Below, in pieces: positions 1 through 28,756 of a stretch of 28,756 bases of DNA (positions within the stretch are counted from its first letter, which is position 1; every line of letters begins with the position of its first letter). The translations under genes were made by a program, and so were the position numbers. The notes below the pieces were generated by a model, which ran no database searches, was not told the origin of the DNA, and worked only from the letters and a program-made list of their open reading frames with translations. Location: IMG/VR virus record IMGVR_UViG_3300031997_000047, positions 1-28,756 of that record; one strand, given 5' to 3'. Source of the stretch: a virus.

Positions 1-683
1 TAAGTGAACACTTGCGGAGTTCCGCTCCCGTTCACCAGCAACGACTCAACGGCTCCGTTCTTCACGAACTCGTTTCGGATGGAGGTCGGATTCGACGGAA
101 CAGACCCGAACGCCACCGCATCCCCGTCCGGGGTATAGAGAGTCGTCTTCAGCCGGCCCTGCCCAGACACCGTGTCGATAGCGTCCAGGTGAACTAGCGC
201 ACTCGCCCCCCGCGCCACCTTCGCATCGGTCTGAACTCGATAGATGATGCCGTCCAGCACGACACCCACCACGTTCCCGCTCGCGTCATAGATCACCAAG
301 GGCCACGCGGCTGATCCTGCCGCCTTCGTGCCCTGCGCCACCTTCCCGATCTCGTTCGTGCCCGCGGGAAGGGCATCTTGGATCTTCTTGATCCCGTCCG
401 TTGCTTTGATGCTGACCAAGGTGGAATCGATCGTAGTGAGCTTGCCGCTTTCCTTGGCTGGGTCGCTGGGGATATTGTCGGTCTTGCCCTTGATGCTGGC
501 GAGGGTTGAGTTGCCCGTGTCTTGCTTGTCGGCGGTCGCCGCCCCAGAGGGCAGGGGCAAAGACTCAACGCTCACCGGCTGGGCCGTGTCGCCCGTGGGA
601 TCGATGCGAAGCGGGTTCTCGGCGGTACCGAGGAACTCACCATCCTGGTCGATCAGAAGACTGGTCGGGGCTTCTTCCGGCAT
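1..683 (-). CDS. Structural (neck/tail-like) protein, 3' end outside the window
   Basis: An open frame runs from an ATG at 683 to the left edge without a stop, giving about 227 visible residues. The ATG overlaps the stop of the upstream gene by one base (TGATG), which implies translational coupling. The N-terminal part (NPLRIDPTGDTAQPVSVES, then PLPSGAATADKQDTGNSTL) has the Ser/Thr/Asp-rich, low-hydrophobicity repeats common in phage neck, tail and fibre-associated proteins. Later segments (VIYDASGNVVGVVLDG, LYTPDGDAVAFGS) look like beta strands. The last gene of the head/neck run is a plausible position for it. The assignment rests on composition and context, with no catalytic motif. The C-terminus is missing, so the family cannot be fixed. 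Confidence 0.72.
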   Translation of the reverse strand, partial: MPEEAPTSLLIDQDGEFLGTAENPLRIDPTGDTAQPVSVESLPLPSGAATADKQDTGNSTLASIKGKTDNIPSDPAKESGKLTTIDSTLVSIKATDGIKKIQDALPAGTNEIGKVAQGTKAAGSAAWPLVIYDASGNVVGVVLDGIIYRVQTDAKVARGASALVHLDAIDTVSGQGRLKTTLYTPDGDAVAFGSVPSNPTSIRNEFVKNGAVESLLVNGSGTPQVFT

Positions 684-1171
684 CACTCCACCACGATCGT
701 TCTCGTTCGAGAAGTCTCAAACGGTCCAGAATAGCTGATGGCGTCGGTCACCGTTGCAACCAGGGCACCCGCCGCATCGTAGACCTTCCAAGCGATACTG
801 GTTGGGAAGGGCCCGCTCCAAGTGGTCAGCTTCCCCACGATCTTTTTCAGCTTGGCCGAGCTCTCCCACCAGATGACCGCGGTTGGAAAGACCGTTCCCG
901 TGATCTCCCGGTAAGCGCCGCTTGCGAACCCCTCGGCCGGACCACCCTTGATGAAGTGAATGAGCTGCCGAAGAACCTTGTGCTGGGCTTCGGTGAGCCC
1001 ACTCCCACCACTTCGCGGGTCAAAAACTCCAGAGGTATCCCGAAAGCGAAAGGAGCCAAGCACGAAACGCATGGCTCCTTCGGTTGAAGGATCCTCGGTC
1101 TGTTCATCATCGAGAACCAGTTCTTCCTCGATGAGAGGACCGGGGAACCTGTCGGGGGTCTTGCCCGGCAT
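683..1171 (-). CDS. Hypothetical phage structural protein (162 aa)
   Basis: I do not recognise the family. The protein starts MPGKTPDRFPGPLIEEELV and has an acidic N-terminal third. A later segment (SIAWKVYDAAGALVATVTD, YSGPFETSRTRTIVVE) looks like an immunoglobulin-like or beta-sandwich fold. Its VYDAAG pattern echoes VIYDASGNVVG in the next gene, so the two may be related structural modules. A GTG at 1174 is also possible, but an AAAGGG-like ribosome binding site is better spaced for the ATG at 1171. The start overlaps the stop of the upstream coiled-coil gene, and the stop overlaps the next start, so it is one member of a coupled structural operon. Confidence 0.7.
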   Translation of the reverse strand: MPGKTPDRFPGPLIEEELVLDDEQTEDPSTEGAMRFVLGSFRFRDTSGVFDPRSGGSGLTEAQHKVLRQLIHFIKGGPAEGFASGAYREITGTVFPTAVIWWESSAKLKKIVGKLTTWSGPFPTSIAWKVYDAAGALVATVTDAISYSGPFETSRTRTIVVE

Positions 1172-1668
1172 CACTTCCCTTTCTTGCGGGCTTTCTTGCC
1201 TCGGGCGGGCGCACTCGGTTCGGCCACGGGCCGAAGCGGGGCGTCCTCTGCCTCCATGCGCGCATGGCGCTCATATTTCTGCACTGTGTCATTGAATCGG
1301 CGGGAGGCGATGGCGTTCGCGTGCTCCAGCCCGAGCAGCTTGCCTTCCAGCTTGTGAGACTCCGCGGCCCAATCGCTGGCCAGGTCGGCGATGCGCTTCG
1401 CCAGCCGGTTGATGATCGCGATCTCGACCCGGGCCTGCTCGGCCCCGATTTCTTCCTTGTTGAGCTGCGCCTGAACCCGCTCCACCTCGCCCTTGATGAT
1501 CAAGGTGATGGAACCGGCTGCGTCGGCGGACACCCGTTTTGTTGCGAGTGCCCGCCGACCAGCCAGAATCTCCTGGTCCACGTCCGTCACCAGCTCTTGG
1601 ATCCCGTCAAGCTTGGCACGGGTTTCAGGACTCTTCACTTCGTCGATGCTCTTGTTCTGATCAACCAT
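1171..1668 (-). CDS. Coiled-coil phage protein, unknown role (165 aa)
   Basis: The ATG at 1668 is preceded by GGAGGAACCC, a good ribosome binding site. From about residue 10 to 135 the sequence is nearly all predicted alpha helix with heptad-like spacing of Leu, Ile and Ala (for example QAQLNKEEIGAEQARVEIA and LAKRIADLASDWAAE). The C-terminal tail is very basic (GKKARKKGK), which suggests nucleic-acid or phosphate contact or simply a flexible tail. It lies between two beta-rich structural genes. Possible roles are head-tail connector accessory, tail tape-associated or assembly protein, but nothing in the sequence decides between them. Confidence 0.7.
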   Translation of the reverse strand: MVDQNKSIDEVKSPETRAKLDGIQELVTDVDQEILAGRRALATKRVSADAAGSITLIIKGEVERVQAQLNKEEIGAEQARVEIAIINRLAKRIADLASDWAAESHKLEGKLLGLEHANAIASRRFNDTVQKYERHARMEAEDAPLRPVAEPSAPARGKKARKKGK

Positions 1669-1722
1669 GGGTTCCTCCAGCTTGAGCCCCGACTAGCGGG
1701 GCCAATCGCCACTTGGGTTGAA

Positions 1723-3258
1723 CTACTGTTTCAGGACGACGCTGATGATCACGTCGCCGGTCTTGATGCCTTTGTCGAAGTCCACCTTGAGGTCGCCGCT
1801 GGCAGGCGTGGTGCCGGCATAGATGTCGTTCTTGGTGGTTCCGTTGCCGCCGACCATGAGCCGGCCGTTCAGAAACACGAGCTGGGTCACGCCCCCGATC
1901 GTGTTCATATCGATCGGGTTGGCGGTGATGTCCTGAATTGCCGCGGCGATGTTGTCGCCCTTGGCGAAGTTGCCCGCCGCGGTGTACAGCTTCAGGCTCA
2001 TGTCCACGCCACCGTGCTCGCCAGCGTACTTGATGGCGGCGGCGACGGAAGCGAAACTCTGCGAGAACAGGTCGCCGATGGCTCCCACGGTGGAGTCATC
2101 CAACGCAATGGGGGTGTCCTGCCGCCCGGTCGTCAACAGGATGTCGTCAGCCGCGGTCACCGCCACGTCGGTCGCGGTCGCCACGATGGCCAGCCCAGAG
2201 CTGTCGATCTGCCCGCCGGTCACGCCGAGGTTCATATCCTGGCCGTTGGAATCGACGGTGATGCCCTCCCAGAAGTCGTTGGCCCCGGCCTTCACGGTGA
2301 ACAGGTCCACCGCGCTGTCGATGAGGAACTGGTCGGCGGTGCCCGCGTCGGTGCGCAGGATCTTGACCAGAACCGCACCGCCCGAGCCCTTGCGGAAGAT
2401 CCAGCTCTTGGTGTCGGCGAGCCGGATGTCCACGTCGCTTCCGTCGACGGTCATGAAGTTGCCGCCATCGTACGCGGCGTCCAGGGAGACGGTGATGCCC
2501 GAGGGGTCCACCGCGTCCAGATCCCCGCGGAACTCCACGTCGGCCATGTCGTTCAGGCTGTCGCGGTTCGAGAAGGCGTAGACCACAACCTTCCCCGCGA
2601 TGTCGGCCACCGGGCAGGCCTCGAGGTCATTGAAAGCCGCGTTCGGCCGCACGAAGGAGAGCTGGCCCTGGTCATTCCCGCTGTCACCGAAGGCGCTTCC
2701 ATCGGTCGCGGCAACGCCAACCTGGAGGAGCGCCGACACCCGACGCCCATCCGAGAGGATCGCGTCCCCGGTGCTTCCGTCGAACATCTGCACAAGGTTC
2801 TTGGGGTGCAAGGCATCTGCACCGCTGATCTCGGCCAGCGAGTGGGAACCGATGGCACCGGCGAGCTGCGCCGAGACTGCGCCCTTCTTGGTGGACGCGA
2901 TGGCGATGTTCTTGTCGGGTTTGCCGGTGGAGGTCAGCTCCATCCAGTTCTGCAGGGCGGTCACGGTCACGTCCACCAGGTTGAGCCGGTAGGCGATGGC
3001 CAGCTTCGCCTCCAGGGTGGCCCGGTTGAACAACGCCTTCAGGGAGGCGTCACCGCCGAAGTCGGTGTTGAAGTCGTCGAACCAGTTGCCCGTGGCGCTG
3101 CCGTGGATCACGCGCTTGATCTGGGAAAGCTCACCCGTGAGAAAGTCCACGCCATCGACCGCGTCCGTCTCGATGGTTTCGATGTCAGCCGCGATGAGCT
3201 GGTCGTTGGGGTTATCGGTTTTCCGTACCTGGTCTAGCCGAAGCAGGGTCGCCGTCAT
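1723..3258 (-). CDS. Phage structural protein, head-fibre or decoration type (511 aa)
   Basis: The ATG at 3258 follows AGGAGGTAGAAA. The N-terminus (LTGELSQIKRVIHGSATGN followed by WFDDF) resembles the start of a widespread phage structural family in which a short 'SQ(I/L)KRIIHG..(G/A)NWYDD' segment precedes beta-rich repeats. The middle is beta-rich, with many Asp, Gly, Ser and Thr residues. The last 50 residues (LVFLNGRLMVGG, then DIYAGTTPASGDLKVDF, GDVIISVVLKQ) match the 'NG..L..g.DY......i.f...l..GD.I.v' ending common in tail and head fibre proteins. This ending is what I recall of the family. The exact position in the virion is inferred from the gene order downstream of the major capsid protein. 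Confidence 0.78.
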   Translation of the reverse strand: MTATLLRLDQVRKTDNPNDQLIAADIETIETDAVDGVDFLTGELSQIKRVIHGSATGNWFDDFNTDFGGDASLKALFNRATLEAKLAIAYRLNLVDVTVTALQNWMELTSTGKPDKNIAIASTKKGAVSAQLAGAIGSHSLAEISGADALHPKNLVQMFDGSTGDAILSDGRRVSALLQVGVAATDGSAFGDSGNDQGQLSFVRPNAAFNDLEACPVADIAGKVVVYAFSNRDSLNDMADVEFRGDLDAVDPSGITVSLDAAYDGGNFMTVDGSDVDIRLADTKSWIFRKGSGGAVLVKILRTDAGTADQFLIDSAVDLFTVKAGANDFWEGITVDSNGQDMNLGVTGGQIDSSGLAIVATATDVAVTAADDILLTTGRQDTPIALDDSTVGAIGDLFSQSFASVAAAIKYAGEHGGVDMSLKLYTAAGNFAKGDNIAAAIQDITANPIDMNTIGGVTQLVFLNGRLMVGGNGTTKNDIYAGTTPASGDLKVDFDKGIKTGDVIISVVLKQ

Positions 3259-3268
3259 TTTCTACCTC

Positions 3269-3658
3269 CTACCGTGTGAAAGGGTTGAACCGTTGCTTGC
3301 CGGTCTTGGACACGGACACTCGAACGGCCCGTTGCGCTGAGTGAACCATCACATTGATGCAGACATCGTCCAAAAACGCAGTCATCTTCTCGCCACCTTT
3401 GACCTTGTGCTCCTCGTCTACGGGCACAAGTTCGGCGAGGAAGAAAACCTGGCTGAACCCCTTCGGCTTGATGAGCGAATACTGAACGCCCTTGAGTGCA
3501 ATGGTGAGCCCCGTGATGGAGGCCTGAAAGCGTGGATCTTTGATCTGCTCCAACCATTGCTCAGCCTGCTCCGGGTTTTCCAGATCAATCCTAGCAGTGA
3601 GTCCATCTGTGGTGTGTACCTTCAGCACTGCTAGGGCTTCCTCTTGAGCTTCGGCCAA
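3269..3658 (-). CDS. Hypothetical phage protein of the head/neck module (129 aa)
   Basis: The frame has no ATG near its beginning. A TTG at 3658 with an AAGAGG-like site ten bases upstream is the best start, giving MAEAQEEALAVLKVHTTDG. The protein mixes a strand-rich N-terminus with a helix (ENPEQAEQWLEQI), a middle containing VFFLAELVPVDEEHKV, and a basic C-terminus (VSKTGKQRFNPFTR). It ends 10 bases before the ATG of the fibre-like gene, and that gene's AGGAGG lies in this gap. Size and position after the capsid gene suit a head-completion or neck protein, but I recognise no family. The start is uncertain by several codons. Confidence 0.62.
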   Translation of the reverse strand: MAEAQEEALAVLKVHTTDGLTARIDLENPEQAEQWLEQIKDPRFQASITGLTIALKGVQYSLIKPKGFSQVFFLAELVPVDEEHKVKGGEKMTAFLDDVCINVMVHSAQRAVRVSVSKTGKQRFNPFTR

Positions 3659-3695
3659 GCAAGGTTAGCCTCTTGATTCCCGTTGGTTCTTCCCC

Positions 3696-3995
3696 CTATC
3701 GAAGGGGACGCTTCTTTCTACCAGCATCTTCATCCGCAACGGGGGCGGCGAACGCGATCGGTCCGTTGGCGGACGCCGGCTTGACTTCCGCCTTCTTCTC
3801 GGAATCCTGAACCACCTTCAGCTTCGCCGCAAGCTGGGGGTGGGATTGCTGGATGTGATCGAACTCTCCCTTGGTCATCGACCTCAAGGTGTTCGGCCTG
3901 AAGTACAGAGCGCCCTTGACGGAGCGTTCAACCCCGGGCCCGAAGTCATCCACCTGCTGAGGTGCGATGCCATTGGCGATTTGAACCAGTAGCAT
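3696..3995 (-). CDS. Small phage protein after the capsid gene (99 aa)
   Basis: The ATG at 3995 has a strong AAGGAGG six bases upstream. The N-terminal half (MLLVQIANGIAPQQVDDFG, then ERSVKGALYFRPNTLRSMT) looks folded, with a predicted helix (KGEFDHIQQSHPQLAAKLKVV). The C-terminal 35 residues are Ala/Pro/Lys-rich and probably disordered, ending in the basic GRKKRPLR. Several phages carry a small protein of this shape, a folded core plus a disordered charged tail, between capsid and neck genes. The neighbouring 109-residue protein has a similar layout. The function is unknown. Confidence 0.68.
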   Translation of the reverse strand: MLLVQIANGIAPQQVDDFGPGVERSVKGALYFRPNTLRSMTKGEFDHIQQSHPQLAAKLKVVQDSEKKAEVKPASANGPIAFAAPVADEDAGRKKRPLR

Positions 3996-4014
3996 CTCTC
4001 GCCTCCTTCAGCGG

Positions 4015-4344
4015 TCACCCTCTCTTGCGTCGGGGCACCCGCGGAACCGTGTTCTCGGAAGCCTCCTCCACCTGCACGCCCGGGGAGGCCTCAACCTTGG
4101 GTTGCTTGGGCTCCACTTGGGGAGCCGGGGTTGTCGGGATGGCCGCGAACTTGGGGGCTTCGGGCTTCACGGCCTTCGCCTTCTCGGGCGGATCCTCCAG
4201 CACGACCACGGAAAACGCCGATTGGCCTTGCAACTGCCGGATCAACGATTCGTCCGTGATGTACTGAGGCTGACCGCGCCTGAAGACGGTGCCCCTCGTG
4301 GTGTACGACAACCCTCCCGTCAACTCCACTCGTGCTCGCGCCAC
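4015..4344 (-). CDS. Small phage protein after the capsid gene (109 aa)
   Basis: A GTG at 4344 preceded by AAAGGAGGACTCAA is the start. The first 55 residues form a probable small beta domain (VELTGGLSYTTRGTVFRRG, then YITDESLIRQLQGQSAFSV). The rest is a low-complexity tail rich in Pro, Lys, Glu and Ala that ends in RVPRRKRG. The layout matches the next gene. Both lie directly downstream of the major capsid protein, where decoration, head-closure or neck genes are usual. No family is recognised and no catalytic residues are apparent. Confidence 0.68.
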   Translation of the reverse strand: MARARVELTGGLSYTTRGTVFRRGQPQYITDESLIRQLQGQSAFSVVVLEDPPEKAKAVKPEAPKFAAIPTTPAPQVEPKQPKVEASPGVQVEEASENTVPRVPRRKRG

Positions 4345-4391
4345 TTGAGTCCTCCTTTCGGATCAACCAATCATGTGCGATGCACGTTCAA

Positions 4392-5588
4392 CTAGACGCC
4401 GGTCCCGATGTTCACGCCCTTCACCAGGGCGTCGGTCTCCTCCAAGGTCACCGCGACCTTGGCGGTGATGGCGTACTGATTCACACCCTTGAAGATGTCC
4501 CGATCCTTCTCGATCCTGATGTCCCGACCAATGCCCAGGATGAAGTTCGCCTGGTGGGTCAGGAGGATCTGGGGGTTCGCGCAGTACGTGACTTTCACCG
4601 TCTGGCCGTCGGTGATGGCCCCGCCCGACTTGCGGTTGATGGTGCCCGCGGTGGTGTTCAGCTCGTAGTCGGTGTTCAGGATGAGGGGCGTTTCCGCCGT
4701 CGCATCCAGGGTGGAAATGCACACCACGACCGAGCTGATCGGGGCGTACCGAAGCGCGACGGCAGTCGTGCCCGGAAGCGCCACGTGCTGGACCACGGGG
4801 GCCATGAACTCCATCAGGGGAACTTCGACCATGGGAACCCCGAACGGGTTCTGGCCGGCGCCGCCCGCGGCCTGGTCGCCGAGCGCGGTTGCGCGGGTGG
4901 CCAGCTTCTCCATGTAGAGCTGAGCCAGGTCGGGGCTCAAGAACCACCGGAGCGCGGCCTTGTTGCGACGGAACTTGGTCGGCATGGCGCGCAACATCGA
5001 GTTGAAGATGCTGAGGCCGATGTTCTTGCCCTGGGCGTCCAGCACGTGAGCACCGTCACCAAGACGCGCCCACCCATCTTGGAGGGCCAGGTACTTGTCC
5101 TTGACGTACTTGGACGTTGACCCGCCGTCCTTGTAGTCACCCTCGAGGATCGCCGCGCCCACGGTGTCCCCGTTGATGTAGAGCTCTTCCATGTCGTTGG
5201 CGAGCTGGGTGGCCATCATCTTGATCACGTGATCTTCGATGGCCTCACCCTCGATGTTGATCTCCTTGAACACGTCACCGATCTCGAAGGGCACCATGAT
5301 CTCCCGCGGTTGCAGGGTGACCTTGGAAGTCGAGATGGTGCGGCGCAGCCCCGGGTCCTGGGCCTCGGCCTTGGGCAGCGCGGCGCGCCGACCGATGCCG
5401 ATCTTGTCGATCTCCAGCGTCTCGTTGCGGAACCGGACGACGCGGGCGTTGTTCTTGAGCACCGTCTCATCGACCACGTAGTCGATGAACTTGTCGGCCT
5501 GCGCGGGGTTGAGCTTCCCCGCGGAGGCAAGGGCGTCGGTGGTGATGACTGCCTTTTCGATCAACTCTTGGTTCGAGATGCCCGGCAT
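4392..5588 (-). CDS. Major capsid protein, HK97-fold type (398 aa)
   Basis: The ATG at 5588 is preceded by AGGAGG with ideal spacing. Length (398 aa), position directly after the scaffold and the maturation protease, and overall sequence style identify this as the main shell protein. The N-terminus has helical segments (QELIEKAVITTDALASAGK, NPAQADKFIDYVVDE). There follow an extended beta region (KVTLQPREIMVPFEIGDVF) and a long central helix (IKMMATQLANDMEELYING) that suits the HK97 spine helix. The A-domain-like C-terminal half contains VPMVEVPLM and ends QYAITAKVAVTLEETDALV, a typical end of PBSX/XkdG-like and related capsid proteins. A larger cleaved N-terminus is not obvious. The exact subfamily needs a profile search. 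Confidence 0.88.
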   Translation of the reverse strand: MPGISNQELIEKAVITTDALASAGKLNPAQADKFIDYVVDETVLKNNARVVRFRNETLEIDKIGIGRRAALPKAEAQDPGLRRTISTSKVTLQPREIMVPFEIGDVFKEINIEGEAIEDHVIKMMATQLANDMEELYINGDTVGAAILEGDYKDGGSTSKYVKDKYLALQDGWARLGDGAHVLDAQGKNIGLSIFNSMLRAMPTKFRRNKAALRWFLSPDLAQLYMEKLATRATALGDQAAGGAGQNPFGVPMVEVPLMEFMAPVVQHVALPGTTAVALRYAPISSVVVCISTLDATAETPLILNTDYELNTTAGTINRKSGGAITDGQTVKVTYCANPQILLTHQANFILGIGRDIRIEKDRDIFKGVNQYAITAKVAVTLEETDALVKGVNIGTGV

Positions 5589-5644
5589 GATTCTTCCTCC
5601 TATTATTCCTTCTGGTTTTCTGGTTCTGCCCGCAGAGCGGGCGT

Positions 5645-6547
5645 CTACAGCACGCCCGACCAGAGGCTCTTCTTCACCTCTTTGGGCTGGTCGGTGCCCT
5701 CGGGGCCAGTGGCCTTGGAGGGGTTGCGGGCCTTCTCGATCGTGGCGAGCCTCTTGGTCAGCTCGGCGACCTCGTTCTCAAGATCCTTCTGGACCTTGCC
5801 GGCACCAGCCGGGCGAACCTCGCTGGCCATGGCCACGGAGGTCGGCAGCTCCTTGATGGCGGCGAACGCCTCCTTGGCCGCGTTCTCGTCGGCGTCCTGC
5901 AGAACACGGGCCAGGTTCAAGAACGTCTCCTTGATGGCCGACACGCGCTGCTCGGTGAACATCTTGCGACCCTTCGAGATGGCCGCGGTGTCCAGCTCGA
6001 TCGACCCGTCGGCCTTGACCACGAGCAGGTTGCCTTCGCTCTTGGCCTTCTTGCCCTTGGAGTTCGGCGAGGGGTATTCCTCGTCGGGGTTGGCGGGCGC
6101 GCCTTCGGCGCCGGGGCCGGCCTTCGCGGCCTCCTCATCTTCGTCGCCCTTGGCGGCTTTGGCCTTTTCCTCGAGGAAGGTGGTCAGCTCGTCCACTGCA
6201 CCCTTGGGTGCGCCTTTGATTCCGCGGATCATCGCGGCCAGGGCCTTCGGGGGCATCCCCGCCTTCTTCTTCTCCTCCTCCTCCTCGGCTGCTGCGTCAG
6301 CCTTCTCCTCGGGGGTCATCTCGGCCCCCGCCTTGGGCTTGCCAGCCTTCTCAGCCTCGGCGTCCTCGGCGTCCTTCTTGGCCTTCTGCACTTTTTCCTC
6401 CAGGTCGTTTGCGAATGCTCCCATGGTTTTCTCCTCCAGTCGTTTGATCACGAGAAAGGTTCGACGGATTGCCGGTCGGTCCACAAGGCTGACCTCCTTG
6501 ACTTCGAGGTCTACGATCCTTCTCACCTTGCCGGCTGGTTCCGCCAT
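5645..6547 (-). CDS. Capsid scaffold with an N-terminal XkdF-protease tail segment (300 aa)
   Basis: The frame opens with an ATG at 6547. Residues 8-37 (KVRRIVDLEVKEVSLVDRPA followed by a short F-x-V-I-K stretch) carry the EVSLVDRPA signature that normally ends XkdF-type prohead proteases. After residue 42 the protein is a classic scaffold: long helices, highly charged Lys/Glu/Ala-rich low complexity (about residues 45-180), then a helical C-terminus (VQKDLENEVAELTKRLATI) with coiled-coil character. A second in-frame ATG at 6424 (residue 42) has a very strong ribosome binding site, so a shorter scaffold of 259 residues starting MGAFANDLEEKVQ is likely also, or mainly, made. The upstream protease gene lacks this tail, which suggests a split protease. 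Scaffold identity is inferred from position and composition. Confidence 0.82.
   Translation of the reverse strand: MAEPAGKVRRIVDLEVKEVSLVDRPAIRRTFLVIKRLEEKTMGAFANDLEEKVQKAKKDAEDAEAEKAGKPKAGAEMTPEEKADAAAEEEEEKKKAGMPPKALAAMIRGIKGAPKGAVDELTTFLEEKAKAAKGDEDEEAAKAGPGAEGAPANPDEEYPSPNSKGKKAKSEGNLLVVKADGSIELDTAAISKGRKMFTEQRVSAIKETFLNLARVLQDADENAAKEAFAAIKELPTSVAMASEVRPAGAGKVQKDLENEVAELTKRLATIEKARNPSKATGPEGTDQPKEVKKSLWSGVL
6422..6439 (-). promoter_or_regulatory. Internal ribosome binding site and start inside the scaffold frame
   Basis: On the minus strand GGAGGAGAAAACC directly precedes the in-frame ATG at 6424. It is a better Shine-Dalgarno match than the GAGGGC before the annotated start at 6547. 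The bases also encode LEEKT of the longer product. An internal, in-frame scaffold start is the arrangement known for lambda Nu3 within the C protease gene. Here it would separate the scaffold proper from the EVSLVDRPA protease-like leader. Confidence 0.6.
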
Positions 6548-6618
6548 GACTTGCCCTCGATCAGGGTTTCGACTTCAATATGTGGATTGAAACACGGGCG
6601 GAAGAATTTTCCCAATTT

Positions 6619-9600
6619 TCAAACCATCGACGCGGTGCCCCCGATGGAGAAGCCCGTGATGTCACCATTTTTGATGCGTCCCCAGAGCTGGTCGCTCAAA
6701 ACATGGATGGTGATGAGCCAGGAACCGGCTTTGACCTTTTCCTCGCCAAGTTGCATATCCGTTTTCGCCAGCCATGACTCGTACAGCTCCACGCCGATCC
6801 CGCCGAACATCCGGTGCATGAACCCCATCTGGGTGTCCCGGTTGTACCGGGCGAGGAAGCGGTGAGCCGCGTCTGCAATCACCTCGGGGGTGATCGTGTC
6901 GTTCTGGGCATCAACCACGTCGGGCTCGAGCACGATTCCCGTGACCTCACGCTTCTCGGAGTCAACCTTCAGGATCGGGATCTCGTAGCTCACCTCGAAC
7001 TGGTCAGCTTCGGCCTTGACCGCGGCGCGGGTGGTCGGTGCTACCTGTGAAGGTTCCCAAAGGAACTCGTCGCCCCCGCGGTTGCGCTGCGCCTGGAACA
7101 ACCCCTTCAGCTCCTTCCCCTCAACCATGACCTTCAGGAAGTCAGTGCTCTCGGCAAGCACGCTGGCCCGCCCGCGGTCTATCACCCGAATGGTGGACGG
7201 GGTTTCCTTGGTGGGGTTCAAGTAGTGCCCCGGCTTGATCTCGCCCTCCAGGCTCATCGATTCCAGATGGTGGTCTACGCCCAGCTCGGCCGCGACTTGC
7301 TGGTTGTCGATCGGGCTCTGGTAGAACTTGATCGCGATCAGCTCGCGACGCCCCACGTTCAACCGGAGCCAGTAGATGCGGGAGGACGGTCCGGTGCGCA
7401 CTTGAATCGGCCCCCTCCACGTCTGCTCCTGCAACACGAACTCGGCGTCGTTCATGCTGGCCTTCTCCACCTTGAACACCTGGTCAAAGTTCAGCTTCAC
7501 GTCGCCCTTGCTCACCGCCTCAACCAGGGAGTCCCGTTGCGCCTTGGCCCCGCCAGCGGTGCCCGCCTTCCAGTATTGGAAAGCCGTGGGCACCTGCAAC
7601 CGCACCTTGGCGGGGAGTGCCGAGTAACCCAGCGGCGGCATCCAGCTTGAGGCAACCGCGTCCCGCCCGAGCACGTAGGGTGTGAGATCGTTCGGGTAGA
7701 TACCAAACCAATTCGCCCCCTCCCCCGGCTGGTCCTTGGGCTCCTGCGAAGGAGGCAGGATCGTCTTCGACTGGCTTGCGGCACTGGCCCGAGCGTTGGC
7801 CCCTTCAGGTGGCAGGTTCCAGACCTCGCCCTTCTCGGCGCGCTGAATGTTGAGCTGGCGGAAGATCAGGCGGTAGTTCATGGCCGCGCCGTGGACAAAG
7901 TATTCATGCACCCATGGCTTCTGAGCCCCGAACTCAACCGTCCCCTGGTCCACGATCAAGAACACCCCGGGAAAGTTCACGGTGGCTCCCACTGGCGGGC
8001 GCTCACCCTCCTGGCCCGCGGGAGTCACTCCCTCAACGTTGATCCACTCGTAGGGCTCGGGTGCCTTGCGCTCGCTGAGAATCTCGGTACGAACCAGAGC
8101 TTCACTTCCCCTCCGCGGCCGCTCAGCCCACTCACCAGTCTTCCAGTTGATCTTGGAAACCTGGTCGATTCGCCGAACAACTTCCTTTGCCTCGGCCAGG
8201 GTAGTCACCGGCTCCGGGATCGAACCCTCGATCATGGTATTCAGGGTCCAACCAATGAGCAGCCGGCGCGGCCGCAACGTGACCCGGAAGTCACTATGCA
8301 AGCTGCGCCCGCGGTGGTGATGATGCACGACGTAGGGATAGCTCCCGCCCTCGGGTGGAATCTCGAGATAGGGGTCCTCTTGTTTCTCCGTGGTCGTTGC
8401 TTGCTTGTACTCGATCTCACCGTCGGCGTTGATCTCCTTCTCCTGCAAGACCAGGTTCTCGCGGGCCCGGCTTGCTGCCGAGTCCACCGTGTCGGGCTCG
8501 CCGTCCCACGGCCCCATCACGCGGGGCACCCACGCCGACATTTCCTGGCCTTCGGGCCCGTTGACCAGGTTCACCGTTTCAGCTTCGATCAGAATCCCGT
8601 CACCCTCTTTGAACTCAAGCCTGGTGGCCATGGAATCGCCTACGGGAAGCACCTCATGCTCACCAGCTCGCACGGTGGCTTCGGGGGCCTTTGCACCTGG
8701 GCGCACGCCCCATCCGTAGACCCACGCCCCGCTTCCCGTGCGATCCTTGCGGTAGACCACGCCCCGAACCAGGGTGGCGTTGTGGAACTTGATCCACGTG
8801 TCGGGCGTGCTCATGTCCAGTGGGTACACGGAGTCAGATCGCTTGGTCACCACCCCTTCGGATCCGGGCAGGGTTCGCATCTGGCGAACCGCGTGCTCCA
8901 GCTCGTCAGGGGTCTCCACTTCCTCACCTGGTACCGCGTTCAGCTTGCCCCCCGTGTCGGGCACCCCGGTCGTCTTCTGCTTGATGCCCAACCCCGCCAG
9001 CACGCTCAGCCGGTCTTCAAACGGTTCCCCGTGCAGGTCCTCACCAGCGTAGAGCACGTCAAACACGTTGACCACGACGGCACCATCATCGGGCTCCGTT
9101 TGCCCGTTGATGTACCCGGCAACCGCTTCCCGCGGTAGATGCTGCCGCCCCTTCCACATCTCCACCTCTGCGTCAAGGATCAACTTGGGTTCGCGCAGAC
9201 TCAGCACCTCCTTCACCACCGTTGGGAACCGAGGGGTGTTGTCGGTACCGTCCTCCGAGAAGATCAGCACGCGGTCACCATCCCGGTGAATCTGGTGGCG
9301 GGCCCCGTCGAACTTTTTCTGAACGAAGGCAGGAAGCCAATCGGGATTCGCGTTGAAGTACCCGATGAACCTCTCGACGGACTGCTCCTGCTCTGGGGCG
9401 GCGGCGCGGGTGGGCTTGGGTTGGAAGAAGAACTTGCCCACGGTGAGCCGGTTGTCGCGCTTGGCCTCCTCCGCGTCGTGCAGCATGGCCTCGCTCGCGG
9501 CACCGGGCTCTTGCTTCTCAAGGCTGAACATGGGTTCAGGGTTGTCCCAGTACGTGAACCCGCCAAAGTCAACAAGCGCCTTCTCGACCTTTTTCTTGCC

Positions 9601-10524
9601 CTCTGGCCTGGCGATGAACTTCTGATAGGAGTCCACGTTGAACTTCTTCATCGCCGCGATGTACTTCTTGATATGGTGGATGGTGACCACCTTGGTCTTG
9701 AACCCCATGCCCGACTTGTCGATCTTGTACTGGTCAAGCACGCTGCGCCAGTGAACGCTCCGCACCTTGGGAGGCATGGGGGTTCGGACCTCATAGACAT
9801 CGGGTCGGTCGTAGCCTTTCAAAAACGGAATGGGCCCGTAGTCCTCGATCTCCTTCGGTTCGTACACGAGCACCTTGCCGAAAGCCGCGGCCTTGTGCCA
9901 CGCGGTTGAGTCCACGGAATCGATCCGATCGAAGTCATTCAAGAACCGCCGCAAGCTGCCCACCGCGAGCATGTGGGTCAACGTCTTGACCTCGCGCCCC
10001 TTGGCGAAAGCAACCTTCACGGCCTCCAGAGGATCGCCGGGGAACTTTCGCTGCCCGCGCATCGGGAGCGTCTTGGCAAACCCGCTCAGCGCCAGCTTGT
10101 CCCGGTCTACCCAGATTTTGTGAACCTTCTCCTTCTCGGTCTTCATCCAAAGGTGGTCAACGAACAGTGGGTCAACCCCGCCCTTCTTGGCGCGCTCATA
10201 GTAGTCCAAGGTCTTCCTGCGCGACGCCAGATCATCAAACTGCACGTACTCGTCAGCCCAGCTCTTTTCGCTTTTCATGAAGTCCAGCCACTCTTCGAAG
10301 TGAACAGTCCCGGGAGTGGAGAAGTTCGTGAAGCCCCCTGAGTCCAGCATCACGCGCCCGCGGTGCTTCTTGATCGAAGTGAGCAGGTTGCCCTTCTTGT
10401 CGGAACGCTCGTTCAAGAAGGCGAACGAAACAAGGATGTCCTGACCTTGAAAATACTCCGCGAACTGGGCATAGTCACTTTTGTCAACCGCGAAATAGTA
10501 GTAGAAGCTCTTCTTGCTGGCCAT
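6619..10524 (-). CDS. Giant fusion: DpdA-like DNA transglycosylase, ATP-dependent DNA ligase, LigD 3'-phosphoesterase-like segments, XkdF-like prohead protease (1301 aa)
   Basis: The ATG at 10524 follows AAGGAGGCTTCCC. Residues 1-335 form a TGT-superfamily domain of DpdA type, which swaps guanine in DNA for a 7-deazaguanine: DSGGF at 61-65, FDD at 96-98, LAVG at 186-189 and a DSTAW segment at 205-209. Residues 385-585 are an ATP-dependent ligase core: motif I KFDGAR (404-409, Lys404 would carry AMP), LDAEVE (450-455), FDVLYAGEDLHGE (488-500), EGVVTK (556-561) and WIKFH (577-581). An OB-like region follows to about 670. Residues 730-760 (YVVHHHHRGR, then SLHSDFR) and 1029-1165 (FVLQEQTWRG, then LNPTKETPS) resemble LigD phosphoesterase units. 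Residues 1175-1301 are XkdF-type serine protease, with His1237 (GFMHR) and Ser1293 (GFSIGG) as likely catalytic residues. The frame is uninterrupted, and the protease C-terminal strand is absent. Domain calls are strong; processing of the fusion is unknown. Confidence 0.88.
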   Translation of the reverse strand: MASKKSFYYYFAVDKSDYAQFAEYFQGQDILVSFAFLNERSDKKGNLLTSIKKHRGRVMLDSGGFTNFSTPGTVHFEEWLDFMKSEKSWADEYVQFDDLASRRKTLDYYERAKKGGVDPLFVDHLWMKTEKEKVHKIWVDRDKLALSGFAKTLPMRGQRKFPGDPLEAVKVAFAKGREVKTLTHMLAVGSLRRFLNDFDRIDSVDSTAWHKAAAFGKVLVYEPKEIEDYGPIPFLKGYDRPDVYEVRTPMPPKVRSVHWRSVLDQYKIDKSGMGFKTKVVTIHHIKKYIAAMKKFNVDSYQKFIARPEGKKKVEKALVDFGGFTYWDNPEPMFSLEKQEPGAASEAMLHDAEEAKRDNRLTVGKFFFQPKPTRAAAPEQEQSVERFIGYFNANPDWLPAFVQKKFDGARHQIHRDGDRVLIFSEDGTDNTPRFPTVVKEVLSLREPKLILDAEVEMWKGRQHLPREAVAGYINGQTEPDDGAVVVNVFDVLYAGEDLHGEPFEDRLSVLAGLGIKQKTTGVPDTGGKLNAVPGEEVETPDELEHAVRQMRTLPGSEGVVTKRSDSVYPLDMSTPDTWIKFHNATLVRGVVYRKDRTGSGAWVYGWGVRPGAKAPEATVRAGEHEVLPVGDSMATRLEFKEGDGILIEAETVNLVNGPEGQEMSAWVPRVMGPWDGEPDTVDSAASRARENLVLQEKEINADGEIEYKQATTTEKQEDPYLEIPPEGGSYPYVVHHHHRGRSLHSDFRVTLRPRRLLIGWTLNTMIEGSIPEPVTTLAEAKEVVRRIDQVSKINWKTGEWAERPRRGSEALVRTEILSERKAPEPYEWINVEGVTPAGQEGERPPVGATVNFPGVFLIVDQGTVEFGAQKPWVHEYFVHGAAMNYRLIFRQLNIQRAEKGEVWNLPPEGANARASAASQSKTILPPSQEPKDQPGEGANWFGIYPNDLTPYVLGRDAVASSWMPPLGYSALPAKVRLQVPTAFQYWKAGTAGGAKAQRDSLVEAVSKGDVKLNFDQVFKVEKASMNDAEFVLQEQTWRGPIQVRTGPSSRIYWLRLNVGRRELIAIKFYQSPIDNQQVAAELGVDHHLESMSLEGEIKPGHYLNPTKETPSTIRVIDRGRASVLAESTDFLKVMVEGKELKGLFQAQRNRGGDEFLWEPSQVAPTTRAAVKAEADQFEVSYEIPILKVDSEKREVTGIVLEPDVVDAQNDTITPEVIADAAHRFLARYNRDTQMGFMHRMFGGIGVELYESWLAKTDMQLGEEKVKAGSWLITIHVLSDQLWGRIKNGDITGFSIGGTASMV

Positions 10525-10540
10525 GGGAAGCCTCCTTGAA

Positions 10541-11167
10541 TCAACCGCGGTTGAGCTGAAGCTGCAGAAAGAACTCCTCGCGCGTCTCAGGCTTTTCCAA
10601 GAACACGCCCATCAACTTCGTGGTCTTCATCACCGCGCCGGGCTTGCGAACGCCCCTGCAGACCATGCAGAGATGCGTTGCTTCCAGATGCACCCCCAGC
10701 CCACAAGGATGAAGGTACTCGTGCATCGCCATCGCAATCTGGGCGGTCAGGCGCTCTTGGATCTGCAACCGCCGAGCGTAGCAATCAAGCAGCCTGGCAA
10801 GCTTGGAGATGCCGACCACCTTCTGAGCGGAGGGAATATAGCTGATGGTACCGTGGCCTGAGAAGGGAAGCAGGTGGTGCTCGCACACGCTGATGAAGGG
10901 AATGTTCGCCAGCGTGATCATCTCGTCGTACCCCTCCGCGGGGAAGGCCGTGCTGAGAACGTCCTTGGGGTCAAGAAGGTAGCCCCCCAACATCTCCTCC
11001 CAAGCCTTGGCCACGCGCTCGGGGGTCTTCATCAGCCCCGGGTCGTTCGGATCCCTACCGAAGGCGCGCAGCATCCGCGCAACCGCGCCCTCTATAACAA
11101 CCCGAGCCGCTTGTGCATCTGTCCCGAAATGCGAAATCCTTGCCTCTTGCTTGCCAGTGTCAGACAT
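10541..11167 (-). CDS. folE: GTP cyclohydrolase I (208 aa)
   Basis: This enzyme opens GTP to 7,8-dihydroneopterin triphosphate, the first step toward both folate and 7-deazaguanines. The family motifs are complete: CEHHLLPFSG (zinc ligands Cys95 and His98), a central region (KVVGISKLARLLDCYARRL), and ATHLCMVCRGVRKPGA with Cys167 as third zinc ligand. The length is normal. I chose the ATG at 11167, which has AAGGAG upstream; a longer frame back to 11233 adds an unlikely leader. The first 76 bases overlap the end of queE in another frame. It is the last of three adjacent preQ0 genes and lies 16 bases before the DpdA fusion gene, so its product most likely feeds DNA modification rather than folate. 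Confidence 0.95.
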   Translation of the reverse strand: MSDTGKQEARISHFGTDAQAARVVIEGAVARMLRAFGRDPNDPGLMKTPERVAKAWEEMLGGYLLDPKDVLSTAFPAEGYDEMITLANIPFISVCEHHLLPFSGHGTISYIPSAQKVVGISKLARLLDCYARRLQIQERLTAQIAMAMHEYLHPCGLGVHLEATHLCMVCRGVRKPGAVMKTTKLMGVFLEKPETREEFFLQLQLNRG

Positions 11168-11706
11168 CTGTTCGCGTTCTCCTTGAGGCGCACCCCATCC
11201 ACCGGCTGAAGGAACCAGTGGTCCGCGGTACACACCGCAACCAATTCGGTGATCTGCTCATCCGAAGGGGTGCCCTCTGTGATTGGGATCTTGATCTCGT
11301 CGCAGGTCCGTTGCCTCAGTCCGTCGATTCCAGGTGGCCACTTGGGGCTCACCGTGAGCAGGTCGGGCCACTCGTCCGGGCGAAACTCCCGCGTGCCGTT
11401 CGTCTCGATCGCAACGAACCAACCCTGTCCCTTGAATTGCTGAACCATGCTCTCGAGAGCGTAGAGGGTGGGCTCGCCGCCCGTGATGCAGAGGTGCTTG
11501 ATGGTGGTGCCCTCGGCCAGCGCCCGCACCTCATCTACAATCTGGTCGATCGGCATTGGTCCCAACCCGTTGTCGTGGTCCGTATCGCACCAGGCACAAG
11601 CCAGGTTGCACCCAGCCAACCGCACGAAGATCATGGGCACCCCAACCAGGGAGCCCTCCCCCTGCACCGTGCGAAAAATCTCGACCACCCTATACCCGGT
11701 CTTCAC
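11092..11706 (-). CDS. queE: 7-carboxy-7-deazaguanine synthase, radical SAM (204 aa)
   Basis: QueE converts 6-carboxy-tetrahydropterin to 7-carboxy-7-deazaguanine. The N-terminus carries the family signature FRTVQGEGSLVGVP. The iron-sulfur cluster motif CNLACAWC has Cys33, Cys37 and Cys40 (CxxxCxxC, as in QueE). GGEP at 76-79 is the SAM-binding segment, ETNGT lies near residue 100, and the end (SGQMHKRLGLL) is typical. The start is a GTG at 11706 that overlaps the queD stop by 17 bases. The 3' end overlaps folE by 76 bases. Such long overlaps in one operon suggest compact, coordinated expression. All cluster ligands are present, so it should be active. Confidence 0.95.
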   Translation of the reverse strand: MKTGYRVVEIFRTVQGEGSLVGVPMIFVRLAGCNLACAWCDTDHDNGLGPMPIDQIVDEVRALAEGTTIKHLCITGGEPTLYALESMVQQFKGQGWFVAIETNGTREFRPDEWPDLLTVSPKWPPGIDGLRQRTCDEIKIPITEGTPSDEQITELVAVCTADHWFLQPVDGVRLKENANRCLTLASKRQGFRISGQMHKRLGLL

Positions 11707-12049
11707 AGTACATGACCTCCGAGCCGGGGGTTTCCTCCACGATCACGGACACCCGGTCGAGGAACTCAAACCGGGCCAACGTTTCCTTTGCCAGATACGC
11801 CGCCATGTTCTCAGCGGTCGAAGGCACCACCTTGAAGGCGGGATGGTCGTTCAGGCACGTGTGGTCAAACTTCCGTGGAAGCTCGGCCAGCTCCCCGAAG
11901 TCCACGACCATCCCTTGATCGTTCAGGGCTCGGGCGCTGACGATGAACGTGATGCGCCAGCGGTGCCCGTGAAGGTTCTTGCACTTCCCCGGATGCGCGG
12001 GCAGGAAGTGAGCCGCGTCAATCTCAATCGTCTTCGTCAGCTTCCACAT
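11690..12049 (-). CDS. queD: 6-carboxy-5,6,7,8-tetrahydropterin synthase (119 aa)
   Basis: QueD turns dihydroneopterin triphosphate into 6-carboxy-tetrahydropterin. The zinc histidines are His14 (AAHFLP), His27 and His29 (NLHGH). The catalytic Cys23 lies in GKCKNLHGH. FDHTCLND supplies the Asp-His pair at 62-63, and VEETPG near 104 supplies the pterin-anchoring Glu. The ATG at 12049 has GAGGAGG six bases upstream. That ribosome binding site and the first 26 bases sit inside the acidic C-terminal tail of the preceding 826-residue gene. The length is normal for the bacterial QueD family. Confidence 0.95.
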   Translation of the reverse strand: MWKLTKTIEIDAAHFLPAHPGKCKNLHGHRWRITFIVSARALNDQGMVVDFGELAELPRKFDHTCLNDHPAFKVVPSTAENMAAYLAKETLARFEFLDRVSVIVEETPGSEVMYCEDRV

Positions 12050-14504
12050 TGGCGTCCTCCTCGTTCGCGTCCTTGCGCCTGCAAGGCGGAACGTCTTCCG
12101 GGGCGAGGTCCTCAACCTGTTCTACTTCCGCCCGCTGGTAGATGGCCTCCCGGTCCAGCTTGATATCTTCCGCCATCTGCTTCACCTCGTTCTTGGGGTT
12201 GACGCGCTCGAGCACCATGTCAAAAAGCTCAACGTGACTGGTGAAGGGCCCGCCGAACTTGTCAAGGTGGAATTGCACTCGGTCGCTGAGCTCCGGGGGA
12301 AGGGCCCGCCCGATCCTGAACTTGATCACGTGCAGAAGCGGTGCCGGCATTCCCTCGGCTTCCTTGATCAGGATGTCGATGTCGCCCTTGGTTCTTCCGT
12401 TGTTGGCCAGCCCGCCAACCAGGTACACGAACGGCATCCTAGCCTTGAAGGTCTTGAAGTGGGGCAGCACTTCGCTCAAGCTGATCTCCCGCCCAATCAC
12501 GTTGCCCGAGGAGTTGACCTGGGAGAACTCATCCTTGCGAACCCGCTTGCGACCTGGCTCCTGCCAGTAATCGGGCTGACTGCCCGCGTTGTTCTCGAAG
12601 TCGCTGGAGTTCTCGTCCAGGCCATCGTCGGGAGGGGGCGGGTGCGACTTGCCGCGGCCGTACATCTCGTCCACAACCCTCGCGTGCAGGTTGCTCAGGT
12701 CCTCGGTTGAGAACCCGGGGTGCGCCGGCTTGCGGTACCACTGGTGAAGGGTCCAGTGGGCCTGCAGAAGCTCGGGCGAGTTCATGTCGCTTGGGTCCGT
12801 GTCCGGGCGCAGGCTCACGCGCTTGTCCTTTCTTTCCAGTACGAGCGGATCGTCCACGCTCTCAAAGTGGTTTTCCAGGTGGGGCTTGCCGCGGTCAACC
12901 AGGGAGAACGCCCCGTGAACCACGTGGGCGCTCAGCGTGGACCAAGACCAGCCCAGCGGTTTGGCCTCCTTGCCGTTGGTCTTGGCGATCCGGCTGGCCT
13001 CCTTCTTCATCATGCTCCAGGCCTTCTCGCGGTTCCATCCACCCTTGTTGAGCGAGAACCACACGTATCCCCACGTGAGCAAGGCCAGAACTGGTTTCTG
13101 GTTCTTGCAGAGCGAGCAGTATTTCTCGAAAGCCTTGAACGGGGAGCCGCTGGCGTCGAAGTCGATCACGGTCACGGGTTGCGCGCAGACGTCGAACTCC
13201 TCCATGAACTTGATGTTGTCGGAAACATGCACCTGCGCCTTGGGGTGCTTCTTGCGGTACGCCCGGGCCCGTGCAGGATCCGCCTCAACCGCAAGGTGCT
13301 CGGCGTCCTTCTTGAGGGCGCACTCGGATCGCCCGGTGCCCGCGAATAGCTCGAGCACCACTCCACCCTTGCGCGCCGACTTCAACGCCGTCAGGTAGTA
13401 TGCTGTCTTCTGCGGCTTGCTTGCGATCTGGTTGGACATACGCCCATCGGTCGGTTCGCTCACGGTGCGCACCCGATGCTCTTTGGACTTCAGAACATAG
13501 GTGTCGGTATGACTCAGCTCGGCTTCCGTGATGTCGAACTCCTCACCCAGCACGGGCAGCTCAAGGCTCAAACGAGCCCCGACCGGGAGATAGGCAACGG
13601 TGGCGTGCGGGACGAACCCATGCTTGGGCTTGCTCTCGCCGGTCAGCTCAACCAGCTCCTCCCGAAGCTGTGAGTACACCGACTCAAGCCCGGGTGCGTC
13701 GAGCAACGCAACCAGAGCGGTCTTGGGCTCCCCACCCTTGCTTGCCCCGTCAAAGTACGCCCACCCTTGCAGCTTGGCCTTGATGGGCAGGTGCTCGCGC
13801 AGGACCTCCTTTGCCTCGGTTGCGGCATCCTGCGCCTGCTCGGGGGTGAAGTCCTCGGCACCTTTGAGGTACAGGAGGGTGACGTGATCCACGTCCTCCA
13901 CTTCCACGCCTTTGCCGCGCATCTCCGCGGCGACCACGCGCGACAGGCTGGTCAGCTTGGCGCGCACGTTCTCGGGGGTTGGGATGTAGAAAAGCAACCG
14001 CCCCGGATTGTTCTCAACCCGCTTGGCGACCCGAAACTGTTCGGGGGGAATCCCCACCTCTTGAGCCACCTCCAGAAAAAAATCGCGCACGCTGTCCTTC
14101 ATGCCCTTGGGATCGAACATGACCACGGCCGGCCCCCGCCGCTTGGCCTCCTGTAGGATTTGGGTGAGGACGTTGTGGATCGTGGGTAGGTCGTACTTGA
14201 ACTCGCCGGTTGTCGTGAGGGTGGCGTACCAGGCCAGCACGATCCGCAAGTCGTCGCGCAGCACGGCATCGCTCATCTCGCTTGGCCGATAGTGCCGCGC
14301 ATCTTCGATCTTGGAGATCGAAGTCTCGTCCTTCAGGGAATCCACAAACCGCGGAGCCTCGGGCAGTACCCCGCTTTCGCCCAGGTGTCCCGGGTTCACC
14401 TTGCCTCCACCCGCAAGGTCATCACTGGTGATTGCCTTCACGCGCCGCACCTGCTCGCGATCCTGGTTGGGGAGTGCCCGTCGCTTCAACCGAATGTGGG
14501 CCAT
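12024..14504 (-). CDS. Three-enzyme fusion: 2H phosphoesterase, Rossmann methyltransferase-like, Pol-beta-type nucleotidyltransferase (826 aa)
   Basis: The ATG at 14504 follows GAGGTGAGTC. Residues 1-190 are unassigned. Residues 200-345 form a 2H (LigT/cyclic phosphodiesterase) domain, with the two HxT motifs HVTL at 207-210 and HATV at 300-303 and the usual spacing of about 90. Residues 360-560 start with a class I methyltransferase motif (VLELFAGTGRSE near 382-394), followed by VEADP and DFDASGSP (448-455). The last recalls the D-x-D-P-x-GSP motif of Trm1-type tRNA guanine methyltransferases, but this is not proof of substrate. Residues 690-790 show a nucleotidyltransferase pattern: VGG at 696-698, GDIDIL with Asp708 and Asp710, and HVELFD at 757-762 as a possible third acidic position. 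The tail is acidic and disordered. It may process nucleic-acid ends alongside the ligase/phosphoesterase fusion. Domain order is seen; substrates are unknown. Confidence 0.82.
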   Translation of the reverse strand: MAHIRLKRRALPNQDREQVRRVKAITSDDLAGGGKVNPGHLGESGVLPEAPRFVDSLKDETSISKIEDARHYRPSEMSDAVLRDDLRIVLAWYATLTTTGEFKYDLPTIHNVLTQILQEAKRRGPAVVMFDPKGMKDSVRDFFLEVAQEVGIPPEQFRVAKRVENNPGRLLFYIPTPENVRAKLTSLSRVVAAEMRGKGVEVEDVDHVTLLYLKGAEDFTPEQAQDAATEAKEVLREHLPIKAKLQGWAYFDGASKGGEPKTALVALLDAPGLESVYSQLREELVELTGESKPKHGFVPHATVAYLPVGARLSLELPVLGEEFDITEAELSHTDTYVLKSKEHRVRTVSEPTDGRMSNQIASKPQKTAYYLTALKSARKGGVVLELFAGTGRSECALKKDAEHLAVEADPARARAYRKKHPKAQVHVSDNIKFMEEFDVCAQPVTVIDFDASGSPFKAFEKYCSLCKNQKPVLALLTWGYVWFSLNKGGWNREKAWSMMKKEASRIAKTNGKEAKPLGWSWSTLSAHVVHGAFSLVDRGKPHLENHFESVDDPLVLERKDKRVSLRPDTDPSDMNSPELLQAHWTLHQWYRKPAHPGFSTEDLSNLHARVVDEMYGRGKSHPPPPDDGLDENSSDFENNAGSQPDYWQEPGRKRVRKDEFSQVNSSGNVIGREISLSEVLPHFKTFKARMPFVYLVGGLANNGRTKGDIDILIKEAEGMPAPLLHVIKFRIGRALPPELSDRVQFHLDKFGGPFTSHVELFDMVLERVNPKNEVKQMAEDIKLDREAIYQRAEVEQVEDLAPEDVPPCRRKDANEEDANVEADEDD

Positions 14505-14512
14505 GACTCACC

Positions 14513-14704
14513 TCACTTCTTGTTATACTTCTCATAGAGCGCGTCCAGCCCGGCTTGGAACTTGTCGAGCGCCTCCTCGTTTGGAAACGTGGGAACGAAC
14601 CAGTCCTCGGTCATGGGGTCAAGGTCTTTGCCCGCCTTGAACTGCTCCTCGCACCACTTCAGCGCGCTCTCGGGGTCACCAACGATCACATCTTCCAATT
14701 TCAC
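14513..14704 (-). CDS. Small acidic phage protein (63 aa)
   Basis: A GTG at 14704 preceded by GAGGTGACTC starts this 63-residue protein (MKLEDVIVGDPESALKW, ending LDALYEKYNKK). It is mostly helical with charged surfaces. It has no Cys pair, signal or membrane segment. It lies between the MuF gene (8-base gap) and the 826-residue fusion (8-base gap). The same GAGGTGA-CTC ribosome binding site precedes both it and the next gene. The function is unknown. Confidence 0.7.
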   Translation of the reverse strand: MKLEDVIVGDPESALKWCEEQFKAGKDLDPMTEDWFVPTFPNEEALDKFQAGLDALYEKYNKK

Positions 14705-14712
14705 GAGTCACC

Positions 14713-16869
14713 TCACTTGTTGAAAATATCCCAGAACCGTTCGGTGAGTTCCTTGTCTTCCAAGAGGGACTTCCTCATGCCGTTTTGAAATGCCGTGTTG
14801 AGGGCGTCGATCTCAGCCGTCTTCAACCCAGCCGTGAGTTCGGGTGGCATCTTGAACTTGCTCACGAAGGCTTCAAGGAACTCCTTGGCCGTTTCGGTTC
14901 TGTCGGGATCTGACTTGAACCGCAACGCGGCATCAGTCAGCAACTTGCGCCCACCGTTGTTCATGGGAAGGTGTGCGATCCCTCGAGCCTCGTTCTGGGC
15001 GGCGTTGCCCGAGAACTTGCTCCAGAGGTTTGACGAAGGCGTGAGCTTCTTGGCCACGGCGTGAGTCAGCTCGGTCAGCCGTTCGATCCCGGGGTCATAG
15101 GCGCAGGACGCCTCGCCAGGCGCGAACCACTGCAAGCCCCACTTCTTGTTTGCGATGAACTTGGTCACCACCTCGGTTGTCGATTCCTCGATCACGCGCC
15201 CGATCACCTTTCCGATCCTACTGGTCGCGGCGCCCGGGGTCACCCCGTGGTATGCAGCGAACTTGTCGGAAGTGCATCCGTGGATCGTTTCATGAAGCAA
15301 AACCTTCATGGACCAGGCTTCATCCCGGGTGAGCTTCTTGGCCGCGGTCCTGTCGAGCTTGACGCCCTTCTTGGACATCCCCTTCAGGCTCTTGAAGCAA
15401 TCCTTGCCCATCGCGATCCGGCCACTGTAGTTCGTATGGAAGCCGCCGCCGCCGCGGGCCATTGCAAGCAAGGTTCGCCCGTGCTTGCCGATATCGGTGT
15501 TGACCAGCTTCTCGGCTGCAACAAGAGCGTTCATCTCGCGCCGAATCTCGATTGCAAATTCCTCCCGAACCAAGCTGTTATTCCCCTTCATCGCGGTTGG
15601 GATTTTCAGCTTGCGAAAGGCGTCCTTGAACTTCGTCTCGTTGAAGTACGTGGTCGGGGTGACCGGCGACTTCGCCAGCTCGGGGAACTCGGGCGGAACC
15701 ACGCCTTCGGCAATGACTGGCGGGGGAGGGGGCTCCTCGGGTTGCAGTTCAGGCGGCAGCACGTCTTCCCCTTGGGGAAGCTCCCCCTCGGCCGGATCCC
15801 ATGAACCCGCCTCCTGGCTCACGTCGATCGTGCATCTGCACCGGAAGTGAAAGGGTGGCATTGCGAACCCGCCCTCGGCCAGCGCCGCGGAATCCTCCAT
15901 GGAGCCTTCGCCCCGCTTGATTCCCATCTCCTCCAGCTTCTCAGAGGTCAACCACGGGTGAGCCTCCTGCACGGCCCCAGGGTCGCTGCCCAGCTCGCCC
16001 GCCATCACACCAACCCCTTGGGTGGTCGTGAAGGTTTTGCCGTCCATGGCTCCGCAGATTTCACAGGTGCGCTCATCCAGCGGGTTCATGATCGTGTACT
16101 TCGTGATCCCGTAGTCCACGAAGGAGCGGAGCTGGCCTTGCGTGCGGGCGACCGTGGCCGCGTTGGCAACCAGGCCCTCGAAATACTGCTCGGCTGAACC
16201 GCGGTAGCCCGCGGGTGTGGACGCCCTACCTAGCTCCAGGTCAAGGGCAGCGCGAACCCGCGTGCCTGCATCCACCGGGTCGCCCCCGCTCTCAACGATC
16301 GCCTCCTTCGCAGTGCGGGCGATTGCGTCGCTCACGTTCTTTTCATAGTGCGCGCCGGTCCAGAACACCTGATGGTCAACCAGGGACTCAACCGCCCGCT
16401 CATCGATCACGTCAAAAGCCGGCTTGGCTTCCGCGAACCGTCGCGCACCCTCGGCTTTTCCCACAGCCTCTGAGGTCGTGGGGGTGTCGTAGGTGAGCGG
16501 GCCCTGCTTGAGTCCCTGGCACTTCTTCCAGCCAACCTCCCGGGCAAGGCGGTAGATGCGTTCGAGCCCGTCGGCGTATCGCGCCTTCACCTCCCCACCC
16601 CACCGCCCCATGATAACGTTCACCTTGCGGGCGATCTCTGCACCGCTGGCCCCTTGGCGTGCGGCCTTGGAGCCTGCGTCTACCGCTTCACGGGAGAGCT
16701 GATCCCACTTGCTGAGCAGGTACTCGCGCAGAAGCACTTCAGCGCGTGCAATCTGCGCCACGAGGTCCACCTTGGCCACTTCGCAGATCACGAACTCCGC
16801 GGCGACCAGGGCGTCCAGGCGCTCATCCAAGCTGAGCTTGGAAAGGAAGTTGCCCAGCACGTGGCTCAC
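14713..16869 (-). CDS. MuF/SPP1-gp7-type minor head protein with C-terminal HExxH metallopeptidase-like domain (718 aa)
   Basis: The GTG at 16869 overlaps the portal stop by four bases (GTGA). The N-terminal half is the phage head morphogenesis domain: ARTQGQLRSF, then ERTCEICGAMDGKTF with Cys269 and Cys272, and PPFHFRCRCTIDV with Cys344 and Cys346, the usual ending of this domain. MuF-type proteins sit at the portal inside the head and may be ejected with the DNA. After a Pro-rich linker (about 350-395) comes a separate domain. It holds LLHETIHGC (His526, Glu527, His530) and a downstream EESTTE (Glu561 or Glu562), the layout of a gluzincin-type zinc peptidase. MuF proteins often carry variable C-terminal effector domains, so a role on host proteins or in head maturation is plausible. 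Activity is not demonstrated. Confidence 0.87.
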   Translation of the reverse strand: MSHVLGNFLSKLSLDERLDALVAAEFVICEVAKVDLVAQIARAEVLLREYLLSKWDQLSREAVDAGSKAARQGASGAEIARKVNVIMGRWGGEVKARYADGLERIYRLAREVGWKKCQGLKQGPLTYDTPTTSEAVGKAEGARRFAEAKPAFDVIDERAVESLVDHQVFWTGAHYEKNVSDAIARTAKEAIVESGGDPVDAGTRVRAALDLELGRASTPAGYRGSAEQYFEGLVANAATVARTQGQLRSFVDYGITKYTIMNPLDERTCEICGAMDGKTFTTTQGVGVMAGELGSDPGAVQEAHPWLTSEKLEEMGIKRGEGSMEDSAALAEGGFAMPPFHFRCRCTIDVSQEAGSWDPAEGELPQGEDVLPPELQPEEPPPPPVIAEGVVPPEFPELAKSPVTPTTYFNETKFKDAFRKLKIPTAMKGNNSLVREEFAIEIRREMNALVAAEKLVNTDIGKHGRTLLAMARGGGGFHTNYSGRIAMGKDCFKSLKGMSKKGVKLDRTAAKKLTRDEAWSMKVLLHETIHGCTSDKFAAYHGVTPGAATSRIGKVIGRVIEESTTEVVTKFIANKKWGLQWFAPGEASCAYDPGIERLTELTHAVAKKLTPSSNLWSKFSGNAAQNEARGIAHLPMNNGGRKLLTDAALRFKSDPDRTETAKEFLEAFVSKFKMPPELTAGLKTAEIDALNTAFQNGMRKSLLEDKELTERFWDIFNK

Positions 16870-18662
16870 GATTCGGTGTTCTCCTCCGCGCCCCCGACTT
16901 GGGGCACGATGCGCCCGCCCGCTTCATGCTTCCAGGTGCGCTCCAGTTCCTTTCGCACCCTCATCAGGCTCGCCATGATCTGGCCGTCACTGATCCCGCG
17001 CAAGTGGTCATCCATCAGACTCTTGAGCGCCGTGACTTGCTGCCCAACCTCAGTCGGCTGCGCCTGGTTTTTCACGGCCGCGGCCATCGCCAGGCTGAAC
17101 GGCACGTCGGGGTCAAACCCCTCGATCGTCGGGAAGTCGGGCAGCTCCTGCCCCAGAATGTCCTCGAGAACTAGCCGGGCGATCCGGGGGGTCATGCCGC
17201 CCGTGCGTTCAGCACCAGAAAGGATCCCAACCAGCTCGGTGTTGTCGGTGGTGTTGGGCGAGTTGCTCTTGAACTTGTGGTACACGATGCCCATCCACGG
17301 AAACAGGATCCGATTCACCCAGGAGTCAAACACCTCACGGGCGGGTGCGAAAATCTGCTCATCGGCAAGCTGCCGGCTGGACTCGGCGGTGGCTCGGGTG
17401 TAGTCGTCACTTCTGCCCACAAAGATTGGAGGAAGCCGAAAGCAACACCTGACCCGGTCCTGGTTGTTCTTGGAATAGTTCTGGAACATGGCGTCCTGAA
17501 CTTGCGTGCTGGACAAGGGCTTCACGTCGAGCTTCACCTGCCCACCCTCGTCCCCTTCCATCACGCCCTCGGCCTCCACGATCACGAACTTGGAATAGTT
17601 GTCGGACCCTTGAATCTGGCTCTCCACAAAATCCTTGAGCCGACCGATCGATCCTTCGGTCAGCTGGCCGTTGCTCACCAGGACCAGCATGGAGGGGACG
17701 TTGTTGTTGCGGAAGGTCACATAGTTGATCTCCTCGGCCGCACGGTCCCCAAAGATGGAGAGCAGGTTTCCAATGAAGCGGGGCAGTCCGTAGGGGCTTC
17801 GCGGCGCGTAGAGCTTGAAGTGAACCATCTCGCTCGCGCGTTTTTCGGGCGGAGTTGCGGCCATCTTTTCGGGGGTGTCCAGCACCTCACCCGTCTCAAA
17901 GTGAAACTCGCGCGGGTCACCGAACTCCTTGAAGTACCGGATCTGATACCCGCCCACGAACGACAGGTTGCGCCGCTGGATGGCCTTGCACTGCACGAAC
18001 CGGCGAAAGCGGTGGAAGACCTCGGTCTTCACCACCTGCACCTTGCCATCATTTCCCATCTCGAGCATGGGCATCGGGTACTTGAACGGGTCCACGTCCT
18101 GACGCCCAAGCCGCACCTGATAGGCGGGCACGTGGTTGAACCCCTGAATCAACTGGGTTGCGCTGCGGATGACCTCGAAGTAGGCATTGCCTGTCGTCTC
18201 CAAATCAAAGCGGAGCCGCTTGCGAAAATCCACGAAGCTGAGATCGAGGCAAACGTAGTTGAAAAAGTTCTCAAGCCGCACGTGCTCGGCCTTCACTTCC
18301 TCCACGCTCACCGCGGCCACCTTTTCCCCCTCGGGCTCAGCAACCGCAAACTTGACCCGGGGAACCAGGCGGTACCCATAGCCCTCAATGTTCTCGACCA
18401 TGGACTCAATGCACGGGGTCAGCTCGCTGTTATGTTCGGGCAAGGTGGCCAGGGTGAGCAGATCAAAGGGTGGTTCAATCACATCACCGCGGAGGGTGAG
18501 CGCCTCAAGCGGATCCTCGGGCAGGTCCTTCGGTTTCCCAGGCTCGTCGTCTTGCTTGGCGAGGTCAATGGTTGTGCGCGGGGTAGCCTGAATCACCAGG
18601 GCGCGGAGTGCCTGCACGTTCTTTCTCACGCTGCGCTTGGTGACTTCTTTCAATTCTTCCAT
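16866..18662 (-). CDS. Portal protein, PBSX family (598 aa)
   Basis: The portal forms the dodecameric DNA-entry ring and docks the terminase. The ATG at 18662 follows AGGAGGCAGC. The order TerL, portal, MuF is the standard one. Sequence features match PBSX-type portals: PFDLLTLATLPEHNSELTP near residue 65, then MVENIEGYGYRLVPR. Further on are DLETTGNAYFEVIRSA, RSPYGLPRFIGNLLSI and AAEEINYVTFRNNNVPSML. The segment RLPPIFVGRSDDYTRATAE is the conserved portal stretch before the clip and crown. At 598 residues it is somewhat longer than common PBSX portals of about 350-550. An acidic N-terminal part and a C-terminal tail account for the extra length. Confidence 0.92.
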   Translation of the reverse strand: MEELKEVTKRSVRKNVQALRALVIQATPRTTIDLAKQDDEPGKPKDLPEDPLEALTLRGDVIEPPFDLLTLATLPEHNSELTPCIESMVENIEGYGYRLVPRVKFAVAEPEGEKVAAVSVEEVKAEHVRLENFFNYVCLDLSFVDFRKRLRFDLETTGNAYFEVIRSATQLIQGFNHVPAYQVRLGRQDVDPFKYPMPMLEMGNDGKVQVVKTEVFHRFRRFVQCKAIQRRNLSFVGGYQIRYFKEFGDPREFHFETGEVLDTPEKMAATPPEKRASEMVHFKLYAPRSPYGLPRFIGNLLSIFGDRAAEEINYVTFRNNNVPSMLVLVSNGQLTEGSIGRLKDFVESQIQGSDNYSKFVIVEAEGVMEGDEGGQVKLDVKPLSSTQVQDAMFQNYSKNNQDRVRCCFRLPPIFVGRSDDYTRATAESSRQLADEQIFAPAREVFDSWVNRILFPWMGIVYHKFKSNSPNTTDNTELVGILSGAERTGGMTPRIARLVLEDILGQELPDFPTIEGFDPDVPFSLAMAAAVKNQAQPTEVGQQVTALKSLMDDHLRGISDGQIMASLMRVRKELERTWKHEAGGRIVPQVGGAEENTES

Positions 18663-18670
18663 GCTGCCTC

Positions 18671-20137
18671 CTAGATCACTCCAGGTTCGTTGTTGCGCCG
18701 CTTGCGCACCCGTCGCCGGCTGGCCGTGACCGCGTGGTCCAGAGCGTCGAAAAGATCATCATGCGGGTGGTTGGGAAAGAGCACGAGCTGGTCAATCAGC
18801 GTGTTCATGCCCTTGCGGAAGTGCATCCTCTTTTCCTCAAACACGGGCGAGAGCTTCCATGCCCGCGTGATCTTGTCCTTGTCCGTGTGGATGGGGTAGA
18901 TGCGCAGATTCACATCCTGTTCTTTGAGCACCTGGTGAAGGACTTTCTGGTAGGCCACAACCTCCAGCCCAGCAAGAACAGGATCGTGAAGGCGGTACAT
19001 TTCTTTGAACCGGGATTGCTGCAAAGTGAAGCGGTCGAACCCGGCATAGTAGTCGAGAACCCAGATGTGATCCGCCGCGTCGAGCCCGATGACCACGATC
19101 GCGAACTGGTCGTTCTTGGTGTTCTCGCCCACGGCCAGGTCCACCCCCATGAAGACGCGCAACCCGCTTGGATAGTCGATGTCGTTGTGTTGCTGGCAGT
19201 CATCATACTTGAAAATTTCACCCTTCATCGCCTCCGTGTCGCACTGGTACTGAGCGTTGAAGATGATCATGCCCGCGTTCGCCTTCTTCTTGGCAAGCCA
19301 CTCGGGCGGATACTTCTCGGGCCATGGTGACTCCTCATTCTCGTTCAGCGCCGGGATGATCTGGCTCTGCGCCTTGTACTCGTTTTCAAGAAGATGTCCG
19401 TAGAGGTCGGCCCAGTGATACCGGGTGCCAAGGATGTGGTGCTCCCCACGATGCTCCACGGTCGAGTCAGGTGGCTCAAGGCACGGGTCAAGGGTTTGGT
19501 AGAACCACGTCTTGGTCTTCTCCCGCATGTACTGAGTTCGGGCGTTGTCCTCGTCCACCAAATCGTCGCTGATGATCACGTCATAATGCTTGGAGACGAT
19601 CGTTCCATCGACCCCAACACAAGTGACCGAAGCCTCCTTGCTGACCCGGGTGCGGGGCAGAACTTCGATCTCGCGGTTGTCCCACTTGGACACCAGGTTC
19701 GGATCGTAGTACCGCCCGAACAACGCGGCCAGCTTGTCGTTGCTCTCAAAGTGCCCCTTCACCTCTTTGAGAAAGGCCTCGGCGTTGCCCGCTGTCTTGC
19801 TGGCGAGCAGAATCCGCAGGTTCGGGTTCTTGAGCAGGTAGTGGATGGTCTTGGTGATTGTGCAGAGCGTTGTCTTGCCTGCACCACGGAACACGAGCTG
19901 AAGGCTCTGGGGGTGCTGAAACTGAAACTGGAGCATCGCCAGGTGGAAGGGTTCAACCTGGTATCCCAGAACCGCGATGGCCAGAATGTCCAGGCGGTTG
20001 TTCTGCAGGACCTGCCGACGGATCCACTCGTCGCTCATCTGGCGATAGTGCTCAAACAACCCGATGAGGTCTTTGCGCTTGGCCGTGGCCAGCGCCTTCG
20101 CCCCTTTCAGGGCAAGCATGGATCGCTCGGCACTCAA
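18671..20137 (-). CDS. Terminase large subunit (488 aa)
   Basis: This is the ATP-driven DNA packaging motor and nuclease. The ATPase motifs are FRGAGKTT (83-90, Walker A; Lys88) and YDVIISDD (185-192, Walker B). The RNase H-like nuclease starts with VFMGVDLAVGE (first acidic residue Asp333), and DDLFDALDHAV lies near the end as a candidate later acidic cluster. The length is normal. The frame begins with a TTG at 20137 that has AAGGTAG upstream. An ATG at 20119 would remove six residues, and I cannot choose firmly between them. It directly precedes the portal gene. The headful or cohesive-end type cannot be told from sequence alone. Confidence 0.94.
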   Translation of the reverse strand: MSAERSMLALKGAKALATAKRKDLIGLFEHYRQMSDEWIRRQVLQNNRLDILAIAVLGYQVEPFHLAMLQFQFQHPQSLQLVFRGAGKTTLCTITKTIHYLLKNPNLRILLASKTAGNAEAFLKEVKGHFESNDKLAALFGRYYDPNLVSKWDNREIEVLPRTRVSKEASVTCVGVDGTIVSKHYDVIISDDLVDEDNARTQYMREKTKTWFYQTLDPCLEPPDSTVEHRGEHHILGTRYHWADLYGHLLENEYKAQSQIIPALNENEESPWPEKYPPEWLAKKKANAGMIIFNAQYQCDTEAMKGEIFKYDDCQQHNDIDYPSGLRVFMGVDLAVGENTKNDQFAIVVIGLDAADHIWVLDYYAGFDRFTLQQSRFKEMYRLHDPVLAGLEVVAYQKVLHQVLKEQDVNLRIYPIHTDKDKITRAWKLSPVFEEKRMHFRKGMNTLIDQLVLFPNHPHDDLFDALDHAVTASRRRVRKRRNNEPGVI

Positions 20138-20144
20138 GACCGTT

Positions 20145-20519
20145 CTACCTTGCCGAGACGGGGAAGCCGCTCACGTAGACATCCGCGAAATCACCCACTC
20201 CAAAGGTGCCTGTCACCTTCACGAAAATCACGCGGCCGCGAGCCGTGGGAAGGTCCACCTCGAACGCCACGCCAGTGCCCTTGCCCGCGAAGGTGAGCGG
20301 GGTGTGAAGGCTGATGAACTTGCCCGCACCCTCGCACCAGAACAGAAACTCGATCGAGGCGTCCAGGCTTGTACTGGGAACGACTTGAACCAGGGCGTAC
20401 TCGTGGTCCGCCATGTTCATGCCCAGCTTCTTGTCCGTGATCGAAGCCCCGTCGGCCGCGGTCACGTGGCGGTGCGGAGCGTAGTTCGGGGCGTACTCAG
20501 GAGAGCAATGAAGGTCCAT
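20145..20519 (-). CDS. Hypothetical beta-rich phage protein (124 aa)
   Basis: The ATG at 20519 begins MDLHCSPEYAPNYAPHRH; a TTG six bases upstream is possible. The rest is predicted beta sheet (HEYALVQVVPSTSLDASIE, FLFWCEGAGKFISLHTPL, GRVIFVKVTGTFGVGDFAD). It is likely a small structural or decoration-type protein. The next upstream gene has a similar size and composition. It ends 8 bases before the terminase TTG. A gap of about 120 bases lies upstream, holding GC-rich short palindromes (CCCGCGGG and a CCCGGG) but no promoter I can defend. No family is recognised. Confidence 0.66.
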   Translation of the reverse strand: MDLHCSPEYAPNYAPHRHVTAADGASITDKKLGMNMADHEYALVQVVPSTSLDASIEFLFWCEGAGKFISLHTPLTFAGKGTGVAFEVDLPTARGRVIFVKVTGTFGVGDFADVYVSGFPVSAR

Positions 20520-20642
20520 GGTCAACTCGCTTTCTCAAAAGAGGCATCCCGGGCGAGGGCGGAACTCTGCAACCCGCGGGGGGGAATCACCGGCTGCAGA
20601 TGCGGGCCCTGCGCCCGGGAAGCCAAGTTCACTTCTGCCCGA

Positions 20643-20948
20643 CTACTCGATCGCGACGTAGCGGCAAAGCTCGCCGCTCACGTTCAGATCGGTGTCCGCG
20701 CCCAGCGTGAAGCCGTTGCTGAGCGGTGTGATGCCGTTGCTGGTGATGAAGGAGTTCTGAGCCGAAGCATGGTTCAGGCTCTTCCACGCGCTCGCATCGG
20801 CCATGCCCTCGATCCACTCGCCGGTGACCAGCCCGCCGATGTTCAGCACTCGCACGTGACGGGGGCGAAAGCCCACCGTTCGCACGTCGATCGCTGCCCC
20901 GGTTCCCTTGAACGACCCAACCATCACTTTCGCTGCTCCGGATGCCAT
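20643..20948 (-). CDS. Hypothetical small beta-rich phage protein (101 aa)
   Basis: The ATG at 20948 has AAAGGAGGTGTCG upstream, a near-perfect ribosome binding site, so I reject the longer frame back to 21041. The protein (MASGAAKVMVGSFKGTGAA, then VGFRPRHVRVLNIGGLVTG) is strand-rich with Gly, Ser and Asn turns. It ends LGADTDLNVSGELCRYVAIE. The pattern 'GFRPRHVRVLN...W...M' followed by 'ITPLSNGFTLGAD' resembles short phage structural proteins that decorate capsids or fibres. It has no catalytic motif. The function is inferred only from fold type and location before the terminase. Confidence 0.68.
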   Translation of the reverse strand: MASGAAKVMVGSFKGTGAAIDVRTVGFRPRHVRVLNIGGLVTGEWIEGMADASAWKSLNHASAQNSFITSNGITPLSNGFTLGADTDLNVSGELCRYVAIE

Positions 20949-20961
20949 TCGACACCTCCTT

Positions 20962-21243
20962 TCAGGTGGTTCCTCTTGACGGACTCGGCACTGGCCCAAC
21001 GGATGCCGGCCCTGTGCCCGATGGGGCACTTGAGGGTTCAAAACAAGCCTTGTCGGCCTGCAATTTGATTTTGGTCAAACACGCGAAACACACCCGCAAG
21101 CCGTGCTCGGGGAAGACGACTGCACACTTCAGCTCCTGCAAACAGACCGAGCACTTGAGATGCCACATGCGCGCCACTCCGTCAGCGGGCGGTTCATTCG
21201 CTGCCCACCAGACAGACCAGGGCGCGGGCTCCTCACGTTGCAT
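20962..21243 (-). CDS. Small zinc-ribbon-like protein (93 aa)
   Basis: The ATG at 21243 lies two bases after the stop of the upstream gene, which suggests coupled translation. The start gives MQREEPAPWSVWWAANEPP. The core carries WHLKCSVCLQELKC and LRVCFACLTKI, that is, CxxC pairs about 20 residues apart, the layout of a small zinc ribbon. The Ser/Pro/Gly-rich tail is probably disordered. It may bind nucleic acid or protein. A longer frame back to 21378 would overlap the neighbouring gene strongly and is rejected. Confidence 0.7.
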   Translation of the reverse strand: MQREEPAPWSVWWAANEPPADGVARMWHLKCSVCLQELKCAVVFPEHGLRVCFACLTKIKLQADKACFEPSSAPSGTGPASVGPVPSPSRGTT

Positions 21244-21245
21244 AT

Positions 21246-21725
21246 TCACCACCACGACCACCGATCGGTCGGGTTGTCCCAGAGTTCCCGCGGGATGTTC
21301 CCTTGCTGCCCCGCGGCGCGCCGAGCATTGCGCTCGAAAGGGTTGTCGTAATAACTGTGCAAGCGGCGCATGAAGCACCAGACGATCACCGATGCCAGCC
21401 CGTAGAGCACCGGCTGAAAGGCTCCGAAGACCATTTGCTGAATCACGTGCTGTTCCTCGTGCCGAATGGTGCGGGCGTCGTAGGCGTAGTCATACCTCAT
21501 GATCACGAAGCACCCGCTGGCCCAGCCCGCCCACTTCTTCATCGCCGAGCACCCCAACCAGCTTCCCGGCATCGCGCGCATGAGCAGGGCCCACTCCGTG
21601 TGCCGCACGAACTCGACCTGTCCAAAAGCCCACAGAACCCCAAGGTAGAGGGCGCTGACCCCGGTGTTTGGCGCCATCCACACGTTGCCAAGAACCAGCG
21701 CGACCACCTTGAAAAGACGCTTCAC
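21246..21725 (-). CDS. Membrane protein with HExxH motif (159 aa)
   Basis: A GTG at 21725 preceded by GGGGAGG starts the protein. Hydrophobic stretches lie near residues 5-35 and 100-120 (LYGLASVIVWCFMR). Between them, IRHEEQHVIQQ holds His89, Glu90 and His93 in an HExxH arrangement. DNPFERNARR follows about 40 residues later and supplies a possible third, acidic ligand (Glu131). Small phage proteins with 'RHEExH..Q' and 'NPFE.eA' are known as uncharacterised metalloprotein-like families, which I recall without a firm name. Possible roles are a membrane-bound metallopeptidase or a lysis-related factor. The catalytic claim rests on the motif only. Confidence 0.68.
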   Translation of the reverse strand: MKRLFKVVALVLGNVWMAPNTGVSALYLGVLWAFGQVEFVRHTEWALLMRAMPGSWLGCSAMKKWAGWASGCFVIMRYDYAYDARTIRHEEQHVIQQMVFGAFQPVLYGLASVIVWCFMRRLHSYYDNPFERNARRAAGQQGNIPRELWDNPTDRWSWW

Positions 21726-21727
21726 TG

Positions 21728-21985
21728 TTAGGCCTCCCCATTCACTGCACCCGAGGGACTCAGGCTGTAGGACAAGGGCTCGCCTTCCACTCGATGCGCC
21801 ACAACCATCTTGGTCTTTTCCAGCCGGCGCAGGATCGCCTTCAATTCCCTTGTGGGCCAGTTCAACCTCATGGCAAGCAGATTCACGCCGAACTTCCCGC
21901 GCCCAGTCTCACGCGGGTCTGTCCGGTCCAGCTCGATCATTTCCTGCAAGACATCGAGACGGCCTGGGGCCTTGAACTCCTTCAT
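21728..21985 (-). CDS. Small winged-helix-like DNA-binding protein (85 aa)
   Basis: The ATG at 21985 overlaps the queC stop (ATGA). Residues 10-60 read as a helix-turn-helix or winged-helix unit: LDVLQEMIELDRTD, then GVNLLAMRLNWPTRELKAI and LRRLEKTKMVVAHRVEG, ending in a strand-like SYSLSPSG. It resembles the MarR/Lrp-style reading heads used by phage regulators, but is too short for a full regulator. It may regulate this operon or be a structural adaptor. Confidence 0.65.
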   Translation of the reverse strand: MKEFKAPGRLDVLQEMIELDRTDPRETGRGKFGVNLLAMRLNWPTRELKAILRRLEKTKMVVAHRVEGEPLSYSLSPSGAVNGEA

Positions 21986-22665
21986 GGCTGCACCTGCATC
22001 GCAGGGTCATCCTGCCCAGCTTCCGCAAAACCTTTTGCGCGCAGCTTGCACGCCGGGCACTGGGCGCACCCGGGTCGCTGGCCGTGATAGCAGGTCACCG
22101 TCTTTGCCAAGGCCTCCCAGCATCCGGGAAGAATCTTGGCGAGCATAACCTCATCCGCCTTGCTCAACCCCAGGAAAGGAGCGAACAGGCGCAGCCGGTG
22201 ATCCATGCCTCGTTGAATCGCCAGTTCCAGGGGCTCGAGCGCCTCCCGTCTGCAGTCGGGATATCCCGAGAAGTCGGCTTCGCTCACTCCCATGACCACG
22301 TTGAAGCAACCCTGTTGAACCCCCAGCGCCGCGGCGAACAGGACCATCACAAGGTTGCGCCCAGGGAGGAAAGTCGTGGGCAACCCGTCCCCACGGTCGA
22401 GCGCAACCTCACCCCCGCCCTCCAGCATAGCGCACCCGCCAATCACCTTGAAGGCGGGCAGGGGCAGCACGTGCAGGGGCACACCGATCGCGCCCGCAAT
22501 CTCCCGGGCAGCTTCCATCTCGAGAGCGTGCCGCTGGCCGTAGTCGAAATTGACCGCGATGATCGGCCGGGGCAGGTGTCGGATGGCCCAGAACAAGGCC
22601 GTCGTACTATCCTGCCCCCCGCTCAACAGCACGATCGTTCCCCCGTGGGTCGGTGCGTCGTTCAT
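21982..22665 (-). CDS. queC: 7-cyano-7-deazaguanine (preQ0) synthase (227 aa)
   Basis: QueC uses ATP and ammonia to turn 7-carboxy-7-deazaguanine into preQ0. The PP-loop SGGQDST lies at 15-21, followed by VNFDYGQRHALE and PGRNLVM. Then come VSEADFSGYPDCR and the zinc site near the C-terminus, TCYHGQRPGCAQCPACK, with Cys192, Cys200, Cys203 and Cys206. All family motifs are present and the length is normal. The ATG overlaps the upstream stop (ATGA), and its stop overlaps the next gene's start. It lies about 10 kb upstream of queD-queE-folE, on the other side of the terminase and portal genes but on the same strand. No amidotransferase domain is fused, unlike the Gat-QueC proteins of archaeosine-type phages. 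Confidence 0.95.
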   Translation of the reverse strand: MNDAPTHGGTIVLLSGGQDSTTALFWAIRHLPRPIIAVNFDYGQRHALEMEAAREIAGAIGVPLHVLPLPAFKVIGGCAMLEGGGEVALDRGDGLPTTFLPGRNLVMVLFAAALGVQQGCFNVVMGVSEADFSGYPDCRREALEPLELAIQRGMDHRLRLFAPFLGLSKADEVMLAKILPGCWEALAKTVTCYHGQRPGCAQCPACKLRAKGFAEAGQDDPAMQVQP

Positions 22666-22982
22666 TCCATCTCCAGATGGCGACCGATGAGCTCGCCTTC
22701 TTCGTTGCGGTCCTCAACCACTTCTACCCCAGGAACCCAAGCAACCGCTTCGGCCAGGGAGTATCGCCCTGCCACGTCACGTTGCTGGGTGGTAACCTGA
22801 ACCAGGCAACCAACCCCGGGAACCTCAAGTGCCTTTGTGCTTTTCATCCAGCCCTCGGCGCGACTGCTCGCCTTGAACAAGAGCTGAAAGGAATCCCCGT
22901 TGCCCCAGACTACGAGGTCGGGCACGTTGACCCGTGCCCCGCTCACCTCGGTGTTGCCCAGCGTCTTTTCTTTCTCGCTCAT
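22662..22982 (-). CDS. Hypothetical phage protein upstream of queC (106 aa)
   Basis: The ATG at 22982 overlaps the previous stop, and the stop overlaps the queC start (both ATGA), so it is translated as part of this chain. The sequence (MSEKEKTLGNTEVSGARVN, then VPDLVVWGNGDSFQLLFKA and VGCLVQVTTQQRDVAG) looks like a small beta-rich domain with a short helix, ending in an acidic EEGELIGRHLEME. I do not recognise it and see no catalytic residues. Coupling to queC might mean a link to base synthesis, but the same coupling joins unrelated neighbours here. Confidence 0.66.
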   Translation of the reverse strand: MSEKEKTLGNTEVSGARVNVPDLVVWGNGDSFQLLFKASSRAEGWMKSTKALEVPGVGCLVQVTTQQRDVAGRYSLAEAVAWVPGVEVVEDRNEEGELIGRHLEME

Positions 22983-23158
22983 GTTCTACCCTTTCTTGCC
23001 GGGCCCACCCGATCGAGAGCCCGTTTGATTTTCCCCCACGCCTTGGAAGCTCGCTCTGCCGTGACCTTCTGCCCCATGCACTGAAGGGCCAGGATGTGGC
23101 TTCCCAGGAAGCCCAAGAACCAGCGCGCCTCCTCCTCAGTCAGGGTCAGGCGGATCAC
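22979..23158 (-). CDS. Small basic helical protein (59 aa)
   Basis: A GTG at 23158 overlaps the stop of the upstream gene in GTGA, giving a protein that begins MIRLTLTEEEARWFLGFLG. A longer frame to 23257 exists but overlaps the neighbour and encodes an unlikely leader. The protein is helical, with the basic tail DRVGPARKGRT, and its stop overlaps the next ATG. It has no motif that I recognise. Confidence 0.65.
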   Translation of the reverse strand: MIRLTLTEEEARWFLGFLGSHILALQCMGQKVTAERASKAWGKIKRALDRVGPARKGRT

Positions 23159-23466
23159 GGCAGCTCCGTGGGGCAGGTGCTCACCTTCCCCTCGCGGGTG
23201 AACTTGGGTGCAAGCGCGACCACCCGATGGGGGCCTCCCCCTTCGTCCATCCACCAATACTCCACGCCCTCCAGGCAGAGCACCTTCATTTCTTCAAGGG
23301 CTTTGTACTTGACCGCGACCGCCCGGGGCTCGAGCGTCTCCTTCTTGACGGGTCCGCACTCCCCACTTCCCAGGCACAGAAACGCCGAGAACGCCAGCAC
23401 AAGCACCAAGAACACCTTGGTCGGCATCATGTCGGGCACGTCGTCGTAGGGATACTCCAGGCTCAC
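23155..23466 (-). CDS. Exported small protein with N-terminal signal (103 aa)
   Basis: The GTG at 23466 lies in a GTGA overlap and has GGGAGGGGAG upstream. The first 12 residues precede a hydrophobic signal-like stretch (KVFLVLVLAFSAFLCLG) and then SGECGPVKKE. The Cys might be lipidated, but the residues before it do not fit the usual lipobox. A start at MMPTKV (23430) would give a more classical signal peptide but has no ribosome binding site. The mature part contains CLEGVEYWWMDEGGGPHRV. Together with the upstream single-span coiled-coil protein it could be an outer spanin partner. This is a context guess. Confidence 0.62.
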   Translation of the reverse strand: MSLEYPYDDVPDMMPTKVFLVLVLAFSAFLCLGSGECGPVKKETLEPRAVAVKYKALEEMKVLCLEGVEYWWMDEGGGPHRVVALAPKFTREGKVSTCPTELP

Positions 23467-23807
23467 GGCTCCCCTCCCATCGCCAGGGTGCCACGGGTGC
23501 GATCGTAGGCGGTCAGCAGCACGTTCAGCGCGCTCAGCTGCTCGTTGGACCTTCCCAACCCCAGCCGAACCACGAGTCCTTGAAGGGCGTCCCGATAGGC
23601 CAAGCACAAGCCGGCACGGGTTGCCCCCAGTTCGTCACTCGCCTCCCGGTACTTCCGCTCGGTCTGCAGGTTGCCGAGCAGAAGCTCTCTTTGCTCCTCG
23701 AGCAGGGCCAGACGCTCGCTTTGACCGGAGACGGCCCCGAGCAGGTAGACCAGGGTCACGAGAAGCCCAAAGGCGAGCACGCCGAACGTGAGGGCCAGCA
23801 TCTTCAT
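23463..23807 (-). CDS. Single-span membrane protein with coiled coil, spanin-like (114 aa)
   Basis: The ATG at 23807 has GGGAGG upstream and overlaps the stop of the small gene before it (ATGA). A hydrophobic segment (LALTFGVLAFGLLVTLVYL) occupies residues 4-26. It is followed by a helical, heptad-rich region (SERLALLEEQRELLLGNLQ, then ERKYREASDELG). This N-in membrane anchor with a periplasmic coiled coil is the shape of Rz-type inner spanins, and the next gene encodes an exported protein. Without an endolysin nearby this remains a proposal. A longer frame to 23975 is a shadow. Confidence 0.63.
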   Translation of the reverse strand: MKMLALTFGVLAFGLLVTLVYLLGAVSGQSERLALLEEQRELLLGNLQTERKYREASDELGATRAGLCLAYRDALQGLVVRLGLGRSNEQLSALNVLLTAYDRTRGTLAMGGEP

Positions 23808-23941
23808 GGAAACCTCCCGCGAATCTTCGCAGCCCGCTTGCGGCGCCAACGAGAAAACCAGATCGCCAGAAGTTGTACGCCCCAGCAGACCCCAACCGCG
23901 GCAACTCCTGCGACGAGAATGTTGCCGACGTCTTCCCACAT
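23804..23941 (-). CDS. Very small membrane protein (45 aa)
   Basis: A complete short gene fits exactly between its neighbours. The ATG at 23941 shares a base with the stop of the upstream gene (TGATG), and the stop overlaps the next ATG (ATGA). The protein begins MWEDVGNILVAGVAAVGVC and has one hydrophobic span followed by a strongly basic tail (SRWRRKRAAKIRGRFP). One span plus a positively charged cytoplasmic end suits small holins or membrane accessory proteins. The fit of both overlaps with an AAGGAAGG-like site upstream supports it as real. Confidence 0.6.
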   Translation of the reverse strand: MWEDVGNILVAGVAAVGVCWGVQLLAIWFSRWRRKRAAKIRGRFP

Positions 23942-24555
23942 CACGCCTTCCTTCGAAAGACAGCGCGCCCGCCATGCCGGCGCACGGTGTTCGCCTTCAA
24001 GTGCTTGCTGCCCTCGGGAAGCGCCTTGCGGTGCAGGGGGCCCGGCTCCAGCTCCATCAGGTCGCAGTCCTTGCCCGCCACCTCCATGAGCTGGTCGAGC
24101 TGCCCGGCTTGCTTCATGATGGCTTGCTTCAGGTCGGTGTTGCTCATCTCGGCGACAAGCAGCCCGCCCGTGATATGGGTCCGGGAGGGCTCCTTCTCCA
24201 CAAAACCGAACTCCTGCCCGCGGGTCACGATCTTGTCGAGGATCTCGCTGCGCGCCCGGATGGCCCCCACAACCGCGGAGGCTTGCTTGCTGCCCGAGAA
24301 GTCCTTCTGAACCGCCAGAAGGTCGTTGATGCAGGCCAGTTGATTGATCACATAGCCCGCATAGACCTCCTCGGTGGTCTGCCCCCGCAACCGTTCGGCC
24401 TCCTTGGCGAGCAGTTCCTCCTTCACCTTGGCGAACTCAGCCAGGGAAAGCCCCATCTGCTCCGCGGCCATCTCGTCGGTCACTCCGCTCGAGAGCAAAG
24501 CCAAGGCCTTCGCCAGTGCTTCCCGCAATCCTTCACCGCTCAATCCCAAAATCAT
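23941..24555 (-). CDS. Probable terminase small subunit (204 aa)
   Basis: The ATG at 24555 has GAGGGAG nine bases upstream. The N-terminus begins MILGLSGEGLREALAKAL. A helix-turn-helix-like segment (SSGVTDEMAAEQMGLSLAE) follows, then long helices (AKVKEELLAKEAERLRG and YAGYVINQLACINDLLAVQ). The segment AVVGAIRARSEILDKIV, then RGQEFGFV, is a stretch I associate with small terminases. The C-terminal tail is basic (KANTVRRHGGRAVFRRKA). Small terminases recognise the packaging site and load TerL. Nine small genes and queC lie between this gene and terL. A longer start at 24618 is less well supported. The role is inferred. Confidence 0.68.
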   Translation of the reverse strand: MILGLSGEGLREALAKALALLSSGVTDEMAAEQMGLSLAEFAKVKEELLAKEAERLRGQTTEEVYAGYVINQLACINDLLAVQKDFSGSKQASAVVGAIRARSEILDKIVTRGQEFGFVEKEPSRTHITGGLLVAEMSNTDLKQAIMKQAGQLDQLMEVAGKDCDLMELEPGPLHRKALPEGSKHLKANTVRRHGGRAVFRRKA

Positions 24556-24686
24556 GCGCGCCACTCCCTCTGCTTCGACTTGCGGCCCAGCTTGGCACCC
24601 CATCCAAGCCCCTGACAACTCTCCGTCAAGCCTTTTTGGCCACTCTCCATGAGAATCAACGGCTTGACCACGTGCAGTTCCTTCCT

Positions 24687-24719
24687 AATTTCAAATTCCC
24701 CCACCGATTTGAATATCGG
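24687..24719. promoter_or_regulatory. AT-rich island with two palindromes upstream of the packaging operon
   Basis: Within a GC-rich genome this short stretch holds AATTTCAAATT (24687-24697, a perfect 5-bp dyad around a central C) and CCGATTTGAATATCGG (24704-24719, 5-bp arms CCGAT/ATCGG). The two share the core ATTTGAA when read on opposite strands. They lie about 130 bases upstream of the probable terS start. This suits an operator, but no sigma-70-type promoter with good -35 and -10 boxes is visible. Confidence 0.4.
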
Positions 24720-25000
24720 AAGATTCTATTCTCTTCTTATTTCCGCCCCTCTACACCCCTTCATGTTCCCGCCCCGGTCTTATGCGGCCCCCAAGGTGCA
24801 ACTTGGGTCAAAACTCGCCCCCAACCCATGAACCCCGGCCCCTGCACCCATTTCTTTCCCTGTTTTGGGCCGTTGATCCCGGCCTAATGAGCGGTGCCAG
24901 GCCATTGCGGAAGCCCTTTTGGCTTGCTCGGGGGCCTTGCGGCTGCTTCCGCGTGCTTGCGCGGGTGCTGCGCTGCGCCTGCACGCCCGCGGAGCGCCCC

Positions 25001-25018
25001 CTGCGCCTTGCGGCGCAG
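25001..25018. repeat. Perfect hairpin, 7-bp stem
   Basis: CTGCGCC, loop TTGC, then GGCGCAG forms a perfect short hairpin in the GC-rich part of the gene-free region. No T-run follows on either strand, so it is not a standard terminator. Confidence 0.5.
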
Positions 25019-25056
25019 CTTGCGGGGGGGCCTGGGGCGTGTTAGCTTCCCCACCC

Positions 25057-25145
25057 GCTGACCAGCGCCACGGTCGGGCACTGCCTGTTAGCCCTGGGAG
25101 CGTACTTTGTGACCAGGCATGGTAACCCCGGGGGCGCTGGTCAGC
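25057..25145. repeat. Nested inverted repeat with perfect 13-bp outer arms
   Basis: GCTGACCAGCGCC at 25057-25069 is mirrored exactly by GGCGCTGGTCAGC at 25133-25145, with 63 bases between them. Inside lies a smaller inverted pair, TGCCTG at 25082-25087 and CAGGCA at 25114-25119. A palindromic CCCCGGGG touches the right arm. The nesting suggests a folded DNA or RNA element about 500 bases upstream of the probable small terminase gene. Confidence 0.65.
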
Positions 25146-25573
25146 TTCTCCTTCCGTCCCTCACTCCGTCCCGCCGCCCCGCTCGAGCCCCCGCTCCCCA
25201 GACGACGGCCAAAACGTCCTGCACCCCCCCGACTTCTGTCCCTGCTCACCGATGAACTCACCCGCCCTCCACCAGGCTCGCCCCCATCGCCAGGTGCCCC
25301 CCCGCCAACGGCATTGCGGTCTACCACTCAACACCTGAGCAGTGCTTTGCCACCCACGATGCCCCTTTCCTCAATTTTTTCATGTGGTTGGGGGTGCCCC
25401 AGCTATCCCTCAAATTAGGAAGGAACGCCCTTTCCCCAATCGTTGCGCGGGGTTGGGGGGCTTGACACTTGTCAAAATTCCGCCCAAGAAACGCAAAAAC
25501 TACCAGTGGGGGGGGGGTGGTTGCATGTAGGTCAAACGGGCTTCTACCAGGGGCGTGCGATCGGGGGGGTGGG

Positions 25574-25630
25574 GGGGGTTGCCTTGCCGTGGGGTGCTGT
25601 AACCCCGGGTGGGGGTTGCCTTGCCGTGGG
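25574..25630. repeat. Two exact 20-bp direct repeats
   Basis: The 20-base unit GGGGGTTGCCTTGCCGTGGG occurs at 25574-25593 and again at 25611-25630, 37 bases apart start to start. GTAACCCCGGG, also found near 25122, lies between them. They are part of the G-rich block. Confidence 0.7.
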
Positions 25631-25700
25631 TGGTTGCACCTGCACCCTGCACGCGCTGCAACCGCACCCTGGGGCGTCCCTGGCGTCCTTTGTGTCCCTG

Positions 25701-25740
25701 GGGTGTTTGGTGCTTCCCTGGGGTGTTTGGTGCTTCCCTG
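25701..25740. repeat. Tandem repeat, two exact 20-bp copies
   Basis: GGGTGTTTGGTGCTTCCCTG occurs twice head to tail (25701-25720 and 25721-25740). The preceding bases (TTTGTGTCCCTG) look like a degenerate partial third copy. It has no coding sense and probably arose by slippage, or serves as a protein-binding iteron. Confidence 0.75.
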
Positions 25741-25868
25741 GGCCCAAGACGCACGGGGGCGCACCTGGGGCGGGTCGGGGTTGGGGGCACCACTTGCACC
25801 CGAGGGTGCAGATCCCCGGGGCACCTGGCTGCGCCAATGGGTCTTGGGGTGCGATCGGTTGGGTGGTT

Positions 25869-25889
25869 GGGTGGGGGGGTTGGGTTGGG
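25869..25889 (+). other. G-quadruplex-type motif
   Basis: On the plus strand GGG-T-GGGGGGG-TT-GGG-TT-GGG meets the classic four-run quadruplex rule with very short loops. Several further runs of four to eight G occur between 25440 and 26460. Folding is predicted from the motif alone. Confidence 0.6.
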
Positions 25890-25932
25890 TGCTTGGGTGC
25901 TTGCTTGGGGGTTGCGGGTGCTTGGCTGAGCG

Positions 25933-25951
25933 CCCCTGGTTACACCAGGGG
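25933..25951. repeat. Perfect hairpin, 8-bp stem and 3-base loop
   Basis: CCCCTGGT, loop TAC, then ACCAGGGG is a perfect hairpin in the G-rich block. The bases after it (TTCTACC on plus, CGCTCAG on minus) lack a T-tract, so a Rho-independent terminator call is weak. It may be a protein site or a transcript-stabilising fold. Confidence 0.5.
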
Positions 25952-26411
25952 TTCTACCACGTGCGTCCCTGGGTGTCAATTCCGGGGTGGGTTGCGGGTG
26001 GAGGTGTGCTTGCGCGGGTGGACTCGGGGCCCCGGGTTGGGTGCTGGTAGAGGGCCGGAAATGCAGGGTTTTGGGGGGTTCTGCGATGCGCGGGGCGGGC
26101 GGTGTGAACCCCTCCCTCCTACTTCCTTCCTAGATTGGCGTCCTGTACAGAATGGCGGTCACGTGTACCTGGTGAGGGGTTGGGTAGATAGGAGGGTGGA
26201 GTACCTTGGGAAGATGACCACCTGCTATACTGCATCCTGACACCTTCGGTCCCTGGTTGTTGGTTGTCCTTCTGGTTGGGTTGGGGTGTTGTTGTTGTGG
26301 GGTTGTTGTGTGCTTGGGGGGTTGCTTTTGATGTCTTGTTTGAAAATACCTTTTGGGGATTGGGGGGAAGCTGGATGCGGGCGGGGGTTTGGAATGGGAA
26401 GGGTGGGGAGG

Positions 26412-27191
26412 TTAGAACTTGGGGGGTTTGAAAGGGGGTGTTGGGGGGCCCAGTTCAAGGGCTTCCAATTCCAAGGAGGTGGTGCTGGGGGAGGGGGTAG
26501 GCTTGGCAAGCGGTGGCAGAAAGCCCAGTTCGCGGGCTGTGAGGTTCCCGTCCTTGGCCCATAACTTGACTTGCCCGGTGAACTGCACGTGGAGGGTTGC
26601 CAGGTTGCGGGCGGGCTCCCGTTCCCAGTCGTACCTGAACACGGAGGTATCGTACAAGCGGATCGTCCAGAGCAAGGGTTCCCTTTTGGTTTCGCTTCTC
26701 CTCCACATCATCACCTCTACTCCCAGCGCCGGCACGTGTTCGCGCAGGGCTTGCTTCAGCAACCCCAGCACGGGAAAGGTGGCCTTGCCCTCCTCGACCG
26801 CCAAGAACATCTCTTGACTGAACAGGCACTCCACATCCAGGATGCTTCGCACTTCAATAGCCCCGGCACGGACAAGCCCAATCCCAGGGGACGACGGCTC
26901 AAGGTACACCCGGTCAAGCCTTGGCCCCGGTCCCACGTACTCGCCGTACCTGACCATCGTCAACTCGGCCTTGCCCCTCCAGGATTCCTTGCCCCTGTCC
27001 CCCGACCATGCGAAGGGTACCTCGGCCTTGACCTCTACCAGCCCCTCCGGTGCCTCGGTCCTCCAGGTTCCCTCGTCGCCCTCCGGGTTGCTCATGGGAT
27101 CCCAAGGTTGGGGCTTCGCTTCCGGGGAAGGCAACCCCGGCACCTTCTCACCCTGCATCCAAGCACGCCACTCCGCAAGGGTGGGGCTCAT
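26412..27191 (-). CDS. Hypothetical phage protein (259 aa)
   Basis: The ATG at 27191 overlaps the upstream stop (ATGA); a longer frame to 27257 is not needed. The protein starts MSPTLAEWRAWMQGEKVPG. It has a Pro/Glu-rich linker, then a strand-rich domain (VEVKAEVPFAWSGDRGKES, AELTMVRYGEYVGPGPRLD), an EVRSILDVECLFSQEM segment, and a second strand-rich domain (LREHVPALGVEVMMWRR, LHVQFTGQVKLWAKDG). The C-terminal 40 residues are Pro-rich and extend into the G-rich DNA block. I do not recognise a family. It is the last and largest gene of the right-hand small-gene cluster. Confidence 0.68.
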   Translation of the reverse strand: MSPTLAEWRAWMQGEKVPGLPSPEAKPQPWDPMSNPEGDEGTWRTEAPEGLVEVKAEVPFAWSGDRGKESWRGKAELTMVRYGEYVGPGPRLDRVYLEPSSPGIGLVRAGAIEVRSILDVECLFSQEMFLAVEEGKATFPVLGLLKQALREHVPALGVEVMMWRRSETKREPLLWTIRLYDTSVFRYDWEREPARNLATLHVQFTGQVKLWAKDGNLTARELGFLPPLAKPTPSPSTTSLELEALELGPPTPPFKPPKF

Positions 27192-27391
27192 GACTTCCCC
27201 CGTTCGCGGGCAATCTTTTCGCGGTAGACGCGGCACTGCTCGGCCAGGTCCTCCCAATCATGCACCCCGAACCCGGGCGAAGTACGGCGCAGCTCCTCCC
27301 TCAAGGCCTTCATGCGCACCACGGACTCCCGGCGCTTGAGGCACTCGTGGCACTGGCACTCAGACTCTCTTGATTTGGCGGGCTCTACCAT
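27188..27391 (-). CDS. Small Cys-containing helical protein (67 aa)
   Basis: The ATG at 27391 (MVEPAKSRESECQCHECLK) has an AAGGGG-like site upstream; a longer frame to 27454 seems less likely. CQCHEC gives three cysteines and a histidine close together, but no second cluster, so metal binding would need a partner. The rest is charged helix (RRESVVRMKALREELRR, YREKIARERGKS). Its start overlaps the end of the previous gene by 32 bases and its stop overlaps the next ATG. Confidence 0.62.
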   Translation of the reverse strand: MVEPAKSRESECQCHECLKRRESVVRMKALREELRRTSPGFGVHDWEDLAEQCRVYREKIARERGKS

Positions 27392-27557
27392 CTTGGATCC
27401 CTTTCCCCTTGCACGCTGGACAAGGCGGGCACCCGTGGGCACCCCGGGCATCAACGTCGCAGTGCCAACCGCGGCCGAGGGACAAGCGCACCGTTCGCGG
27501 GCACGCGGGTGAGCACTGCATCAGCCCGGTCCCGTTGCAGGTGTCGCAGGTGTTCAC
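27360..27557 (-). CDS. Small DnaJ-type zinc-finger-like protein (65 aa)
   Basis: A GTG at 27557 in a GTGA overlap with the upstream stop starts MNTCDTCNGTGLMQCSPAC. Two CxxCxGxG motifs, CDTCNGTG and CPACKGKG, frame a middle with further cysteines (CSPAC, HCDVD). This is the repeat unit of the DnaJ cysteine-rich domain, here as a free-standing two-motif mini-protein. It probably binds one zinc ion. The partner is unknown. A longer frame to 27719 is a shadow of the upstream gene. Confidence 0.66.
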   Translation of the reverse strand: MNTCDTCNGTGLMQCSPACPRTVRLSLGRGWHCDVDARGAHGCPPCPACKGKGIQDGRARQIKRV

Positions 27558-27940
27558 GCCCCCTTTTCCCACTTGGCCTTCGCCCGGTCCAGCACGGCCC
27601 AATCGGGCGCGCCGTTGCGGTACACCTCCTCGAGGAAGGCCAGGTGGCACTTCTCGTGAACCGGGGCCATCACGAACCCGCTGTAGAGTGTGCAGCCGGG
27701 CCGGCTGCAATGGAAACACAGCGGGGGCGTGCCAGGGGGCACCTCTACGGTCAGGCCCAGCTTGGACACCTTCAGGGGCACCGCTTGCTTGGCCTCCTTG
27801 GTCAGGCGGGTCTTGGGCTTGTCCGTGGGTGTACCGAACGCGGCGGGCACCGCCTGCACCTGCTCGGGCTCAGCGGCCGCGGCGGGCTCAACCTTGGGCT
27901 TGTCCTGGGGCGTACCAAAGAGCGTCAGCTGACTGGACAT
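27554..27940 (-). CDS. Hypothetical protein with Pro/Ala-rich repeats and a Cys cluster (128 aa)
   Basis: The ATG at 27940 follows the stop of the upstream gene by three bases. The N-terminus contains an imperfect internal duplication, FGTPQDKPK at about residues 8-16 and FGTPTDKPK near 35, separated by an Ala/Glu/Pro linker. The C-terminal half has CFHCSRPGC and HEKCHLAF, a possible zinc site (Cys, Cys, Cys, His, Cys), then a helix (LDRAKAKWEKGA). The FGTP-x-DKPK repeat may be a short peptide motif that binds a partner. The family is unknown. Confidence 0.66.
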   Translation of the reverse strand: MSSQLTLFGTPQDKPKVEPAAAAEPEQVQAVPAAFGTPTDKPKTRLTKEAKQAVPLKVSKLGLTVEVPPGTPPLCFHCSRPGCTLYSGFVMAPVHEKCHLAFLEEVYRNGAPDWAVLDRAKAKWEKGA

Positions 27941-27943
27941 GGC

Positions 27944-28183
27944 TCACTCCGTTCTCCGGGCCTCGTACCGGACTTCCCACATCGGCGTCACCCGGTACTG
28001 CTCAACCCGGCTGAGGTTGTCCCGCACCTTCACCGTCACCTCAAAGGGCGTGTCCCCGCCGAAGAACTCGGCGGCGAAGTCTTCTGCAGCCCGACGGGCG
28101 TCAACCGCGTGGCGTCCCTTGGCGTCGTCCTCCCGTTCGCTCCTTGGTGCCCATGCGAAGAACACTGGCAGCTCGGCAGTCAT
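27944..28183 (-). CDS. Hypothetical small phage protein (79 aa)
   Basis: The ATG at 28183 overlaps the stop of the preceding small gene (ATGA) and has GGAGGGC upstream. The protein (MTAELPVFFAWAPRSERED, then AVDARRAAEDFAAEFFGGD and FEVTVKVRDNLSRVEQYRV) has a helix-strand-strand pattern ending in EVRYEARRTE. It contains no Cys pair or signal. Its function is unknown. Confidence 0.66.
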   Translation of the reverse strand: MTAELPVFFAWAPRSEREDDAKGRHAVDARRAAEDFAAEFFGGDTPFEVTVKVRDNLSRVEQYRVTPMWEVRYEARRTE

Positions 28184-28311
28184 CGCGGGCCCTCCTTCAG
28201 GTATTGTTGGAACAGGGCCAGCACGCGGCGGGCCAGCGCCCGGTCCTTCCCCTTCACGCTGGCGGGAAGCTTGTGGTAGCCCAGCCTCTCCAGTAGGAAC
28301 CTCGCGTGCAT
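28180..28311 (-). CDS. Very small helical protein (43 aa)
   Basis: This gene follows the upstream TAG directly (TAGATG) and its stop overlaps the next ATG. It encodes MHARFLLERLGYHKLPASV, then a basic helical tail (ARRVLALFQQYLKEGPR). The exact fit to both neighbours supports it. The function is unknown. Confidence 0.55.
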   Translation of the reverse strand: MHARFLLERLGYHKLPASVKGKDRALARRVLALFQQYLKEGPR

Positions 28312-28434
28312 CTAGTCACCCGCTTCCGGCCAGTGGTTCAGCAGGGACACTCCCCACCTCCACCCGTGGGTCATTGAGCAGAAGTGGCCGCATCCGCGAT
28401 AGCCCCACCGGCCGAACCAGACCCGCACGTTCAC
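28312..28434 (-). CDS. Very small Trp/Gly/Cys-rich protein (40 aa)
   Basis: A GTG at 28434 overlaps the upstream stop in GTGA. The product begins MNVRVWFGRWGYRGCGHFC and holds Cys15, His17, Cys19 and His23, a possible small metal site, plus five tryptophans. It ends directly before the next ATG. It is short and could be a chance frame, but the overlap at both ends argues for a gene. Confidence 0.5.
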   Translation of the reverse strand: MNVRVWFGRWGYRGCGHFCSMTHGWRWGVSLLNHWPEAGD

Positions 28435-28619
28435 CCGCCGGTGCGGAATGACCGGCACGGGCGCGTCGAGAGCACCTCAACCACCGTCCCCAGGTCCCCA
28501 ACCTTGTCACCAACCCCAGGCTCCTTCTCCCCTTCCTTGATATTCAATTCGTGGATCACTCGTTCAAGCGGCTTCTTGCAGTACGAACACAGCGGCCGCT
28601 CCAGCTTGGCCTTCGTCAT
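28431..28619 (-). CDS. Small protein with CxxC pair (62 aa)
   Basis: The ATG at 28619 (MTKAKLERPLCSYCKKPLE) lies 28 bases after the stop of the upstream partial gene, with an AAAGGCGGG-like site between. CSYCKK is a single CxxC, and a lone Cys lies near the C-terminus (RPCRSF). A KVGDLGTVVEVLSTRP segment looks like a small SH3-type barrel strand pair. The function is unknown. A longer frame to 28700 would overlap the upstream gene. Confidence 0.62.
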   Translation of the reverse strand: MTKAKLERPLCSYCKKPLERVIHELNIKEGEKEPGVGDKVGDLGTVVEVLSTRPCRSFRTGG

Positions 28620-28647
28620 GGTTCCCGCCTTTCGCTTCCAGGTGGCC

Positions 28648-28756
28648 TCACCGCTCAGGCGCAGCGGGTACCTTGGAGAACTCGAACCTTCCCCCGTCAA
28701 CGTCTACCCCACGTTGATCGGCGGTTGCCAGAGCGTCAGCCTTGGCCTCCTCCTCC
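28648..28756 (-). CDS. C-terminal end of a phage gene, 5' part outside the window
   Basis: A frame open at the right edge ends with TGA at 28648-28650. The visible 35 residues begin EEEAKADALATADQRGVDV and end SKVPAAPER. Acidic then mixed composition gives no family. It is supported by its stop falling just before the ribosome binding site of the next gene. Confidence 0.5.
   Translation of the reverse strand, partial: EEEAKADALATADQRGVDVDGGRFEFSKVPAAPER

Follow-up and report, generated by a model that had tools for sequence, protein, structure and literature searches.

A single-frame polyprotein joining DpdA, DNA ligase, LigD-type phosphoesterase folds and a head protease in an uncultured virus, and its recurring, rearranging relatives

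The window (28,756 nucleotides, IMG/VR virus record IMGVR_UViG_3300031997_000047, analysed at full length) encodes a polyprotein of 1301 aa in a single frame running from 10524 to 6619 on the minus strand, in which a DpdA domain, an ATP-dependent ligase, two LigD-type 3'-phosphoesterase folds, and an XkdF/S78_2 head protease follow each other from the N- to the C-terminus. Relatives show that the fusion is genuine and belongs to a family that recurs and in which the parts are rearranged. A sequence-only reading had described one uninterrupted frame at 6619-10524, which was borne out on the minus strand; the plus-strand translation of the region is interrupted by stops. The residues quoted there were all found at their positions (D61-S-G-G-F, D205-S-T-A-W, K404-F-D-G, EGVVTK, WIKFH, H1237, and S1293), and the assignment of the four domain types was right according to profiles (PHROG 887, PF01068, PF14550) and structure matches, with the addition that the LigD phosphoesterase-like part is present in two copies rather than one. 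The start codon is the ATG at 10524, preceded by a strong Shine-Dalgarno sequence (AAGGAGG, 10531..10537, minus strand, read directly from the sequence), and the stop codon of FolE lies just upstream of the latter at 10541-10543.

The DpdA/TGT-type domain covers residues 1-302 (9619..10524, minus strand), with D61 and D205 as predicted catalytic residues and a conserved H184. PHROG 887 (DpdA/TGT) matches residues 10-225 with an E-value of 9e-7, and the same profile was matched by 8/8 members with DpdA. Alignment of the fused DpdA to phage DpdA, including that of phage 9g, with hhalign gave 98.2% at an E-value of 3e-14. The best solved matches of an AlphaFold2 model of this part were tRNA-guanine transglycosylases (Foldseek, E-value 5e-8), and comparison to archaeosine TGT yielded a VIA Z of 18. 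D61, H184, and D205 are invariant across seven fused and five isolate-phage DpdAs, including that of 9g (in which His196 is the DpdA histidine). The TGT-like segment thus matches DpdA and has both aspartates; on these matches, the domain is a member of the phage 7-deazaguanine DNA transglycosylases and would be predicted to insert preQ0. Matches of the DpdA profile to PPR/alpha-solenoid proteins in a PDB sequence search were short, spurious stretches and were discarded.

Genes for preQ0 synthesis are encoded around the polyprotein on the same (minus) strand, namely FolE (GTP cyclohydrolase I, 10541..11233; PF01227, E-value 4e-63), QueE (7-carboxy-7-deazaguanine synthase, 11092..11706; TIGR04508, E-value 5e-29, below the curated cut-off; phrog_2076, E-value 3e-33), QueD (6-carboxytetrahydropterin synthase, 11690..12115; PF01242, E-value 4e-28; TIGR03367 just under the cut-off), and QueC (preQ0 synthase without amidotransferase domain, 21982..22665; PF06508, E-value 5e-57; TIGR00364). 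Such genes were located just upstream of DpdA in all eight DpdA loci that have upstream sequence, FolE and QueC being the only ones recognised in two of the relatives (L030 and L031), and were seen nearby in none of the 77 other contigs.

The nucleotidyltransferase domain of the ATP-dependent DNA ligase spans residues 396-582 (8779..9339, minus strand) and is matched by PF01068 at residues 399-580 with an E-value of 2e-21, above the cut-off. Core motifs I, III, IV, and V are present, with K404, E453, E556, K561, and K579 conserved. It is followed by a presumed OB-fold (residues 583-694, 8443..8778, minus strand, assigned by eye) with motif VI (SAWVPRVMG), which is co-conserved with the ligase domain among relatives. 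The polyprotein ligase is the sole PF01068-type ligase in the records having one. K404 is retained in 64 of 67 relatives and was lost in two (L020, L022), and the ligase is absent from L017-L019, L042, L046, and L048; hence, ligation would be dispensable in places. In L003, an intein splits the active-site motif of the ligase. The retention of catalytic residues in a strongly diverged family, together with this intein, is consistent with active enzymes.

Copy 1 of the LigD-type 3'-phosphoesterase (residues 715-905, 7810..8382, minus strand) was assigned via profile matches and conserved residues, with H736, H743, D745, and R747 as the putative catalytic set; H743 and D745 occur in all 78 alignment rows ungapped at these positions. 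Its profile match to the LigD phosphoesterase 3p4h is weak, and PF13298 leaves the window protein unmatched and weakly matches 5 of 31 relatives (best E-value 1.6e-4). A helical segment conserved in the alignment and seen in the AlphaFold2 model (residues 930-1025, 7450..7737, minus strand) separates copy 1 from a second phosphoesterase fold without catalytic residues (residues 1026-1161, 7042..7449, minus strand), which matches 3p43 in structure (VIA Z 16.2, rmsd 2.0 over 119 residues) and TIGR02777 weakly. The phosphoesterase fold is clearest for copy 2, and the H, H, D, R set occurs in copy 1 only.

The XkdF/S78_2 prohead protease (residues 1172-1301, 6622..7011, minus strand; H1237 and S1293) is matched by PF14550 at residues 1184-1299 (E-value 1.5e-28, 99.8 bits vs. 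a cut-off of 24). Its catalytic His and Ser are conserved (55/55), and it is the last domain in fused ORFs. The fused protease was the only S78_2 protease in each of the 15 records checked, none of which had a separate S78 head protease gene; a candidate second head protease in the record of L066 was rejected as its S78 match overlaps the protease/scaffold boundary. Adjoining the protease is a scaffold-like gene (5645..6547, minus strand), with a homologous gene at the same place in relatives and a scaffold role suggested by its position, and a major capsid-like protein is encoded at 4392..5588 (minus strand; phrog_1623 virion structural protein, E-value 3e-75).

The phosphoesterase/ligase module was detected in about 85 uncultured virus contigs, of which 53 have the head protease fused or downstream: fused to the module in 25, encoded by the next ORF in 26, and located further downstream in two. 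In 29 further contigs, no downstream protease was recognised with the local profile. Since about 26 relatives encode the ligase-phosphoesterase as a separate gene beside the protease, the fusion is not essential. Domain order varies as well, with the ligase placed after the phosphoesterase in L030. In close relatives, a Dam methyltransferase occupies the place of DpdA, i.e., DpdA and Dam interchange. Ligase and LigD-type phosphoesterase are often accompanied by a Pol-beta-type NTase, a module with a weak Pfam match (NTP_transf_2) and no PDB match. In a set of 50,697 records, the full architecture was absent from all isolate phages; isolate phages and plasmids gave partial matches only.

Polyvalent proteins (Iyer 2017, PMC5512222) are the nearest described concept: each combines several enzymes of unrelated families, DNA methylases and 2H domains among them, and they are encoded among virion genes, occur in phages and conjugative elements, always have any assemblin-like peptidase at the C-terminus, and were proposed to be packaged and injected. 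Like these, the window polyprotein combines at least two unrelated enzymes among virion genes with a C-terminal peptidase, and might likewise be packaged and injected. Unlike the proteins in the main text of that work, it has a DNA ligase, a LigD-type phosphoesterase, and DpdA; LigD, deazaguanine, TGT, and DpdA are unnamed there, "ligase" refers to RNA ligases, and the Pol-beta NTase comes from conjugative elements only (PMC5512222). Compared to the DpdA of phage 9g (Hutinet et al. 2019, PMC6884629), the fold, the catalytic aspartates, the conserved histidine, and FolE directly upstream are shared, whereas 9g DpdA is a separate gene adjoining DNA polymerase and clamp genes and window DpdA is the N-terminus of a head-protease polyprotein. 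ATP ligase plus phosphoesterase with the H, H, D, R motif resembles LigD and archaeal NHEJ ligase and phosphoesterase (3p4h, 3p43, 3n9b), from which the window differs by its duplicated phosphoesterase with a non-catalytic copy 2 and by the lack of a recognised LigD polymerase domain and of a detected Ku. XkdF/S78_2 prohead proteases with Dam (phrog_1530), which occur at many prophage-like loci of Myxococcota, have the same protease before scaffold and capsid genes and an N-terminal DNA-modifying enzyme, but carry Dam only, the enzyme set of the window being much larger, with DpdA and ligase included. The ligase of the virus ANMV-1 (KP703175, annotated "ATP-dependent DNA ligase") has the same NTase-ligase-phosphoesterase-phosphoesterase module without DpdA or protease. 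The statement of the sequence-only reading that no DpdA-ligase-protease polyprotein had been described agrees with the literature that could be searched, while the general idea is less new in view of polyvalent proteins (PMC5512222) and Dam-protease fusions.

The contig being metagenome-derived, an assembly or sequencing artefact joining separate genes was considered, and its probability is negligible. L011, from another sample, has a polyprotein of equal length and the same domain order (55% identity in the best segment), which ruled out an assembly join at 6619-10524, and the local signals (Shine-Dalgarno, continuous frame) are normal. DpdA is in one frame with the module in eight contigs besides the window, so that homologues do not always encode the parts as separate genes: DpdA is fused to ligase and/or protease in L011 and further contigs. 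The fusion thus recurs, which excludes chance as well as assembly error. That stop-codon loss merged head-operon enzyme genes with the protease gene, with no functional link, would suit mosaic phage operons and the variable domain order, but is highly improbable, as fusion or direct adjacency occurs in 51 contigs whose relationship is distant and yet whose catalytic residues are all retained. Structural relics are likewise unlikely, as active-site residues are kept family-wide and the ligase was lost in few members only.

At roughly even chances, the window encodes a polyvalent head-operon polyprotein, expressed late, whose protease draws the attached enzymes for DNA modification and end repair into the prohead and releases them. 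DpdA would swap guanine for preQ0 (from FolE, QueD, QueE, and QueC) in phage DNA, which may protect it against host nucleases, and ligase and LigD-type phosphoesterase would clean 3' ends and seal nicks. Since the C-terminal S78_2 domain would carry the precursor into the prohead, mature the head, and cut the enzymes loose, these are proposed to work on the DNA while it is packaged or when it is ejected. The capsid-targeted precursor suggested by the sequence-only reading is consistent with the sole head protease and the conserved head-operon position. Also in its favour are the recurrent linkage of the module to the protease, the preQ0 genes beside DpdA, the exchange of DpdA and Dam, the Dam-protease fusions, and the precedent of polyvalent proteins. 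Counting against capsid cargo are the relatives with separate genes, with no recognised downstream protease, or without a ligase or its lysine, and the large share of the head that 145-kDa precursors would fill if present in full number. Alternatively, the protease might release itself before or during assembly, with DpdA, ligase, and phosphoesterase modifying and repairing replicated DNA in the cytoplasm late, before packaging, and the fusion serving co-expression and fixed stoichiometry only. In its favour, free preQ0 is required by DpdA, other phages (9g, for example) encode DpdA as a gene of its own, and the enzymes are often separate genes adjoining the protease; this reading is rather unlikely, leaving unexplained the repeated C-terminal head-protease partner across differing architectures and why both DpdA and Dam join it. 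A LigD-like device of NTase, ligase, and phosphoesterase for trimming and sealing nicks or the ends of the genome as soon as it has been injected, with DpdA as a rider, would fit the enzyme combination and the ligase being the only one of its type, but is improbable: Ku was found in 0/23 records (which may be incomplete), Pfam, PHROGs, and NCBIfam scans recognised no LigD polymerase domain in the polyprotein, and several relatives keep the phosphoesterase yet lost the ligase. Ku-dependent (LigD-Ku) NHEJ end joining was rejected on the first two grounds.

With the capsid-targeted polyprotein preferred, the family suggests that DNA-finishing enzymes may enter the heads of some phages. We tentatively propose, at somewhat less than even chances, a capsid-internal DNA-finishing machine, in which the sole head protease would serve as the tether for a genome-marking enzyme that can be exchanged (DpdA or Dam) and for a ligase/phosphoesterase that heals ends. 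Marking and the repair of nicks would then occur within the prohead, at its entrance, or on freshly ejected DNA instead of in the cytoplasm. Genome marking or repair by head-carried enzymes after packaging or at ejection has been put to little test in phages, and in the window they form one covalent chain with the single protein required to go into the prohead. Close relatives that exchange DpdA and Dam within this polypeptide provide a natural series on the purpose of modification. Members of the family come from many uncultured phages and from a virus of ANME archaea, and they extend the known enzyme repertoire of polyvalent phage proteins by ligase, LigD-type phosphoesterase, and DpdA.

For an internal translation start yielding free protease, the signal was borderline and not common to the window and L011: a start codon with a Shine-Dalgarno sequence lies close to the protease in 6 of 22 fused ORFs vs. 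2.8 expected (P 0.05). A programmed frameshift from protease to scaffold ORF was discarded, the frames of which differ with a stop in between. Further along the window, a MuF-like head protein (14713..16869, minus strand; phrog_115, phrog_595) has an HETIH zincin motif (15294-15280), and a second multidomain protein (12024..14504, minus strand) comprises a 2H phosphoesterase (PF13563, E-value 1e-9), a methyltransferase-like module, and a Pol-beta-type nucleotidyltransferase, modules which occur within the polyprotein of L002.

The polyprotein of the window is encoded by one open reading frame of 1301 aa (6619–10524, minus strand), which starts with an ATG at 10524 preceded by AAGGAGG, and no open frame exists on the plus strand across this interval of the record, a virus fragment of 28,756 bases. 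The uninterrupted frame proposed in the sequence-only reading was thereby borne out on the minus strand, and all residues it had quoted lie where it placed them. Its assignment of the N-terminus to DpdA/TGT was upheld by a match to phrog_887, shared by 8/8 members of the fused DpdA alignment, and by an AlphaFold2 model (pLDDT 80.5, pTM 0.81) whose best solved structural matches were tRNA-guanine transglycosylases. An alignment at 98.2% was obtained between the fused DpdA profile and the DpdA of Enterobacteria phage 9g and relatives; D61, H184, and D205 were invariant between fused and isolate-phage DpdAs, and the catalytic aspartates were kept in 7/7 sequences counted for active-site conservation. 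The ligase and XkdF-type protease calls were likewise confirmed, with matches well over cut-off to PF01068 (ATP-dependent ligase, residues 399–580) and PF14550 (S78_2 protease, residues 1184–1299). The LigD phosphoesterase-like region was found to contain two copies. In copy 1 (residues 715–905; weak sequence matches to LigD phosphoesterases), H736, H743, D745, and R747 are present and kept in nearly all relatives (H743 and D745 in 78/78 rows without a gap). Copy 2 (residues 1026–1161) has the fold (VIA Z 16.2, with 119 residues aligned at rmsd 2.0, in a model of only moderate overall confidence, pLDDT 75, pTM 0.51) but lacks the catalytic residues.

The fusion is real and recurrent. DpdA was in-frame with the module in the window and eight other contigs (L002, whose contig stops ahead of the protease, L003, L011, L012, with a truncated ORF, L022, L029, and the apparent near-copies L030 and L031). 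Genes for preQ0 were located directly upstream in 8/8 DpdA loci with upstream sequence and nearby in none of the other 77 contigs. The family set (virus-contig scans, ANMV-1 from phage records, and the window) comprised 86 phosphoesterase-bearing contigs, a few being near-copies of each other and thus not all independent; the protease was fused to the module in 25, encoded by the next ORF in 26, further downstream in 2, and not recognised in 29, while 4 reached the contig end. Domain order varied: the phosphoesterase precedes the ligase in L030, modules of the window's adjoining 826-aa gene are inserted between DpdA and ligase in L002, and an intein with a LAGLIDADG endonuclease lies exactly in ligase motif I of L003 (10010–15217; KYDG^C...SN^S). 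Some relatives (L005, L006, L052, and others) had further domains between ligase and phosphoesterase, namely one of metallo-beta-lactamase fold plus either one or two DNA methyltransferases, in ORFs reaching 2011 aa. In G030, the record of L102, a DpdA-like match (53276–54646) lies outside the head polyprotein, and ligase and phosphoesterase genes are separate.

Other fused ORFs carry a Dam methyltransferase and no DpdA (L014, L044–L046, L048, L066, and L013, the last cut by the contig end). In a quick phosphoesterase tree containing some long rows, L011 (DpdA; other sample, same domain order and length as the window) and L013 (Dam) were sisters with an SH-aLRT support of 96%; each label required six changes or more, the exact counts being uncertain. 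The nearest proteases of Myxococcota prophage-like loci (~45–50% identity) occur with Dam alone; these loci (L107–L124, mostly from MAGs of Myxococcota) encode fusions of the Dam-protease and Dam-Dam-protease types and may hint at the group to which the window phage's host belongs.

The protease in the fused protein was the sole S78_2 protease in 15/15 records, with H and S kept in 55/55. The ligase lysine was kept in 64/67 (intein-split L003 being one of three exceptions) and the NTase aspartates in 63/64 rows without a gap. Records with a PF01068-type ligase had one copy each, in the head operon where checked, and no Ku was detected in the 23 records searched. The capsid-targeted precursor suggested earlier fits the sole protease, the active sites, the single ligase, and the negative Ku search, with packaging and cleavage putative. 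An internal TTG with a Shine-Dalgarno sequence lies ahead of the protease at residue 1142; such sites near the protease occurred in 6/22 fused ORFs versus 2.8 expected (P 0.05).

Polyvalent proteins have been described in principle, including C-terminal assemblin-like peptidases and roles in virion processing (PMC5512222); the main text names neither deazaguanine nor TGT nor LigD, and the ligases it refers to are RNA ligases. Ligase, protease, and capsid are all unmentioned in Hutinet 2019 on phage DpdA (PMC6884629). The fusion is not described in this form in the open-licence literature searched, and earlier reports may exist elsewhere; it is best filed as a variant under the polyvalent-protein principle. 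DNA marking and end repair by head-protease-tethered enzymes, here a hypothesis, would be new in kind.

The neighbouring genes are also on the minus strand. In the 826-aa protein (12024–14504), some modules of which recur in the L002 polyprotein, a 2H phosphoesterase with both HxT motifs is joined to a domain resembling methyltransferases and to a nucleotidyltransferase of the Pol-beta type. A MuF-like head protein (14713–16869) has an HETIH zincin motif at 15294–15280, and HExxH was also found in MuF ORFs of L002, L003, L007, and L077. An EVSLVDRPA motif (6470–6496), of a type usual near S78-type proteases, lies at the start of the scaffold-like gene. In the L066 record, a PF04586 match spans the TAG between the ORFs for protease and scaffold, as would be seen had the two arisen by division of a single ancestral protein.
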